A stretch of 64,000 nucleotides of DNA from Catellatospora sp. TT07R-123 (GTDB taxonomy: Bacteria; Actinomycetota; Actinomycetes; Mycobacteriales; Micromonosporaceae), in NCBI RefSeq assembly GCF_018327705.1, contig NZ_BNEM01000001.1, positions 3,100,001-3,164,000 on the forward strand. The letters are read 5' to 3'. Position 1 is the first letter of the stretch. Every line of letters starts with the position of its first letter. Below, one piece after another: positions 1 through 64,000 of the stretch. Both the position numbers and the translations under genes were made by a program. Below the pieces are notes generated by a model, which searched no databases, had not been told where the DNA came from, and saw only the letters and a program-made list of their open reading frames with translations.

Positions 1-3000
1 AGGGCAGGGCCAGCACGACCTTGCCCACGGTCTGGGCGCTGCCCAGGTCCACGGTCAGGGTCTGCGGGAAGCCGCTGCCGCTCTCCCAGTACGTGCCCGC
101 GTTGCCGTCCACGGCGTTGGCGGACGCGTACGTCTGGGTGTGGCTGCTCTCGCTGGTCGTCCGGTTCAGCGCCAGGTCCGGGTTGCCGGTCCCGCCGCCG
201 GTGCCGAGCACCTGGAACTCCGACAGCTGACCGGCGGGCCAGCCGCTGTTGGCGGTGATGTTCAGCCGGACGTAGCGGGCCGACGCGCTGACCGGAATGT
301 TCGCCGTGTTGCCCGTGGCCGGGTCGAACGTGTACGTCGCCGACGGCACCAGCGTGGTGTAGCCGGACCCGTCGGTGCTGCCGAGCACGGACAGCGTCAT
401 GGTGCGGGTGCCCCAGCTCGGCGGCAGCTTCAGCACGACCGAGCTGAGCGTCGCCGCCCCGCCCAGGTCCACCGTGATCTGCTGCGGGAACTGGTTGTTG
501 ACGCTCTCCCAGTACGTGTTGACGTCGCCGTCGACCGCGTTGGCGCCGACGTAGGTCTGCGACACGCTGGTGACCGTCACCGGCTTGCCCTGCGCCAGGT
601 TGCCGGCGCCGCTGATCCCGTTGCCGGACAGGTTGATGGTCAGCGTCGGGTTGGTGGCGTTGCTGCTCACGGTCACCGTGCCGGTCTTCGCCCCCGCCGA
701 GGCGGGCGCGAAGGTCACGTTGATCGTGCAGCTCGCCCCGCCGGCCAGCGCCGTGCCGCAGGTGTTGGCGCCGAGGGTGAACCCGGTGCCCGACGCGGTG
801 ATCGAGGTGAGCTGCGCGCCGGTGGTGCCGGTGTTGGTGACCGTCGCGGTGCGTACGACGCTGGAGCCGACCGCGGTGTCCGGGAAGGACACCGCCGACG
901 CGGTGAGCGTGGCCGGGGACTGGCCCGGGGTGCCGTTGCCGGTCAGCGGCACGGACACCGTCGGGTTGCTCGCGTTGCTGCTGATCGTCAGCGTGCCCGA
1001 GCGCGAACCCGTGGTGGTCGGCGCGAAGACGACGTTGACGAAGCAGTTCGTGTTCGCGGCGATGGTGCTGCCGCAGCTGCCACCAGTGCCGACCGAGAAG
1101 CCCGCCCCCGACGTGGTGATCGAGTTGACGGTCGCGGCGCTGCTGCCGCCGTTGCTGACGTACACCTGCCGGACCACGCTGGACCCGATCGAGGTGTCCG
1201 GGAAGGTGATGCTCGGCGGGCCGACCGACAGCGTCGGCGGGATCGGGTTGATGCCGGTGCCGGACAGGTTGACCGTCAGCGTGGGGTTGCTCGCGTTGCT
1301 GCTGAGGGTGAACGTGCCGGTCTTGGCACCGGTCGAGGTGGGCGCGAAGGAGACCGTGGCGAAGCAGCTCGCCCCGGCCGCCAGGGTGCCCGTGCAGTTG
1401 TCGGTCCGGCTGAACTGCGCCGAGATGCTCGTCCCGGACAGGGTGGCCGCGGCCGTGCCGGTGTTGGTGACGGTCACCGTCACCCCGGGCGTGGTCGTGT
1501 TGATCACGGTGTTGCCGAAGGCGAGGCTCGCGGGCGAGGCCTCCAGGGTGGCGCTGCCGGGCGGCGTACCCCCGCCGAAGATCTGCAGCTCGGAGAGCTG
1601 CCCGGCCGGCCAGCCGGTGTTGGCGGTGATGGTGACCCGGACGTAGCGCACCGACGTCGCGGTGAACGACGCGCTCGCGGTGTTGCCGGTGTTCGGGTCG
1701 AACAGGTAGCCCGCCGACGCCTTCAGCGTGCTGAAGTTGGTGCCGTCGGTGCTGCCCTGGACCGTCAGCGTCTGGGTGCGCGCACCCCACGACGCCGGCG
1801 GCGGCAGCTTCAGCGTCACCGAGCTGACCTGCTTGGCCGAGCCCAGGTCCGCCTGGAGCCACTGCGGGAAGGCGTTGTTGTTCGACTCCCAGTAGCTGCT
1901 GGTGTTGCCGTCGTTGGCGTTGGTCGCCGGGAGGCCGCCGCTGCTGCTGCTGGCGGTCATGGTCGCGCCGACGGCCAGGTTGGTGTTCGGGTCGGCGCCG
2001 GTGCCGGTCAGCGCGACGGTGATCGGCTGCGGCGTGGTCGAGTTGGTCACCGACAGGGTGCCGTTGCCCGCGCCGACCGCGGTCGGCGCGAACCGCACCG
2101 TGACGGTGCAGGAACCGCCACCGGCCAGGCTGACGGGGCAGTTGTTGGTCTGGGTGTACGGACCGGACACCGCGACCGCCGACACCGACGCCGCACCCGT
2201 GCCCGGGTTGGTGACGGTGACCGTCTGCGCGGCGCTGGTCTGCCCGACGGTGACCGACCCGAAGGCCAGGCTGCCCGGGGTGACGGCCAGCGTCGAGTTG
2301 TCCGACACGCCCCGGCCGACGAAGTCGACCCAGTTCACGTTGAAGATCGAGCCCTGGCCGGTGTCACCGGCCGGGTTCTTGGCGATCAGGAACAGCGGCC
2401 CGGTCGCCGTGCCCGCCCCGGAGATCGTGGCGGTGGCGTCGGTGTACGTCTGCCAGCCGCCCGTACCCCCGAAGGTCGCCGTGCCGACCAGCGGCCCGGT
2501 CACGGACCCGGTCCGGATCTCGACCCGCCCGCCGGAACCCGGCGAGGCCACCCGGACGCGCACCGAGTCGATGCCGGTCAGGTTCACCGGGGTGTATGTC
2601 CAGAAATCGCCGTCCTCGATGAAGCCGAGGTTCTGGAACCCGCCCGCCGGGTCGGAGGTCGTCTCCCGCTGCACGCCGGGGTCGCCGCCGCCGATGCCGC
2701 TCGGGGCCCGGCCGGTGCTGTTGAAGAACTCGGCCTGCTTGTGCTTGGGCTGGAGCACCCGCGTCGACCGGCCGGTCTGGGCCCCCACGCCGCCGGGCCC
2801 GCCCTTGTCCGTGTACGTCGCCTCGATCACGCCGAAGGTGTTGGCGTCGTCGCCGTGTCCGGTGCCGAGCGAGGTCTGCACGATGCCCGAGCAGCCGGTG
2901 TAGCTCTGCATCGGGTGCGCGTGCTCGTCGTGGCCGAGGTAGTACTGCACGGTGACCCGCGAGCAGTCGATGGTGCCGTCCTCGGGGTCGGTCACGGTGA

Positions 3001-5437
3001 CGCTGAACCGGACCTGGTCACCCCAGGTGAAGAAGCCGCCGTCGACGGGGGTGGTCAGGTTGACCGTCGGCGCGGTGTTGCCCACCGCGATCAGCACGTT
3101 GGCCACGCCGGTCTTGCCGCCCGGGTCGCGTACGGTCAGCTGGGCGGTGTAGTTGCCCGCCGTGCTGTACGTGTGCGACGGGTTGGCCGCCGTCGAGGTC
3201 TGCCCGTCCCCGAACGCCCACGAGTACGTGATCGCCTGGCCGTCCGGGTCGTTCGAGCCCGCACTGGAGAACTGCACGGTCAGCGGGGTCGGACCCGAGG
3301 TCGGGGTGCCGGAGGCGACCGCGACCGGGGACCGGTTCCCGGAGTTGTAGTCGATGCGGTAGATGCCGGAGTCGGCGTTGTTGCCGCCGAAGCCCGTGCC
3401 CCACTCGATCAGGTACATCGCGCCGTCCGGCCCGAACTCCAGGTCCATCGGGCGCAGGAAGGCCATGGACGGGAACAGGTTGTTGATGTCGACCAGCGAC
3501 TTCCCGTCCGGCGTGACCTGCATCGTGTACAGCTTGTTCTGGTTCCACTCGCCGAACAGCGCCTTGCCGTCGTAGTAGGCGGGCCACTTGCGGTCCGACA
3601 CCAGCGCGGCGTTGTAGCGGTACACCGGCCCACCCATCGGCGCGCCGCCGCCCCCGATCTCGGGGAACAGCGGGTTGCCGCCGTAGTCGTAGTCGACCGT
3701 GGCCGGGCGCGCGGCTGGCAGGTTGGTCAGGCCCGTGTTGTTGGGCGAGTTGTTGACCGGCGCCGCGCAGTTGAACGCGGCCCCGCTCGGCCCGGACGGG
3801 AACGTGTAGTCGACGTAGGCGTAGTTGTTGCCGATGCAGTACGGCCAGCCGTAGTTGCCCGCCGACCCGATGATGTTCCACTCCACCGTGTTCTCGGGGC
3901 CGCGGGCGGCGTTGGGCGCCCCGGCGTCGGGACCGTAGTCGCCGACGTACAGCGTGTTGGTCGCCTTGTCGACGCCGATCCGGAACGGGTTGCGGAAGCC
4001 CATCGCGTAGATCTCGGACCGGGTCTGCGCGGTGCCCGGCGCGAACAGGTTCCCCGACGGCACCGTGTACGTCCCATCGGCCTGCGGCTTGATCCGGATG
4101 ATCTTCCCACGCAGGTCGTTGGTGTTGCCCGCCGAGCGCTGCGAGTCGTAGTCCTGCCGCCCGGCCCGCTCGTCCAGCGGGGCGAACCCGTCGGACTCGA
4201 ACGGGTTGGTGTTGTCGCCGGTGGCCAGGTAGAGGTTGCCCGCGCTGTCGAAGGTCATCGAGCCGCCCGCGTGGCAGCACGTGTTGCGCTGCGTGGTGAC
4301 CTGGAGCAGCACCTTCTCCGTGGCGGGGTCGATGGTGTCGCCGGAGGCGGTGAACCGCGAGATCTGGTTGCGCGGGCCGCCGGTGTTCGGCGAGTAGTAC
4401 AGGTAGATCCAGCCGTTGGTCGCGAACGACGGGTCCAGCCGCATGCCGAGCAGGCCGTCCTCGTTGCCGGTGAAGACGGGCAGCGTCATCGCGGTGACGG
4501 TGGTGCCGGTGCTGGGCTTGATGATCTGCACCCGGCCGTCGCGCTCGATGTAGAAGACGCGGCCGTCGGGGGCGACGTCGAGCTCCATCGGGTTGCTGGT
4601 GTTGCTGTCCAGCGTGACCTTGGAGAAGCTCGCGTCGCGGCTGGCGGTGCAGTCGGCGCTGACGGCGCCGGCGGTGGTCTGGATGCCGCCGAGCAGGTGC
4701 GCCCGGAACGCGGTGTCGCTGAACGCGGCCGCGTCGTGCCCGGCGGCGGTGTACCAGGAGCGGCCGCCGTCGTAGTTCTGGCACCAGGCGATCGGGTGGT
4801 CGGCGCCCATGGTGGCGGTGCCGGGCGTGTAGCTGCGCTCGTCCAGGCTGGCCAGCACGTGCACGCGCGTGCGCGGGTTGCTCTGGAAGGCGTACCACTC
4901 GTCGGAGCGGGTCCACTTCGCGGGCAGCGAGGCGGTGGACGGGTGCGCCGGGTCCTCGACCTTCACGGTGGCGTTCTGCACCGCGGGGTGGCTGGAGAAG
5001 TAGGCGCCGACGAGGTTGCCGTACCAGGCCCAGCCGTACTCGGTGTCGGAGGCGGCGTGCACGCCCGCGTAGCCGCCGCCGGCGCGGATGTAGCGCTCGA
5101 ACGCGGCCTGCTGGTTGGCGTCGAGGATGTCGCCGGTGGTGGACAGGAACACCACCGTGGCGAAGCGGGCCAGGTTGGCGTCGGTGAACGCGGCCGCGTC
5201 CTCGGTGGCCTCCACGGTGAACCCGTTGGCGGCGCCGAGCTGCTGGACGGCGGTGACGCCCGCCGCGATGGAGTCGTGCCGGAAACCGGCGGTCTTGGAG
5301 AAGACGAGCACGTTGTAGTTGGCGGCGTGGGCGGCCGCGGGCAGGCCGACCAGGCCGGTCAGGGCCAGGGCGGCCACGGTGAGGACGCGCAGCAGCGCTG
5401 CGCGCAGGGACAGACGCGCGGGACGGGCGCGGGACAC
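1..5437 (-). CDS. Secreted multidomain ThuA / PQQ-type sugar dehydrogenase protein with PKD, CBM6-like, ASH and discoidin domains (3' end outside window)
   Basis: At least 1812 codons, running off the left edge. The GTG start at 5437 has GAGGAG about 6 nt upstream; the ATG at 5454 is out of frame. In order: signal peptide ending near VGLPAAAHAA (1-37); ThuA-like domain (about 40-250; NYNVLVFSKTAGFRHDS); glucose/sorbosone dehydrogenase propeller (about 265-690; MELDVAPDGRVFYIERDGRV and GFRNPFRIGVD); PKD (about 700-783; SWAFGDG); an Ig-like stretch; a CBM6-like module (about 883-1045); then ASH/choice-of-anchor-D repeats (four copies of the type SFAPTSTGAKTGT) interleaved with F5/8 type C discoidin domains (two complete, the last cut at base 1). 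ThuA and PQQ-type sugar dehydrogenases are linked to keto-sugar and sugar oxidation. The binding modules suggest extracellular polysaccharide. The substrate is not visible in the sequence. Confidence 0.9.
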   Translation of the reverse strand, partial: MSRARPARLSLRAALLRVLTVAALALTGLVGLPAAAHAANYNVLVFSKTAGFRHDSIAAGVTAVQQLGAANGFTVEATEDAAAFTDANLARFATVVFLSTTGDILDANQQAAFERYIRAGGGYAGVHAASDTEYGWAWYGNLVGAYFSSHPAVQNATVKVEDPAHPSTASLPAKWTRSDEWYAFQSNPRTRVHVLASLDERSYTPGTATMGADHPIAWCQNYDGGRSWYTAAGHDAAAFSDTAFRAHLLGGIQTTAGAVSADCTASRDASFSKVTLDSNTSNPMELDVAPDGRVFYIERDGRVQIIKPSTGTTVTAMTLPVFTGNEDGLLGMRLDPSFATNGWIYLYYSPNTGGPRNQISRFTASGDTIDPATEKVLLQVTTQRNTCCHAGGSMTFDSAGNLYLATGDNTNPFESDGFAPLDERAGRQDYDSQRSAGNTNDLRGKIIRIKPQADGTYTVPSGNLFAPGTAQTRSEIYAMGFRNPFRIGVDKATNTLYVGDYGPDAGAPNAARGPENTVEWNIIGSAGNYGWPYCIGNNYAYVDYTFPSGPSGAAFNCAAPVNNSPNNTGLTNLPAARPATVDYDYGGNPLFPEIGGGGAPMGGPVYRYNAALVSDRKWPAYYDGKALFGEWNQNKLYTMQVTPDGKSLVDINNLFPSMAFLRPMDLEFGPDGAMYLIEWGTGFGGNNADSGIYRIDYNSGNRSPVAVASGTPTSGPTPLTVQFSSAGSNDPDGQAITYSWAFGDGQTSTAANPSHTYSTAGNYTAQLTVRDPGGKTGVANVLIAVGNTAPTVNLTTPVDGGFFTWGDQVRFSVTVTDPEDGTIDCSRVTVQYYLGHDEHAHPMQSYTGCSGIVQTSLGTGHGDDANTFGVIEATYTDKGGPGGVGAQTGRSTRVLQPKHKQAEFFNSTGRAPSGIGGGDPGVQRETTSDPAGGFQNLGFIEDGDFWTYTPVNLTGIDSVRVRVASPGSGGRVEIRTGSVTGPLVGTATFGGTGGWQTYTDATATISGAGTATGPLFLIAKNPAGDTGQGSIFNVNWVDFVGRGVSDNSTLAVTPGSLAFGSVTVGQTSAAQTVTVTNPGTGAASVSAVAVSGPYTQTNNCPVSLAGGGSCTVTVRFAPTAVGAGNGTLSVTNSTTPQPITVALTGTGADPNTNLAVGATMTASSSSGGLPATNANDGNTSSYWESNNNAFPQWLQADLGSAKQVSSVTLKLPPPASWGARTQTLTVQGSTDGTNFSTLKASAGYLFDPNTGNTASASFTATSVRYVRVTITANTGWPAGQLSELQIFGGGTPPGSATLEASPASLAFGNTVINTTTPGVTVTVTNTGTAAATLSGTSISAQFSRTDNCTGTLAAGASCFATVSFAPTSTGAKTGTFTLSSNASNPTLTVNLSGTGINPIPPTLSVGPPSITFPDTSIGSSVVRQVYVSNGGSSAATVNSITTSGAGFSVGTGGSCGSTIAANTNCFVNVVFAPTTTGSRSGTLTISSNASNPTVSVPLTGNGTPGQSPATLTASAVSFPDTAVGSSVVRTATVTNTGTTGAQLTSITASGTGFTLGANTCGTALAGGASCTINVTFAPASAGAKTGTVTVSSNATNPTLTINLSGNGISGAGNLAQGKPVTVTSVSQTYVGANAVDGDVNTYWESVNNQFPQQITVDLGGAATLSSVVLKLPPSWGTRTMTLSVLGSTDGSGYTTLVPSATYTFDPATGNTANIPVSASARYVRLNITANSGWPAGQLSEFQVLGTGGGTGNPDLALNRTTSESSHTQTYASANAVDGNAGTYWESGSGFPQTLTVDLGSAQTVGKVVLALP

Positions 5438-5531
5438 GAGAGTCTCCTCGTCATTGCGGGACGTGGGAAGACCCTTCGGGTGAGCGGCCCCGGAGGGGGG
5501 TTCATGGCGCCGATGTTTCGAAGCAGTGACA

Positions 5532-5561
5532 AATTTGCACGCTTACGGTGACTCTTGTCAA
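5532..5561 (-). promoter_or_regulatory. Putative promoter of the ThuA protein gene
   Basis: On the minus strand a perfect TTGACA lies at 5561-5556. It is followed after 17-18 bp by GCAAAT/CAAATT as a weak -10. The -10 overlaps one copy of the AAATTTGCA direct repeat, so the repeat may be an operator. Inferred from sequence only. Confidence 0.35.
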
Positions 5562-5710
5562 TGAGAGTTAGGAAATTTGCATGCCAGTCCACTGTGGATG
5601 GCACACCGCGCCATCGAGCCACAGAACCGGCTTGCGGCGTGAATCCGGCATGCCGGAAATGCTGGAGGGTACAGTGGCGCAGGTCACATACCCGCGAAGG
5701 CGCGGAATAG

Positions 5711-5761
5711 TTGAACCTTCAATGACATTGAGTAGGCTGTAGCGGTAGTTGAACAATCAAC
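5711..5761 (+). promoter_or_regulatory. yceI promoter with two MarR-like palindromic operators
   Basis: TTGAA-CC-TTCAA (5711-5722) and GTTGA-ACAA-TCAAC (5748-5761) share the TTGAA/TCAA core. TTGAAC at 5711-5716 and TAGGCT at 5733-5738, 16 bp apart, make a plausible -35/-10 pair. One palindrome then covers the -35 and the other sits just past the start of transcription, a layout typical of a repressor. The regulator is not identified; the MarR assignment is inferred from the core motif. Confidence 0.45.
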
Positions 5762-5792
5762 GACCACGAAATGCCTGCTGAAGGAGCACATG

Positions 5793-6356
5793 ATGAGCAC
5801 GACGACCAGCCCGACCCTCGCGGAACTCACCGGCACCTACACGGTGGACGTGGCGCACAGCACCATCGGCTTCGTCGCCCGGCACGCCATGGTCACCAAG
5901 GTCCGCGGTGCGTTCAACGAGTTCGAGGGCGCCGGCTACCTCGACGGCGGTGACGTCAGCAAGTCGCACGTCAAGGTCACCATCCAGGCCGCCAGCATCG
6001 ACACCCGCAACGAGCAGCGCGACGGCCACCTGCGCAGCAACGACTTCCTCGACATGGAGAAGTACCCGACGATCACCTTCGCCTCGACCTCGGTCAAGCA
6101 GGTCGACGCCGAGAACTTCCAGGTGACCGGCGACCTCACCATCAAGGACGTCACCAAGCCGGTGACCATCGACTTCGAGTACCAGGGCGCGGCCACGGAC
6201 CCGTTCGGCAACCACCGGATCGGCTTCGAGGGCTCGGTCGCGATCAACCGCAAGGACTGGAACGTGACCTGGAACGCGGCCCTGGAGACCGGCGGCGTCC
6301 TGGTCAGCGACAAGATCACGCTGGAGTTCGAGATCTCCGCGATCAAGAACGCCTGA
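5793..6356 (+). CDS. YceI-family polyisoprenoid-binding-like protein
   Basis: 187 residues from the second of two adjacent ATGs. GAAGGAG (5780-5786) is 6 nt from 5793 but only 3 nt from 5790. The whole protein is one YceI lipocalin-like beta barrel: it opens with GTYTVDVAHSTIGFVARHAM and later has HLRSNDFLDMEKYPTITF and VTKPVTIDFEYQG. Family members bind polyisoprenoids or other amphiphiles. There is no signal peptide, so this one should be cytoplasmic. It is monocistronic, with paired palindromes over its promoter, which suggests induction by a small molecule. Family call secure; ligand unknown. Confidence 0.93.
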   Translation: MSTTTSPTLAELTGTYTVDVAHSTIGFVARHAMVTKVRGAFNEFEGAGYLDGGDVSKSHVKVTIQAASIDTRNEQRDGHLRSNDFLDMEKYPTITFASTSVKQVDAENFQVTGDLTIKDVTKPVTIDFEYQGAATDPFGNHRIGFEGSVAINRKDWNVTWNAALETGGVLVSDKITLEFEISAIKNA

Positions 6357-6372
6357 CCTTGAGCCGCACGCC

Positions 6373-6410
6373 GTGCCCCATCCCGCCCGTGCCAGGGTGG
6401 GGTGGGGCAC
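6373..6410 (+). terminator. Stem-loop after yceI
   Basis: GTGCCCCA (6373-6380) pairs with TGGGGCAC (6403-6410), and CCC/GGG can extend the stem inward. There is no T-run, as is usual in GC-rich actinobacteria. The stem covers the upstream ATG at 6402, which is one reason to start dus at 6453. Confidence 0.5.
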
Positions 6411-6452
6411 AGGTCTGTGGGGGCACCGCCGCGATGTGGGATTCTTGACGGC

Positions 6453-7574
6453 GTGACCTTGCAGCTCGCAACGCTTCCCGTGGACCCGCCGGTGGTGCTC
6501 GCACCCATGGCCGGAATCACCAACGTGGCGTTCCGCCAGCTCTGCCGCGAGCAGGGCGCGGGGATCTACGTCTGCGAGATGATCACTACCGTCGCGCTGG
6601 CCGTGCGCAACCCGAAGACCGACAAGATGATCGAGTTCGGGCCGGACGAGTCCCCCCGCAGCATGCAGCTGTACGGGGTCGACCCCGTGATCACCGCCAA
6701 GGCGGTGCGGCGCGTCGTCGAGGAGAACCTGGCCGATCACATCGACCTCAACTTCGGCTGCAGCGTCAAGAAGATCACCAGCAAGGGCGGCGGCTCGGCC
6801 ATCCCCTGGAAGCGCAACCTGTTCGGGGCGATCATCAAGGCCGCCGTCGACACCGCCGCGCCGGCAGGCATCCCGGTCACCATCAAGATGCGCAAGGGCA
6901 TCGACGACGACCACCTGACGTACCTGGAAGCGGGGAAAATCGCCCAGGACGCGGGCGTGGCCTGGGTCGCCCTGCACGCGCGTACGGCGGCGCAGCGCTA
7001 CTCCGGCGAGGCCGACTGGGAGTCCATCGCCCGGCTCAAGCAGGCGCTCGACGTGCCGGTGCTCGGCAACGGCGACATCTGGGAGGCCGACGACGCGCTG
7101 CGCATGGTCCGCGAGACCGGGTGCGACGGCGTCGTGGTCGGCCGGGGCTGCCTGGGCCGCCCGTGGCTGTTCGCCGACCTGGCCGCCGCGTTCGCCGGGC
7201 GCCCCGAGCGGATCATGCCGAACCTGGGCGAGGTCGCCCAGGTCATGCGGCGCCACGCCGAACTGCTGGTGCAGTGGTGGGGCGCCGAGCGCGAAGCCGT
7301 CACCGACTTCCGCAAGCACGTCGCCTGGTACCTCAAGGGCTTCCCGGTCGGGCCGCAACTGCGCCAGGCGATGGCGATGTCCTCGTCGCTGATGGAGCTC
7401 GACGACCTGCTGGGCAAGCTGGAGCACGACGAGCCGTTCCCGGTGGCCAACCTCGGGCAGCCGCGCGGGCGCACCAACTCCCCGGCCAAGGTCGTGCTGC
7501 CGTACGGCTGGCTCGACGACCGCGACAGCGCCGCCGTCCCCGAGGACGCCGAACACGACGACTCCGGCGGCTGA
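6453..7574 (+). CDS. dusB: tRNA-dihydrouridine synthase (DusB-like)
   Basis: 373 residues from GTG 6453; the in-frame ATG at 6402 lies inside the yceI terminator stem. FMN-dependent TIM barrel that reduces uridine to dihydrouridine in tRNA. VVLAPMAGITNVAFRQLC is the N-terminal flavin-site signature. DLNFGCSVKK carries the catalytic Cys (about C103). VTIKMRKG, the LHART motif and VLGNGDIW complete the barrel, and the helical tRNA-binding C-terminus follows. Two bases separate its stop from the end of the convergent toxin gene. Family secure; the DusB subgroup is the usual actinobacterial assignment. Confidence 0.92.
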   Translation: MTLQLATLPVDPPVVLAPMAGITNVAFRQLCREQGAGIYVCEMITTVALAVRNPKTDKMIEFGPDESPRSMQLYGVDPVITAKAVRRVVEENLADHIDLNFGCSVKKITSKGGGSAIPWKRNLFGAIIKAAVDTAAPAGIPVTIKMRKGIDDDHLTYLEAGKIAQDAGVAWVALHARTAAQRYSGEADWESIARLKQALDVPVLGNGDIWEADDALRMVRETGCDGVVVGRGCLGRPWLFADLAAAFAGRPERIMPNLGEVAQVMRRHAELLVQWWGAEREAVTDFRKHVAWYLKGFPVGPQLRQAMAMSSSLMELDDLLGKLEHDEPFPVANLGQPRGRTNSPAKVVLPYGWLDDRDSAAVPEDAEHDDSGG

Positions 7575-7575
7575 G

Positions 7576-7929
7576 TCAGTCGGTCTCCTTCGGGTGCCTC
7601 GTCGAGGCGTAGGTGATCCACACCAGACGCGCCCCACGATCGACGCCGAACCAGATCCGGCCGCCCGAGGTCACCTCGTACTGCCACTGCTCCATCGTGA
7701 CGCCCTTGACCGTGACATGCGCGAACCCCGCCTTGAGGCGGTGGTGGCGGTCGACGTTGACGGGCGTCTGAGGGTCGAGGTCGATCGCCTCCCAGGCGGC
7801 GCGCAGCGCGTTCGGGGCGACCCGGGCCAGCTCCTCCCAGCCTTCCGCGGCGTCCTTGGACGCGAACCGGATCTCGTAGCCGTCTGGCCGCCGCGGTGGC
7901 GCCACCCGGTCATTGCGCCCGGCCGGCAT
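7576..7929 (-). CDS. RelE/ParE-like putative toxin
   Basis: 117 residues. YEIRFASKDAAEGWEELARV, DRHHRLKAGFAHVTVKG, MEQWQYEVTSGGRIWFGVD and a closing VWITYAST stretch match the small actinobacterial RelE-like toxins encoded with Phd-type partners. Such toxins usually cleave mRNA on the ribosome. Its start overlaps the end of the upstream Phd-like gene by 20 bp, so the two are one translationally coupled operon with the antitoxin first. Assignment is from pattern and context. Confidence 0.68.
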   Translation of the reverse strand: MPAGRNDRVAPPRRPDGYEIRFASKDAAEGWEELARVAPNALRAAWEAIDLDPQTPVNVDRHHRLKAGFAHVTVKGVTMEQWQYEVTSGGRIWFGVDRGARLVWITYASTRHPKETD

Positions 7930-8407
7930 CGTCGATCACCACCTCCGGCGGCAGCGCCACCCCGAGATCGTCGTCGAACGGGCCGCGCAGGCGGGCCGCG
8001 AGCTCCGGGTCCGCGTAGATCGCCGCAGTGGCCCGCCACTCCCGCATGAGCCGCTCCATCGGAGCCCACACCTCGAGGTCGCTGCACGCCTCGAAGGTGG
8101 CGACGAACTCGGCGGCGAACTCCGGCCGATACTCCTGCGGAATGAACTGAAGCCAGGGGAAGCTGTCGAGCAGCAGGCTGTCCAGGTCCCCGGCCCGCTT
8201 GGCGTGTACGAGCGAGTTGCGTAGCAGCCGCTCGGCGATGCGCACCCCCGCCCGGGTCGCGGCAGCCCGTGCCGCCGTCATGAGGACGAATGCCGCGCCT
8301 TCGCCGCGCCGTTCGAGGCGGGCCTCGCCGTCGCGCTCGACAGCTGCGGCCACCTCCCGCGGATTTCGGGCGATGTCGGACCATTGCAGCGTCGCACCAA
8401 CTCCCAT
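7910..8407 (-). CDS. Phd/YefM-like (DUF6247-type) putative antitoxin
   Basis: 165 residues from ATG 8407, which lies 7 nt after a CATGAT -10 and so would be leaderless; ATG 8419 is the alternative. The N-terminus TLQWSDIARNPREVAAAVER, followed by LERRGEGAAFVLM, resembles the Phd/YefM DNA-binding fold. The remaining 110 or so residues are helical and longer than in classic Phd, matching the actinobacterial prevent-host-death class. A perfect palindrome covers its promoter, as expected for an autoregulated toxin-antitoxin operon. Confidence 0.65.
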   Translation of the reverse strand: MGVGATLQWSDIARNPREVAAAVERDGEARLERRGEGAAFVLMTAARAAATRAGVRIAERLLRNSLVHAKRAGDLDSLLLDSFPWLQFIPQEYRPEFAAEFVATFEACSDLEVWAPMERLMREWRATAAIYADPELAARLRGPFDDDLGVALPPEVVIDDAGRAQ

Positions 8408-8414
8408 GACCCCA

Positions 8415-8434
8415 ATCATGAACTAATTCATGAT
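8415..8434 (-). promoter_or_regulatory. Palindromic operator over the toxin-antitoxin promoter
   Basis: ATCATGAA-CTAA-TTCATGAT is a perfect 8-bp inverted repeat with a 4-bp centre. It holds the CATGAT -10 used by the antitoxin start at 8407, so a bound repressor would block transcription. Autorepression is inferred. Confidence 0.55.
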
Positions 8435-8566
8435 CAGATACAACGCGGCGGCGAGCCTGCCGAGGTGCGAGACTGCGGGCATGGCGGAGGTCGGCTGAGA
8501 TCGGCCTGCTGCGCGACCAATACCGCGCCACCGCCGCCGGCACCCGCCCGCTGCGCCCCTGAGCGC
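8435..8566 (+). other. Non-coding stretch with a possible gene remnant
   Basis: No intact gene. One plus-strand frame ends in a coding-like tail (IGLLRDQYRATAAGTRPLRP, stop near 8562) but has no start and no recognisable upstream domain. It could be the 3' remnant of a decayed gene, or chance in GC-rich DNA. Confidence 0.2.
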
Positions 8567-8624
8567 GAGGTAAGGAAGGCACCTGCTACCTCGCAGAGCG
8601 GGAAGAAGGTGCCTTCCTCACCTC
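8567..8624. repeat. Dispersed palindromic repeat, family 1, copy A (reverse orientation)
   Basis: GAGGTAAGGAAGGCACCT (8567-8584) pairs with 8607-8624 at 17 of 18 positions. Its reverse complement matches copies B (15722-15767) and C (57319-57374) in both arms and in the loop. The stop codon of the HTH gene (8618-8620) lies inside the right arm. Confidence 0.75.
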
Positions 8625-9340
8625 GGGTCGTGGGCGAGGGCGAGGACCCAGGCGAGGCGGGAGGCAGGGAGGGGGACGAGGTCCCCGACCAGCCCGCCGA
8701 GGTGGGGACGGACGAGGTAGGCGTAGGTGAGGCCGGTCTCCGGCAGCGGCGTCGCGGCGAGGGCGAACAGGTCGTCGGCGCGTACGTCGAGGGCTTCGGC
8801 CAGGGCGGTCAGCTCGTCGGGGGTGGCGGGGCGCTCGCCGGTGCGCAGTCCGGCGAGCGCGGCCCCGGTCAGGCCCGTGATCGCGGCCAGGCCGGTGGCG
8901 GACAGGTTCCGGTTGGCCATCAGCGCCGACAGCAGCGGGCCGAAGCCGTGGCCGGGTGCGGGGTCGTCGGCCGGTGCGGGCGGTTCCGGCTGGACGGGCC
9001 ACAGCGAGCGGGCGAACCGGCGCAGCCGCAGCAGCTCGGCGGGCTCGCAGGCGCGGGCCAGCAGCACCAGCTCGGTCACCTGCGCTCGGGCCTGCGGCGC
9101 GGCGGGCCGCAGTTCGGCGGGCACCGGCCAGCCCGCCGCGGCGAACAGGTCGGCCGGGCGCAGGCCGAGCGCGGTGGCCAGGGCTCGCAGCAGCACGGGG
9201 TGCGGCTCCAGCGAGCCGCGCAGCAGCAGCTCAAGCTCGTCCGGGTCGAGGTCGGGCAGGCGGGCGAGGTGGTCGGCGTGCAGGCCGCGGTTGGCCAGCA
9301 ACCGCTGCAGGAGTACGCCGAAGCCCGGCGCGTCAGACAT
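8618..9340 (-). CDS. Duplicated helix-turn-helix (XRE-like) regulator
   Basis: 240 residues from ATG 9340, 7 nt after TATGGT on the minus strand (leaderless); in-frame starts further upstream add only a basic, unlikely leader. The protein holds two similar XRE-like units: FGVLLQRLLANRGLHADHLA with LGLRPADLFAAAG (about 5-75), and FGPLLSALMANRNLSATGLA with LDVRADDLFALAA (about 130-200). This indicates internal duplication. It faces a DivIVA-repeat gene across a region with two tandem palindromes. Its last codons come from the edge of a dispersed repeat. DNA targets unknown. Confidence 0.7.
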   Translation of the reverse strand: MSDAPGFGVLLQRLLANRGLHADHLARLPDLDPDELELLLRGSLEPHPVLLRALATALGLRPADLFAAAGWPVPAELRPAAPQARAQVTELVLLARACEPAELLRLRRFARSLWPVQPEPPAPADDPAPGHGFGPLLSALMANRNLSATGLAAITGLTGAALAGLRTGERPATPDELTALAEALDVRADDLFALAATPLPETGLTYAYLVRPHLGGLVGDLVPLPASRLAWVLALAHDPR

Positions 9341-9391
9341 GGCGGTAACCATAACGGTCCTGCCCCGCCCGGCCCACCCCGCGCGGGCGCG

Positions 9392-9429
9392 CACACCGTA
9401 TGCGGTGTGGGCACACCGTATGCGGTGTG
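9392..9429. promoter_or_regulatory. Two tandem identical palindromes (putative operator pair)
   Basis: CACACCG-TATG-CGGTGTG occurs at 9392-9409 and, identically, at 9412-9429, a 20-bp period (about two helical turns). The pair sits between the divergent HTH and DivIVA-repeat genes, upstream of both -10 boxes. The form suits a dimeric regulator of TetR or XRE type. The adjacent HTH protein is the obvious candidate but unproven. Confidence 0.6.
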
Positions 9430-9468
9430 GGCGCAGGCAGGGCTTGACGCCGCTGGCACCATGGCCGC

Positions 9469-9903
9469 GTGTCTCCCGATTTCACCGTCGTGCTGCGCGG
9501 CTTCGACCGCGAGGAAGTCGACAGTCTGCTGGCCGAGTTCGCCGAGGGCCGCCTGAGCGCCGAGGAGCTGACCCGGGTCGACCTCACCGTGGTCCTGCGC
9601 GGCTACGACCGCGTCCAGGTGCTGGAGCATCTGGCGCTGCTGGCGGCCACCGCCACGGCCGAACCCCTGGCGGCATCGCGGCAGCAGTCGTTCGCGACCG
9701 TGCCGTTCTTCGCCAAGGGCTACGACCGGGCCCAGGTGGACGCGCTGGTGGCGCGGGTCGCCCCGGTGCTGGCGGGCGGCGGCGGGATCACCGCCGACGA
9801 GCTGGAGCGCGCCGCCGTCGACCTGGCCCGCGGCGGATACGACCGCGAGCAGGTCGACGGGTGGCGCGCGGCCGTCGTCCGCGAGCTGCGCGGCCGGGGC
9901 TGA
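9469..9903 (+). CDS. Protein of four DivIVA-type (DivI1A) repeats
   Basis: 144 residues from GTG 9469, 6 nt after CACCAT; the ATG at 9461 is out of frame. It is almost entirely four copies of the DivI1A-like motif: FTVVLRGFDREEVDSLLAEF, LTVVLRGYDRVQVLEHLALL, VPFFAKGYDRAQVDALVARV and VDLARGGYDREQVDGWRAAV. In DivIVA/Wag31 this motif is a single N-terminal polar-targeting segment ahead of a coiled coil; here there is no coiled coil and no transmembrane segment. A cell-pole or septum scaffold role is conceivable but not shown. Confidence 0.7.
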   Translation: MSPDFTVVLRGFDREEVDSLLAEFAEGRLSAEELTRVDLTVVLRGYDRVQVLEHLALLAATATAEPLAASRQQSFATVPFFAKGYDRAQVDALVARVAPVLAGGGGITADELERAAVDLARGGYDREQVDGWRAAVVRELRGRG

Positions 9904-9922
9904 GCCAGGCCGCGGCGGCGGG

Positions 9923-10990
9923 TCAGAAGGCGCGCAGGTACTGGTCGGGCCAGTGCGGCTCGGCGCCCAGCTTGGCCAGGGCGCGGCGCGGCCAGTACGG
10001 GTCGCGCAGCAGTTCCCGGCCCAGCAGCACCAGGTCGGCCTGGCCGTCGGCGACGATCTGCTCGGCCTGCTCCGGCTCGGTGATCAGGCCGACCGCCCCG
10101 GTCGGCACGACCGCGTCGCGGCGCACCCGCTCCGACAGCGGCACCTGGTAGCCGGGGCCGAGCGGGATCTGCGCGTGCGGGTCGGCGCCGCCGGACGAGC
10201 AGTCGATGAGGTCGGCCCCGGCGCGGGCCAGCTCGATCGCGAACTGGACCGAGTCGTCGGCGGTCCAGCCGCCCTCGGTCCAGTCGGTGGCGGAGATCCG
10301 TACCAGGACAGGGGTCTGGTCGCCGACCGCGGCCCGCACCGCGCGGACCACCTCCAGGGCCAGCCGCGTGCGCCCCTGCCACGACCCGCCGTAGCCGTCG
10401 GTGCGGTGGTTGGTCAGCGGCGAGTAGAACTCGTGCAGCAGGTAGCCGTGCGCGGCGTGCACCTCGACGGCCTGGAACCCGGCGTCCACGGCATACACCG
10501 CGGCCTGGGCGAACGCGGCGACGACCGCGTCGATCCCGGCCTGGTCCAGCGCGGCGGGCGTGCGGTAGTTCGGCACGAACGGCTGCCCGCCCGGTCCGAC
10601 CGGGGTCCAGCCGCCGTCGGCGTCGGCGACCCCGCCGCGCTCGGCGGCGAACGGCCACCAGGTCGACGCCTTGAACCCGGCGTGCGCGAGCTGCACCGCG
10701 GGCACCGCGCCCTGCGCCGCGATCAGCGCGGTGATCGGGCGCCAGGCGTCCACGTGCGCCGGTGACCACAGGCCGGTGTCGCGCGGGGAGATGCGGCCCT
10801 CCGGCACGACCGCCGTGGCCTCGGTGAGGATCAGGCCGGCGCCGCCGACGGCGCGGGCCGCCAGGTGCGCCAGGTGCCAGCCGGTGGGCAGGCCGTCGCC
10901 CTCGGCCGAGTACTGGCACATCGGCGCCAGGGCGATGCGGTTGGGCAGGGTCACGTCACGCAGCCGCAGCGGCTGGGCCAGGGAGGTCAC
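9923..10990 (-). CDS. NADH:flavin oxidoreductase, Old Yellow Enzyme family (YqjM-like)
   Basis: 355 residues from GTG 10990, 6 nt after TAGGGT (leaderless). FMN TIM barrel that reduces activated C=C bonds using NAD(P)H. LPNRIALAPMCQYSAEGDG carries the Cys/Tyr pair (C25, Y27) typical of the YqjM subgroup. VEVHAAHGYLLHEFYSPLTN holds the two substrate-binding His residues, and RTDGYGGS the FMN loop. VLVRISATDW, GPGYQVPLSERVRRD and DLVLLGRELLRDPYWP complete the fold. Monocistronic and convergent with the DivIVA-repeat gene. The physiological substrate cannot be predicted. Confidence 0.93.
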   Translation of the reverse strand: MTSLAQPLRLRDVTLPNRIALAPMCQYSAEGDGLPTGWHLAHLAARAVGGAGLILTEATAVVPEGRISPRDTGLWSPAHVDAWRPITALIAAQGAVPAVQLAHAGFKASTWWPFAAERGGVADADGGWTPVGPGGQPFVPNYRTPAALDQAGIDAVVAAFAQAAVYAVDAGFQAVEVHAAHGYLLHEFYSPLTNHRTDGYGGSWQGRTRLALEVVRAVRAAVGDQTPVLVRISATDWTEGGWTADDSVQFAIELARAGADLIDCSSGGADPHAQIPLGPGYQVPLSERVRRDAVVPTGAVGLITEPEQAEQIVADGQADLVLLGRELLRDPYWPRRALAKLGAEPHWPDQYLRAF

Positions 10991-11068
10991 GGTGCCACCC
11001 TACGACCGGCGGCTCCGCCTTCGACCGGCTCGTGAGGTGCATCGCAGGCAGGAATATCCGGGCAGGGA

Positions 11069-11100
11069 CCGGGGCGGACGACCGGTGTCGTCCGCCCCGG
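11069..11100 (-). terminator. Strong hairpin terminator after the sigma factor gene
   Basis: A perfect 14-bp stem (CCGGGGCGGACGAC against its complement) with a CGGT tetraloop, 13 bp past the sigma factor stop. No T-run. Confidence 0.75.
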
Positions 11101-11112
11101 AACCCGCATTGG

Positions 11113-11949
11113 TCAGGCGTCGGCGAGCATCTGCTGGCGCAGCGTGCCGATGCAGCGGGTGAGCAGCCGGGACACGTGCATCTGCGACACCCCGATCTGC
11201 TCGGCGATCTGGGCCTGGTTGTAGCCGCACCCGAACCGCAGCGACAGGATCCGCCGCTCCCGGGTCGGCAGCTCCTTCAGGTACTGCCGCAGCGCGTGCA
11301 GGTCCGCCACCGCCTCGATGTCCTGATCGGCCTCACCGATCAGCTCACCGATCTCCAGATCGCCGTCCTCGCCGCTGACCGCGACGTTGAGCGAACCGGT
11401 CCGGTACGCCTGCGCGCAGTGCACCGCCGACCGGACCTCCTCCACGGTCGTGCCCAGGTGCTCGGCCAGGTCCGCCGACGTGGGCCACCGGCCCAGCTCC
11501 TGGCTCAGCTGCGGCGACACCCGGTTGACGTCCAGGTACAGCTCCTGCATCCGGCGCGACACCCGCATGCTCCAGCCGCGGTCACGGAAGTGGCGCTTGA
11601 GCTCACCCACCACCGTCGGCACCGCGAAATGCACGAACGCCGAACCGCGGGAGGGGTCGAACCGGTCGATGGCCTGGATCAGGCCGACAGTGGCCACCTG
11701 GACCAGGTCCTCGGTGTCCACACCACGGTGCCGGAAACGCCGGGCCAGGCGCTCGGCCAGCGGCAGCCAGGCGCAGATCGCCTGCTGGCGCAGATCTTCA
11801 CGAGCCGGGTCGTCCGGACCCGCCTCAGCGAGACGGACCAGGACCGCCTCGGCCATGGGGCCGTCGAGGTCGTCGGAGGAGACAGACGCGCTGACGGGGG
11901 ACTCGACGGCGACCTTACGGTCGACGGTGCTGATGATGCTGATGGTCAT
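11113..11949 (-). CDS. RNA polymerase sigma factor, SigB/SigF/SigG family
   Basis: 278 residues from ATG 11949 with GAGGAAA upstream; an open frame extends further 5' but is not protein-like. Region 2 is clear (EDLVQVATVGLIQAIDRFDP, then FVHFAVPTVVGELKRHFRD with the WSMRVSRRMQEL motif). Region 3 follows (about 150-195), and region 4 ends with the HTH YNQAQIAEQIGVSQMHVSRL. This is the group-3 stress or sporulation class. No anti-sigma gene lies next to it, so partner-switch control, if any, is encoded elsewhere. The 236 bp upstream hold no promoter I can call with confidence. Confidence 0.92.
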   Translation of the reverse strand: MTISIISTVDRKVAVESPVSASVSSDDLDGPMAEAVLVRLAEAGPDDPAREDLRQQAICAWLPLAERLARRFRHRGVDTEDLVQVATVGLIQAIDRFDPSRGSAFVHFAVPTVVGELKRHFRDRGWSMRVSRRMQELYLDVNRVSPQLSQELGRWPTSADLAEHLGTTVEEVRSAVHCAQAYRTGSLNVAVSGEDGDLEIGELIGEADQDIEAVADLHALRQYLKELPTRERRILSLRFGCGYNQAQIAEQIGVSQMHVSRLLTRCIGTLRQQMLADA

Positions 11950-12185
11950 TGCAGTTTCCTCACCGCAGTGAACCGCGTCGGAACCGGTGCGCCCTGCGCA
12001 CACGGCCGCGGTCCTCTGTTCGGCGTCGACACCCGCTTCTTGAGCGTCGTGAAAACGGCTGTGGGGCCGTGCCCGACACGCGTGCCGGGCAGACAAGACC
12101 ATACCGTCTATCGTCTGAAAGTACTAGTCCAGACCAGAGATTCAGTCACGTTACTGGCTCGGCCCGGCCCGGCCCTGGCAACGGC

Positions 12186-13136
12186 TCAGAAGGCGAAGCC
12201 CGCCGTGACCGCCCGGTGGTCGGTGCCGGGCGTACGCTGCACGCCCGCCTGCGTCGCCGTGAGTCCACGGTAGAGCACCTGGTCAGGGCGCATGAACGGC
12301 AGCGAGGACGGCCAGGTGAAGCCGAACCCCCAGCCCGCTTCGGCCTGGGCGTCGGCCAGCTGGTCGGTCAGCGGCGCGATGGCGCGGTCGGTGGCGGCGG
12401 TGTTGAAGTCGCCCAGCACCACCACCCGCTTCGCGCTGTCGCCCCGGACGGCCTGGGCCAGCATGTCGACGGTGCGGTCACGGGTGGCGGTGTCGTTGAC
12501 CCGGGCCGAGCCCAGGTGCACCACGTATACGGCGATCTCGCCCTGGGGGGCGCGCACCGTCGCCCGCAGCGCGCGGACCCAGTCCAGCCCGGTGTCGACG
12601 TCGGTGACCGTCGCGATCGGATAGCGGCTGAGCAGTGCGACCGTCGAGCGGCGCGCGCTGTACGGGTACTGCCTGGTCTCGCTCTCGGCCAGCGACTCCA
12701 GCGTGGCGCCGGTCGCCTCCTGGAGCGCGACCAGGTCGGGGTTGCCGACGGTGAGCGCCGCGACGGTGGTGGCCGGGTCGGGGTTGTCGGCGTACAGGTT
12801 CTGGCTGGCCACCCGCAGTTCGACCGGGCCGCCCGGCGGGGGCAGCAGCGCGCGGCCGAACATGGCGGCCCAGATGACGGCGGGCAGTGCGACCACCAGC
12901 AGCGCGCGCCAGGAACGGGCCAGCAGCGCGAGCACGACCAGCACCGGGATCGCCAGCCCGAACACGGGGGCGATCGTGTCGAGGATGCTGCCCACGCCAT
13001 GCCAGTTGGGCAGCAGTCGGTGAACGGCCAGGAACAGCGCCAGCAGCACCGCGGCGGTGCCGACCAGAACCGCCCGCCATGGCCGCTTCTTGGCCGGGGG
13101 CACGCCCTTCACCTTTTCGATCTCGATGGTGGTCAC
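12186..13136 (-). CDS. Membrane-anchored endonuclease/exonuclease/phosphatase family protein
   Basis: 316 residues from GTG 13136, 7 nt after TAACAT (13144-13149, minus), so leaderless. Three hydrophobic segments fill about 25-100 (AVLVGTAAVLLALFLAVHRL; FGLAIPVLVVLALLA; ALLVVALPAVIWAAMFG). An EEP domain follows: VASQNLYADNPD, DLVALQEATG (metal Glu), VVHLGSAR, VVVLGDFNTA and GTDHRAVTAGF (catalytic Asp/His). The catalytic domain should face outside. Known relatives include nucleases, sphingomyelinases and inositol phosphatases; the substrate here is open. Confidence 0.85.
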   Translation of the reverse strand: MTTIEIEKVKGVPPAKKRPWRAVLVGTAAVLLALFLAVHRLLPNWHGVGSILDTIAPVFGLAIPVLVVLALLARSWRALLVVALPAVIWAAMFGRALLPPPGGPVELRVASQNLYADNPDPATTVAALTVGNPDLVALQEATGATLESLAESETRQYPYSARRSTVALLSRYPIATVTDVDTGLDWVRALRATVRAPQGEIAVYVVHLGSARVNDTATRDRTVDMLAQAVRGDSAKRVVVLGDFNTAATDRAIAPLTDQLADAQAEAGWGFGFTWPSSLPFMRPDQVLYRGLTATQAGVQRTPGTDHRAVTAGFAF

Positions 13137-13179
13137 TGTCCGTATGTTACCTGCCCGGACTCGAATCAAACTCGGAATC

Positions 13180-13240
13180 GGGGCGGGACCGGTCCCGCCC
13201 CGACGGCGCAGTCCCCGCGAACCATGCGGCTCGCGGGGAC
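13180..13240 (-). terminator. Hairpins downstream of glyS
   Basis: GTCCCCGCGA (13211-13220) pairs perfectly with 13231-13240 across a 10-nt loop, 20 bp after the glyS stop. A second perfect palindrome, GGGGCGGGACC and its complement (13180-13201), lies beyond it. Together they are a likely tandem terminator for glyS, and they sit close to the promoter of the next minus-strand gene. Confidence 0.65.
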
Positions 13241-13260
13241 TCCGTCCAGTTCAGCTCGGG

Positions 13261-14640
<1,380 letters not shown>

Positions 14641-14725
14641 TTCGGGCTCCATTCCGTTGGAGTTTGCCGCCGGCTGGCTGTCGGCGGAGGTCGGCGGGCG
14701 CACCCGCGCGACGATCAAGACACTA

Positions 14726-14746
14726 CGGGTCACGGACAGTGACCCG
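14726..14746. other. Palindrome between a membrane-protein gene and glyS
   Basis: CGGGTCAC (14726-14733) and GTGACCCG (14739-14746) form a perfect 8-bp inverted repeat with a 5-nt loop. It could terminate the upstream minus-strand gene (stop at 14803) or be an operator in the glyS leader. I see no T-box features. Confidence 0.4.
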
Positions 14747-14802
14747 CATCGGGTTTACGCTACTGCACCGCTCCCGGGCCCGCGGCGCCGGTCGAGGCGT
14801 GT

Positions 14803-15303
14803 TCAGCTGCGGCCGCAGACCTCGAACTGGCCCGTCTTACGGTCCTGGGCCAGGTAGTAGACGACCTTCCCGCTGGTGCCGTCGGCGTAGGTCTCGTCGA
14901 CCGGCAGTTCGAGGTCGCTGCCGTTGACGTCGATCTTGCCCAGCTCGTACGAGCGGACCTTCTCCGGGCGCGACTGCTCCCGCCGGGTGAACCGGTCGAG
15001 GTCCAGCTGCTTCTGCTCGGCGTCGCAGAGCAGGCCGTACGCCTTGTCGTAGTCGCGGTCGCGCAGCGCGTCGAGATAACGGCCGACCTGGGCGCGGGCC
15101 TGCTCGTTGAGCGCCTGCACCTGCGTGGCCAGCACCCCGACGCCCGTGACCAGCCCACCGCCGCAGCACAGCACCAGCAGCAGCCCGGCGATGCCCAGCC
15201 CCCAGCCCAGCCGGGTGCCGCCGCCCTCGGTCGGGGCGGCCGGGAACGGCGGGCGGGCCCCAGGGCCCGGCGGCACCGCGGGGGTCGCGGACATCTCCGT
15301 CAT
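14803..15303 (-). CDS. Single-pass membrane protein with extracytoplasmic NTF2/DUF4878-like domain
   Basis: 166 residues from ATG 15303, 7 nt after TATGAT on the minus strand (leaderless); ATG 15315 overlaps that -10. A Pro/Gly/Ala-rich cytoplasmic tail (1-30) is followed by one membrane segment (LGIAGLLLVLCCGGGLVTGVGVLAT, about 35-60). The outer domain has QARAQVGRYLDALRDRDYDKAYGLLCDAEQ, a pattern common in cone-shaped NTF2/DUF4878-like folds. No enzymatic motif. Function unknown. Confidence 0.6.
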   Translation of the reverse strand: MTEMSATPAVPPGPGARPPFPAAPTEGGGTRLGWGLGIAGLLLVLCCGGGLVTGVGVLATQVQALNEQARAQVGRYLDALRDRDYDKAYGLLCDAEQKQLDLDRFTRREQSRPEKVRSYELGKIDVNGSDLELPVDETYADGTSGKVVYYLAQDRKTGQFEVCGRS

Positions 15304-15363
15304 GGCCGCGATCATATGGCGTCGGCGCCGCGGCCCGCTCCCACGCGCTTGATCAGGTGCTGA

Positions 15364-15687
15364 TCAGGCGCGGTCACTGGCACGGGCGACGATCTCGCCG
15401 CCGGGCTCGGCCGAGGCGAGCGACTCGTACGCGCACGGCTCCATCAGCGACTGGGCCAGCAGCGGGGTCGCGGTGACCTTGACGTCGAACCCGCCCAGCG
15501 CCCGCCGGTAGGCGCCCACGCTCTCCCACTCCGTGAGCAGGCACCAGTGCTCCGGCTCGTCCAGCGACCGGGTGAGCTCGCCGCGCACGTAGCCGGGGCG
15601 GGCCGCCAGCGCGGCCAGCGCGGCGTGGGCGCGCTCGACGAAGCCCTCGGTGTCGTCGGTGATCACGAAGCGGTTGAACATCAGCAC
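15364..15687 (-). CDS. Antibiotic biosynthesis monooxygenase (ABM)-like small protein
   Basis: 107 residues from GTG 15687, 7 nt after TAGGCT (15695-15700, minus), so leaderless. One dimeric ferredoxin-like ABM domain: MFNRFVITDDTEGFVERAHAALAALAARPGYVRGEL, then WCLLTEWESVGAYRRAL. This family includes small monooxygenases and haem-degrading proteins of the IsdG type. No haem ligand can be assigned with confidence. It is divergent from a small membrane-protein gene, with a dispersed repeat between them. Confidence 0.72.
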   Translation of the reverse strand: MLMFNRFVITDDTEGFVERAHAALAALAARPGYVRGELTRSLDEPEHWCLLTEWESVGAYRRALGGFDVKVTATPLLAQSLMEPCAYESLASAEPGGEIVARASDRA

Positions 15688-15721
15688 ACTGCGCAGCCTA
15701 CGACCCCCGCCCCCCGAAGGA

Positions 15722-15767
15722 GGAAGGGCACCTTCTTATCGTTCTACGTGATAGCAGGTGCCCTTCC
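15722..15767. repeat. Dispersed palindromic repeat, family 1, copy B
   Basis: GGAAGGGCACCT (15722-15733) and AGGTGCCCTTCC (15756-15767) form a perfect 12-bp stem. The loop resembles the loops of copies A and C (shared CG.TCT.CG..GTAG-like core). Unlike A and C it lies between two divergent gene starts, so it is not acting as a terminator here. Confidence 0.75.
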
Positions 15768-15784
15768 CGACGGAGGACGGAAAC

Positions 15785-16048
15785 GTGGTCGAGGCTCAGC
15801 AGCAGCATTTGTTGACACGGCTGTCGCGCATCGGGCGGCTGCCGGCGTTCCTGGGCACCCTCGTCGTGCTGGGCGCGGCGCTGCTGCTGCCCGCCCCGTA
15901 CGGCGGAATCCTGCTGCTCCTGCTCGCCGGCGCGCTGGCCGGGCTGCTGTCCACCACCTGGCGGGTGCAGCCTGCCTCCACCCGGGCCCTGCGCGTGACC
16001 GTGCTCGCCCTGCTCGTGGCCGCCGCCGCACTGCGCCTCACCCACTGA
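15785..16048 (+). CDS. Small integral membrane protein (DUF6703-like)
   Basis: 87 residues from GTG 15785, with GGAGG about 8 nt upstream; the ATG at 15758 lies inside the dispersed repeat and is rejected. After QQQHLLTRLSRIGRLPAFLG come three hydrophobic segments (TLVVLGAALLLPAPYGG; ILLLLLAGALAGLLSTTW; LRVTVLALLVAAAALRL). It resembles a conserved actinobacterial small membrane family. Function unknown. Confidence 0.65.
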   Translation: MVEAQQQHLLTRLSRIGRLPAFLGTLVVLGAALLLPAPYGGILLLLLAGALAGLLSTTWRVQPASTRALRVTVLALLVAAAALRLTH

Positions 16049-16128
16049 CCCCGCCTCACCCACTGACCCGCCTCGCCCAGGGGCGGGTGGGCTGAGCTGC
16101 GTATGCGTCGGTATGCATCCATGCGTTT

Positions 16129-16158
16129 TTGACAATCGTTCTCATTTTCAGCCACAGT
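16129..16158 (+). promoter_or_regulatory. znuA promoter with Zur box
   Basis: TGACAATCGTTCTCA (16130-16144) is a 15-bp dyad of the TGANAA...TTNTCA form known for Zur boxes. It overlaps a TTGACA -35 (16129-16134). CACAGT at 16153-16158 (18-bp spacer) is the -10, and 6 nt later the ATG at 16165 begins, so the transcript is probably leaderless. Zinc-replete Zur would block it; Zur is encoded 3 kb downstream. Confidence 0.75.
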
Positions 16159-16164
16159 GGGTTC

Positions 16165-17079
16165 ATGTTGAGCCGATCCCTGCGCCGCGCCGCGACCGGT
16201 GGCGCCGCCGCTGTGCTGCTCGTCGCTCTGGCGGCCTGCTCCGGTTCCGGGAGCAGTGACGGCCGTCTTTCTGTCGTGACCGGGTTCTACCCGCTCCAGT
16301 TCGTGACGGAGCGCATCGGCGGCGCCCACGTCAAGGTCACCAACCTGGCCGCCCCCGGCGCCGAGCCGCACGACATCGAGCTCAAGCCCTCCCAGGTCGG
16401 GGCGATCTCCAACGCGGCCCTGGTGATCCGGTTCAAGGGGGTCCAGCCGCAGCTCGACGACGCCGTCGGGCAGAACGCCGCCGGGCACGACCTGGACGTG
16501 TCCACGGTCACCCCGCCCGCCACCGGCCCCAACCACCGCGGGGCCACCGAGGACGCCGGCGCGCCCGACCCGCACGTGTGGCTCGACCCGACCCGCCTGG
16601 CCGCGATCGCGGGCGACGTCTCCGGCAGGCTGGCCAAGCTCGACCCCGACCACGCCGCCGACTACGCGAACAACACCGACGCGCTGCTCCAGGAGCTGAC
16701 CAAGCTCGACGGGGAGTTCGCCGCCGGGCTCAAGCAGTGCCGGCGGCACGAGATCGTCACCAGCCACGCCGCCTTCGGCTACCTCGCCGACCGGTACGGC
16801 CTGACCCAGCTCGCCCTGTCCGGCCTCAGCCCCGACACCGAGCCCACGCCGCAGCAGCTGGCGACGGTGGCGGCCGAGGCCAGGCAGGCGGGCGCGACCA
16901 CGATCTTCTTCGAGACGCTGGTGTCGCCGAAGGTCGCCGAGACGCTCGCCACCGAGGTGGGGGCCAAGACGGCGGTGCTCGACCCGCTGGAAGGGCTGAC
17001 CGAGGGCGGGACGGGTGACTACCTGTCGGTCATGCGTACCAATCTCGAAGCGCTGCGTACGGCGTTGGGATGTTCATGA
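16165..17079 (+). CDS. znuA: Zinc ABC transporter substrate-binding lipoprotein
   Basis: 304 residues. Signal peptide with a lipobox (LLVALAACSGSG), so it is lipid-anchored outside the membrane. Cluster A-1 SBP fold: VVTGFYPLQFVTERIGG, GAEPHDIELKPSQ (first His), DPHVWLDP (second His), IVTSHAAFGYLADRYGL (third His) and VLDPLEGL (Asp). The metal-binding loop (GPNHRGATEDAGAPDPH) is short and holds few His. First gene of znuA, micro-ORF, znuC, znuB. A Zur box covers its promoter. Specificity for zinc rather than manganese is inferred from Zur and the His-rich ATPase. Confidence 0.93.
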   Translation: MLSRSLRRAATGGAAAVLLVALAACSGSGSSDGRLSVVTGFYPLQFVTERIGGAHVKVTNLAAPGAEPHDIELKPSQVGAISNAALVIRFKGVQPQLDDAVGQNAAGHDLDVSTVTPPATGPNHRGATEDAGAPDPHVWLDPTRLAAIAGDVSGRLAKLDPDHAADYANNTDALLQELTKLDGEFAAGLKQCRRHEIVTSHAAFGYLADRYGLTQLALSGLSPDTEPTPQQLATVAAEARQAGATTIFFETLVSPKVAETLATEVGAKTAVLDPLEGLTEGGTGDYLSVMRTNLEALRTALGCS

Positions 17080-17159
17080 GCGAGCGCAGCGAGCGGATCA
17101 TCGGCACAGCGCGGCCCGTGCCTCAGGCGCAGCGGCCGCGAAGCGGGTGGTCCGCGTGA
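17076..17159 (+). CDS. 27-codon micro-ORF coupling znuA to znuC
   Basis: ATG 17076 overlaps the znuA stop (ATGA), and its own TGA (17157-17159) overlaps the GTG start of znuC (GTGA), so it exactly fills the gap. The product starts MSERSERIIGTARPVPQAQR and ends in GWSA. The DNA starts with a GCGAGCGCAGCGAGCG motif that I recall as a common intergenic repeat in related genomes. It may therefore be an inserted repeat kept in frame for translational coupling rather than a functional peptide. No ribosome-binding site is needed given the overlap. Confidence 0.45.
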   Translation: MSERSERIIGTARPVPQAQRPRSGWSA

Positions 17160-17923
17160 GCGCCCCGTCGGTCCTCGCCATCGATCACGGGGCGGTCGTC
17201 TACGGCGAGCGCCCCGTGCTGCGCGATCTGAATCTGTACGTCGCCCCCGGCGAGGTGGTGGCGATCCTGGGTGCCAACGGCAGCGGCAAGTCCACCCTGG
17301 TCCGGGCCGCCCTCGGCCTGGTCCCGCTCGCCGCGGGCGAGGTCACCCTGTTCGGGGTGCCCCGGCGGCGCTTCCGCCAGTGGCACCGCATCGGGTACGT
17401 GCCGCAGCGCCTCGGCGCGGGCGGCGGCGTCCCCGCCAGCGTCGGCGAGGTCGTCGCGTCGGGACGGCTGGCCGCCCGCGGCTTCCTGCGCCCGCGCCGC
17501 TCCGGCGACCGGCGGGCCGTCACCGACGCGCTCACCGCCGTCGGCCTGACCGACCGGGAGCACGACCCGGTGGCCTCGCTCTCCGGCGGCCAGCAGCAGC
17601 GCACGCTGATCGCCCGCGCCCTGGCCGGGCAGCCCGACCTGCTGGTGCTCGACGAGCCGACGGCCGGGGTCGACGCCGCCTCGCAGGAGGCGTTCGCGCG
17701 GGCGCTGCGCGACTTCGTGACCGGCGGCGGCACCGTGCTGCTGGTCGCGCACGAACTCGGGCCGCTGGAGCCGGTGATCAGCCGGGCGGTCGTCGTACAC
17801 GACGGGGTGATCGCGCACGACGGCGCGATCCCCCACCCCACCGGCCACCACGCCGACCCTCACCACGACCACGTGCACCCGCACGAACCCCAGGACCCGC
17901 CGAGCATCTGGGGGTCGCGCTGA
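17156..17923 (+). CDS. znuC: Zinc ABC transporter ATP-binding protein
   Basis: 255 residues from GTG 17156. Complete ABC ATPase: Walker A GANGSGKST, Q-loop YVPQRLG, signature LSGGQQQR, Walker B LLVLDEPTAGVD, and H-loop LLVAHEL. The C-terminus is His-rich (HPTGHHADPHHDHVHPHEPQ, about 225-248), a likely metal-sensing or buffering tail on the cytoplasmic side. Its stop overlaps the znuB ATG (TGATG). It powers import with ZnuA and ZnuB. Confidence 0.93.
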   Translation: MSAPSVLAIDHGAVVYGERPVLRDLNLYVAPGEVVAILGANGSGKSTLVRAALGLVPLAAGEVTLFGVPRRRFRQWHRIGYVPQRLGAGGGVPASVGEVVASGRLAARGFLRPRRSGDRRAVTDALTAVGLTDREHDPVASLSGGQQQRTLIARALAGQPDLLVLDEPTAGVDAASQEAFARALRDFVTGGGTVLLVAHELGPLEPVISRAVVVHDGVIAHDGAIPHPTGHHADPHHDHVHPHEPQDPPSIWGSR

Positions 17924-18798
17924 TGAGCCTCATCGACATGATGTCGCAGCCGTTCATGCAGATGGCCCTGATCGGTGCGCTGATCACCGGGCTGATCGCG
18001 CCGTCGCTGGGCATCTACCTGGTGCAGCGCAAGATGTCGCTGATCGGCGACGGCATCGGCCACATCGCCCTGACCGGCGTCGGCGTCGGCCTGCTCACCG
18101 GCACCTCCCCCGTGCTGACCGCGATCGTGGTCTCGACGCTGGGCGCGGTCGCGGTGGAGCTGATCCGCGAGCGCGGCCGCACCTCCGGCGACATGGCCCT
18201 GGCGATCCTGTTCTACGGCGGCATCTCCGGCGGCGTGTTCCTGGTCGAGCTCGCCCCGGGCAAGAGCAACGCCAACCTGACCGCGTACCTGTTCGGATCG
18301 CCGCTGACCCTCAAGCCCGCCGATCTGGTCGTGATGGGGGTGCTGGGGGCGTGCGTGCTCGCGGTGACCCTCGGGCTGCGGCCGTGGCTGTTCGCCATCT
18401 GCCAGGACGAGGAGTACGCCAAGGTCTCCGGCCTGCCGGTGCGGCTGCTCAACCTGCTGCTGGCCGTGATGACCGCGGTCACCGTCACCGTCGCGATGCG
18501 CTCGGTCGGCCTGCTGCTGATCAGCGCGCTCATGGTGGTGCCCGTCGCCGCCGCGCAACTGATCTCGCGGGGTTTCCGCGGCACCATGACCCTGGCCATG
18601 CTCGGCGGCCTGGTCGCCGCGGGCGCCGGGACGACGATCTCGGCCGGGTTCGACACCGCCACCGGCGCCACCATCGTGCTCACCGCCATCGCCCTGTTCG
18701 TGCTGGTCGCGGTCGTGACCTCGGCGCTGCGCCGGATGCGGCGGCCCGCGACCGTGCCGATCAGCACCGAACCGCCGGAGTGCGCCCTTGATTGCTGA
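17923..18798 (+). CDS. znuB: Zinc ABC transporter permease
   Basis: 291 residues, ABC-3 (ZnuB/MntB) permease with about eight membrane segments. PFMQMALIGALITGLIAPSL, LVQRKMSLIGDGIGHIALTG, LISALMVVPVAAAQLISRGF and TVTVAMRSVGLLLIS are family signatures. Last of the znu transport genes. A 49-bp gap with its own leaderless promoter separates it from the SmtB-like gene. Confidence 0.93.
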   Translation: MSLIDMMSQPFMQMALIGALITGLIAPSLGIYLVQRKMSLIGDGIGHIALTGVGVGLLTGTSPVLTAIVVSTLGAVAVELIRERGRTSGDMALAILFYGGISGGVFLVELAPGKSNANLTAYLFGSPLTLKPADLVVMGVLGACVLAVTLGLRPWLFAICQDEEYAKVSGLPVRLLNLLLAVMTAVTVTVAMRSVGLLLISALMVVPVAAAQLISRGFRGTMTLAMLGGLVAAGAGTTISAGFDTATGATIVLTAIALFVLVAVVTSALRRMRRPATVPISTEPPECALDC

Positions 18799-18847
18799 AA
18801 TGCGGGCGATTGGGAGCCAGTCGGCATACGGGGCTACCGTGGTGGGC

Positions 18848-19144
18848 GTGAGCCACACCGAGTCCTACGCGCGCGCCGGAGAGCTGCTGCGGGCGCTGGC
18901 CGCACCGGTGCGCATCGCGATCGTGACCGAACTGGCCGCCGCGGGGCCACGCCACGTGCATGAGCTGGTCGACCGGTTGCAGGTGACGCAACCGCTGGTG
19001 TCACAGCACCTGCGGGTGCTGCGGTCGGCCGGGGTGGTGCGCGCCGAGCGGCACGGCCGCGAGATCGCATACTCCCTGGTGGACGAGCATGTGGCACACA
19101 TCGTGGCCGATGCGGTCACCCACGCCGGGGAGGGCAGGCCATGA
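18848..19144 (+). CDS. ArsR-family metal sensor, SmtB/CzrA type
   Basis: 98 residues from GTG 18848, 7 nt after TACCGT (leaderless). Winged HTH: RVAIV-like helix, VHELVDRLQVTQPLVSQHLRVLRSAGVVRAERHGREIAYSL. The last helix reads DEHVAHIVADAVTHAGE. Its D-x-H-x10-H-x2-E spacing is exactly the alpha-5 zinc site of SmtB and CzrA. It should therefore derepress its targets when zinc is high. It overlaps zur by ATGA, the smtB-zur arrangement known from mycobacteria. Confidence 0.88.
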   Translation: MSHTESYARAGELLRALAAPVRIAIVTELAAAGPRHVHELVDRLQVTQPLVSQHLRVLRSAGVVRAERHGREIAYSLVDEHVAHIVADAVTHAGEGRP

Positions 19145-19533
19145 CCGCGCCCGCCCGCAACACCCGCCAGCGGTCCGCGGTGGCCACCCTGCTGTCCGAG
19201 GTGGAGGGATTCCACAGCGCGCAGCAGCTGCACGCGATGCTGCGCGACCGCGGCGAGCGCGTCGGACTGACCACGGTGTACCGCACGCTGCAGGCCCTGG
19301 CCGACGCGGGCGACATCGACGTGATGCGCCCGCCCAACGGCGAGCAGCTGTTCCGGCGCTGCTCGGACGGGCACCACCACCATCTGGTGTGCCGCCGTTG
19401 CGGGCGTACCGTCGAGGTGGCCGGGCCCGCCGTGGAGTCGTGGGCGGACCGGGTCGCGGCGCAGCACGGGTTCGTCGACGTCAGCCATACGCTGGAGATC
19501 TTCGGCACCTGCCAGGGCTGTGCCAAGAGCTGA
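19141..19533 (+). CDS. zur: Zinc uptake regulator (Fur family)
   Basis: 130 residues. RNTRQRSAVATLLSEVEGFHSAQQLHAML and VGLTTVYRTLQALADAGDID form the Fur winged HTH. DGHHHHLVCRRCGRTVEV carries His ligands and one CxxC, and FGTCQGCAKS the second CxxC (structural zinc). It should repress znuA through the box at 16130-16144 when zinc is replete. Co-transcribed with the SmtB-like gene, whose product should relieve repression at high zinc, so zinc would raise Zur levels. Confidence 0.94.
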   Translation: MTAPARNTRQRSAVATLLSEVEGFHSAQQLHAMLRDRGERVGLTTVYRTLQALADAGDIDVMRPPNGEQLFRRCSDGHHHHLVCRRCGRTVEVAGPAVESWADRVAAQHGFVDVSHTLEIFGTCQGCAKS

Positions 19534-19584
19534 GGCTCGCGCGGCGGGGGTTTGCGTTCCGCGCACGCGGATCACAATGCTGTC

Positions 19585-20196
19585 ATGAAACTCTATGCGG
19601 AGAAGCCGTGGCGGTTCACCCGGCAGATCGTGGCCGACATGGCTGCCATCGTGTGGAGCGCGGTGTGGATCTGGGCGGCGGTCACCCTCTACCACCTGGT
19701 CCAGAAGCTGGCGGTGCCCGGGCAGAAGCTGGAGAGCGCGGGCGGCAGCCTCGCCGCCGACCTGACCTCGGTGCAGGACCGCGCCCGCGGCATCCCGCTC
19801 GTCGGTGACCAGGTCAGCGCGCCGTTCGGCAACGCGGCCAAGGCCGCCGGCACCATCGCCGAGGCGGGTCGCGACCAGCAGGACGCCGTCGGCAGCCTCG
19901 CCACCGCGCTGGCCTGGCTCACCGCCGGCATCCCGGTGCTGATGGCGCTGGTGCTGTGGCTGCCGCTGCGGATGTCGTGGATCCGGGCCGCGAGCACGGC
20001 GGCGAAGCTGCGCCGGTACGAGGGCGGCAGCGAGCTGCTCGCCCTGCGCGCCCTGGCCACCGCCCCGCTGCGCCGGGTGGCGTCGCTGGACAGCACGGTG
20101 GTGGCGGGGTGGCGGCGGGGCGACACTGCCGCGATCGACCAGCTCGCCGCGCTCGAACTGCGCCGCCTCGGCCTGCGCGGCTCGCCCCGGGAGTAG
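19585..20196 (+). CDS. Membrane protein of unknown function
   Basis: 203 residues from ATG 19585, 6 nt after CACAAT (leaderless). Two membrane segments (IVWSAVWIWAAVTLYHLVQKL, about 17-40; LATALAWLTAGIPVLMALVLWLP, about 112-135) enclose a segment outside the membrane (about 41-110) with possible coiled-coil character. The C-terminus (about 140-203) is basic and helical (RRYEGGSELLALRALATAPL). No known domain recognised. It ends next to a repeat-like palindrome and is convergent with the acyl-CoA dehydrogenase gene. Confidence 0.7.
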   Translation: MKLYAEKPWRFTRQIVADMAAIVWSAVWIWAAVTLYHLVQKLAVPGQKLESAGGSLAADLTSVQDRARGIPLVGDQVSAPFGNAAKAAGTIAEAGRDQQDAVGSLATALAWLTAGIPVLMALVLWLPLRMSWIRAASTAAKLRRYEGGSELLALRALATAPLRRVASLDSTVVAGWRRGDTAAIDQLAALELRRLGLRGSPRE

Positions 20197-20219
20197 GGAA
20201 GGGCAGGTGCCCTCCCCTG
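20194..20219. repeat. Possible degenerate copy D of repeat family 1
   Basis: TAGGGAAGGGCAGGTGCCCTCCCC looks like both arms of family 1 with the central loop removed (GGGCA/TGCCC). It begins at the stop codon of the membrane-protein gene. It may equally be an unrelated short terminator between convergent genes. Confidence 0.3.
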
Positions 20220-20226
20220 CTCCGCG

Positions 20227-22125
20227 TCAGCGGGGTGGGATGCGGCGGCGGACGTCGGGGGTCGCAGACGGCCCGGGGTGCCAGGCCGCGACCCACTCCC
20301 CCTCCGTCGGCGGGGCGACGATACCCTGCTCGAACTCGGTGTACGCCCCGTCGAGCACCCGCCGGGCCAGGGCCGCGTCGGTGGCGTCGGTGTTGTGCCA
20401 CAGTGCCCGGCGCAGCACCTCCACCCGGTCGCGGGCCTGGCGGCAGAACGCGTCGGCCAGCTCGACCTGCTCGCGCTGGTCCGACGCCGCAGCCCGGGAG
20501 CAGGTCCCGGCGATGGCGAACAGCTCGGCGCCGATGTCGACGATCCGGCCCAGGAAGACCTGCCGGTGCTCCAGCCGCCCCTGCCAGCGGGCCATGCCCC
20601 GGAACGTGTCGCGGGCCAGGCGGCGCGCGGCCCGTTCGGCGAAGCGGACGTGCGGGGCCAGGCGGCCGAAGGAGCGGTAGCCGCCCAGGGTGCCGCGCCC
20701 GACGAGGAGGGTGGGCAGCCAGCGGGCGTAGAACCAGGTGGCCCGGCCCAGCGCCGACGCCTTGGCGCCCAGCGTCGACTTCGGGTCGATCAGCGCGCCC
20801 GCGACCGACAGGTGCTGGTCGACGGCCTCACGGGCGATGAACAAATGCATGATCTCGGTCGAGCCCTCGAAGATGCGGTTGATGCGCATGTCGCGCAGCA
20901 GCTGCTCGACCCCGATCGCCTTCTCGCCGCGAGCGGCCAGCGACTCGGCGCTCTCATAGCCGCGCCCGCCCCGGATCTGGACCAGCTCGTCGACCACCCG
21001 CCACCCCTGCTCGGAGCCGTACAGCTTGACCAGGGCGGCCTCGATGCGGAAGTCGTTGCGGTCGTCGTCGGCCAGCAGGCAGCACAGGTTCAGCATCGAC
21101 TCCATGCCGTACGCCGTTGCCGCGAGGTAGGCGATCTTCGTGGCGACCGCCTCGTGCTGCCCGACGGCCCGGCCCCACTGCACCCGCTGCGCCGACCACT
21201 GCCGGGCCACGCTCACGCACCACTTCGCCGTGCCGACGCACATCGCCGGCAGCGACAGCCGACCGGTGTTCAGCGTGCTCAGCGCGATCTTCAGGCCCTG
21301 GCCCTCCCCGCCGATGACGTTCTCGGCGGGCACGAGCACGTCGTGGAAGCGGGTGACGCTGTTCTCCAGCCCGCGCAGGCCCAGGAACGCGTTGCGGCGC
21401 TCCACGGCCACCCCGTCGGCGTCGCCCTCGACCACGAACGCGGTGATGCCGCCGCGGTGCCCCTCCGACCTCGGCACCAGTGCCATCACCACCAGCAGCG
21501 TCGCCACGGTGCCGTTGGTGGCCCACAGCTTCACCCCGTTCAGGCGGTAGCCGCCCCCGACCGGGACGGCGGTGGCCGACATGCGGGCCGGGTCGGAGCC
21601 GACGTCGGGCTCGGTGAGCAGGAACGCCGACACCTCGCCCGCGGCCAGTCGCGGCAGGAAGCGCTGCTTCTGCTCGGCGGTGCCGAACAGCTTGAGCGGC
21701 TGCGGCACGCCGATGGACTGGTGCGCCGACAGCAGCGCGCCGATGGCCGGGCTGACCGAGCCCGCCAGCTCCAGCGCGCGGCAGTAGTCGAGATGGGACA
21801 GGCCGAGCCCGCCGTACTTGGGATCGATCTTCATACCGAAGGCGCCGAGGTCGGCGAGGCGGTGGAACACCTCGTCGGGGATGCGGGCGTCGCGTTCGAT
21901 CGCGGCGCCGTCGACCTCGGTGCGGACGTACCGTTCCAGCCGGGCCAGGAACTGCTCGGCGTCGGGGTCGGGGGTGGGGCTGGGCCACGGGTGGATCAGG
22001 TCCATCCGGAGCCGTCCCAGGAACAGCTGCTTACCGAAACTGGGTTTGAGCCACTGGCTCTCCCGGGCGGCCTCGGCCACCTCCCGGGACTGGTCTGCGC
22101 TCACCTCTCGCTGCGTGGTCGTCAT
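20227..22125 (-). CDS. Acyl-CoA dehydrogenase family protein (long, with C-terminal extension)
   Basis: 632 residues from ATG 22125, longer than the usual 380-400. The FAD-dependent core spans about 70-430: FGMKIDPKYGGLGLSHLDYC, FLLTEPDVGSDPARM, YRLNGVKLWATNG, ALSTLNTGRLSLPA, VQIRGGRGYESAE and INRIFEGSTEIMHL. A helical extension of about 200 residues follows, as in VLCAD-like enzymes. It should catalyse the first step of fatty-acid beta-oxidation; the chain length is unknown. Monocistronic, with a TetR-type palindrome about 50 bp upstream. Confidence 0.9.
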   Translation of the reverse strand: MTTTQREVSADQSREVAEAARESQWLKPSFGKQLFLGRLRMDLIHPWPSPTPDPDAEQFLARLERYVRTEVDGAAIERDARIPDEVFHRLADLGAFGMKIDPKYGGLGLSHLDYCRALELAGSVSPAIGALLSAHQSIGVPQPLKLFGTAEQKQRFLPRLAAGEVSAFLLTEPDVGSDPARMSATAVPVGGGYRLNGVKLWATNGTVATLLVVMALVPRSEGHRGGITAFVVEGDADGVAVERRNAFLGLRGLENSVTRFHDVLVPAENVIGGEGQGLKIALSTLNTGRLSLPAMCVGTAKWCVSVARQWSAQRVQWGRAVGQHEAVATKIAYLAATAYGMESMLNLCCLLADDDRNDFRIEAALVKLYGSEQGWRVVDELVQIRGGRGYESAESLAARGEKAIGVEQLLRDMRINRIFEGSTEIMHLFIAREAVDQHLSVAGALIDPKSTLGAKASALGRATWFYARWLPTLLVGRGTLGGYRSFGRLAPHVRFAERAARRLARDTFRGMARWQGRLEHRQVFLGRIVDIGAELFAIAGTCSRAAASDQREQVELADAFCRQARDRVEVLRRALWHNTDATDAALARRVLDGAYTEFEQGIVAPPTEGEWVAAWHPGPSATPDVRRRIPPR

Positions 22126-22176
22126 ATCGACACCCCTGTCGTCTGTCGCCCTGGAATTCAAGCTACCGCCGAGTAC

Positions 22177-22190
22177 CTACTGATCGGTAG
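22177..22190 (-). promoter_or_regulatory. TetR-type operator upstream of the acyl-CoA dehydrogenase
   Basis: CTAC-TGATCG-GTAG is palindromic except for one mismatched pair. A wider imperfect pair GCTACCG/CGGTAGC spans 22163-22191. Its form matches TetR regulators that control fatty-acid genes. The regulator is not in this window. Confidence 0.4.
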
Positions 22191-22279
22191 CGTTCGGGGG
22201 CAAACCTGGACGGGGGTATGAGTGAAGCCGCAGTTTCGGGGAAACAGCTGCCATCGAGGGCGACGACGACGCCCCTCCC

Positions 22280-22350
22280 TTCATAAACGTTGGCCTATCT
22301 CATCGACTGAAGGAAGATCGAAGTCGACGACATAGGCCAACGTTTATGAA
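22280..22350. repeat. 71-bp element with perfect 19-bp terminal inverted repeats
   Basis: TTCATAAACGTTGGCCTAT (22280-22298) is repeated exactly inverted at 22332-22350, around a 33-nt centre. It lies in the 3' gap of the His-rich permease operon. It is much more AT-rich than its surroundings. No second copy is in the window. It could be a MITE-like element or a strong bidirectional terminator. Confidence 0.7.
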
Positions 22351-22380
22351 AAACCAGGTGGGACGGACGCGGGCGAGCGG

Positions 22381-23154
22381 TTACTCGTACTGCTCCTTCG
22401 GGGCGGCCACCGGGCGCCAGGTGGCGACGTTGAGGAACGGGATGTCCTCGCCGTTGACCGGGTCGGCCAGCGTCTGGGTGCTGTACGTCCCCGTCACCTC
22501 CAGCCACGTGTCCGGGGCGGCGCCCTCGGGGGCGCTGCCGGTCAGCCCCACCTTGATCGGCCGCGCGTCGGCCGCGCAGCAGGACAGGATCATGCGGGTC
22601 AGCAGCGGCTTGCCGTCGGGGTCCAGCGACACGAACCCGGTCAGCTGCACCGTGCGCTCGCCGAGGGAGGTGCCGTTGTCGAAGATGGCCCGGGTGGCGT
22701 AGTCCAGGACGCTGAGCCGCACCGGGTCGCCCTCCGGCAGCGGCGGGAAGTCGCTGGTCCGCTGCGAGGACAGCGCGGTGCCGGCCTGGCCGGCGGCGTA
22801 CGAGCCGAGCGCCGGCGGGGCCACCAGCAGCAGTCCGAGCACGGGCGCGATGAGCAGCCAGCCGATCCGGGGTTCGCGGTGGCCGTGGCCGCCGCCGGAG
22901 TGCCCGGCGTGCTCGTCGGCGTGGTCGTCGTCGGCGTGGTCGTGGCCGTCGGCGCACTCGGTGTCGACGGTGGTGCCGTGCCTGACGTCGTACCAGATGG
23001 TCATGATCGCGGCCAGGACCAGCAGCAGCCCGGCGCCGATCAGGAACGGCTGGAGCCCGGCCTTGACGTAGCGCAGGTACATGTCGGTGAGGCTGGCCTT
23101 CAGGATGGCGCCGCCCAGCAGCAGCATCACCACGCCCTGCGCCTGACGGTTCAC
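22381..23154 (-). CDS. TIGR03943-family permease subunit with His-rich loop
   Basis: 257 residues from GTG 23154, overlapping the upstream permease stop (GTGA). N-terminal membrane segments (GVVMLLLGGAILKASLTDMYL; FLIGAGLLLVLAAIMTIWYDV), then a His/Asp-rich loop (DGHDHADDDHADEHAGHS), another membrane segment (WLLIAPVLGLLLVAPPALGS), and an outer domain with SCCAADARP and VTGTYS. The family is always paired with the YraQ/DUF318-type permease encoded just upstream here. The His-rich loop suggests a metal, but the substrate is not established. Confidence 0.8.
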   Translation of the reverse strand: MNRQAQGVVMLLLGGAILKASLTDMYLRYVKAGLQPFLIGAGLLLVLAAIMTIWYDVRHGTTVDTECADGHDHADDDHADEHAGHSGGGHGHREPRIGWLLIAPVLGLLLVAPPALGSYAAGQAGTALSSQRTSDFPPLPEGDPVRLSVLDYATRAIFDNGTSLGERTVQLTGFVSLDPDGKPLLTRMILSCCAADARPIKVGLTGSAPEGAAPDTWLEVTGTYSTQTLADPVNGEDIPFLNVATWRPVAAPKEQYE

Positions 23155-24176
23155 AGCAGCACCCACCCGATCCCGGCCGCGACCACGATCGCGGTGACGA
23201 AGGTGGCCGGGGCGAACCGGAACGCGAAGCGGCGCCCGAACACCCCGGCCTGCATGGAGATGAGCTTCAGGTCGACCATCGGGCCGACGACCAGGAACGC
23301 CAGCCGGGCGGTGAGCGAGAACTGGCTCAGCGAGGCGGCGACGAACGCGTCAGCCTCGGAGCAGATCGACAGCAGCACGGCCAGGCCCGCCAGCGCGATC
23401 ACCGCGAGCACCGGCCGGTCGGCGACGCGTTGCAGCACCGACTCGGGTACGAGGACGTTGATGGTGGCGGCGGCCATCGCGCCGAGCACCAGGAACCCGC
23501 CGGCGTGCACGATGTCGTGGCGGCAGGCGGCCCAGAAGGCGCGCCAGCGCGACAGGTCGTCCAGTTCGGGCCGGTGCGGCAGCCGGATCCACTCGGCCTT
23601 GCCCAGGCGCAGCCACAGCCAGCCCATCAGCATCGCGACGACGATGCTGGCCACGCCCCGGGCGACGACCATCTCGGGATCGTTCGGGAACGCGACCGCG
23701 GTCGCGGTCAGCACGATCGGGTTGATCGCGGGCGCGGCGAGCAGGAACGCCAGCGCGGCGGCCGGGGTGACGCCGCGGCGGATCAGCGACCCGGCGATCG
23801 GCACCGAGCCGCACTCGCAGCCGGGCAGGATCACCCCGGCGCAGCTGGCGACCGGCACGGCCAGGGCGGGATGCTTGGGCAGCGCCTTCGCCCAGAACGA
23901 GCGGGGCACGAAGACCGCGATCACCGCCGACAGCACGACGCCGAACACCAGGAACGGCGTGGCCTGCACCATCACCGAGACGAACACGGTGGTCCAGGTC
24001 TGCATGCGCGGCGTCGACAGCACCGACGCCAGCGGGGCCCGGAAGATCAGCAGTGCGATCAGCACCGCGGCGAGCACTTCGACGGAGCCGAGGCGGCGCC
24101 GTTTCGGTGCGGCCGTCCCGGGGGTATGACTGTCAGTGCCGCGCACCTGATCGACAGCGGTCACGGGGGTCCTCAC
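23151..24176 (-). CDS. Permease, DUF318/YraQ family
   Basis: 341 residues from GTG 24176; an open frame extends upstream, but the palindrome and -10 box there argue for this start. About eight membrane segments. ILPGCECGSVPIAGSLIRRG and AALAFLLAAPAINPIVLTAT are the paired family signatures, with a conserved Cys-Glu-Cys. LSICSEADAFVAASL and VGPMVDLKLISM are the second half. Operon with the His-rich TIGR03943 partner. Divergent from the thiamine-precursor operon. Substrate unknown. Confidence 0.85.
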   Translation of the reverse strand: MRTPVTAVDQVRGTDSHTPGTAAPKRRRLGSVEVLAAVLIALLIFRAPLASVLSTPRMQTWTTVFVSVMVQATPFLVFGVVLSAVIAVFVPRSFWAKALPKHPALAVPVASCAGVILPGCECGSVPIAGSLIRRGVTPAAALAFLLAAPAINPIVLTATAVAFPNDPEMVVARGVASIVVAMLMGWLWLRLGKAEWIRLPHRPELDDLSRWRAFWAACRHDIVHAGGFLVLGAMAAATINVLVPESVLQRVADRPVLAVIALAGLAVLLSICSEADAFVAASLSQFSLTARLAFLVVGPMVDLKLISMQAGVFGRRFAFRFAPATFVTAIVVAAGIGWVLL

Positions 24177-24186
24177 CTCGACGGGA

Positions 24187-24207
24187 TGTGCCGACCGGCA
24201 CAGGTTA
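24187..24207 (-). promoter_or_regulatory. Putative promoter and operator of the permease pair
   Basis: TGTGCCG-AC-CGGCACA (24187-24202) is a 7-bp inverted repeat placed directly after a TAACCT -10 (24207-24202 on the minus strand). It covers the likely start of transcription and ends 10 bp before the GTG. This layout suggests repression. It does not look like the Zur box at 16130. Confidence 0.45.
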
Positions 24208-24280
24208 CCTGCCGCGGGTTCGGTGCTAGCCTGTCCGACACAAGCACCGCGTATACAGCGGGTACACAGTTTGAAAACGA

Positions 24281-24360
<80 letters not shown>

Positions 24361-24479
24361 TTCGGTCAACACCTCACCGCCACGCCGGTCCGCCCGCCAT
24401 ACTCGTAAACGGGGCATAGCGGGCGTACGGCGTGCGCCTTCTCCTCGTTCGTCCCCTCACGAACAAGGAGCCACATCCG

Positions 24480-25064
24480 ATGCACAGCTTCCGTTGGCGG
24501 ACCGTCGACATCGTCGTCGCGTCCGTGCTCGCCGCCGCCTTCGGCGTCATCTTCTGGGCCTGGGGCCTGCTCTGGAACGGCCCCGCTTCCGCCGTCTTCA
24601 GCGGCTTCTTCCCGCCCGCCTCGGCCGCCATCTACGGCGTATGGCTGATGCCCGCCGTCCTCGCCCCGCTGATCATCCGCAAGCCGGGTGCGGCGGTCTA
24701 CACCGAGCTCGTCGCCGCCTCGATCTCCGCGCTGCTCGGCACCACCTGGGGCTTCTCCGTGCTGTGGTACGGCCTGGCCGAGGGCCTGGCCGGCGAGCTC
24801 GGCTTCGCCGCGTTCCGCTGGCGCCGCTGGGAGCTGCCGCAGGCCCTGATCGCGGCCCTGCTCTCCGGGGCCACCGCCGCCGTACTCGACCTGACCGTCT
24901 ACTACGCCGACTGGAGCTTCGACTACAAGGTCAGCTACTTCGCCATCGTGGTGGCCAGCACGCTCGTCGTCGCCGGGCTCGGCGGCATGCTGCTGACCAA
25001 GGCCCTGGCCCGCACCGGGGTGCTCGACCGGTTCCCGTCGGGCCGCGTCCGCGACCTGGTCTGA
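24480..25064 (+). CDS. ykoE: Thiamine-precursor ECF transporter S component
   Basis: 194 residues from ATG 24480. About six membrane segments: VDIVVASVLAAAFGVIFWAW, IYGVWLMPAVLAPLIIRKPG, TELVAASISALLGTTWGF and FAIVVASTLVVAGLGGMLL. EFVAA-like ELVAA and the WGLLWNG motif fit the YkoE substrate-binding subunit for hydroxymethylpyrimidine/thiamine. It follows a TPP riboswitch and is the first gene of ykoE-ykoD-ykoC. Confidence 0.92.
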   Translation: MHSFRWRTVDIVVASVLAAAFGVIFWAWGLLWNGPASAVFSGFFPPASAAIYGVWLMPAVLAPLIIRKPGAAVYTELVAASISALLGTTWGFSVLWYGLAEGLAGELGFAAFRWRRWELPQALIAALLSGATAAVLDLTVYYADWSFDYKVSYFAIVVASTLVVAGLGGMLLTKALARTGVLDRFPSGRVRDLV

Positions 25065-25066
25065 CG

Positions 25067-26446
25067 GTGATCCGGCTCAACGGGTACGGCTGGCGCCACG
25101 CCGGACGCCGAGCCTGGGCGGTGCGCGGGCTCGACCTGCGCATCGCCCCCGGCGAGCGGGTGCTGCTGCTCGGCCCGTCCGGGGCGGGCAAGTCCACGCT
25201 GCTGCACGCCCTGGCCGGGCTGCTGCCCGACGACTCCGGCCAGGCCGAGGGCGAACTGCGCGTCGACGCGGGCGTCGGCATCGTGTTCCAGGACCCGCAG
25301 TCGCAGCTGGTCATGTCCCGCGCCGGGGACGAGGTCGCGTTCGGGCTGGAGAACCTCGGCTGGCCCGCCGAGCGCATCTGGCCCCGCGTCGACGAGGTTC
25401 TCGCGCAGGTCGGGTTCGGACCGGACCGGTCCCGGCCCACCGGCGCCCTGTCCGGCGGCGAGCAGCAGCGGCTGGTCCTGGCCGGGGCGCTGGCACCCCG
25501 GCCCGGCCTGCTGCTGCTCGACGAGCCGACCGCCAACCTCGACCCCGCCGGAGCCGGGCAGGTGCGCCGGGCGCTGCGCGACGCGGTCGGCTCCGACACC
25601 ACCCTGGTGCTGGTCGAGCATCGCATCGCCGAGGTGCTGGACCTGGTCACCCGGGTGGTGGTGCTGGAACCGGGCGGCGGCGTGCGCGACGACGTGCCCC
25701 CGGCGCTGCTGCGCGGGCCGCTCGGCGACGACCTCGCCGCCGCCGGGGTGTGGGTGCCCGGCCATCCCCCGCCGCGCCTGCCCGCCGCCGGGCCGCCCGG
25801 CGACGTGCTCGTGTCCAGCCACGACCTGCGCGTACGCGACCTGGCCCTGCCCGACACCACCGCCCGCGCCGGTGAGGTGCTGGCGGTCACCGGCCCCAAC
25901 GGCAGTGGCAAGTCCACCCTCGCCCTGGCCCTGGGCGGCCTGCTCAAGCCGGCGGCCGGCGAGGTCCGCACCCGGTACGGCGCCCCGCACCGCTGGCGCG
26001 CGCCCGTGCTCGCCGCCCGGATCGGCTCGGTGTTCCAGAACCCCGAGCACCAGTTCGTCACCGCCACCGTGCGCGAGGAACTGGCCCTGGGCGGCACCGC
26101 CCCGGCCCGCCAGGACGAGCTGCTGGAACGGCTGCGCCTGACGCACCTGGCCGGGGCCAGCCCGTTCACGCTGTCCGGCGGCGAGGCCCGGCGGCTGTCG
26201 GTGGCGACCGCGCTGGCGGCCCGGCCCGAGCTGCTGATCCTCGACGAGCCGACGTTCGGCCAGGACCGGCGTACCTGGCTGGAACTGGTCGGCATGCTCG
26301 CCGGACTGCGCGACGGCGGGCACGGCGTCGTCACCGTCACCCACGACCCCGACGTCGTCACCGCCCTGGCCGACCGCGTCGTGTCCCTGCCGGGCCCGCC
26401 TACCTCCTACCCGGACGCCTTCGACTCGGACGGAGGCACTTCGTGA
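25067..26446 (+). CDS. ykoD: ECF transporter ATPase with two fused ABC domains
   Basis: 459 residues from GTG 25067, 2 bp after the ykoE stop. Two ATPase domains in one chain. The first has Walker A GPSGAGKST, signature LSGGEQQR and Walker B LLLLDEPTANLDP. The second has GPNGSGKST, LSGGEARR and LLILDEPTFGQD. This fused form is typical of YkoD. The Q-loops (FQDPQSQLVMS and FQNPEHQFVT) are of the ECF type. It energises uptake with YkoE and YkoC. Confidence 0.93.
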   Translation: MIRLNGYGWRHAGRRAWAVRGLDLRIAPGERVLLLGPSGAGKSTLLHALAGLLPDDSGQAEGELRVDAGVGIVFQDPQSQLVMSRAGDEVAFGLENLGWPAERIWPRVDEVLAQVGFGPDRSRPTGALSGGEQQRLVLAGALAPRPGLLLLDEPTANLDPAGAGQVRRALRDAVGSDTTLVLVEHRIAEVLDLVTRVVVLEPGGGVRDDVPPALLRGPLGDDLAAAGVWVPGHPPPRLPAAGPPGDVLVSSHDLRVRDLALPDTTARAGEVLAVTGPNGSGKSTLALALGGLLKPAAGEVRTRYGAPHRWRAPVLAARIGSVFQNPEHQFVTATVREELALGGTAPARQDELLERLRLTHLAGASPFTLSGGEARRLSVATALAARPELLILDEPTFGQDRRTWLELVGMLAGLRDGGHGVVTVTHDPDVVTALADRVVSLPGPPTSYPDAFDSDGGTS

Positions 26447-27222
26447 TCGTTCCGCCGACCGCCGACGTGACCGGGCGCTGGGCGCCGCTGGCCCGGCGTA
26501 CCCCCGTCTCGAAGATCGTCGCCCTGGCGCTGTTCACCACCGCGGCGCTGTTCACCCGCGACCTCGCCGCGCTGACGTTCTCGCTGGCCGTGACCCTGCT
26601 GGCGGCGCCGCTGTTCGGGATCACGCCGTGGGGGCTGCTGCGGCGCGGCTGGCCCGCGCTTTTCGCGGCCGCGACCGTGGTGCTGTCGCTGACGCTGTTC
26701 GCGGCCGACCGGTCCGGGACCGTGCTGCTGCACTTCGGGCCGTTCCTGGTCACGACGACCGTACTGGCCAACGCGCTGACGCTGGCGCTGCGGCTGCTCG
26801 CCATCGCGCTGCCCAGCATCCTCGTGTTCAGCACCACCGACCCCACCGACCTGGCCGACTCGCTGATCCAGCACGCCCGGGTGCCCGCCCGGTTCGCGAT
26901 CGGGGCGCTGGCGGCGTTCCGGCTGGTCGGGCTGCTGGGCGAGGAGTGGCGGACCATCACGACGGCCCGCCGGGCGCGCGGGCTGGACGCTGGCGGGAAC
27001 CCGGTGCGCTGGGCGAGGCTGTTCGCCGGTACGGCGTTCGGGCTGCTGGTCGGGGCGATCCGGCGCGGAACCCGGCTCGCGGTGGCGATGGACGCGCGCG
27101 GCTTCGACGCCGGAGTCCCGCGCGGCCTGGCACGCCCGATGCCCTGGCACCCCGCCGACTGGCTCCTCATCCTCACCGCCCTCGCCCTCGCCCTCACCAC
27201 CCAACTCCTCGCCCACCACTGA
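26443..27222 (+). CDS. ykoC: ECF transporter transmembrane (T) component
   Basis: 259 residues from GTG 26443, overlapping the ykoD stop (GTGA). Hydrophobic N-terminal half (KIVALALFTTAALFTRDLAALTFSLAVTLLAAP) and ECF-T coupling motifs including EEWRTITTARRARGLDAGG and AVAMDARGFDAG, whose Ala-Arg-Gly helices contact the ATPase. Last gene of the operon. A short CCCGC-CGAA-GCGGG hairpin at 27229-27242 follows. The 189 bp to corA otherwise show nothing clear. Confidence 0.9.
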   Translation: MIVPPTADVTGRWAPLARRTPVSKIVALALFTTAALFTRDLAALTFSLAVTLLAAPLFGITPWGLLRRGWPALFAAATVVLSLTLFAADRSGTVLLHFGPFLVTTTVLANALTLALRLLAIALPSILVFSTTDPTDLADSLIQHARVPARFAIGALAAFRLVGLLGEEWRTITTARRARGLDAGGNPVRWARLFAGTAFGLLVGAIRRGTRLAVAMDARGFDAGVPRGLARPMPWHPADWLLILTALALALTTQLLAHH

Positions 27223-27411
27223 CCACCCCCCGCCGAAGCGGGCCGCGGGCCTTCCGGGTCCGGGTGGGGTGATCGCTGTCTGCGGTCACTACCTCGCCCG
27301 GGGGTTCACCTTTCGACCGGCAACGGCGATCTTCGCGATAGTGTGGGGCGGAATGGGGGTTTTGCGGGGATAGGCGCGGGGGTTGAGGAGGGGTGAGCGG
27401 TTGATATTCGG

Positions 27412-28398
27412 TTGATCACCGCTGACGGGGTGGAGCAGTATTCCGCCGCCGAGCTGCCCGCACTGCTACGGCGCCCGGACGGGATCGTGTGGGCCGACGT
27501 GCCGGTCGGCGACGCCGCGGCCGGAGCCGTGCTCGCGGAGGCGTTCGGGTTCCACGCGCTGGCGGTACGCGACTGCGTCGAGCGCAACCGGGTACCCAAG
27601 ATCCACGTCTACCCCGATCACGTCTTCGTCGTCCTGCACGCCCCCGAGCAGGGCGCGGCGGGCCACGTCCACTTCATCGAGCTGGACCAGTTCATCGGGG
27701 CGCGGTATCTGGTGACGGTGCACGGGCCGGTCAACCCGGCGGTCGAGCCGGTGGCGACCACGTACGAGACGGCCGAGGTGCTGCGGCGGCTGGAGTCGGG
27801 GCGCCTGCGGCCGAGGTCGCCGTTCGAGCTGTCGTACGCCATCGTGTCGGCGCTGGCCCGGCGCCAGGAAGCCTTCATCGAGCGGCAGACCGGTGAGGTG
27901 TGGCGGCTGGAGCAGCGGGTCACCAGCGGGCGGTTCGGCGATACGGAGAAGTTCCTGGAGGAGCTGTTCCAGACCCGGCACGGGCTGATCGCGGTACGGA
28001 CCATGGCCACGCTGAGCCGCGAGGTGTACGGCAGGCTGGCGAGCCTGGGCCGGCTGGGCACCGGCGGCGTGACCGGCCCCGAGGACCGGCTGCTGCTGGA
28101 CGACATCGTCGATCAGTTCGACCGGGTGCGCGCCATCGCCCACGGGCAGGCCGACTACCTCCAGGGCGTGATCGAGTTCTACCGCACCCGGACCGACACC
28201 AAGATGACCATCGCCGCCGAGCGCCTGGCCGTCATCGCGGTGGTCACCCTCCCCGTCACGGCCCTGTCCTCCATCTACGGCATGAACCTGATCGTCAACC
28301 GGCAGACCGACGTCCCCCAGCTGGCCCTGGTCCTCGCGGTGATGGTCGCCATGTCCATCACCCTCCTCCGCTGGGCCAAACACCAGGGCTGGTGGTAG
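27412..28398 (+). CDS. corA: CorA-family magnesium/cobalt transporter
   Basis: 328 residues from TTG 27412; GTG 27430 is an alternative, and neither has a well-spaced Shine-Dalgarno. The large cytoplasmic domain (FHALAVRDCVERNRVPKIHVYPDHVFVVLH) leads to the pore helix and two C-terminal membrane segments. The selectivity motif YGMN (SSIYGMNLIV) is present, then a second helix (LALVLAVMVAMSITLLRW). Monocistronic and convergent with uppS. Confidence 0.92.
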   Translation: MITADGVEQYSAAELPALLRRPDGIVWADVPVGDAAAGAVLAEAFGFHALAVRDCVERNRVPKIHVYPDHVFVVLHAPEQGAAGHVHFIELDQFIGARYLVTVHGPVNPAVEPVATTYETAEVLRRLESGRLRPRSPFELSYAIVSALARRQEAFIERQTGEVWRLEQRVTSGRFGDTEKFLEELFQTRHGLIAVRTMATLSREVYGRLASLGRLGTGGVTGPEDRLLLDDIVDQFDRVRAIAHGQADYLQGVIEFYRTRTDTKMTIAAERLAVIAVVTLPVTALSSIYGMNLIVNRQTDVPQLALVLAVMVAMSITLLRWAKHQGWW

Positions 28399-28419
28399 CC
28401 GTCGCGGGTGTCACCTGGA

Positions 28420-28480
28420 GTCGATCAGGAAGCTGTGCCCATGACACGCCGTCGAGCCGTGCCATAAGTTCATGATCGAC
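28420..28480. repeat. 61-bp dispersed repeat, family 2, copy 1
   Basis: 56 of 61 bases match 52252-52312 in the same orientation. The ends are an imperfect inverted repeat (GTCGATCAGGAA against TTCATGATCGAC). The conserved interior includes GTGCCATAAG. It lies between the convergent corA and uppS genes, 3 bp from the uppS stop. Confidence 0.85.
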
Positions 28481-28483
28481 GCC

Positions 28484-29293
28484 TCAGAGGGCGGGGGCCG
28501 GTGGGGGGACCGGGTTGGGGAGGGCGCCGCCGAAGCGGCGGTCGCGCTGGGCGTAGAGCTCGCAGGCGTACCACAGGTGGCGGCGGTCGAAGTCGGGCCA
28601 GAGGGTGTCCAGGTAGACGTGCTCGGCGTACGCGGACTGCCAGATGAGGTAGTTGCTGGTGCGCTGCTCGCCGGAGGGGCGCAGGAAGAGGTCCACGTCG
28701 GGGACCTCGGGGTGGTAGAGGTAGCGGGCGAAGGTCTTCTCGTTGATCTTGTCGGGCTTGAGGCGGCCTGCGGCGACGTCGCGGGCGATCGCGGCGGCCG
28801 CGTCGGCGATCTCGGCCTGGCCGCCGTAGTTGACGCAGAACTGGAGCGTCAGCTTGGTGTTGTTCCGGCTGAGCTGCTCGGCGGTCTCCAGCTCGTCGAT
28901 GACGCTCTTCCACAGGCGCCCGCGGCGGCCCGACCACACGATGCGCACGCCGAGCTCGTTGAGCTGGTCGCGGCGGCGGCGGATGACGTCGCGGTTGAAG
29001 CCCATCAGGAAGCGCACCTCCTCGGGCGAGCGCTTCCAGTTCTCGGTGGAGAACGCGTACGCCGACAGGTAGGGCACCCCGATCTCCAGCGCGCCCTCGA
29101 TGGCGTCGAACAGCGAGAACTCGCCGCGCTTGTGCCCCTCGGTGCGCGGCAGCCCGCGGTCCTTGGCCCAGCGGCCGTTGCCGTCCATCACGACCGCGAT
29201 GTGCTTGGGCAGCGCGTCGGCGGGCAGCCTGGGCGGGGTCGCCCCGCTGGGGTGCGGGGTGGGCAGCTTGGGTTCGCGTCGCGTGCGCAGCAA
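28484..29293 (-). CDS. uppS: Isoprenyl transferase (cis-prenyltransferase)
   Basis: 269 residues from TTG 29293 with a GGGGGAAGAG stretch upstream. [26 protein letters not shown] (metal-binding Asp and the N-G-R-W-A motif), [19 protein letters not shown], and [24 protein letters not shown] (catalytic C-terminal region) are diagnostic. It adds IPP units in cis to make the polyprenyl carrier for peptidoglycan and other glycans. It sits upstream of recO and era in the conserved actinobacterial order. Confidence 0.95.
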
Positions 29294-29332
29294 GGTGCTC
29301 TTCCCCCAGATGTCAGGGCCCGGATGTCAGGG

Positions 29333-30088
29333 CTAGGCCGGCTCCCGGCGATCAACCAACGGCAGAGAGCGTAGCTGCCGCTCCAGGTGCCACTGCAAGT
29401 GCGCCGCCACGAAACCCGCACATTCGCGCTGCACGGGTGCCTCGGCGCCCTCGGCCGCGGCCCAGTCCCCGATGAGCAGGGCGGACATCAGGTCGAGGGC
29501 GGCCGGGTCCGGATGGGCGGCGCCGGGTGGGCGGCAGTTGAGGCAGGTGACCCCGCCGGAGGGTACGGAGAAGGCCCGGTGCGGCCCCGGCTCGCCGCAC
29601 ACCGCGCAGTCGCGCAGCGCGGGCGCCCAGCCCGCCTGGGACATCGCCCGCAGCAGGTACGCGTCGAGCACCAGCGTGGCGGGGCGCTGGGCCTCGGCCA
29701 GCGCCCGCAGCGCGCCGAGCGTGAGCTGGTACAGCCGCATCGCGGGCTCCCGCTCGACCGGGGTGAGCCGCTCGGCCAGCTCCACGATCGCGCTGGCCGC
29801 GGTGTAGCGCGGGTAGTCGGACAGGAACCGGCGCCCGAGCAGATCGCGCGCCTCGACCTGGGTGACGCTGTCCAGCGAGGTGCCCTCGCTGCACTGCACG
29901 TCGATGTGGCTGAACGGTTCGAGGCGCGCGCCGAAGCGCGAGGTGGTGCGGCGCACGCCCTTGGCGACCGCGCGGACCCGGCCGTGCTGGCGGGTGAGCA
30001 GGGTGACGATGCGGTCGGCCTCGCCCAGCTTCTGCGCCCGCAGCACGAGGGCGTCGTCGCGGTAGAGGGGTCGGCGCATGCCCGGCAT
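29333..30088 (-). CDS. recO: DNA repair protein RecO
   Basis: 251 residues from ATG 30088, 6 nt after TAGATT (leaderless). N-terminal OB fold (YRDDALVLRAQKLGEADRIVTLLTRQHGRVRAVAKGVRR). A zinc-type four-Cys site near 150-175 (CAVCGEPG...TCLNC), then a helical C-terminus ending LRSLPLVDR. It helps load RecA with RecR in gap repair. Located between uppS and era, as expected. Confidence 0.95.
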   Translation of the reverse strand: MPGMRRPLYRDDALVLRAQKLGEADRIVTLLTRQHGRVRAVAKGVRRTTSRFGARLEPFSHIDVQCSEGTSLDSVTQVEARDLLGRRFLSDYPRYTAASAIVELAERLTPVEREPAMRLYQLTLGALRALAEAQRPATLVLDAYLLRAMSQAGWAPALRDCAVCGEPGPHRAFSVPSGGVTCLNCRPPGAAHPDPAALDLMSALLIGDWAAAEGAEAPVQRECAGFVAAHLQWHLERQLRSLPLVDRREPA

Positions 30089-30131
30089 GCGCCCAATCTA
30101 CGCGGCGGGACCGACGCCCTCGCGGCTGCCG

Positions 30132-31022
30132 CTAGAAGCCCAGGCGGCGCAGCTGGCGCGGGTCGCGCTGCCAGTCCTTGGCGACGCGGACGTGCAGGTC
30201 GAGGTAGACCCGGGTGCCGAGCAGCTCCTCGATGTCGGCGCGGGCCTTCATGCCGACCTCCTTGAGCCGCGAGCCCTTGGCGCCGATCATGATGGCCTTC
30301 TGGCTCTGCCGCTCGACGTAGACGTGGGCGTACACCTTGGTGAGGTTGTTCTCGCCCGGGATGATCTCCTCGACCAGGACCGCGATGGAGTGCGGCAGCT
30401 CGTCGCGTACGCCCTCCAGGGCCGCCTCGCGGATCATCTCGGCGATGAGCACGTGCTCGGGCTCGTCGGTGAGCATGCTGTCGGGGTAGAGCTGCGGCGA
30501 CTGCGGCAGGTACCCGATCATGACGTCGACCAGGCGGTCGAGGTTGTCGCTGCCGACGGCGCTGACCGGGACCACGGCGGCGAACGCGCCGAGCGCGTCG
30601 ACCGCGAGCAGCTGCTCGGCCAGCGCGTCCTTGCTGACCAGGTCGGTCTTGGTGACCACCGCGACGACGGTGGCCTTGAGCTCGGCGATCTCGCCCGCGA
30701 TGAAGGTGTCGCCCTTGCCGACCGGCTCGTTGGCCGGGATGCACAGGCCGATCACGTCGACCTCGCTCCAGGTCGCGCGGACCAGGTCGTTGAGGCGCTC
30801 GCCGAGCAGGGTGCGCGGGCGGTGCAGCCCTGGGGTGTCGACCAGCACCAGCTGCGCGTCGGGGCGGTGCAGCACCGCGCGGATGACGTGCCTGGTGGTC
30901 TGGGGCTTGTTCGAGGTGATCGCGATCTTCTGGCCCACGATCGCATTGGTGAGTGTCGACTTGCCGGCGTTCGGTCGTCCGACGAAACAGGCAAAACCGG
31001 CACGGTATGAGTTATCCGCCAC
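30132..31022 (-). CDS. era: GTPase Era
   Basis: 296 residues from GTG 31022, 6 nt after TAGCGT (leaderless). G1 GRPNAGKST, G2 TTRHVIR, G3 DTPGLHRP, G4 TKTD and G5 SAVG are present. A KH domain follows (about 205-296; VYVERQSQKAIMIGAKGSRLKEVG). It binds 16S rRNA in 30S maturation. In many actinobacteria the small cytidine-deaminase-like gene comes next; here 14 kb intervene. Confidence 0.96.
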   Translation of the reverse strand: MADNSYRAGFACFVGRPNAGKSTLTNAIVGQKIAITSNKPQTTRHVIRAVLHRPDAQLVLVDTPGLHRPRTLLGERLNDLVRATWSEVDVIGLCIPANEPVGKGDTFIAGEIAELKATVVAVVTKTDLVSKDALAEQLLAVDALGAFAAVVPVSAVGSDNLDRLVDVMIGYLPQSPQLYPDSMLTDEPEHVLIAEMIREAALEGVRDELPHSIAVLVEEIIPGENNLTKVYAHVYVERQSQKAIMIGAKGSRLKEVGMKARADIEELLGTRVYLDLHVRVAKDWQRDPRQLRRLGF

Positions 31023-31057
31023 GCCCGTACGCTACCGTGCCCCGACTCCGCCTCCTG

Positions 31058-32224
31058 CTACGGGAGGAAGACCGGCTCCTCGCCGTGGGCGCGGCGGCCG
31101 GGCGCGTGCTCGTTGTCGGGTTCGGCGACCAGCGCCGCGAACAGCTCGTCGACCTCCAGGCCGAGCAGTCCGGCCAGCGGGAGCAGGGTGGTGGCGCCGT
31201 CGGCGTACGCGGCGAGCAGGTCGGCGACCAGGCGCGCGGGCAGGCGGCCGCCCCGGGCGGCGTCCAGCCGGGCGACCAGCGCGGCCCGGCCGGGCCCGGT
31301 GGCGTGGCAGCGGGCGGCGGTCCAGCGGCCGAACCCGTCGGCGGCGTGCGCGTCGAGCAGGCCGAGCGCGTGCAGCCGGGCGGCCATCGCCCCCGGCGAC
31401 ACGCGCATGCCCGACACGAGCGCGGCGAAGGCCGCGTCGGTCACGGGGCCGCCGCCGAGGTGCGCCTGGATCTCGTCGTACGGCATGAGCAGGGCGGCCG
31501 CGAACGCGTCGGCCCGCGCCTCCATCGGGGCGTGCTGGCGGCCCGGCGCGACCCGGTGGTCGACCAGCGGCTCGTCGGCGTCCCCGGCGAGCAGGTGCCC
31601 CAGGGCGTGGGCGAGGGCGAAGCGCTGCCGCGACCACTGGCTGGTGCTGCCGCACAGCAGCAGCCGCCCGTGCCCCGCGTGCCAGGCGATGGCGTCGGCC
31701 CCGCCGGGCAGCGGCCCGAACGCCACGTCCACCGCGTATGCCCGCTCGATCGCGTCGGCGAGCTCGGCGGTGTCGAGGGCGCCGACGGCCGGGACGCCGG
31801 TGGCGCGGAGCGCGGCGACGGCGGGCGCGGCCAGCTCACGGCCCTGGAGACCGGGCGGCAGCGGCGGCAGCGGGGTGTGGGGCGGGGCGGCGGCCACGGG
31901 CGGGCGCTCGCGGCGGCCGAGCAGGCGCAGCGTCTCGTACGCGACGGCGTAGCGGTCGAGCAGGGCGCGCACCGCGTCGCCGGTCGGCGGTTCGGCCGGG
32001 CCGGTCGCGGCGGGTTCGCGGGAGCGGCCGGTGAGCAGCCAGTCCACGCTCACGTCGCCCGCGTCGGCGATCAGCGCCAGCTCCAGCGAGGTGAAGCGGC
32101 GCACCGCGGTCAGCGACTTGGACAGCTTGTCCGGGCTGATGCCGACCAGCTCGCTGAAGGCGGCCTGGCTCGGGGACACCCGGGTGATGACCGTACGGAC
32201 CCGGTCGATCACGCCTTCATCCAT
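31058..32224 (-). CDS. XRE-HTH / ImmA-IrrE-like protein with a degenerate metalloprotease motif
   Basis: 388 residues from ATG 32224, 7 nt after TAGTTT (leaderless). N-terminal HTH (FSELVGISPDKLSKSLTAVRRFTS), a Pro-rich linker, then the ImmA/IrrE fold: RQRFALAHALGHLLAGD, followed by MEARADAFAAALLMP with the third ligand Glu. The HExxH motif reads HALGH: both His are kept but the catalytic Glu is Ala (bases near 31595 checked). It probably binds zinc without proteolysis and could act as a sensor or regulator. GCGATAATCGC lies near its -35. Confidence 0.8.
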   Translation of the reverse strand: MDEGVIDRVRTVITRVSPSQAAFSELVGISPDKLSKSLTAVRRFTSLELALIADAGDVSVDWLLTGRSREPAATGPAEPPTGDAVRALLDRYAVAYETLRLLGRRERPPVAAAPPHTPLPPLPPGLQGRELAAPAVAALRATGVPAVGALDTAELADAIERAYAVDVAFGPLPGGADAIAWHAGHGRLLLCGSTSQWSRQRFALAHALGHLLAGDADEPLVDHRVAPGRQHAPMEARADAFAAALLMPYDEIQAHLGGGPVTDAAFAALVSGMRVSPGAMAARLHALGLLDAHAADGFGRWTAARCHATGPGRAALVARLDAARGGRLPARLVADLLAAYADGATTLLPLAGLLGLEVDELFAALVAEPDNEHAPGRRAHGEEPVFLP

Positions 32225-32231
32225 GGACATG

Positions 32232-32258
32232 AAACTAGCGATGCCTCGCGATAATCGC
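32232..32258 (-). promoter_or_regulatory. Promoter and palindrome of the ImmA-like gene
   Basis: TAGTTT (minus, 32237-32232) is the -10 for the leaderless start at 32224. The perfect 11-bp palindrome GCGAT-A-ATCGC (32248-32258) sits at the -35 position. The HTH domain of the gene product could bind here. Inferred. Confidence 0.4.
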
Positions 32259-32313
32259 AACGGGCTCGGCTCCGCCGCCCGGCCGGAAAACCCGGTCCGG
32301 TACGGTGACCACC

Positions 32314-33147
32314 GTGGAGTTGCTGCACTCGGGCAAGGTCCGGGACGTCTACGCCGACGGGGACGACATCATCCTCGTCGCCTCGGACCGGATGTCGATC
32401 TTCGATGTGATCCTGCCGACCCCGATCCCGGACAAGGGCGCCATCCTCACCCAGCTGTCGCTGTGGTGGTTCGAGCAGCTCGCCGACCTGGTGCCGCACC
32501 ACGTGGTCTCCGCGACCGACGTGCCCGCCGAGTTCGCCGGGCGCGCGATCCGGTGCAAGCGGCTGCGCATGGTGCCGGTGGAGTGCATCGCCCGCGGCTA
32601 CCTGACCGGCTCGGGCCTCAAGAGCTACCTGGCCGGCGGCGAGGTCTCCGGCGTGGCGCTGCCGCCGGGCCTGACCGAGGCGTCCCGCCTGGACCCGGCG
32701 ATCTTCACGCCGAGCACCAAGGCCCCGATCGGCGAGCACGACGAGCCGATGACGTATGCCGAGGTCGAGGCGAAGATCGGGGCCGAGGACGCGGCCCGCA
32801 TCCGCGACATCACGCTCGCCGTGTACCAGCGCGGCCGCGACATCGCCGCCGAGCGCGGCATCCTGCTGGCCGACACCAAGATCGAGCTGGGCTGGGACGC
32901 CGACGGCGTGCTGACCCTGGGCGACGAGGTGCTGACCCCGGACTCGTCGCGGTTCTGGCCCGCCGAGGGCTACCAGCCGGGCCGGGTGCAGCCGAGCTTC
33001 GACAAGCAGTACCTGCGCGACTGGGCGGTCGGGCTGGGCTGGGACAAGCAGGAACCCGGCCCGGAGCTGCCCGAGGACGTCGTGGCGGCCACCCGCGCCC
33101 GCTACGTCGAGGCGTACGAGCGCATCACCGGTCTCGCCTGGAGCTGA
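32314..33147 (+). CDS. purC: Phosphoribosylaminoimidazole-succinocarboxamide synthase
   Basis: 277 residues from GTG 32314, 7 nt after TACGGT (32301-32306), so leaderless; it gives the canonical MELLHSGKVRDVYA start. The GTG at 32305 overlaps the -10 and is rejected. SAICAR synthetase signatures: HSGKVRDVY, LVASDRMSIFDVILPTPIPDKG, VECIARGYLTGSGLKSY, and LADTKIELGWDADG. Purine biosynthesis step 7. No other pur gene is nearby. Confidence 0.96.
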   Translation: MELLHSGKVRDVYADGDDIILVASDRMSIFDVILPTPIPDKGAILTQLSLWWFEQLADLVPHHVVSATDVPAEFAGRAIRCKRLRMVPVECIARGYLTGSGLKSYLAGGEVSGVALPPGLTEASRLDPAIFTPSTKAPIGEHDEPMTYAEVEAKIGAEDAARIRDITLAVYQRGRDIAAERGILLADTKIELGWDADGVLTLGDEVLTPDSSRFWPAEGYQPGRVQPSFDKQYLRDWAVGLGWDKQEPGPELPEDVVAATRARYVEAYERITGLAWS

Positions 33148-33169
33148 CTCCGCGAGCTAGCCTCGACCC

Positions 33170-33358
33170 ATGGGCGAGCAGAGCTATGTGGAGGTTCGGC
33201 GGCGGCTCGGGCTGCCCGAGATCCCGGTCGGGGTGCTGGCCGAGGTCCGGGCGGAGTTCGAGGAGGAGCGGGCGCTGCACGCCGACCCGGCCTGGGTCGC
33301 CGAGCAGCGGGCGCACTACACGCCGCTGCTGGCCGCGTACGGCGTCGTCGCCGAATGA
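33170..33358 (+). CDS. Small putative antitoxin paired with a PIN protein
   Basis: 62 residues from ATG 33170, 6 nt after TAGCCT, so it has its own leaderless promoter despite lying 22 bp from purC. Acidic and helical: MGEQSYVEVRRRLGLPEIPV, AEVRAEFEEERALH. No DNA-binding domain is obvious. It overlaps the PIN gene by ATGA. The antitoxin role is inferred only from size and pairing. Confidence 0.55.
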   Translation: MGEQSYVEVRRRLGLPEIPVGVLAEVRAEFEEERALHADPAWVAEQRAHYTPLLAAYGVVAE

Positions 33359-33741
33359 GGCCGGTCGCCCGCATCGTCGACGCCAGCGCGATCCGGCGCT
33401 ACCTGGCCGGTGACGACGTCGCGTTCGCCGCGCAGCTGGTCGCGCTCGACGACGCCGGATTCCAGGTGCTGGTCCCGGCGCTGTGCCTGAGCGAGGCGTA
33501 CTGGGCAGTCGACGCCGCCGACGAGCCGCTGCTGGACGTGTTCCGCACCCTGCGACAGGTGTCGGTGGCGGCGCTGCCCGCCGGGGACGCGCAGGCGGTG
33601 GGCGGGCTGGCCCGGTTCCTGGGCACGCTGGGCATGGCACACGCGTGCCTGCTCGCGGCGGTCACGCACACCCCGCTGCTCACGGCCGAACCGGCGCTGG
33701 CGAGCAAGCTGCTCCGGCCGGACCTCATCCGGCAGGTTTGA
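33355..33741 (+). CDS. PIN-domain protein (VapC-like, degenerate)
   Basis: 128 residues. VARIVDASAIRRYLAGD gives the first PIN acidic residue and PALCLSEAYWAVD the second (Glu). In the C-terminal region the usual acidic pair is weak: LGTLGMAHACLLAAVTHTPLLTAEPALA has Met where Asp is expected and Glu in place of the last Asp. Nuclease activity is therefore uncertain. Co-translated with the small upstream gene; a VapBC-like toxin-antitoxin origin is likely. Confidence 0.6.
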   Translation: MRPVARIVDASAIRRYLAGDDVAFAAQLVALDDAGFQVLVPALCLSEAYWAVDAADEPLLDVFRTLRQVSVAALPAGDAQAVGGLARFLGTLGMAHACLLAAVTHTPLLTAEPALASKLLRPDLIRQV

Positions 33742-33832
33742 CGGGTACGTACCGCTTCTGACCTGCGAAAACCTTTCTTGTCTGTTTCGTGTTTTTAGTG
33801 CAGAAACTTCGTGTTTCAGCAAACATGAGGGC

Positions 33833-35125
33833 ATGCACACGTTCCTCACGTTCTCCACCATGCTGTCCCTGTTGCTGCCCGCGGGAGCAGCGCAGGCCGA
33901 ACCGGCAGCGGCAGACCCCCCGGCGGCGCCGGCGGCCCAACTCGCCCCCGCGACCACCGACGCGATCGCCGCCGACCCGGTCAACTGGACCCCGCACATC
34001 ACCGACGGCCGGGTCTGGGCCATGACCGTCATCGGCGGCACGGCCTACGTCGGCGGCGACTTCGGCGCCAGCACCCAGGCGCACAGCCGGGCCGTGCTGC
34101 CGCGCCGCAACCTGATGGCGTTCCGGCTGTCCGACGGCGAGGTCACCGACCTGCGGGTGGACCTCGACGGCCCGGTCTTCGCCCTGGCCGAGGGCCCGGA
34201 CGGCAGCCTGCTCGTCGGCGGCAACTTCAACGAGGTCAACGGCCACCGGCGCCGCTCCCTGGCCCGCCTCGACGCCGCCACCGGCGCGGTCTCCCCCGAC
34301 CTGCGCACCGGCGTCGACGGCGACGTGCGGACCCTGGCCGTGTCCGGCTCGCAGCTGTACGTCGGCGGCTGGTACGACTGGATCGGCGGCCTGCGCCGCA
34401 ACGGCCTGGCCCGCCTCGACCTGGCCACCGACACGGTCGACCCCGGCTTCGACGCCGAGTTCGGCGACCCGGTCAACACCGCGCCCCGGACCGAGGCGAT
34501 GGACCTGTCCCCCGACGGCACCAGACTGGTCGCGATCGGCAACTTCAACACCGCGCGGGGCCTGCCCCGCCCGCAACTGGCGGTGCTGGACGTCACCGGC
34601 CCCGAGGCGGTGGTGACCGACTGGACCGCGCCGTTCTACGGCATCCGCTGCGACGACCGCTTCGACAGCTACGTACGCGGCGTCGACTACTCCCCCGACG
34701 GCAGCTACTTCGTGGTCGTCACCACCGGGCACGACTCCGGGCCCGACCTGCCGTGCACGGCCGCGGCCAGGTTCGAGGCGACCGGCTCCGGCGAGCACGC
34801 CCCGACCTGGATCAACCACACCGGCGGCCACTCGCTGTACGCCGTCGCCGTCACCGGATCGGCGGTCTACGTCGGCGGCCACCAGCTCTGGCAGGACAAC
34901 ACGTACGGGCAGAAGAGCAAGGGGCCCGGCGCGGTGGACCGCCCCGGCATCGCCGCGCTCGACCCGGTCAGCGGGCTGGCCCTGCCGTGGAACCCGACCC
35001 GCAGCCGGGGCGAGGGGGTGCGCGCCTTCGCACTCTGCGACCGGGGGCTGCTGGTCGGCTCCGACACCGACGAACTGGGCCACGAGTACCACGCCCGCAT
35101 CGGCCTGTTCCCGTACAGCGGCTAG
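33833..35125 (+). CDS. Secreted beta-propeller protein (DUF5122-like)
   Basis: 430 residues from ATG 33833. Signal peptide (FLTFSTMLSLLLPAGAAQAEP). The rest is repeated propeller blades of the type GTAYVGGDF, GSLLVGGNFNEVNGHRRRSLARLD, SQLYVGGWYDWIGG, and VYVGGHQLWQD, each followed by an ARLD or AALDP strand. No catalytic motif. The AT-rich 90 bp upstream hold two near-repeats of TTCGTGTTT. A perfect 19-bp hairpin follows the stop. An extracellular binding role is plausible. Confidence 0.75.
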   Translation: MHTFLTFSTMLSLLLPAGAAQAEPAAADPPAAPAAQLAPATTDAIAADPVNWTPHITDGRVWAMTVIGGTAYVGGDFGASTQAHSRAVLPRRNLMAFRLSDGEVTDLRVDLDGPVFALAEGPDGSLLVGGNFNEVNGHRRRSLARLDAATGAVSPDLRTGVDGDVRTLAVSGSQLYVGGWYDWIGGLRRNGLARLDLATDTVDPGFDAEFGDPVNTAPRTEAMDLSPDGTRLVAIGNFNTARGLPRPQLAVLDVTGPEAVVTDWTAPFYGIRCDDRFDSYVRGVDYSPDGSYFVVVTTGHDSGPDLPCTAAARFEATGSGEHAPTWINHTGGHSLYAVAVTGSAVYVGGHQLWQDNTYGQKSKGPGAVDRPGIAALDPVSGLALPWNPTRSRGEGVRAFALCDRGLLVGSDTDELGHEYHARIGLFPYSG

Positions 35126-35131
35126 ATCCGA

Positions 35132-35179
35132 AATCGTGGACGCCAGGTGCTGCTATAGCCGCACCTGGCGTCCACGATT
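35132..35179. repeat. Perfect 19-bp inverted repeat between convergent genes
   Basis: AATCGTGGACGCCAGGTGC (35132-35150) is exactly inverted at 35161-35179 with a 10-nt loop TGCTATAGCC. It starts 6 bp after the propeller gene stop and ends 23 bp before the stop of the convergent gene. It could act as a bidirectional terminator or be a dispersed palindromic element; no second copy is in the window. Confidence 0.7.
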
Positions 35180-35202
35180 CGCGATCACCACCCGCCACCG
35201 GA

Positions 35203-35814
35203 TCAGAACAGCAGGCGCTGCGCCCACAGCCAGAACGCCGGCGCCCGCTCCGGCACCGCCAGCGGCCGCGGCTTGTACTTCCCGCCATGGGGCGACGGCG
35301 ACGGGCCGGCCGCCGGGCAGGTGTGGGTGAGCACGAAGGACGACGCCGTCCCGGTGATGTCGGCCGAGGCGGCCGTCAGCGTCCAGCCCGCCGGGGTCGC
35401 GATCCACGCCTTGCTCGTGCCGTTCCGGACGATCGCGCCGCCGTCGTCCGGAACGGCCACCGCGACGATCCCGGCGCCGGGCACGTCGAACGTCAGCCGC
35501 AGCCGGGTGAAGTCGCCGCTGCTGTCGTGGTTGCCGGGCAGGTCGAAGACCCAGATGTCCATGCCGGGCAGCGGGCCGCCGCCGAAGTCCGGGTCGCAGT
35601 CGTGTCCGTCGGGCTTGAACGCGGCGGCCGTGGTCGGCACGTTGCCCGGGTTGATCGCGACGGTCTGCGCCGCCTGCGCCGCGGCGGCCCAACCGGACGT
35701 CGGGCGCTCACCGAGACCGACGGTGGCCAGCAGGGACAGGACCAGGGTCAGCGTCGCCGCCCCCGCGGCGGCGACGAGGCGGGGCAGTGGTCCGGCCAGT
35801 GGGAGACGTCGCAT
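35203..35814 (-). CDS. Exported protein of unknown function
   Basis: 203 residues from ATG 35814. Signal peptide (LPRLVAAAGAATLTLVLSLLATVGLG). The body reads TVAINPGNVPTTAAAF, CDPDFGGGPLPGMDIWVFDLPGN, FTRLRLTFDVPGAG and SSFVLTHTCPA, like N-terminal domains of actinobacterial cell-surface (LPXTG-type) proteins. No sorting signal follows; it ends ERAPAFWLWAQRLLF. It may be secreted free or be a truncated surface protein. Confidence 0.65.
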   Translation of the reverse strand: MRRLPLAGPLPRLVAAAGAATLTLVLSLLATVGLGERPTSGWAAAAQAAQTVAINPGNVPTTAAAFKPDGHDCDPDFGGGPLPGMDIWVFDLPGNHDSSGDFTRLRLTFDVPGAGIVAVAVPDDGGAIVRNGTSKAWIATPAGWTLTAASADITGTASSFVLTHTCPAAGPSPSPHGGKYKPRPLAVPERAPAFWLWAQRLLF

Positions 35815-35907
35815 GCAGTACCTCCGTTGACGTCAGTGCATTCGACTGACTACCCACCGTCACTATTCGCGTGGGTGGGAACGGGGCAAAGCCGCCGCGC
35901 CGTCCGG

Positions 35908-36927
35908 TCAGGAGCGCACGGGACCGGTGCTCTCCCGCACGACCAGGTGCGCCGGGGCGGGGCGGGTGCGCCCGCCGGGCTCGTCGTCGAGCATCAGCCG
36001 CATCGCCTCCGCGCCGATCGCGGCCAGGTCGAGCCGTACCGTGGTCAGGGCCGGGGTCAGGTCGACGGCGACCGGCAGGTCGTCGAAGCCGACCACCGAC
36101 ATCTCGGCGGGCACCGCGTGGCCCGCCTCGTGCAGCGCGGCGAGCGCACCGGCCGCCATCAGGTCGTTGAGGGCGAAGACCGCGGTGACCCCGGGGTGGG
36201 TCCGTAGCAGCTCGTGCGCGGCGGCCCGGCCGCCCGCGCGGGTGAAGTCCGCCTCGATCACGTGCGCCCCCGGCACCACCTCGGTGAAGCCGGACAGCCG
36301 CTGCGCCACCGTGGCCAGCCCGGCCGGGCCGGTGATCACGCCGATCTCGCGGTGGCCCAGCGCGGTCAGGTGCTCGGCGACCAGGCGGCCGCCCCCGGCG
36401 TGGTCGGGCTCGACGGCGTCGATGCCCTCGCCGCGCGCGCCGATCGCGGCCACCCGCCCGCCCGCGGCGGCGAATCCGGCCAGCTCGTCGGCGAACGGCT
36501 CGGCCGCGAACGCCGAACCGGCCAGCAGCACCGCCCGCGCCCGCTGCGACCGCAGCCGGGCCAGGTAGTCGCGCTCCAGCGCGGGATCGCGGAACGTGTT
36601 GGCCACCAGCACCATCAGGTCGTGCTCCCGGGCCACCTGCATGGCCCCGGCGGCGATGGCGGCGAAGTACGGGTCGGCGATGTCGTGCACCAGCACCCCG
36701 ACGACGGTGCTGCGCGAGCGGGCCAGCGACTGCGCGGGCGCGTGGGCGACGTAGCGCAGCTGCGCGGCGGCCGCGGTGACCCGCTCGGCCAGCTCCTCGG
36801 CGACCTTGCGCCCGCCGCTGCCGTGCAGGACGCGGGAGGCGGTGGCCAGCGACACGCCCGCGGCGGTCGCGACCTGCTGCAGCGTGGCGGCGCTGCCGGG
36901 CGGTCTGGTTGACGAGGTTCTGGGCAT
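35908..36927 (-). CDS. LacI-family transcriptional regulator
   Basis: 339 residues from ATG 36927. N-terminal HTH (ATLQQVATAAGVSLATASRVLHG) with the hinge ARSRSTVVGVLVHDIADPYF, then the two-lobed sugar-binding domain (IGVITGP, FALNDLMAAGALAAL, VGFDDLPVAVDLTPALTTV). Divergent from the three-gene sugar operon. GGAAAGCGCTTTCC lies between them. It should repress both itself and the operon until its ligand appears. Confidence 0.93.
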   Translation of the reverse strand: MPRTSSTRPPGSAATLQQVATAAGVSLATASRVLHGSGGRKVAEELAERVTAAAAQLRYVAHAPAQSLARSRSTVVGVLVHDIADPYFAAIAAGAMQVAREHDLMVLVANTFRDPALERDYLARLRSQRARAVLLAGSAFAAEPFADELAGFAAAGGRVAAIGARGEGIDAVEPDHAGGGRLVAEHLTALGHREIGVITGPAGLATVAQRLSGFTEVVPGAHVIEADFTRAGGRAAAHELLRTHPGVTAVFALNDLMAAGALAALHEAGHAVPAEMSVVGFDDLPVAVDLTPALTTVRLDLAAIGAEAMRLMLDDEPGGRTRPAPAHLVVRESTGPVRS

Positions 36928-36952
36928 GCGCGTAGGGTACCGCCTCGGCAGC

Positions 36953-36966
36953 GGAAAGCGCTTTCC
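36953..36966. promoter_or_regulatory. LacI-family operator
   Basis: GGAAAGCGCTTTCC is a perfect 14-bp palindrome of the AAAGCGCTTT type common for LacI regulators. It lies 26 bp from the lacI start and 49 bp from the Gfo/Idh start, in the divergent promoter. Confidence 0.82.
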
Positions 36967-37015
36967 ACCCCCCGTCTTCGGCTCCCTCCCGATCCCTCAC
37001 CGCAGGAGCGCAGCA

Positions 37016-38161
37016 ATGGACCGCAGATCAGTCGGCATCGTGATGAACGGCGTCACCGGACGGATGGGCTACCGCCAGCACCTGGTGCGGTCCATCCTGG
37101 CCATCCGCGAGCAGGGCGGCCTGACCCTGCCCGACGGCACCGTCGTCTGGCCCGAACCGGTGCTCGTCGGCCGCAGCGCCGCGAAGCTGGAGCAGCTCGC
37201 CCAGCGGCACGGGCTCACCCGGTACACCACCGACCTGGCCGAGGCGCTGGCCGACGACAGCAACGAGATCTACTTCGACGCGCAGGTGACCCCCGCCCGG
37301 GTCGGCGCGCTGCGCCAGGCGATCGCGGCCGGCCGGCACGTCTACACCGAGAAGCCGACCGCCGAGTCGCTGGCCGAGGCCGTCGCCCTGGCGGACGAGG
37401 CGACGGCGGCCGGGATCAAGCACGGCGTGGTCGCCGACAAGCTGTACCTGCCGGGCCTGCTCAAACTGCGCCGCCTGGTCGAGTCCGGCTTCTTCGGCCG
37501 CATCCTGTCGGTGCGCGTCGAGTTCGGCTATTGGGTGTTCGAGGGCGACTGGCAGCCCGCGCAGCGGCCGAGCTGGAACTACCGGTCCGCCGAGGGCGGC
37601 GGCATCATCCTGGACATGTTCCCGCACTGGCGCTACGTGCTCGACCAGGTCATCGCCCCGGTGCGCTCCGTCTACGCCCAGGCCGCCACGCACATCCCGA
37701 CCCGCTGGGACGAGCACGGGCAGGCGTACGCCGCCACCGCCGACGACGCCGCGTACGCCTTGCTGGAGCTGGAGGGCGGGATCATCGCCTCGGTCAACAG
37801 CTCGTGGACCACCCGCGTCGACCGCACCGAGCTGGTCACCTTCCACGTCGACGGCACCGAGGGCAGCGCCGTGGCGGGCCTGCGCGGCTGCCGCGTGCAG
37901 CACCGGGCCACCACCCCGAAGCCGGTGTGGAACCCGGACCTGCCGGCCGGCCACGACTTCCGCGCCCAGTGGACGGACGTGCCCGACAACGACGTGTACG
38001 AGAACGGCTTCAAGCGCCAGTGGGAGGAGTTCCTGGCCCACGTGGTCGCCGACGCGCCCTACCACCACGACCTGTACGCGGGCGCCCGCGGCGTGCAGCT
38101 GGCCGAGCTGGGCCTCCAGTCGGTCCGCGAGGGCCGCAAGGTCATGGTGGGTGACCTGTGA
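37016..38161 (+). CDS. Gfo/Idh/MocA-family oxidoreductase
   Basis: 381 residues from ATG 37016, with AGGAG about 8 nt upstream. The NAD(P) domain starts GIVMNGVTGRMGYRQHL, with the family motif EKPTAESLAEA near 116-126. The C-terminal domain includes VRVEFGYWVFEGDWQPAQRPSWNYR and GGGIILDMFPHWRYVLD, with an active-site His likely in MFPHW. It should oxidise a sugar or cyclitol hydroxyl, giving a keto sugar. First gene of a LacI-controlled operon; overlaps the next gene by GTGA. Confidence 0.9.
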   Translation: MDRRSVGIVMNGVTGRMGYRQHLVRSILAIREQGGLTLPDGTVVWPEPVLVGRSAAKLEQLAQRHGLTRYTTDLAEALADDSNEIYFDAQVTPARVGALRQAIAAGRHVYTEKPTAESLAEAVALADEATAAGIKHGVVADKLYLPGLLKLRRLVESGFFGRILSVRVEFGYWVFEGDWQPAQRPSWNYRSAEGGGIILDMFPHWRYVLDQVIAPVRSVYAQAATHIPTRWDEHGQAYAATADDAAYALLELEGGIIASVNSSWTTRVDRTELVTFHVDGTEGSAVAGLRGCRVQHRATTPKPVWNPDLPAGHDFRAQWTDVPDNDVYENGFKRQWEEFLAHVVADAPYHHDLYAGARGVQLAELGLQSVREGRKVMVGDL

Positions 38162-39243
38162 GCGGCGAACCCGGCAGCACGGTGAGTTCGCGGATCTTCT
38201 ATGCGGCCGCGCACGTCGTGGCCGATCCGGACGCCGGCAACGGGCCGGGCCGGCCCGCCGTCGTCGAATGGGACGCGACCATGGCGTTCCGGCACCACCT
38301 GTGGTCGCTGGGGCTGGGCGTCGCCGACGCGATGGACACCGCCCAGCGCGGCATGGGCCTGGACTGGGCCGCGACCCGCGAGCTGATCCGGCGCAGCGGC
38401 GAGCAGGCCCGGGCCGTCGGCGGGCGGCTGGCCTGCGGCGCGGGCACCGACCAGCTCGCACCGGGGGCGCACGGCCTGGCCGCGATCGAGGCGGCGTACG
38501 CCGAGCAGCTGGACGTGGTGCAGGAGGCCGGTGCCGGGGTGATCCTGATGGCGTCGCGGGCGCTGGCCGCCGCCGCGCAGGGCCCGGCCGACTACCACGC
38601 CGTCTACGGCAAGCTGCTGGCCCAGGCCGACCGGCCGGTGATCCTGCACTGGCTGGGTGACATGTTCGACCCGGCCCTGGCCGGGTACTGGGGCTCGCCC
38701 GACCTGGACGCCGCGACCGCGAGCGTGCTGGAGCTGATCCACGCCAACGCGCCGAGAATCGACGGCATCAAGGTGTCGCTGCTCGACGCCGACCGCGAGA
38801 TCGCCATCCGGCGCGCGCTGCCCGCCGGGGTGCGCCTCTACACCGGCGACGACTTCAACTACCCGCAGCTCATCGCGGGCGACGAGCAGGGCCATTCGGA
38901 CGCGCTGCTGGGCATCTTCGACGCGCTGGCCGTGCCCGCCGCGGCCGCGCTGGCGCGGCTGGACGCCGGGGACACGGCCGGGTTCCGGGCGGTCCTGGAC
39001 CCGACCGTGCCGCTGGCCCGGCACGTCTTCGGCCCGCCGACCTACCACTACAAGACCGGCATCGTGTTCCTGGCCTGGCTCAACGGGCACCAGGAGCGGT
39101 TCCGGATGGTCGGCGGGCAGGAGACGGCGCGCTCGCGCGAGCACCTGGCGCAGCTGTACGCCCTCGCCGGGCAGGCGGGCGTGCTGGCCGACCCGGACCT
39201 GGCCGCGAGCCGGTTCGCGGCCTATCTGGAGGGTGCGGCGTGA
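38158..39243 (+). CDS. DUF993 family (dihydrodipicolinate-synthase-like) protein
   Basis: 361 residues from GTG 38158. DUF993 is a TIM barrel of the aldolase superfamily. EWDATMAFRHHLWSLGLGVADAMDTAQRGMGLDW, PVILHWLGDMFDPALAGYWG and RIDGIKVSLLD are characteristic; the Lys in GIKVS is the candidate Schiff-base residue. HHLW and TGDDFNYPQLI are likely substrate contacts. It may cleave or rearrange the keto sugar made by the Gfo/Idh enzyme. The reaction is not established. Confidence 0.85.
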   Translation: MSGEPGSTVSSRIFYAAAHVVADPDAGNGPGRPAVVEWDATMAFRHHLWSLGLGVADAMDTAQRGMGLDWAATRELIRRSGEQARAVGGRLACGAGTDQLAPGAHGLAAIEAAYAEQLDVVQEAGAGVILMASRALAAAAQGPADYHAVYGKLLAQADRPVILHWLGDMFDPALAGYWGSPDLDAATASVLELIHANAPRIDGIKVSLLDADREIAIRRALPAGVRLYTGDDFNYPQLIAGDEQGHSDALLGIFDALAVPAAAALARLDAGDTAGFRAVLDPTVPLARHVFGPPTYHYKTGIVFLAWLNGHQERFRMVGGQETARSREHLAQLYALAGQAGVLADPDLAASRFAAYLEGAA

Positions 39244-40049
39244 AGCTGTCGCTGAACACCGCCACCGTCAAGCGGGCCACCCTGGCCGAGGCGGCCCGGC
39301 TGTGCGCCGAGAACGGCGTCGACGGCATCGGCCCGTGGCGCGACGTGGTCGCGGCGGCGGGCGGCGCGCGGGCCGCCCGCGAGCTGCTCGACGGGTACGG
39401 CCTGACCGTGACCAGCCTGTGCCGGGGCGGCTTCGTCACGACCGGCTCACCGGAGTCCATCGAGGACAACCGGCGCGCGGTCGACGAGGCGGCCGAGCTG
39501 GGCACCGCCGAGCTGGTGCTGGTCGTCGGCGGGCTGCCCGAGAGGTCCCGGGACCTGCCCGGCGCCCGCGCGAACGTCGCCCGCGCGCTGGAGCTGCTGG
39601 TGCCGTACGCCCGGCAGCGCGGGGTGCGGCTGGCGATCGAGCCGCTGCACCCGATGTTCTGCGCCGACCGGGCCGTGGTGTCCACCCTCGGGCAGGCGCT
39701 CGACCTGGCCGAGCCGTTCGCGCCCGACGAGGTCGGCGTGGTGGTCGACACGTACCACGTGTGGTGGGATCCGGAGCTGTTCCCGCAGGTCGCGCGGGCG
39801 GCGGGCCGGATCTCGGCGTACCAGGTCTGCGACTGGGTGGTGCCGCTGCCCGCCGACATGCTGCTGGGGCGGGGGCACGTGGGTGACGGCCACATCGCGT
39901 TCGCGCCGATCACGGCGGCGGTGGCGGCGGCCGGGTACACCGGCTACGTCGAGGTCGAGATCTTCAACCAGGAGATCTGGGACACCGACCCGGCGCTGAC
40001 CGTACGGACCATGGTGGACCGGCACCGCGTCCACATCGCGGCGTCCTGA
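39240..40049 (+). CDS. Sugar phosphate isomerase/epimerase (AP endonuclease-2 TIM barrel)
   Basis: 269 residues from GTG 39240 (GTGA overlap). Xylose-isomerase-like barrel: LAIEPLHPMF (metal Glu), GVVVDTYHVWW (Asp/His), GDGHIAF and GYVEVEIFN (last metal Glu). Enzymes of this fold isomerise, epimerise or dehydrate keto sugars and inosose. Third and last gene of the operon; a very strong terminator begins at its stop. It should process a keto sugar with its two upstream partners. Confidence 0.9.
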   Translation: MKLSLNTATVKRATLAEAARLCAENGVDGIGPWRDVVAAAGGARAARELLDGYGLTVTSLCRGGFVTTGSPESIEDNRRAVDEAAELGTAELVLVVGGLPERSRDLPGARANVARALELLVPYARQRGVRLAIEPLHPMFCADRAVVSTLGQALDLAEPFAPDEVGVVVDTYHVWWDPELFPQVARAAGRISAYQVCDWVVPLPADMLLGRGHVGDGHIAFAPITAAVAAAGYTGYVEVEIFNQEIWDTDPALTVRTMVDRHRVHIAAS

Positions 40050-40093
40050 CAGGCCGAGGGCGCCCGCCACACCTGGCGGGCGCCCTCGGCCTG
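40050..40093 (+). terminator. Strong terminator after the sugar operon
   Basis: A perfect 20-bp stem, CAGGCCGAGGGCGCCCGCCA and its complement, with a 4-nt loop CACC. It starts directly after the last stop codon. Confidence 0.9.
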
Positions 40094-40265
40094 TGCGATC
40101 GGGTTCACCGTGGCCGGCAGCCCCCGTATGCCTCAACCGCCGGGCGGCGGCGGTCCCGATCGCCGCCGAAAGTCTGTCTGGAGATCCTTATCCCGCCACT
40201 TGCGATCGGCTTGCCGGGCTTGCGCGCCCTCCTTATCATGATCGTTTGACGAGGCGGGAGGCTGC

Positions 40266-43115
40266 GTGCGATACCGAGTGCTCGGACCCGTGGAGCTGAC
40301 CGCCGACGACGTGGCGGTGCCGCTGCCGCAGCCCCGGCACCGCGCGATCCTGGGCTTCCTGGTGCTGCACGCCGAGCGGGTGGTGACCCGTGACCAGCTG
40401 ATCGAGGCCCTGTGGGGCGGAGCCGAGCCGTCCACGGCCGCCTCGCAGATCCACGTCGCGGTCTCGCACCTGCGCGGCGCCCTGCGCCGGCACGGGCTGT
40501 CCGAGGTCATCGCCACCCGTCCGGGCGGCTACGCGCTGGCCGCACCGGTCCAGGAGACCGACGCCGGGGTGTTCGCCGCCGAGCTCAGCGCCGCCCGCGA
40601 GGCGCAGCGGCGCGGCGAACCCCGCGAGGCGGTCCGGCGGGCCGACCGCGCCCTGGCCCTGTGGCGCGGCGAGGCACTGGCGGGGGTGACCGCGGCGTAC
40701 GCCCCGAGCGCGCGCCAGCATCTGCACGAGCAGCAGCTCGCCGCCCAGGAGCTGCGGGCCGACGCCGAGCTGGACCTCGGCCGCCACGACGTGCTCGTCC
40801 CGGTGCTGACCGGGCTGGTCGAGGCGCATCCGCTGCGCGAGCGCCTGGTCACCCAGCTCATGCTCGCGCTGTACCGGGCCGGGCGCCGGGCCGACGCGAC
40901 CGCGGTGGCGCGCCGGATGCGGGCGCTGCTGGCCGAGGGGCAGGGGCTCGACCCCGGCGCGCGGTTCGTGGAGCTGGAGCGCGCGATCCTGGTCGGCGAC
41001 CCGGCGCTGGATCCACCGGCCACCGCGCCTCAGGTCCGGCAGGCGGCCCCCGCCGCGGTCGTCCCGGCGCAGCTGCCCTTCGACGTGCCCAGCTTCACCG
41101 GCCGGGAGCGGGAGCTGGCCGCGCTGGGCCGGGTCGGCCGCCCCGGCGTCACCGTGATCACCGGGCAGGCCGGGGCGGGCAAGACCGCGCTGGCCGCGCA
41201 CTGGGCCCACCAGGTCCGCGACAGCTTCCCCGACGGGCAGCTCTACGCCGACCTGCGCGGCTTCGACCCGTCCACCGAACCGCTGACGCCGCTGGAGGTG
41301 CTGGCCCGGTTCCTGCGCGGGCTCGGGGTCGGCGCCCAGCGGGTGCCCGCCGACACCGACGAGGCGTCGGCGCTGCTGCGCTCGCTGCTGGCGGGCCGCC
41401 GGGTGCTGCTGGTGCTGGACAACGCGCGCGACGCGGCGCAGGTGCGCCCGCTGCTGCCGGGCAGCGGCGAGTGCGCCGTGATCGTCACCAGCCGCCGCCC
41501 GCTGGTGACCCTCGACGCCCAGCGGATCGAGATCGGGGGCATGCCGCCCGACGAGGCCGTCCGCCTGCTCACGCAGTACGCCGGGGACCGGGCGGTGTGG
41601 GATCCGGCCGCCGCGCACGAGGTGCTGCGCTACTGCGACCACCTGCCGCTGGCGATCCGGGTCACCGGCGCGCGGCTGCTGGCCGACCCCGAGCTCAGCC
41701 TCGCCGGGCTGGCCGCCCGCCTGGCCGACGAGCGGTCCCGGCTGGACCTGCTGGAGGTCGACGACCTCGCCGTGCGGGCCAGTTTCGGCGCCGGCTACCA
41801 GGCGCTCGATCCGGCCGCGGCGGCCGCGTTCGGGCTGCTGGGACTGCTGCGGGTGTACAGCTTCGACACCGCCGTCGCGGCCGCGCTGTGGGACGTGCCG
41901 GTCCGGGCCGCCGAGCCGACCCTGGACCGCCTGGTCTCCGCCCGCCTGATCGAGCGGGGCGGCGACCGATTCCGCCTGCACGACCTGATGCGGCTGTTCG
42001 CGATGGAGCACGCCGCCGCACAGGGCGACACGGCGGCCGCCCTGGAGCGCACCGCGGTCTGCTACCTGGGCGCGGCGCGCCGCGGCACCCAGCTGCTGCG
42101 GCCCGGCCAGTTGCTGGTCGGCGCCGAGGATCTCGCCGACCCGCGCTACGCCGAGCTGGTCGTGCTGCCCGACGTGGCCGCGGCCCGGAGCTGGTTCGAG
42201 ACGGAGCGGGCCAACCTGGTCGCCTTCGCCGAACAGGCGGTCGACGCACCCGATCCGCTGTGCCGGTTCGCGCTGCAGCTGCAGTCGACGATGACGATGT
42301 TCCTGGCCAGCGCGGGCCACCTCGCCGACTGGCAGCACCTGTGCGAGCTGTCGGCCCGGGTGGCCGACCGGCTGGGCGACCCGGCGTCCGAGGCCGTCGC
42401 GGTGATGAACCTGGGCGCGATCGCGCAGCGCCAGGGCCGGGCGGCCGACGCGGTCCTCCTGCTGGGCCGGGCGCTGGAGCTGAGCCGGATCGCGCAGCGG
42501 CCGAGCACGCAGGCGGCGGTGCTGTCCTACCTGGCCTCGACGTACACGGATCTGGGCGAGCCGGACCGGTCCGCGGCCTGCCACCGGCGGGCGATCGAGC
42601 TGCGCCGGGCCGTCGGCGATCACAAGAGCACCGCGCACGCGCTGGCCAACGCGGCGTACCACTTCATCGCCCAGCGCGAGCTCGACGAGGCGCAGGGCTA
42701 CCTGGCCGAGGCATTGGAGATCAAATACGCCGAGCAGGACCTGCTCAGCGCGGGGGTCACCGAGGTGCAGCTGGCCGGGGTGCTGCTGGCGCAGGGGCGG
42801 CACGCCGAGGCGGTCCGCAGCGCCGACACCGGGCTGGACCTGTGCCGCCAGTACGGCGACCGGTACAACGAGTGGGTCGCGCTGCTGTTCCGCTCGGTGG
42901 CGCACCGCTGGCTGGGCGAGACCCGGCGCAGCCGCGACGACGCCGCGGCCTGCCTGGCGGTGTGCGAGGCGCTGCGGCAGGTCCCCGCCCGCAACCTGGC
43001 CGCCGGGCTGCTCGGTCGGCCCCCGGTCACCGAGGACGACACCGGCGACCCGGTCCCGGTCTGGCTGACGATCATCCTGGAACGGGCGGGCCTGCCCGCA
43101 GCACCGGCGGCGTGA
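40266..43115 (+). CDS. AfsR/SARP-family regulator with NB-ARC and TPR domains
   Basis: 949 residues from GTG 40266, with GGGAGG 6 nt upstream. Winged HTH (about 1-95; RYRVLGPVELTADD, LIEALWGGAEPSTAASQIHVAVSHLRGALR), a BTAD domain (about 100-245), an NB-ARC ATPase (about 265-560; Walker A GQAGAGKTA, Walker B VLLVLDNARD, CDHLPLAIRVTG), then TPR repeats (about 670-900; AVMNLGAIAQRQGRAADAVLLLGRALEL). Such proteins switch on secondary metabolism or differentiation genes. No biosynthetic cluster is in the window. Convergent with an M48 protease gene, 9 bp apart. Confidence 0.95.
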   Translation: MRYRVLGPVELTADDVAVPLPQPRHRAILGFLVLHAERVVTRDQLIEALWGGAEPSTAASQIHVAVSHLRGALRRHGLSEVIATRPGGYALAAPVQETDAGVFAAELSAAREAQRRGEPREAVRRADRALALWRGEALAGVTAAYAPSARQHLHEQQLAAQELRADAELDLGRHDVLVPVLTGLVEAHPLRERLVTQLMLALYRAGRRADATAVARRMRALLAEGQGLDPGARFVELERAILVGDPALDPPATAPQVRQAAPAAVVPAQLPFDVPSFTGRERELAALGRVGRPGVTVITGQAGAGKTALAAHWAHQVRDSFPDGQLYADLRGFDPSTEPLTPLEVLARFLRGLGVGAQRVPADTDEASALLRSLLAGRRVLLVLDNARDAAQVRPLLPGSGECAVIVTSRRPLVTLDAQRIEIGGMPPDEAVRLLTQYAGDRAVWDPAAAHEVLRYCDHLPLAIRVTGARLLADPELSLAGLAARLADERSRLDLLEVDDLAVRASFGAGYQALDPAAAAAFGLLGLLRVYSFDTAVAAALWDVPVRAAEPTLDRLVSARLIERGGDRFRLHDLMRLFAMEHAAAQGDTAAALERTAVCYLGAARRGTQLLRPGQLLVGAEDLADPRYAELVVLPDVAAARSWFETERANLVAFAEQAVDAPDPLCRFALQLQSTMTMFLASAGHLADWQHLCELSARVADRLGDPASEAVAVMNLGAIAQRQGRAADAVLLLGRALELSRIAQRPSTQAAVLSYLASTYTDLGEPDRSAACHRRAIELRRAVGDHKSTAHALANAAYHFIAQRELDEAQGYLAEALEIKYAEQDLLSAGVTEVQLAGVLLAQGRHAEAVRSADTGLDLCRQYGDRYNEWVALLFRSVAHRWLGETRRSRDDAAACLAVCEALRQVPARNLAAGLLGRPPVTEDDTGDPVPVWLTIILERAGLPAAPAA

Positions 43116-43124
43116 CCACGCCCG

Positions 43125-44777
43125 TCAACCCCCTGCCCGCCGGACGCGGGAAAGCAGGAGCCCGAGCAGCGGAAACACGGCGAGGACGCCCACCAGCCAC
43201 CACATCCGGCCGAGACCGGGGGCCGAGCCGTACGCGATCCCGGCGGTCGCCGACATCGCTCCGTATCCGGCGAACATCCAGGCCACCCCGGCCGAGTCCG
43301 GCCGGCCCACCGCCGACCGCCAGGACACCGCCGCCACGGCCAGGGCGGTGACCATCCCGGCGCCCACGAGCGGCAGCGCGGCCAGGCTGTCGTAGCCCAG
43401 GCTCGCGGCCAGGCCGGGATCGGCAAGCGCGGTGGACTGCGGCGCGATCCAGGCGCCCAGCAGGAGACCGGCACCGAAGCAGGCGGCCAGCTGACCGAGC
43501 CACGACAGGGCCGGCCGCAGCGGGCCGTGCGCGACCGCGCGCCAGATGCCGACCGCCAGCCCGGCACCGACCGGGGCCAGCACGATCAGCGCCAACGGGA
43601 CATACGCCGGGCGGACCGACACCGCGTCCCAGCCGATCACCCGGTGCTGGAACGCCCAGACCTGCAAAATCCAGCTGCCCCGATCGACCAGCATGGGCAC
43701 GGCCAGGGCGGCGAGCAGCCCGAAGGCCGCGGCACCGGCCCGGCCGAACTCGGGCGGGCGACGCTGTCCGGCGACGACGGCGACCCGGTCGGGGCCCCGT
43801 GGATGCACGGCGGCCAGCCAGCCGGGCGACCGCCGTCCGGTATCGCCGCCGAGGAGCCGGGCGAGGGCAGCCGCGCCCTCGGGCGTGCGGGCGGCGTAGG
43901 CGTCAGCGTGGTACTCACGGGTGCGCAGCACGCCGTTGCGGGCGAGAAACGCCGCCAGCACCATGAAGACCAGGTAGCGGACGGCCGGGGGGAAGGGCTC
44001 GTCCTCATTGCCGAGGTTCTCCCGGAACCAGACCGCCGCGACCAGCAGCATCGCCACGGCCGTCCGCCACAGCGCGACGGCCAGGTAGGAGACGTCGAGG
44101 TCGCGGTTGCGTACGTGCCCCAGCTCGTGTTCCACCACGGCGGCGAACCCGGCCCGGTCCCGCTTGAACAGCACCAGCAGGCCGCTCTTGAGTTCGATGT
44201 AGCGCCTGCCCGCGTGTCCGAACGCGACCCCGCTGACGCGCTCGTCCAGCGGGTTGACCAGGTATCTCACCGAGACTCCGGCACCTTCGGCGAGCTGCTC
44301 GACAGTACGCAGCAGCTCGGCCGGCTGCCCTGCCCGGTCCAGCCGGACCAGCCCGCGACGGCGGATCCGCCACGTCGGCAGCAGCCAGTAGACCGCCAGG
44401 GCCCCGCCGAACAGGACCGCCAGCGCGACGGCGCTCTGCGTGCCCGGCGGCGCCACCTGCGCGACAGGGCACTGCGAAGCGACTCTGCTGTTGTACTCAG
44501 CCCCGTCCTCGGCGGTGAACTCGTCCGCCCAGTGGAAGGTCAGCGGCGCGGTGGGGAACTGGGCGGCCAGCGGGTTGTACCGCTCGTCCCAGAGCGCCGC
44601 ACCCACCTGCTGGGAGCAGAGGTAGTCGATGCCCAGCTCCAGCCGCTGCTGCGGCGTCTGCCATACATCGCCCGCGGCCATGGCCGCCACGGACAGCGCG
44701 GCCGTCAGCACCAGGAACCACAGCGTGGTGCTGGACAGGCCCGCCCGCTGCGCGTGCTCGCCGCCCGGCCGCCTCAC
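43125..44777 (-). CDS. M48-family membrane metalloprotease
   Basis: 550 residues from GTG 44777 (or nearby). Membrane segments near 18-35 and 115-135, then the protease core: GHAGRRYIELKSGLLVLFKRD, FAAVVEHELGHVRNRD (HExxH zinc site), and REYHADAYAA (third ligand Glu is in the equivalent REYHAD motif). Six or so further hydrophobic segments follow to the C-terminus. It should cleave membrane or envelope proteins. Translationally coupled to the 178-residue gene upstream. Confidence 0.87.
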   Translation of the reverse strand: MRRPGGEHAQRAGLSSTTLWFLVLTAALSVAAMAAGDVWQTPQQRLELGIDYLCSQQVGAALWDERYNPLAAQFPTAPLTFHWADEFTAEDGAEYNSRVASQCPVAQVAPPGTQSAVALAVLFGGALAVYWLLPTWRIRRRGLVRLDRAGQPAELLRTVEQLAEGAGVSVRYLVNPLDERVSGVAFGHAGRRYIELKSGLLVLFKRDRAGFAAVVEHELGHVRNRDLDVSYLAVALWRTAVAMLLVAAVWFRENLGNEDEPFPPAVRYLVFMVLAAFLARNGVLRTREYHADAYAARTPEGAAALARLLGGDTGRRSPGWLAAVHPRGPDRVAVVAGQRRPPEFGRAGAAAFGLLAALAVPMLVDRGSWILQVWAFQHRVIGWDAVSVRPAYVPLALIVLAPVGAGLAVGIWRAVAHGPLRPALSWLGQLAACFGAGLLLGAWIAPQSTALADPGLAASLGYDSLAALPLVGAGMVTALAVAAVSWRSAVGRPDSAGVAWMFAGYGAMSATAGIAYGSAPGLGRMWWLVGVLAVFPLLGLLLSRVRRAGG

Positions 44778-45310
44778 CGGGACGCGGCCTGCTCGCCCGC
44801 CGCGTCGCCGCCGGTGATGGCGGTGGCGGTGGCGGTCTGTAGCGCCAGGTGGGCGAGGAGCGCGTTGATGACGGGTTCCCGGTCGGGCGAATCGGCGAGC
44901 ACAGCGGTGAGCGCGTCGCGGACGTCGCGCAGGTCCTCGGGCCGCCAGCGCGCGGTGGCGACCGGCGACGGGGCCTTCGGCCGCCGCCGCAGCCGGTCGA
45001 CGAGCCGGTCGAGTGCGGTCGACGCCTTGCGCTCGGCCGCGTCGGCCACCCGCGACAGCAGCAGTTCCACGGCGGTCTTCGCCGCCACCAGCGCCACCGA
45101 GGTCACCAGGGCCAGGACCTCGGTGCCGCCCAGCGAGAGCGGATCGCGCCCGGAGGCCCTCCGGCCCCGTAGGAACGCCCTGCTGCGCTGATCGAACAGG
45201 GCGAGCTCGTCGGAAGCCACCTCCCCGACCACACCGCGGGCCAGGTCGACGATCAGCTGCCGGTCGGCCGCGGTGAGCTGGCCGTCACCGTGCGATGTGG
45301 TCTCGATCAC
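44774..45310 (-). CDS. Uncharacterised protein upstream of the M48 protease
   Basis: 178 residues from GTG 45310, 6 nt after CATACT (leaderless). Helical throughout. A mildly hydrophobic stretch (TEVLALVTSVALVAAKTAVELLL, about 62-85) may associate with the membrane. A basic segment follows (DRLVDRLRRRPKAP). Its stop overlaps the protease start, so both are made together. No family recognised; a protease partner or adaptor is a guess from the coupling. Confidence 0.6.
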   Translation of the reverse strand: MIETTSHGDGQLTAADRQLIVDLARGVVGEVASDELALFDQRSRAFLRGRRASGRDPLSLGGTEVLALVTSVALVAAKTAVELLLSRVADAAERKASTALDRLVDRLRRRPKAPSPVATARWRPEDLRDVRDALTAVLADSPDREPVINALLAHLALQTATATAITGGDAAGEQAASR

Positions 45311-45367
45311 GCTTCGAGTATGGGACTGCCTGACAAATGCTCAGCTATCAGGAAGGCGACAACAAGA

Positions 45368-45396
45368 ACGGCACCCGGCGCGCTGCCGGGTGCCGT
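45368..45396 (-). terminator. Hairpin after or near the cytidine-deaminase-like operon boundary
   Basis: ACGGCACCCGGC and its complement form a 12-bp stem with a 5-nt loop. It is 18 bp past the stop of the cytidine-deaminase-like gene, so it terminates the minus-strand phoH-ybeY-corC operon. Confidence 0.75.
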
Positions 45397-45414
45397 CATC
45401 GCGTCGCGGTCTGG

Positions 45415-45774
45415 TCAGGCGGTGCCGACGGCGGCGACGGTGCCGTCAGGAGTCGCGAGGTAGACCGGGATGCCGCCGGTGACGTCGCTGACCGCGGCCA
45501 GGTCGCCCGGGTCCACCTTGGACGCCTCGGTGACGACCAGGGCCGCCTCCAGCGCGGTCGCGCCCGCCGCGACCGCCGAGGCGACCGCCAGGTGCAGTGC
45601 CGAGATCGACAGCGACGGCAGCCGCACACTCACCCCGGTGTACGTGCGCCCGTCGCCGTCGCGCACGGCGGCGCCCTCGATCGCGTTGATGCGGGCCCGC
45701 GCCGAGCGCGCCATGGTCAGCAGCTTGCGATCCTCGGCCGACAGGGTCTCGGCGGTGACGGACTTCTCAGACAT
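45415..45774 (-). CDS. Cytidine-deaminase-like protein lacking the zinc site
   Basis: 119 residues, overlapping the CBS-protein gene by 8 bp. LLTMARSARARINAIEGAAVRDGDGRTYTGVSVRLPSLS has the deaminase fold's start. Where active enzymes carry the Cys/His-Ala-Glu motif, this one has LSISALHLAVASAVAAG, and no PCxxC follows (VYLATPDGTV). It has no Cys at all, so it cannot be a zinc deaminase. The position next to the CBS gene matches the small gene between era and corC in mycobacteria. A binding or structural role is likely. Confidence 0.75.
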   Translation of the reverse strand: MSEKSVTAETLSAEDRKLLTMARSARARINAIEGAAVRDGDGRTYTGVSVRLPSLSISALHLAVASAVAAGATALEAALVVTEASKVDPGDLAAVSDVTGGIPVYLATPDGTVAAVGTA

Positions 45775-47086
45775 CGGCCAGGTGCCTTTCGTGGGGTACG
45801 GCGTCGTCCGCGGGCTCCTCCCGCGTCACCAGTACGGTATCGATGTGGTTGCGCCGCCCGGTGGTGCCCTCGGCCACCAGCGTCAGGCCGCCCACCGAGA
45901 CGTGGGCGCCCGGGATCGGCACCCGGCCCAGCGCCTGGGCCAGCAGGCCGGCCACGGTCTCCACCTCGTCGGCGGGCAGGTCCACGTCGAACAGCTCGCC
46001 CAGGTCCTCGATCGGCAGGCGGCCGGTGACCCGGACCGCGCCGTCGGCCAGGCGCTCCACCGGCGGCCGCTCGACGTCGTACTCGTCGGTGATCTCGCCG
46101 ACGATCTCCTCGAGGATGTCCTCGATGGTGATCAGGCCGGCGGTGCCGCCGTACTCGTCGATGACGATGGCGAGGTGGGTGCGCGCGGCCTGCATCTCCG
46201 ACAGCAGGTCGTCGACCGGCTTGAACTCGGGCACGAACGAGGCGACCCGCATCAGCTGCTCGACCGGCTCCTCGGCCTTGCCGTCCTGCACGTGCCGGGC
46301 CAGGTCCTTGAGGTACACCACGCCGAGCACGTCGTCGACGGACTCGCCGATCACCGGCACCCGGGAGAAGCCCGAGCGCAGCGCCAGCGCCAGCGCCTGC
46401 TCCACCGACTTGGACGCCTCGACCCACACCATCTCGGTACGGGGCACCATGACCTCGCGGGTGATGGTGTCGCCCAGCGCGAAGACCGAATGGATCATCT
46501 CGCGCTCGCCGTGCTCCACCACGCCCCGCTGCTCGGCCAGGTCGACGAGCTCGCGCAGCTCGACCTGCGTGGTGGCGAACGGGCCCTCGCGGAAGCCCTT
46601 GCCCGGGGTGACCGCGTTGCCGACGACGATGAGCAGGCTCGCCAGCGGGCCGAGCACCCGGGTCAGCCAGCGCAGCACCGGCGCGGCGAACCGGCCGACC
46701 TCGTACGGGTGCTGCCGCCCGATGGTGCGCGGGGTGACCCCGACGACGACGAAGCTGATCAGCGTCATCGCCCCGGCGGTCACCAGCGCGGCGGTCCAGC
46801 CGGGGCCGAAGGTGTCCACGGCGACCAGGGCCACCAGCGTCGTGGCGGTCAGCTCCGACAGCAGCCGCAGCAGCAGGAGCAGGTTGATGTGGCGCACCGC
46901 GTCGGCCGCCACCGCCTGGAGCGCGGCCGCGCCGCGCACGCCCTCGCGGGCCAGTTCGGCGGCGCGGGCCGGGGAGACCACGGCCAGCGCCGACTCGGTC
47001 ATCGCGAACAGTCCGGCGAGCACGACCAGGCCCGCCGCCGACCACAGCAGCGGCATGTCGGGCAGGCCGCCCAACTGGCTGGTCAC
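45767..47086 (-). CDS. CorC/HlyC-type membrane CBS-domain protein
   Basis: 439 residues. DUF21 membrane domain with four hydrophobic segments (about 8-145; [26 protein letters not shown]). A CBS pair (about 205-330) includes [36 protein letters not shown] and [29 protein letters not shown]. The CorC_HlyC domain ends the chain (about 345-425). The family exports or regulates magnesium/cobalt and is often labelled hemolysin without evidence. Overlaps ybeY by 4 bp. Confidence 0.92.
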
Positions 47087-47640
47087 TTGCTGCTCGCCCC
47101 GCTGCGCGCCTGCCAGCTGTCCAGCAGCTTGCCCTGGAGCGCGAACATCTCGCGTTCCTCCTCCGGCTCGGCGTGGTCGTAGCCGAGCAGGTGCAGCACA
47201 CCGTGGATGGTGAGCATGCTCAGCTCGTCGGCGGTGCCGTAGTCGCCGTGCAGGCCCGCCGGTCCCCCGGCGGGGACCTCCGGCTCGGGTGCGTCCTCGC
47301 GGCGCATCCGCGGGTCCGGACTGCCGTAGCGCGCGGCCTGCGCCGCGGCGACCTCGGGGCAGAGCACGAGGTCGCCGAGCAGCGCGGGCTGCCCGCCGGA
47401 AGCCTCCGACGGGCCGTGGTCGATCGTGTCCTCGTCCATCGGGAACGCGAGCACGTCGGTCGGGCCTTCCTTGCCCATCCAGCGGTGGTTCAGCTCGGCC
47501 ATGTAGTCCGAGTCGACCAGCAGCACCGACAGCTCAGCCAGCGGGTTAACACCCATCTGGGCCAGCGCGTGCCGGGCCACGGCCACGATGTTGTCGGCGT
47601 CGACGTCATACCCGGACTCGTTGGCGATCTCGATAGACAC
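47083..47640 (-). CDS. ybeY: Endoribonuclease YbeY
   Basis: 185 residues from GTG 47640. The zinc motif is [11 protein letters not shown] (H3xH5xH), preceded by [22 protein letters not shown] roughly 30-residue insertion rich in Pro/Glu ([20 protein letters not shown], about 112-135) makes it longer than the E. coli form. Single-strand RNase in 16S 3'-end maturation and ribosome quality control. Sits between phoH and the CBS protein, the standard order. Confidence 0.95.
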
Positions 47641-47655
47641 GTTCCATCCCTCGGT

Positions 47656-48711
<1,056 letters not shown>

Positions 48712-48821
48712 AAGACGGCCGTGAGGCCTCCCGCCACCCGCTCTCTACCCTCGTCAGCGACTCTTTCCGCCGCCGCTGCTCCCATCGTAGTCGCCGTGTT
48801 GCAAGCCGCCAGTGCTTAACA

Positions 48822-48847
48822 AGCCGGGGGCGGCGCCACCCCCGGCT
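48822..48847 (-). terminator. Hairpin terminator after the serine hydrolase gene
   Basis: AGCCGGGGG (48822-48830) pairs with CCCCCGGCT (48839-48847) across an 8-nt loop, just after the minus-strand stop at 48855. Confidence 0.65.
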
Positions 48848-48854
48848 CGGGGCG

Positions 48855-50231
48855 TCAGGGGCGGCTGGCCCACACGCCGTCGAAGGACTCCTGCTGCCGC
48901 GTGAAGCGGTACGTCGCCCAGTGCATCCGGACCACCTCGCCGTGCTCGTCGCGGGTCAGCCGCAGCAGCTCGCCGACCTCCCGGCCCGACACCGTACGCA
49001 GCACGTCCGGCTGCCCCGGCAGCTGCGCGAACACGCTCGGCGCCACCTCGGCCGGGTCGTCGGCGCCCGAGGCGGTCAGCGCGCCGTCGCGCCAGCGGAA
49101 CACGTGCTCGAAGCCCTCGCCCCACCAACGGCCCAGCACCGAGCGCAGGCCGTCGGGCGCGGGGGTGCCCGGCGACCACGGCGCGACGTCCACCGGGTCC
49201 TGGGCCAGCGACTCGGCCATGAGCTGGTGCGGCAGGTCGAGGATGTCGCCGGCCGTGCCGGAGGAGGCCAGCACCGCGCAGGACATGCCGCCCGGGTTGC
49301 CCGCACCGCCGTGCCGGCCCGCGGCCGCGGCCAGGAAGCCCGGCATGGCGCCGTTGTGGCCCACGTGCAGCACCCGGCCCGGCTGCGGCCACAGCATCAG
49401 GCCCAGGCCGATGCCCGAGCCCCACACCGTCTCGTGGCGCGGGGTCAGCGGCCAGCGCGCCTCGTCCAGGGTCGCCGCGGCCAGCACCCGCCCCTGCGGG
49501 TCGGCCGAGCGCGGGTCGGCCAGGAACGCGGCCCAGGCCGCCATGTCGGCGGCGGTGCTCCACAGCTGCGCCGCCGGCGCGGCCCCGAGCATGTCGAACG
49601 CGGGCTCCGGGCGGGCGTGGTCGGAGTACTCGTCGACCAGGTAGCCCACGGCCGCGTGCGCGGGCGGGTCGTACGTCGTGGCCGACAGGCCCAGCGGGCC
49701 GCAGATCCGCTCGGCGACCAGCTCCCGCCACGATCCGCCCAGCCGCTGCTCGGCGACGTGGCCCAGCAGCGCGAAGCCCAGGTTGGAGTAGTGGAACCGG
49801 CGCGAGGGCGGGTGCACCGCCTCGGCGTCGGCCAGGTCGGCGAGCAGGCCCGGCAGCTCCGGGGCGGCCAGGGTGTCCCAGATGTCGCCGAACGGCTCGC
49901 GCTGCAGGCCGCCGGTGTGCGACAGCAGCCGCCGGATGGTCATCGCGCCGTGCGCGGGCACCTTCAGGTGCGCGCTCAGCGGGTCGTCGAGGTCGAGCAG
50001 GCCCGCGTCGCGGCACTGGAGCACCAGCACGGCGGTGAAGGTCTTCGTGATCGACCCGATACGGAAGGGGGTGGCCGCGTCCAGCGGGGCGGTCGGGTTA
50101 CCCGAGCCGCCTACCTGGAACATCCACACCGGACGATCGGCCCGGCGCAGTGCGACACTCAGCGCGGGCACTCTGGCCTGCGTCTGGACCTGTCGGACCA
50201 GTCGCTCCAGAGCCGCGTTCACGTTCGCCAT
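48855..50231 (-). CDS. Serine hydrolase, class C beta-lactamase/PBP fold
   Basis: 458 residues from ATG 50231, 6 nt after TAGTCT (leaderless). No signal peptide, so it is probably cytoplasmic. SxxK nucleophile in FRIGSITKTFTAVLVL, the Tyr-x-Asn in FHYSNLGFALLGHVAE, and HVGHNGAMPGF near the third motif (HxG). The C-terminal 110 residues form an added domain like those in esterase or D-aminopeptidase relatives. Natural substrate unknown. It is followed upstream by the HIT gene, 9 bp away, but has its own -10. Confidence 0.88.
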   Translation of the reverse strand: MANVNAALERLVRQVQTQARVPALSVALRRADRPVWMFQVGGSGNPTAPLDAATPFRIGSITKTFTAVLVLQCRDAGLLDLDDPLSAHLKVPAHGAMTIRRLLSHTGGLQREPFGDIWDTLAAPELPGLLADLADAEAVHPPSRRFHYSNLGFALLGHVAEQRLGGSWRELVAERICGPLGLSATTYDPPAHAAVGYLVDEYSDHARPEPAFDMLGAAPAAQLWSTAADMAAWAAFLADPRSADPQGRVLAAATLDEARWPLTPRHETVWGSGIGLGLMLWPQPGRVLHVGHNGAMPGFLAAAAGRHGGAGNPGGMSCAVLASSGTAGDILDLPHQLMAESLAQDPVDVAPWSPGTPAPDGLRSVLGRWWGEGFEHVFRWRDGALTASGADDPAEVAPSVFAQLPGQPDVLRTVSGREVGELLRLTRDEHGEVVRMHWATYRFTRQQESFDGVWASRP

Positions 50232-50240
50232 GCGGCGAGA

Positions 50241-50594
50241 CTACCCGGTGAGATCGCCGTCCATGTCGACGCCGCCGAGCACGTGGGCGTGCGCGTGGAA
50301 CACCGTCTGCCCCACCGAGGCGCCGGTGTTGAAGATGACCCGGAAACCGGTGCCGTCCAGGCCTTCCGCCGCCGCCACGTCGGCGACGGTGCTCAGCACC
50401 TCCCCGGCCAGGGCCGGGTCACCGGCGCCCAGCGCGGCCACGTCGGCGTAGTGCTCCTTCGGGATGACCAGCACGTGCACCGGCGCCTTCGGCGCGATGT
50501 CGCGGAACGCCAGCGTGGTCTCGGTCTCGCGGACCACGGTCGCCGGGATCTCGCCCGCGACGATCCGGCAGAACAGGCAGTCGGGTTGGGTCAC
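50241..50594 (-). CDS. HIT-family nucleotide hydrolase (HINT type)
   Basis: 117 residues from GTG 50594, 7 nt after TACGAT (leaderless). CLFCRIVAGEIPATVV opens the protein and FHAHAHVLGG is the His triad (HxHxH). Purine nucleoside phosphoramidase or dinucleotide hydrolase. Divergent from an SDR gene only 24 bp away, with overlapping -10 boxes. Confidence 0.94.
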   Translation of the reverse strand: MTQPDCLFCRIVAGEIPATVVRETETTLAFRDIAPKAPVHVLVIPKEHYADVAALGAGDPALAGEVLSTVADVAAAEGLDGTGFRVIFNTGASVGQTVFHAHAHVLGGVDMDGDLTG

Positions 50595-50601
50595 GGCACA
50601 G

Positions 50602-50611
50602 ATCGTAGGCT
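50602..50611. promoter_or_regulatory. Overlapping divergent -10 boxes (HIT gene and SDR gene)
   Basis: Minus-strand TACGAT (50607-50602) lies 7 nt before the HIT GTG. Plus-strand TAGGCT (50606-50611) lies 7 nt before the SDR GTG. The two hexamers share bases 50606-50607, so only one polymerase can occupy the site. Confidence 0.6.
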
Positions 50612-50618
50612 GAACTCC

Positions 50619-51380
50619 GTGTCAGTGCGCAAAATCCTGGTGACCGGTGCGTCGCGCGGCGTGGGCCGCGCGGTGGCGGCCGCGTTCGCCGCGAACGGCG
50701 ACCGGGTCGCCGTCCACCACCGCGACTCCGCGGACCTCGCCGAGTCGCTGCGGGCCGAGCTGCCCGGCTCCGGGCATGTCGTGGTACAGGCCGACCTGGC
50801 CGACCCCGCCGCCGTCGCCGCGATGACCGACGCGGCCGCCGACGGGCTCGGCGGGATCGACGTGCTGGTCAACAACGCCGGGCAGGCGTACCCGCACCCG
50901 ATCACCGAGGTCTCCTACGAGCAGTGGCAGCAGGCCTGGGCCCGTACCCTCGCGGTGAACCTGACCGGCCCCGCGAACGTCACCTGGTGCGCGGTGCGGC
51001 ACATGCTGGCCCGGCCCGAGGGCGCGCCACCGGCGCGGATCGTCAACGTCGGCTCGCGCGGGGCGTACCGGGGCGAGGCGGGCCAGCCCGCGTACGGCGC
51101 CGCCAAGGCGGGGCTGCACGCGATGGGCCAGTCCCTCGCCGTCGCGCTCGCCCCGTACGGCATCGCCGTGGCCACCGTCGCCCCCGGGTACGTCCTGGAG
51201 GACCCGTCGAACGCGTCGTACAAGGTGCCGCGCGGTGCCGAGCACGCCGCCCAGTCCCCCTTCGGCCGCGTCGCCCGCCCCGAGGAGGTCGCCGCCGCCG
51301 TCCTCTGGCTCGCCTCCCCCGAGGCCGAATGGGCCTCCGGCGCCGTCCTCGACCTCAACGGCGCCTCCCACCTCCGCTGA
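50619..51380 (+). CDS. Short-chain dehydrogenase/reductase
   Basis: 253 residues from GTG 50619. Classical SDR: cofactor motif TGASRGVG (GxxxGxG), NNAG (VLVNNAGQAY), and YxxxK in PAYGAAKAGLHAMGQSLA. The catalytic Ser lies in VNVGSRGAYRGE. LDLNGASHLR closes the fold. It reduces or oxidises a keto/hydroxy group; the substrate is not predictable. Followed by a long palindrome and convergent with rsmE. Confidence 0.93.
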   Translation: MSVRKILVTGASRGVGRAVAAAFAANGDRVAVHHRDSADLAESLRAELPGSGHVVVQADLADPAAVAAMTDAAADGLGGIDVLVNNAGQAYPHPITEVSYEQWQQAWARTLAVNLTGPANVTWCAVRHMLARPEGAPPARIVNVGSRGAYRGEAGQPAYGAAKAGLHAMGQSLAVALAPYGIAVATVAPGYVLEDPSNASYKVPRGAEHAAQSPFGRVARPEEVAAAVLWLASPEAEWASGAVLDLNGASHLR

Positions 51381-51400
51381 CCGCCCCGGGCCCTGGGCCC

Positions 51401-51479
51401 AAGATCGGCCAAGTTGCCGGGCAATCGTGGGAAAGACGGCCCAAGATACGCCCGATTGCCAGGCAACTTGGCCGATCTT
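51401..51479. repeat. 79-bp element with near-perfect 27-bp inverted arms
   Basis: AAGATCGGCCAAGTTGCCGG opens the left arm (51401-51427). The right arm (51453-51479) is its inverse with one mismatch in 27. The centre is 25 nt. It lies between the convergent SDR and rsmE genes. Resembles a MITE-like element or bidirectional terminator. No second copy is in the window. Confidence 0.75.
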
Positions 51480-51500
51480 TAACCGCGCCCGGCGGGCAGG

Positions 51501-52235
51501 TCACCAGCGGTTGAGGCGGGCCGAGAGGACGCTGAGGGCGGCGACGCCGGCGGTGGAGGTGCGCAGGACCGTGCTGCCCAGGCGGACGGGGACCGCGCCG
51601 GCGGCCGTGAACGCGGCGACCTCGGCCGCGTCGATGCCGCCCTCGGGGCCGACCACCAGGATGATCTCGCCGGAGTCGGGCAGCGCGGCGGCGGCCAGCC
51701 GCTCGGTGGCCTCCTCGTGCAGCACGTACGCCGCGGCGGCGCCCGCCAGGCGCTGGGCGAGCTGCTTCGTGGACACGTCCGGGTCGCCGCCGACCTCGGG
51801 CAGCCAGGTGCGCCGGGCCTGCTTGGCGGCCTCGCGGGCCACCGCGGCCCACTTCTCGCGCGACTTGGCGCCCCGGTCGCCGCGCCACTGGGCCACGCTG
51901 CGGGCGGCGGCCCAGGGCAGGATCTCGTCGACGCCGACCTCGGTCATCGCCTGTACGGCGAGTTCGCCCCGGTCGCCCTTGGCGATGCCCTGGGCGACGG
52001 TGAGGCGGGGGGCGGGCGGGTCGTCGTACGCCCGGCTGGTGATGGCGACGTCGAGCGCGCCCTTGCCGACCGCCGTGACCACCGCGGTGGCCAGCCCGCC
52101 GCGCCCGTCGGCGAGCAGCAGCTGCTCGCCGACCCGCAGCCGCTGCACGGTGGCGGCGTGATGCCCCTCAACCCCGCCGAGGGTGTACGACTCCCCCGCC
52201 GGCAACTTGTCAACCAGGAACAGCGGCGCGCTCAC
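51501..52235 (-). CDS. rsmE: 16S rRNA (uracil1498-N3)-methyltransferase
   Basis: 244 residues from GTG 52235. SPOUT fold: N-terminal PUA-like domain (FLVDKLPAGESYTLGGVEGHHAATVQRL), ITEVGVD-like MTEVGVDEILPWAA, and the knot EIILVVGPEGGIDAAEVAAF with VPVRLGSTVLRTSTAGVAAL binding SAM. It methylates U1498 in the 30S subunit. Next to dnaJ and hrcA, as in other actinobacteria. Confidence 0.95.
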   Translation of the reverse strand: MSAPLFLVDKLPAGESYTLGGVEGHHAATVQRLRVGEQLLLADGRGGLATAVVTAVGKGALDVAITSRAYDDPPAPRLTVAQGIAKGDRGELAVQAMTEVGVDEILPWAAARSVAQWRGDRGAKSREKWAAVAREAAKQARRTWLPEVGGDPDVSTKQLAQRLAGAAAAYVLHEEATERLAAAALPDSGEIILVVGPEGGIDAAEVAAFTAAGAVPVRLGSTVLRTSTAGVAALSVLSARLNRW

Positions 52236-52251
52236 CGGCTCACCTTCCGAT

Positions 52252-52312
52252 GTCGATCAGGAAGCCGTGCCCCCGACACGCCGCCGAACCGTGCCATAAG
52301 TTCATGATCGAC
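52252..52312. repeat. 61-bp dispersed repeat, family 2, copy 2
   Basis: 56 of 61 bases match 28420-28480, in the same orientation on the plus strand. It sits in the 101-bp gap between dnaJ (stop 52337) and rsmE (start 52235), 24 bp from the dnaJ stop. The inverted ends are kept. Confidence 0.85.
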
Positions 52313-52336
52313 CCGTGAGGGGGGCACGGCCGGGGG

Positions 52337-53467
52337 TCAGTGGCCGTTGAAGGCGTCGCGGACGCGGGAGAAGAAGCCGCCTTGCTTGGACAGTTCGGCT
52401 ACCTCTTCGCCGCGGAGGCGGGCGAACTCGCGGAGCATGCGCTCCTGTTCGTTGTCTAGTTTGGTGGGGGTTTTGACGTCGAGGTGGACGAAGAGGTCGC
52501 CTCGGCCCTGGCCGCGCAGGTGCGGGACGCCCTTGCCGCGGATGCGCAGGGTCGAGTTCGGCTGGGTGCCGGGCTTGACCTCCAGCTGCTCCTCGGAGTC
52601 CAGCGTCTTGATGGTGAGGCGGGTGCCCAGGGCGGCCGCGGTCATCGGGACGGTGACCTTGCAGTGCAGGTCGTCGGCCTTGCGCGCGTACACGTCGTGC
52701 GAGCGCTCGTGGATCTCGACGTACAGGTCGCCGGAGGGGCCGCCGCCGGGGCCGACCTCGCCCTGGCCCGCCAGGCGGATGCGCATGCCGTCCTCGACCC
52801 CTGCCGGGATCTTGACGGTCAGGCTGCGCCGGGTGCGGACCCGGCCGTCGCCGGCGCAGGTCGGGCACGGGTGCGGGATCGTGGTGCCGTAGCCCTGGCA
52901 GGCGTTGCAGGGGCGCGAGGACACGACCTGGCCGAGGAAGGTGCGCTGCACCGACTGGACCTCGCCGCGGCCGCCGCAGGTGTCGCAGGTCTGCGGATGC
53001 GTGCCCGCCGCGGTCCCGGCGCCGGAGCAGGTGGTGCACAGCACCGCCGTGTCCACGGTGATCGGGGCCTCGACGCCGAACGCGGTCTCGACCAGGTCCA
53101 GGTCCAGCCGCAGGATCGCGTCGGCACCCGGCCGGGTGCGCGGGCGCGGGCCGCGCGAACCGCTGCCGCCGAAGAAGGCGTCCATGATGTCCTGGAACCC
53201 GACGAACGGGCCGCCGCCGCCCGCGCCGGGGCCGGCCCCGCCGCCGCCCGGCGCCAGCGGGTCGCCGCCGAGGTCGACGATCCGCCGCTTCTGGTCGTCC
53301 GAGAGCACCTCGTACGCGTTGTTGATGTCCTTGAACTTCTCCGCCGCGGCCGGGTCGGGGTTCACGTCCGGGTGGTACTGCCGGGCCAGCTTGCGGTAGG
53401 CCCGCTTGATGTCGTCGGCGTCGGCGTCCTTGGGCACACCCAGGATGCCGTAATAGTCCTTGGCCAC
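52337..53467 (-). CDS. dnaJ: Chaperone protein DnaJ (DnaJ2 type)
   Basis: 376 residues from GTG 53467. J domain with YHPDVN (HPD), a Gly-rich linker ([13 protein letters not shown]), four CxxCxGxG-type zinc repeats ([32 protein letters not shown]), then substrate-binding domains. The linker lacks Phe-rich repeats. Cofactor of DnaK. Downstream of hrcA by 47 bp, so probably under the same CIRCE control. Confidence 0.96.
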
Positions 53468-53514
53468 GCTGTCCTCAAGCCTCGTTCAACAACACGCTAC
53501 GGAAAAATCGTCGG

Positions 53515-54540
53515 TCAATTCTGCGCCAGCAGCTCGCCGACGTAACGTGCGACGGCACGTACGGTGGCGATGGTGCCGGGATAGTCCATCCGGGTCGGCC
53601 CCAGCACGCCCAGGCCTCCCACCACGGTGCTGCCCGGACCGTATCCGGTGCTGACCACCGAGGTGACCCGCAGGTCGGCGACCTCGTTCTCGTCGCCGAT
53701 GCGCACCCGGGTCGCGCCCGCCTTCACCTCGTCGAAGAGCTTGAGCAGGATGACCTCCTCCTCCAGCGCCTCCAGGATCGGGCGCAGCGAGCCGGTGGCC
53801 AGGTCCAGCGGACCCACCCGGGCCAGGTTGTGCGTGCCCGCCAGCGCGAGGCGCTCCTCGTGCCGCTCGACCAGGGTCTCCATCAGCACGCTGGCCAGGG
53901 CGGTCACGGTCGCCTTGGCCTCGGGCTCGGCCCGTTCGACCAGCCCCTGCACCAGCGGGGGCGTGTCGGCGAGCTTGATCCCGGCCAGGGTCACGTTGAG
54001 CAGCCGGCGCAGCTCGGTGATCTCGTCAGGTTCGACGGGGGTGGGCAGCTCGACCGTACGCTGCTCGACGCGGCCGGTGTCGGTGATCATGACGAGCAGC
54101 AGCCGGGTGGTGGAGACCGGGACCAGTTCCAGGTGGCGCACGGCCGACCGGGCCAGGCTCGGATACTGCACCACGGCGACCTGCCGGGTGAGCTGGGCCA
54201 GCAGCCGGACGGTGCGGTGCACCACGTCGTCGAGGTCGACGGCGCCGATGAGGAACCGCTCGATGGCGCGGCGCTCGGCCGGGGTCAGCGGCTTCACCCG
54301 CGACAGCCGGTCCACGAACAGCCGGTAGCCGCGGTCGGTGGGCACCCGCCCGGCCGAGGTGTGCGGCTGGCGGATGTAACCCTCCTCCTCCAGCACGGCC
54401 ATGTCGTTGCGGACGGTCGCCGGGGACACGCCCAGGGCGTGCCGTTCCACCAGCGCCTTGCTCCCGACCGGCTCCTGCGTGGAGACGTAGTCCTCCACGA
54501 TCGCACGCAGGACCTCGAGCTTGCGGTCGTCCAGGCCCAT
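53515..54540 (-). CDS. hrcA: Heat-inducible transcription repressor HrcA
   Basis: 341 residues from ATG 54540. N-terminal winged HTH ([63 protein letters not shown]), then the GAF-like dimerisation region ([20 protein letters not shown]) and the C-terminal [16 protein letters not shown]. Binds CIRCE. A CIRCE copy sits directly upstream, so it represses itself and dnaJ. Confidence 0.96.
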
Positions 54541-54554
54541 GCCGCTCCTCCCGC

Positions 54555-54581
54555 TTGGCACTCGTGGTTGGTGAGTGCCAG
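54555..54581 (-). promoter_or_regulatory. CIRCE operator of hrcA
   Basis: TTGGCACTC-N9-GAGTGCCAG differs from the CIRCE consensus (TTAGCACTC-N9-GAGTGCTAA) in one or two bases per arm. It is 14 bp upstream of the hrcA start. Confidence 0.93.
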
Positions 54582-54782
54582 TCTACGTGGCCGCGCACCG
54601 GGTTGGGATAGGCGTGGTGACCCGCCCGACACCCCGAGCGGCCGGACAGGGGGTCCGACCGGTCGCGGCGGGGCCCGAGACGGACCAGACAACGATTGAG
54701 CACGTAGGCGGTTGCAGATTGTCGCCTATCGGTCACGGGTGTTGACTGGCGCCGTTTGATCCACAGACCTAGCCTGACGGGC

Positions 54783-55295
54783 ATGAGTGAACCCACCCCG
54801 CCCGGTTCCGCCCCCCAGGAGCCGCCGGTGCCGTCGGCTCCGTCCTTCGAGCCTCCGGCCCCGGCCGCGCCGCCGTCGGCACCGTACTCGCCGCCGGCCT
54901 CGGGCGGTTACACGGCTCCTCCGCCCGGCCCCGCGCCGGTCGGCTTCGACAGCAACGACGACAAGACCTGGGCCATGGTCGCCCACTTCGGCGGCGCCGC
55001 CGGCGCCCTGCTCGGTGCCGGCACGGGCGGCTGGGTCGCCCCGCTGATCGCGCTGCTGGTGCAGGGCCCGAAGTCGCCGACCGCCCGCGCCCACGCGATC
55101 GCCGCGCTGAACTTCCAGATCGGCATCACCATCGTGGCCGCGATCTGCTGGATCCTCAGCTGCCTGGTCGTGACGATCCTGATCGCCCTGGCCGCGACCG
55201 TCGTCGGCGCGATCTTCGGCGTGCTCGCCGGCATCAAGGCCAACGAGGGCTCGTCGTACAACTACCCGCTGACGCCGCTGAAGCTGGTCAAGTAA
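54783..55295 (+). CDS. DUF4870 domain membrane protein
   Basis: 170 residues from ATG 54783, 7 nt after TAGCCT (leaderless). Long Pro/Ala-rich cytoplasmic N-terminus (about 1-55; PPPGPAPVG), then DDKTWAMVAHFGGAAGALLGAG, WVAPLIALLVQGPKSPTARAHAIAALNFQIG and two further membrane segments with LAGIKANEG. This is the DUF4870 (Tic20-like) pattern. Function unknown. Convergent with hemW. Confidence 0.88.
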   Translation: MSEPTPPGSAPQEPPVPSAPSFEPPAPAAPPSAPYSPPASGGYTAPPPGPAPVGFDSNDDKTWAMVAHFGGAAGALLGAGTGGWVAPLIALLVQGPKSPTARAHAIAALNFQIGITIVAAICWILSCLVVTILIALAATVVGAIFGVLAGIKANEGSSYNYPLTPLKLVK

Positions 55296-55302
55296 GACCG
55301 CC

Positions 55303-56517
55303 TCACCACGCCAGCAGGGAGTGGACCACCGCGTCCGCCAGCAGCCGGCCGCGCAGCGTCAACGCTGCGCGGCCGTCGCCGTATCCGGCCTCGGTGAGCA
55401 GCCCGTCGGCCAGCGCCCGCGCCGCCGCGTCGCGCCCGGCGCCGTCGAGGCGGGCCAGCGGCAGCCCGTCGGCCAGGCGCAGCTGGAGCAGCACCTCCTC
55501 GGTGTGGCGCTGCTCGGCGGTGAGCACCTCCCGGCCCAGGCCCGGGGACAGGCCCTCGGCCAGGCGGGCGGCGTACCGGCTCGGGTGCTTGACGTTCCAC
55601 CAGCGCACCCCGCCCACGTGGCTGTGCGCGCCCGGCCCCAGGCCCCACCAGTCGCCGCCGCGCCAGTAGAGCAGGTTGTGGCGGCAGCGCGACGCCTCGT
55701 CCGCGGCCCAGTTCGAGACCTCGTACCAGCTCAGCCCGGCCCCGGTCAGCGCGGCCTCGGCGGCCAGGTAGCGGTCGGCCGCGACGTCGTCGTCGGGGGC
55801 GGTCAGCTCGCCGCGGCGGACCCGCGCGGCCAGCCGGGTGCCGTCCTCCACGATCAGGGCGTACGCGCTGACGTGGTCCACCCCGGCCCCGATCACCGCC
55901 GCCAGCGAGTCGGCGAAGTCCTGCTCGCTCTCCCCCGGCGTGCCGTAGATCAGATCCAGGTTGACGTGCTCGAACCCGGCCTCGCGGGCCTCGGTGGCGG
56001 CGGCCGGGGCGCGCCCGGCGGTGTGCTTGCGGTCCAGGATGCGCAGCACCCCGGGCGCGGCCGACTGCATGCCCAGCGAGATCCGGGTGAACCCGGCCGC
56101 GCGCAGTTCCCGCAGCGAGGCGGGCGTCACCGACTCCGGGTTGGCCTCGGTGGTCACCTCGGCCCCGGCGGCCAGGCCCCAGGTGTCGTCGATCGCGGCC
56201 AGCATCCGGCCGAGCTGGTCGGGACGCAGCAGCGTCGGCGTGCCGCCGCCGACGAACACCGTGTCCACCTGCGGCGGGGCGGGCATGACCTTCGCGGCCA
56301 GGGCCAGCTCCGCGAGGACCGCCTCGACGTACCCGTCGGTGTCGGCCCCTCCCAGCTCAGAGGCCGTGTACGTGTTGAAGTCGCAGTATCCGCACCGGCT
56401 GGCGCAGAACGGGACGTGCAGATATACGCCGAAGCCGCGCCCGCCGACGTCGGTCAGCGCGGACTCGGGCAACGCACCGTCGTCGGGTACGGGTTCACCA
56501 TCGGGAAGCTGGGCCAC
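55303..56517 (-). CDS. hemW: Radical SAM haem chaperone HemW
   Basis: 404 residues from GTG 56517, 6 nt after CAGACT (minus; leaderless). Radical SAM motif CASRCGYCDF in VYLHVPFCASRCGYCDFNTY, then VFVGGGTPTLL, TEANPESV, RISLGMQS, VNLDLIYGTPGES and a HemW-type C-terminal domain (FLWGLGPGAHSH-like WWGLGPGAHSH). HemW inserts haem into partner proteins; annotation as coproporphyrinogen oxidase would be wrong. Divergent from the enoyl-CoA hydratase, 17 bp between starts. Confidence 0.94.
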   Translation of the reverse strand: MAQLPDGEPVPDDGALPESALTDVGGRGFGVYLHVPFCASRCGYCDFNTYTASELGGADTDGYVEAVLAELALAAKVMPAPPQVDTVFVGGGTPTLLRPDQLGRMLAAIDDTWGLAAGAEVTTEANPESVTPASLRELRAAGFTRISLGMQSAAPGVLRILDRKHTAGRAPAAATEAREAGFEHVNLDLIYGTPGESEQDFADSLAAVIGAGVDHVSAYALIVEDGTRLAARVRRGELTAPDDDVAADRYLAAEAALTGAGLSWYEVSNWAADEASRCRHNLLYWRGGDWWGLGPGAHSHVGGVRWWNVKHPSRYAARLAEGLSPGLGREVLTAEQRHTEEVLLQLRLADGLPLARLDGAGRDAAARALADGLLTEAGYGDGRAALTLRGRLLADAVVHSLLAW

Positions 56518-56522
56518 GCCTC

Positions 56523-56529
56523 TAGTCTG
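56523..56529. promoter_or_regulatory. Overlapping divergent -10 boxes (hemW and enoyl-CoA hydratase)
   Basis: Plus-strand TAGTCT (56523-56528) is 6 nt before the ATG at 56535. Minus-strand CAGACT (56529-56524) is 6 nt before the GTG at 56517. The hexamers overlap by five bases, so the two promoters exclude each other. Both transcripts would be leaderless. Confidence 0.6.
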
Positions 56530-56534
56530 CCAAC

Positions 56535-57320
56535 ATGTCGTCACCTGACTCCCCGCTCGTACGGGTCACCCACGCCCGCGGCGTAACCACCATCACGCTC
56601 GACAGCCCGCACAACCGCAACGCGCTGTCCCAGCGGCTCATGCGCGAGCTGCTCGACGCGCTGGCCGCGGCCGGTGCCGACGACGCGGTGCGGGTGGTCG
56701 TGCTCGACCACACCGGCCCGGTGTTCTGCTCCGGCGCCGACCTGGCCGAGACCGCCGCGGCCGCCGCCTCCGGGCAGATGCCCGCGGCGCTGCTGGGCGA
56801 CGTGCTCGCGGCCGTGGCGGACTGCCCGAAGCCGGTGGTGGCGGCGGTGCGCGGCCCGGCCCGCGCGGGCGGCCTGGGGCTGATCGCAGCGGCCGACCTG
56901 GCCGTCTGCGACCAGGCGGCGACGTTCGCCTTCACCGAGGTGCGCCTGGGGGTGGTGCCCGCGCTGATCTCGGCGACGGTGCTGCCCCGGTTGTCCCCGC
57001 GCGACGCCGCCCTTTACTACCTGACCGGCGACGTCTTCGCCGGGGCCCGGGCCGCCCAGATGGGCCTGGTCAGCGCCGCCGTGCCGGGCGACGAGCTGGA
57101 CGCCGTGGTCAAGGGCTGGTGCGAGAGCCTGGTCCGGGGCGCCCCGGCCGCGCTGGCCACGACCAAGCAGCTGCTGCGCCGTACCCCCGCGGAGACCATC
57201 GGCGCCGAGGTGGCCCACCTGTCGGAGATCTCACTGCGCTTCTTCGGCTCCCCGGAGGGGCGCGAAGGCGTCGCCGCCTTCCGCGAGAAGCGCGACCCCG
57301 CCTGGATCCCCCAGGCCTGA
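56535..57320 (+). CDS. Enoyl-CoA hydratase/isomerase family protein
   Basis: 261 residues from ATG 56535. Crotonase fold: TTITLDSPHNRNALS, the oxyanion-hole motif GPVFCSGADLAETAA, and GPARAGGLGLIAAADLAVCDQAATFAFTEVRLGVVPA. The two catalytic Glu positions of true hydratases are Ala/Arg-like and Val here (ARAGGLGL; RLGVVPA), so the precise reaction is open. A dispersed repeat (family 1, copy C) begins at its stop codon. Confidence 0.9.
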   Translation: MSSPDSPLVRVTHARGVTTITLDSPHNRNALSQRLMRELLDALAAAGADDAVRVVVLDHTGPVFCSGADLAETAAAAASGQMPAALLGDVLAAVADCPKPVVAAVRGPARAGGLGLIAAADLAVCDQAATFAFTEVRLGVVPALISATVLPRLSPRDAALYYLTGDVFAGARAAQMGLVSAAVPGDELDAVVKGWCESLVRGAPAALATTKQLLRRTPAETIGAEVAHLSEISLRFFGSPEGREGVAAFREKRDPAWIPQA

Positions 57321-57374
57321 GGTGAGGATGGGCACCTTCCACTCGCTTTCCGAGGTAGAAGGTGCCCTTCTTGA
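57319..57374. repeat. Dispersed palindromic repeat, family 1, copy C
   Basis: GGGCACCTTC (57330-57339) and GAAGGTGCCC (57358-57367) form the stem. The flanks GAGGTGAGGA and CTTGAC match copies A and B. It overlaps the enoyl-CoA hydratase stop codon (57318-57320). Confidence 0.72.
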
Positions 57375-57513
57375 CGCCGCCTCTCTTAACGCCCGCCTCA
57401 CAGCGCGACGGCGATGGTGAGGGGGCGGCGTGAATCGGGGCGAGGGGCCTCTCGCGTCGTAAGGTGGCCGGGGAGCCTGCCACGAACCGACGAAACCCCC
57501 TCTAGGAGGTCGC

Positions 57514-58368
57514 GTGCGCGCCCGTTCGGTGCTGACTGTGCTGGTCGTCCTGCTCGTCGTATGCGGGGTCGGCGGCTACCTGGCCCGGACGAAGCTGCCC
57601 GACGGCCTGCCGCTGCCCGTGCTCGGCGCCCCGGAGTGCGTGGCCGACGCCGACGGGCAGGTCCGGCTGGACCCGGAGCAGATGGCCAACGCCGCCACCA
57701 TCGCCGCGGTCGGCATCCGGCGCAACGTGCCCGACCGGGCGGTGACCGTGGCGCTGGCCACGGCGCTGCAGGAGTCGAAGCTGCGCAACCTGGAGCATCT
57801 GGGCGGCGGCAACGACCACGACTCGGTCGGGCTGTTCCAGCAGCGTCCCAGCCAGGGCTGGGGCACCACCGCGCAGATCATGGACCCGCGGTACGCCGCC
57901 GACCGGTTCTACCGCAGCCTGGCCCGGATCAAGGGCTGGCAGAGGATGCGCGTCACCGAGGCGGCGCAGCGGGTGCAGCGCTCGGCGTACCCGGAGGCGT
58001 ACCAAAAGTGGGCCGACGAGGCCGAGGTGCTGACGCGGGTGCTGACCGGGCAGGTCCCGGGCGGTGTGACCTGCGACACCAGGGATGACGACGTCGTCCT
58101 CACCTCGGCGGGACTGGTCGAGCGGATGAAGCTCGACTTCGGCACCAAGGCCAAGGGCGTCGTCGCGGCCGGAGCCGAGCTGCGCGTGCCCGCCGCGACG
58201 GACCGGGCCGGGTGGCAGTTCGCGCACTGGCTCGTGGCCCAGGCGCCCGCGGCCGGGGTGCGGAAGGTGACATTCGCTGACCGCCAGTGGTCCGCCGACA
58301 ACGGGGCGTGGTCGGCGGCCGAGAAAGTGGCCGAACAGGTGGTGGCAGCGGTCCGGCCAGCCGGGTGA
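57514..58368 (+). CDS. Secreted or membrane-anchored lysozyme/transglycosylase-like protein
   Basis: 284 residues from GTG 57514, with AGGAGGT 5-6 nt upstream. One N-terminal membrane or signal segment (VLTVLVVLLVVCGVGGYLA). The core VTVALATALQESKLRNLEHLGGGNDHDSVGLFQQRPSQGWGT, then DPRYAADRFYRSL, has the Glu and the Gly-Leu-Phe-Gln-Gln pattern of lysozyme-like folds. The C-terminal 100 residues (about 185-284) are a separate domain with no known motif. Cell-wall cleavage is inferred, not shown. Confidence 0.65.
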   Translation: MRARSVLTVLVVLLVVCGVGGYLARTKLPDGLPLPVLGAPECVADADGQVRLDPEQMANAATIAAVGIRRNVPDRAVTVALATALQESKLRNLEHLGGGNDHDSVGLFQQRPSQGWGTTAQIMDPRYAADRFYRSLARIKGWQRMRVTEAAQRVQRSAYPEAYQKWADEAEVLTRVLTGQVPGGVTCDTRDDDVVLTSAGLVERMKLDFGTKAKGVVAAGAELRVPAATDRAGWQFAHWLVAQAPAAGVRKVTFADRQWSADNGAWSAAEKVAEQVVAAVRPAG

Positions 58369-58531
58369 GGCTGGTGGGGAGCCGGTACGCGACGCGTCGT
58401 ACGCCCCGATTGCGAGTTAGTATCGGCTCTCGTTCGCGAAGTTGGCTCACCCCGGCACGCCACCCCCAAGTCGCGCGCCTCCGATCGCCACCTTCGTCCG
58501 TGCCCAGTATGGAAGGACGTAAGGGGAGGAC

Positions 58532-59467
58532 ATGACCATCACCTCTCAGCCTGACACCGCTCAGGACGCGGGTTTCACGCCGATCACCGACGCCGAGCGC
58601 CGGGAGTTCCACGAGCGCGGGTACCTGCACCTGCCGGGTGTCGTCAGCGAAGAGCGGGTGGCGGAGCTGCAGGCCGAGGCTGATCGCCTCTACGCCGAGC
58701 ACAAGTCCGTCGGCCACCTGGACAAGACCGGCTCGCTGCACCTGCTCGGCGCCGTGAGCCACAGCCTGGCCTTCGCCCGCATGCTCGACTACGGTCCGAC
58801 GTTCCGCTACATCTGGGGCCTGGCCGGCTGGAACATCTACTCCCAGCACAACCACCTCGACGTGAACCCGCCGTACGAGGAGGACGAGACCCCGCGCTGG
58901 GAGTGGCACCAGGACGGCTGGCGGCAGAACTCCGACGCGGAGTACTACGCCCCCTTCTACGGCGACATCCCGCGCCCGATGCTGTCGCTCAAGGTCGCGA
59001 TCGTGCTGAGCGACATCTCCGAGCCGGGCCGGGGCCAGACCCTGTGCATCCCCGGCTCGCACCTCAACAACTCGATGTACCGCCCGAGCGACCCGGCCGA
59101 GATCGCCAAGGGTCCCGAGGGTGCCGTGCCGTGGCTGGCCAAGCCGGGCGACGCGTTCATCTTCGACCGCCGCCTGTGGCACTCGCGCTCGCGCAACCGC
59201 TCGGAGTTCACGCGCCGGATGCTGTTCATGAGCTACACGTACCGCTGGATCCGGCCGGTCGACGACATGCCGATCGACCGCGACTCGGCGTGGTACGCGT
59301 CGCTCACCCCGGTGCAGCGCCAGCTCGTCGGCGAGGCCTTCGGCCAGCTGAAGGTGCAGAACATGTGGGGCGTCGGCGACGGCGGCTGGGTCGACGACAC
59401 GATCCCGGTGCGCGCCGAGCTCAAGGAGCGCGGCCTGCTGGACCGTACGGTGCCCTGGCTGCGCTGA
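58532..59467 (+). CDS. Phytanoyl-CoA dioxygenase (PhyH) family protein
   Basis: 311 residues from ATG 58532, with GGGGAGG 3 nt upstream. Fe(II)/2-oxoglutarate oxygenase: FHERGYLHLPGVVSEERV, the HxD iron motif in WEWHQDGW, and the distal His in FDRRLWHSRSRN followed by the Arg that binds 2-oxoglutarate (SEFTRRM). GRGQTLCIPGSHLNN is typical of the family. It hydroxylates an unknown small molecule. Monocistronic, ending at a strong terminator. Confidence 0.9.
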   Translation: MTITSQPDTAQDAGFTPITDAERREFHERGYLHLPGVVSEERVAELQAEADRLYAEHKSVGHLDKTGSLHLLGAVSHSLAFARMLDYGPTFRYIWGLAGWNIYSQHNHLDVNPPYEEDETPRWEWHQDGWRQNSDAEYYAPFYGDIPRPMLSLKVAIVLSDISEPGRGQTLCIPGSHLNNSMYRPSDPAEIAKGPEGAVPWLAKPGDAFIFDRRLWHSRSRNRSEFTRRMLFMSYTYRWIRPVDDMPIDRDSAWYASLTPVQRQLVGEAFGQLKVQNMWGVGDGGWVDDTIPVRAELKERGLLDRTVPWLR

Positions 59468-59476
59468 CGCGCTGAC

Positions 59477-59528
59477 AGACGGCGACGGCCGGGAACGTCC
59501 TCCAGGACGTTCCCGGCCGTCGCCGTCT
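59477..59528. terminator. Strong bidirectional-looking terminator
   Basis: AGACGGCGACGGCCGGGAAC and the following bases pair over 25 bp with the inverse (59504-59528) around a 2-nt centre. It begins 9 bp after the PhyH stop and lies 53 bp from the end of the convergent chaplin-like gene. Confidence 0.9.
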
Positions 59529-59581
59529 TCCTGCCCGGATGCCCGGTTTCCAGCTGCCGCGGTTCCGGCTGCCAGAGCTGA

Positions 59582-60493
59582 TCAGTCGATGATCTCCTGG
59601 CCGCCGCTGGTGCACTGGCCGGCGACGAAGGCCGGGCTGCCGATCGGCAGGGCCGGGCCGAGCTGGCCGATCAGGCCCGACGAGGCGCACACCTGCAGCG
59701 GCAGCAGGTCGATGACCTGGTTGCTGAGCAGGGGAACCACCGCGGGCTCGCGCTTGACGATGGCGCTGTTGCTGTTGCGGCAGTCGCCGAGCACGGTCGT
59801 CGGGGACTGCAGCGCCACGGTGGCACCCACCAGACCCGCGGTCGAGCCGCAGACCTGGGTCGCGACCGCGTTCACGACCGAACCGCTGAGCAGGGACACC
59901 ACGCTGCGGGGCTGTTCGCCCTCGGCGGTCTGCTTGGGCGCGGCGATGAGCGTGTTGGCGTTGCTGCAGTCGCCGATGACGGTCGCAGGCGAGTTGACAG
60001 CCGCGGTCACCCCGAGCACGGCGGAGTTCGAGCCGCAGACCTGGATCGGCAGCGCGTTGACCGAGGTGTCGTCCAGGATCGAGATGATCCCCGGCACCTG
60101 GTTCTGCCGGATCAGCACGTTCGCGTTGGCGCAGTCACCCAGCACGGTGTTGGGAGACTGCAGCGCGACGGTGGCGGCGAGCACCTGTGACGAGGCCGCG
60201 CCACAGGTCTGCCATGCCGCCGCGGTGATGGCGGTGCCGGTGCCGATGGAGATGAGCGGCTGGTTCACCTCGTGCTTCGGACCGCGCGCGACGGTGTCCA
60301 CCGCCGCTCGGGCCTGCGTGGCCGCCCGGGCCGTCGCCTGCTGGACAGCCGCCTGCTTCAAGGTGGTCGCAGCGGTGCGTACCGGGTCCGCCGAAACGGG
60401 TCCCGCCACGGGCGCGGCGGCTGCGGCGGAGCCGAACACCGCGACCGTCGCGAGCGCGCCGGCTGCTACGACCCCCGCCTTGCCTATCTGCAT
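59582..60493 (-). CDS. Chaplin-like secreted surface protein, four repeats (paralogue 1)
   Basis: 303 residues from ATG 60493 with AAGGAGAG upstream. Signal peptide MQIGKAGVVAAGALATVAVF...AAAAA. After a basic linker come four units of about 55-60 residues. Each has a hydrophobic start (ISILDDTSVNALPIQVCGS), 22-23 residues between two Cys, and SPxTVIGDCxNANxLI. The pattern (CG...G.C.N) resembles the chaplin domain but with a longer Cys-Cys gap. Chaplins form amyloid-like layers on aerial hyphae and spores. Tandem paralogue of the next gene. No transmembrane segment or sorting signal. Confidence 0.75.
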   Translation of the reverse strand: MQIGKAGVVAAGALATVAVFGSAAAAAPVAGPVSADPVRTAATTLKQAAVQQATARAATQARAAVDTVARGPKHEVNQPLISIGTGTAITAAAWQTCGAASSQVLAATVALQSPNTVLGDCANANVLIRQNQVPGIISILDDTSVNALPIQVCGSNSAVLGVTAAVNSPATVIGDCSNANTLIAAPKQTAEGEQPRSVVSLLSGSVVNAVATQVCGSTAGLVGATVALQSPTTVLGDCRNSNSAIVKREPAVVPLLSNQVIDLLPLQVCASSGLIGQLGPALPIGSPAFVAGQCTSGGQEIID

Positions 60494-60527
60494 CGTCTCT
60501 CCTTGTGGATTCTGGCTTTCCTAAGGA

Positions 60528-60557
60528 AGGGGCGGGTCGCTGGCGCGACCCGCCCCT
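60528..60557 (-). terminator. Terminator between the two chaplin-like genes
   Basis: AGGGGCGGGTCGC pairs with its complement over 13 bp, loop TGGC. It follows the stop of the upstream paralogue and precedes the Shine-Dalgarno of the downstream one, so the two are probably separate transcripts. Confidence 0.8.
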
Positions 60558-60582
60558 GTCTTGCCATGCCGTTGCGACCTGA

Positions 60583-61770
60583 TTAGTCGATGACGGTGTT
60601 GGCGTTGAAGCAGCTGCCGATGACCGTGTTCGGCGAGGTGATCGGCACGGCCGCCGCGATGATGTTCGAGCTGGTCGAACCGCATGACTGCAGCGGCAGG
60701 ATGTTCAGCGAGGTGTTGTCGAGCGCGGAGATGAGGCCCTTCGGGCCCTCCTTGTCGATCTTCACGTTCGCGTTCTTGCAGTCACCGATGACGGTGTTCG
60801 GCGAGGTGATCGGGATCGCCACGCTGATCGCGTCGGGCGAGGTCGAGCCACAGGCCTGCAGCGTCGCGGCCAGCACCGAGCTGCCGTTGAGCGCCGACAC
60901 CAGGCCGAACGGGTCGACGTCCCACGGCGCGTCCCAGCCGCCACCGCGCGCCTGCGGGGCCGCCACGCGGGCCGACTTGCCCATCTGGGCGTAGCCGCCG
61001 CGGGTCTTCAGCGCGGAGACCTTGCTGACCAGCGCCTTGCGGGCCACGGCCGTCGCGTCGACGGTGCCCTCGGTGCGGGCCGACTCCTGCCACTTGCCGT
61101 AGCCGTGCTGCTCGTGGCCGCCCCACTTGTCGTGGCCGCCGCCCCACTGGTCCGAGTCGTTCCAGTCGTGCGACGCCTGGATCTCGACGTTGCCGTTGGT
61201 GCAGTCACCGATCACGGTGTTCGGCGAGGTGACCGGCACGGTGATGCCGACGACCTGGCCGTCGGTCGAGCCGCAGGACTGGACCGTGAGGATGCCCACG
61301 GCCGAGTCGTTGCCGACGCCGATCAGCGGGTAGTTGTCGGTCTGCTTGATCTTGATGTTGCCGTTGGCGCAGGCGATCGAGTCCTCGTCGCCGTAGCCGC
61401 TGTCGTGGCTGTCGGCGACGACGGTGTTGGGCGAGGTGATCGGCACCGAGATGCCGACGACGTTGCCGCTGGTGGAGCCACACTGCTGGAGGGCGGCCAC
61501 GTTGACCACCGTTCCGTCGAGCAGCGCGACCAGGGCCTGGGGGTCCACGTCCCACGGCGCGTCCCAGCCACCCTGCCACCCACCGCGAGCCAGCTGCAGC
61601 TGACCGGCGCCGACCTGGCGCATCGCGCTGTTCTTGCCCTCGGTGAGGGAGGTGGCCTTCGTCAGCGCAGAGGCGTCCATGGTGGGCGCCGCAGCGGCGG
61701 CAGGAGCCCCCATGATCGCCACGGTCGCGAGAGCGCCAGTGGCGACGACTCCGGCCTTCTTCATCTGCAT
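60583..61770 (-). CDS. Chaplin-like secreted surface protein, four repeats with acidic/Trp linker (paralogue 2)
   Basis: 395 residues from ATG 61770 with AAGGAG upstream; the leader is nearly identical to paralogue 1 (MQMKKAGVVATGALATVAI). Four repeats of the form VNVAALQQCGSTSGNVVGISVPITSPNTVIGDC.NAN. Repeat 1 carries an insertion (HDSGYGDEDSIAC). The phrase WDAPWDVDP occurs before repeats 1 and 3, marking an internal duplication of a two-repeat module. The linker between repeats 2 and 3 is rich in Asp, His and Gly (HDWNDSDQWGGGHDKWGGHEQ). The sheath role is inferred from chaplin resemblance. Confidence 0.75.
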   Translation of the reverse strand: MQMKKAGVVATGALATVAIMGAPAAAAAPTMDASALTKATSLTEGKNSAMRQVGAGQLQLARGGWQGGWDAPWDVDPQALVALLDGTVVNVAALQQCGSTSGNVVGISVPITSPNTVVADSHDSGYGDEDSIACANGNIKIKQTDNYPLIGVGNDSAVGILTVQSCGSTDGQVVGITVPVTSPNTVIGDCTNGNVEIQASHDWNDSDQWGGGHDKWGGHEQHGYGKWQESARTEGTVDATAVARKALVSKVSALKTRGGYAQMGKSARVAAPQARGGGWDAPWDVDPFGLVSALNGSSVLAATLQACGSTSPDAISVAIPITSPNTVIGDCKNANVKIDKEGPKGLISALDNTSLNILPLQSCGSTSSNIIAAAVPITSPNTVIGSCFNANTVID

Positions 61771-61915
61771 CGTCACTCCTTGTGCGACTTTGGAACCGAC
61801 TCGCCCAGTACATATCGGGCAGAAGCGGCAAAACACTGCACTTGAGGTAACGATGGGTACATTGCCCAGTTACTACGGCTTTTGACCTTTTGTACGGCGA
61901 TCTTCGCCGAACGGC

Positions 61916-62415
61916 CTACCCCGCGCGGACCACCGCATCGCGCAGCGCGCGGTCCATGGTCTCGAAGGCCATCGGGGGCGGATCGGCCAGCGGAAACCAG
62001 GTGTGCTCACTGGCTTCCACGGCGTCGACCAGCAGCTGCGCGCCTGCCGGCAGGGTCGCGAAGAAGAAGCAGTCCAGCACCGGCAGCAGCTCGCCCTGGA
62101 ACTCGTACCCGCCCAGGTACATGCCGACGAAGTCGCCCAGCTCGATGTCGACGCCCAGCTCCTCGCGGGCCTCGCGGCGGGCGGCGTCGGCGGGCTCCTC
62201 CCAGCCGTCGCAGAACCCGCCCGGCGTCTCCCACAGACCGGCCCTGGGCGCCCGCGCCCGGCGCAGCGCCAGGAACCGGCCCGCGCCGTCCAGGATGATC
62301 AGGCTGACGGTGGGCCGGGCGTTGAGGTAGTGCTCGTACCCGCAACTGCCGCAGGCACAGGGCGGCGCGGCCGACAGGGCCGCGCCGCAGCGGAAGCAGT
62401 GCCCCGCGAACGTCA

Positions 62416-62416
<1 letters not shown>
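61916..62416 (-). CDS. Nudix hydrolase with N-terminal zinc ribbon
   Basis: 166 residues from GTG 62416, whose first base is also the last base of the lepA stop (TAGTG), so translation is coupled. N-terminal zinc-type Cys cluster (HCFRCGAALSAAPPCACGSCGYEHY). The Nudix box is complete: GGFCDGWEEPADAARREAREELG. Relatives hydrolyse NADH or other nucleoside diphosphates; the C-terminal VDAVEASEHTWFPLADPP is ordinary. Substrate open. Confidence 0.92.

Positions 62417-64000
<1,584 letters not shown>

Follow-up and report, generated by a model that had tools for sequence, protein, structure and literature searches.

Chaplins are the water-repelling coat proteins of Streptomyces and the standard example of functional amyloids in sporulating actinobacteria. 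Within Micromonosporaceae, where the available part of one source describes the study of hyphal and spore coats as only beginning (PMC13251363), the same text presents CwpA and CwpB of Actinoplanes missouriensis as sortase-anchored hydrophobic surface proteins without chaplin domains, proposed to render hyphae hydrophobic, as long chaplins do. The rodlins RdlA and RdlB are a homologous pair of secreted sheath proteins in the accessible part of PMC5314377, and obvious rodlins were reported in streptomycetes only according to that of PMC4255298.

Our window, the whole stretch of 64,000 nucleotides analysed from Catellatospora sp. TT07R-123, holds two adjacent genes on the same strand, A and then B, that invite comparison with all three systems. 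Like the rodlins they are an apparently secreted homologous pair, and they come from the same bacterial family as CwpA/CwpB but carry no sorting signal; both likenesses are of description, not of sequence, and no rodlin model appears among the Pfam or NCBIfam matches of A and B. With chaplins (PF03777, covering ChpA-C and the multi-domain Micromonosporaceae proteins) they share a leader, hydrophobicity, domains that mostly have two Cys, a build of several such domains joined by polar linkers, and presence in the same genomes. Among the matches listed in a search of the open literature, which leaves subscription papers outside its coverage, no title or start of abstract describes such a pair.

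Architecture of genes A and B

Both proteins start with a short basic segment, a hydrophobic one and then an Ala-rich leader, which by eye resembles a Sec signal peptide; judged from it, A and B are apparently secreted. Leaders and ribosome-binding sites of the two genes are near-identical (AAGGAGTGACGATGCAGAT and AAGGAGAGACGATGCAGAT), as an earlier note on this DNA had already read from the sequence. The repeated unit spans about 55 residues and consists of a hydrophobic stretch, the motif Q-x-C-G-S, a segment of 22-24 residues that closes with SPNTVxGD or a similar sequence, and C-x-N-A-N. With a profile of this unit, strong matches in the 9.17-Mb genome number exactly eight, four per ORF (E 5.5e-25 to 6.7e-18), and the best match outside A and B lies at E 0.1; the ORFs and these eight copies confirm the two tandem four-unit paralogues of the earlier note. 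An alignment of units contains 46 of 53 chosen ones, units with Cys gaps >24 and close copies having been excluded from the choice. Coordinates are given in Table 1.

Table 1. Features of the A/B locus (positions within the window)
Feature	Position	Strand	Remarks
Gene A	60583..61770	-	ORF, 395 aa, two didomains (units 1-2, 3-4)
Gene B	59582..60493	-	ORF, 303 aa, paralogue of A, four units, short middle linker
Unit A1	61405..61545	-	profile match to positions 2-48 of 54; insert before second Cys, gap 36
Unit A2	61180..61338	-	unit profile match
Unit A3	60757..60915	-	unit profile match
Unit A4	60589..60747	-	unit profile match; reaches C-terminus, no sortase signal after
Unit B1	60110..60268	-	unit profile match
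Unit B2	59945..60100	-	unit profile match
Unit B3	59759..59917	-	unit profile match
Unit B4	59591..59755	-	degenerate, CAS...GQCTSGG
Conserved element GTAAC-N16-CGTTAC	61847..61873	-	begins 103 bases before A start codon; also inverted repeat
13-bp hairpin between A and B	60528..60557	-	minus 39.3 kcal/mol for 78-nt stretch, z -5.0
Near-perfect inverted repeat, ~50 bases	59478..59527		between convergent PhyH and B ends; below-cut-off Rfam hairpin matches

Each protein has eight Cys in four pairs, with gaps of 36, 23, 23 and 23 residues in A and 23, 22, 22 and 24 in B. The gap of about 23 claimed in the earlier note therefore describes seven of the eight units (22-24) and fails in A1 because of its insert; likewise, the uniform CGS...GDC-NAN pattern fits most units and breaks down in B4. 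The arrangement of eight Cys as four pairs recurs in 32 of the 33 proteins examined, the remaining one being interrupted by a contig end. Among 131 units, the Cys gap is 22-24 in 122 and 36-41 in nine, and the first Cys stands in CGS in 105 and in CGN in one. Aromatic residues average 3% of a unit and charged ones 9%, and with a mean GRAVY of 0.30 against 0.19 the units are roughly as hydrophobic as chaplin domains.

Units 1 and 2, and again 3 and 4, are separated by 30-31 residues in our A and B and by 30-34, mostly exactly 31, throughout the 33 proteins. Between units 2 and 3 the distance is 34-40 residues in B proteins and 76-128 in A proteins; in our A, 116 residues lie between the Cys of these units, and the linker is polar and rich in His, Asp, Trp and Gly. 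A nearly fixed spacing on the outside and a middle linker that differs argue that each protein consists of two didomains. The motif WDAPWDVD introduces each didomain in our A, and WDAPWD or a variant does so in its homologues. No sortase signal of the form L[PA]xTG was found in the last 60 residues of any of the 33 proteins, a set that includes the one truncated at a contig end, and 28 of the 33 end 8-9 residues past the last Cys.

Chaplins and the one-unit proteins of two other families

Family libraries return little for the pair. For A, neither Pfam nor NCBIfam gives a match up to E 1; in Pfam, B has three matches (E 0.11-0.4) far under the cut-offs, and single units give chance matches only (20 against Pfam, 46 against NCBIfam); PDB searched by sequence gives no match. 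The chaplin model PF03777 matches neither A nor B up to E 1 and none of 20 single units scanned, and the A/B locus is not among its matches in the own genome at E 10, a result that fits the separate class for which the earlier note had proposed this check. Direct comparison of unit and chaplin profiles with hhalign gives a probability of 1-1.5, with 19 of 100 shuffles scoring as high or higher, and the reversed unit profile outscores the real one against chaplins (13.3 vs 11.6). By the tests run, the unit itself is not a chaplin domain.

The domains also differ in build. Where the Cys gap of the units is mostly 22-24 and their first Cys mostly in CGS, Micromonosporaceae chaplin domains have a gap of 13-17 in 85 of 85 cases (the earlier note had put it at about 18, which proves too long) and CGN in 66 of 85, these domains having been taken by pattern from fetched loci, as were the f88 and f103 sets introduced below (85, 35 and 26 rows, respectively), so that all three are biased towards those patterns. 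GN motifs number zero in 94 units, one in 26, two in 10 and three in one (n=131), whereas two or more occur in 70 of the 85 chaplin domains. On these counts the units depart from the three GN motifs 12-13 residues apart that define a chaplin domain in the available text of PMC13251363; two Cys per domain they do have in common with chaplins. A and B further stand apart by the SPNT-x-GDC-NAN end of the unit, by four units per protein at a single locus and, relative to the long chaplins, by the lack of a C-terminal LPXTG-type sortase signal. A short ES[AS] linker motif is shared by A and chaplins: in the form [TQEKRH]ES[AS], a pattern chosen post hoc, it occurs in 8 of 17 A proteins, 15 of 31 family chaplins and 0 of 16 B proteins, against expected numbers of 0.4, 0.7 and 0.2.

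At other places on the chromosome, the own genome encodes two multi-domain chaplins that pass the PF03777 cut-off (G000:C1:4541027-4541731 and 4372546-4373631; loci L017 and L018). Both end directly after a chaplin-like domain with Ser at the Cys places; a sortase signal, as in the long chaplins of Streptomyces, is not visible in either. Five domains per protein were counted, by pattern, in the Micromonosporaceae chaplins of L068, L083, L093 and L094.

An order-level search with the unit profile (298 genomes) retrieved the own genome and 10 genomes of another family, here f88, with one to six matches each; single matches in G200 and G659 were discounted as noise, neither strand holding a unit-like Cys pair. 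The f88 proteins are short and leader-bearing, with the pattern DNDGINxLNDNNISxxPVQLCGNNVAVLG...SPQ...CVNAPxVDHP and a Cys gap of 20-21 in 35 of 35. An f88 alignment contains 21 of these 35 rows. A profile of the f88 proteins matches 18 of 60 genomes of family f88, finds our own protein B at E 7.1e-8 and, at class level (296 genomes), reaches a third family, f103, in 11 genomes: nine carry four matches apiece, the other two a single one. The usual ending of the f103 proteins is VPILSPQTTGDCVNGP; their Cys gaps are 21-24 in 23 of 26 (23-24 in 20 of the 26), and their domains are on average not hydrophobic (GRAVY -0.15). Some f103 genomes (e.g. L141, L142, L145) contain up to four tandem leader-bearing genes of ~85 codons with very similar mature parts, so arranged as a tandem cluster, while f88 genes are scattered or in small neighbour groups. 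Both families share with the units the core Q-x-C-[GN]...SP...C-x-N and, unlike A and B, have one ~55-residue unit per protein; the earlier note's picture of a unit repeated four times per protein thus holds for A and B and does not extend to these relatives.

Profile comparisons connect the three groups. Unit against f88 gives an hhalign probability of 96 and a score of 41.7 vs a shuffle maximum of 19.1 (0/100), and f88 against chaplins a probability of 95-96 and a score of 39.0 vs 16.8 (0/100), the reversed profile being beaten too. Probabilities are 96.8 for unit against f103 and 98.5 for f103 against f88 (0/60 shuffles in each case). PF03777 accepts one of four f88 proteins (22.7 bits, cut-off 21), gives a score of 13 to two more and leaves one without a match. 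For f103 the comparison with chaplins is not significant (probability 12; one of 60 shuffles as high) and none of four proteins scanned matches PF03777, so the tie of the units to chaplins runs through f88 alone. Given the unit-f88 and f88-chaplin matches, the unit probably belongs among the relatives of chaplins, as a divergent, multi-unit form linked to them in two steps. The description in the earlier note as chaplin-like yet a separate class is partly supported: the missing library model and the two-step link fit it, and direct profile similarity to chaplins is not significant.

A different account of the same matches would make unit, f88 and f103 a family of their own, in which short Gly/Ala/Val/Asn-rich sequences converged on a chaplin-like form around one disulfide, a surface coating being still possible. 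The non-significant direct match, the general absence of GN motifs and the different Cys spacing would suit such convergence. We nevertheless consider it unlikely: the f88-chaplin score stays above the reversed profile and above every one of 100 column shuffles, one f88 protein clears the Pfam cut-off, and the core around the first Cys is common to the unit-f88 and f88-chaplin alignments.

Distribution, gene order and upstream region

Among 250 sampled Micromonosporaceae genomes the unit profile matches 25 at E 0.01. Six of these are weak single matches (E 1e-3 to 1e-2: G008, G078, G098, G131, G173, G191) and were set aside as noise, with no unit-like Cys pair on either strand. The 19 strong carriers comprise 11 genomes of the same genus, the own one included, and eight from five other genera (G009, G017, G039, G042, G054, G061, G080, G094), of which G054 has a single four-unit protein instead of the pair; these counts refer to sampled genomes, and carriers may escape them. 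Protein A matched eight Catellatospora records, all with the pair, which are also among the 11 genomes, so that the counts overlap. Across the phylum (396 genomes) the only matches are the own genome and G505, the latter rejected for an internal stop and the lack of a unit-like Cys pair on either strand. Phages and plasmids gave no match, and two PHROG matches (E 0.003 and 0.08) are unsupported: no phage matched, and three single domains searched by themselves had no PHROG match either.

Gene order is conserved. In the eight Catellatospora loci lepA-NUDIX is followed by the pair and then by PhyH, a hypothetical gene, enoyl-CoA hydratase and hemN, the last visible in seven because L014 stops within the hydratase. 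G009, G017, G042, G061 and G080 have the same order; of the other carriers, G039 has the locus divided between two contigs, G094 stops inside PhyH and G054 has no NUDIX or PhyH match. When the lepA neighbourhood was read in 14 genera without the pair (leaving out G024, whose lepA is close to a contig end), ten had the hypothetical gene, the hydratase and hemN after lepA, with neither A nor B; the remaining four show lepA and NUDIX only (L215) or lepA only (L218, L219, L222). For 113 of 131 units, the best match in another genus is the unit of the same position (label shuffles: mean 32, maximum 49). This position-by-position matching implies that the 4+4 layout predates the split of these six genera (Catellatospora and five others).

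Chaplins accompany the pair, as the earlier note would have it: PF03777 matches occur in 19 of 19 unit carriers vs 136 of the 250 sampled genomes (Fisher p 9e-6, with kinship ignored and 11 of the 19 from one genus). Strong unit matches are absent from 231 of the 250, and 117 of these have chaplins, which indicates that the pair is dispensable in Micromonosporaceae at large.

All 17 loci have the element GTAAC-N16-CGTTAC upstream of A; it begins 100-103 bases ahead of the start codon in 16 of them and 117 ahead in one, and five of 16 B genes have a copy of their own (G009, G039, G061, G080, G094). We take it to resemble the -35/-10 pair of an ECF-type (ECF-sigma) promoter; as an inverted repeat it could instead be a candidate protein site. 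For comparison, MtrA sites are described as direct repeats in the accessible part of PMC5650626. The own genome has three exact matches, the two others not before recognisable surface-protein genes, and 20 matches at <=1 mismatch vs 18 for a reversed-pattern control. One exact match is directly followed by a tandem run of the heptamer GGGCAGC (L180, G000:C1 near 4586857). An 18-base box after the element upstream of A has one exact and two 3-mismatch matches in the genome, equal to the control. A regulon shared with chaplins was considered and rejected, as the 300 bases upstream of each own chaplin gene contain neither the element nor a looser site. Just past the second chaplin gene, on the opposite strand (L018:3227-3296, minus), there is a looser GGAAC-N18-CGTT followed by a 3-mismatch copy of the 18-base box.

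When folded, the 170 bases preceding B form an unbroken stem run of at least 12 in 16 of 16 loci, and those preceding A do so in two of 17; the hairpin before B is there both with and without an own B element. In our locus the 13-bp hairpin between the genes is a possible partial terminator, which would stop part of the transcripts after A and let others read through into B where B has no element. The inverted repeat beyond B is a likely two-way terminator; it drew most of the 11 Rfam matches, all under cut-off.

Function of the pair

On balance, and with modest confidence, we favour A and B as secreted, non-anchored cell-surface structural proteins that would act in the manner of chaplins. 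Once exported, every unit of ~55 residues would close one disulfide (Cys-22..24-Cys) and present short hydrophobic strands; two units a nearly fixed 31 residues apart would act as a didomain, and two didomains per protein would provide multivalent building blocks. Such blocks of A and B, perhaps joined by true chaplins, may co-assemble to give hyphae or spores a water-repelling layer, with the A-B hairpin setting the ratio of A to B. We infer this coat function, as well as disulfides, strand structure, assembly and timing of expression, from features read directly in the sequences: the signal-like leader, the units with their conserved Cys and pairing, the orthologous position, the lack of a wall anchor, the element and the hairpin. 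Structure prediction of the repeat, proposed in the earlier note, yielded no fold (pLDDT 32-35): AlphaFold2 gave no usable model for the didomain (pLDDT 31.7; 23 of 25 rows, the first A didomain excluded for its insert) or for B (34.8; 7 of the 9 Catellatospora proteins), and at these values strands in the models are no evidence.

The same features could also belong to a secreted adhesin or extracellular-matrix protein that forms no water-repelling layer, its disulfide-closed units binding a cell-wall polymer, a soil polysaccharide or a metal and their four-fold repetition giving avidity. The repetition, the polar His/Asp/Trp-rich linker of A, the leader-like start and the missing wall anchor would all be in keeping with this, and some chaplins are reported, in the available part of PMC4255298, to help mycelial attachment. 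Aromatic and charged residues are, however, few for what would be a sugar or metal site, and no library or PDB sequence match points to one, so that we judge binding as the main role to be quite unlikely. Very improbable, finally, is an antimicrobial or competitive role, in which the one-unit relatives and their fused four-unit versions would be secreted peptides that have one disulfide in each unit. The small, leader-bearing, Cys-paired products of f103 (four matches in 9 of 11 genomes and, where read, tandem ~85-codon genes) might suggest it, but the single conserved locus, the 4+4 layout and the f88 link to chaplins are opposed to it, and the eight neighbours compared include no gene for immunity, transport or modification.

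A broader form of the coat reading, which we put forward tentatively, would see a long-gap branch of the chaplin superfamily, for which the libraries searched have no model, spread over three actinobacterial families, with one-unit proteins, tandem one-unit genes and fused four-unit pairs in one family each, the fused Micromonosporaceae pair forming, alongside true chaplins, a second hydrophobic sheath under its own promoter. If true, a family without a model that joins chaplins with multi- and one-unit secreted proteins would widen the chaplin superfamily. Two adjacent genes at one locus are clear deletion targets, and with position, layout and upstream element all conserved, the question lends itself to direct testing.
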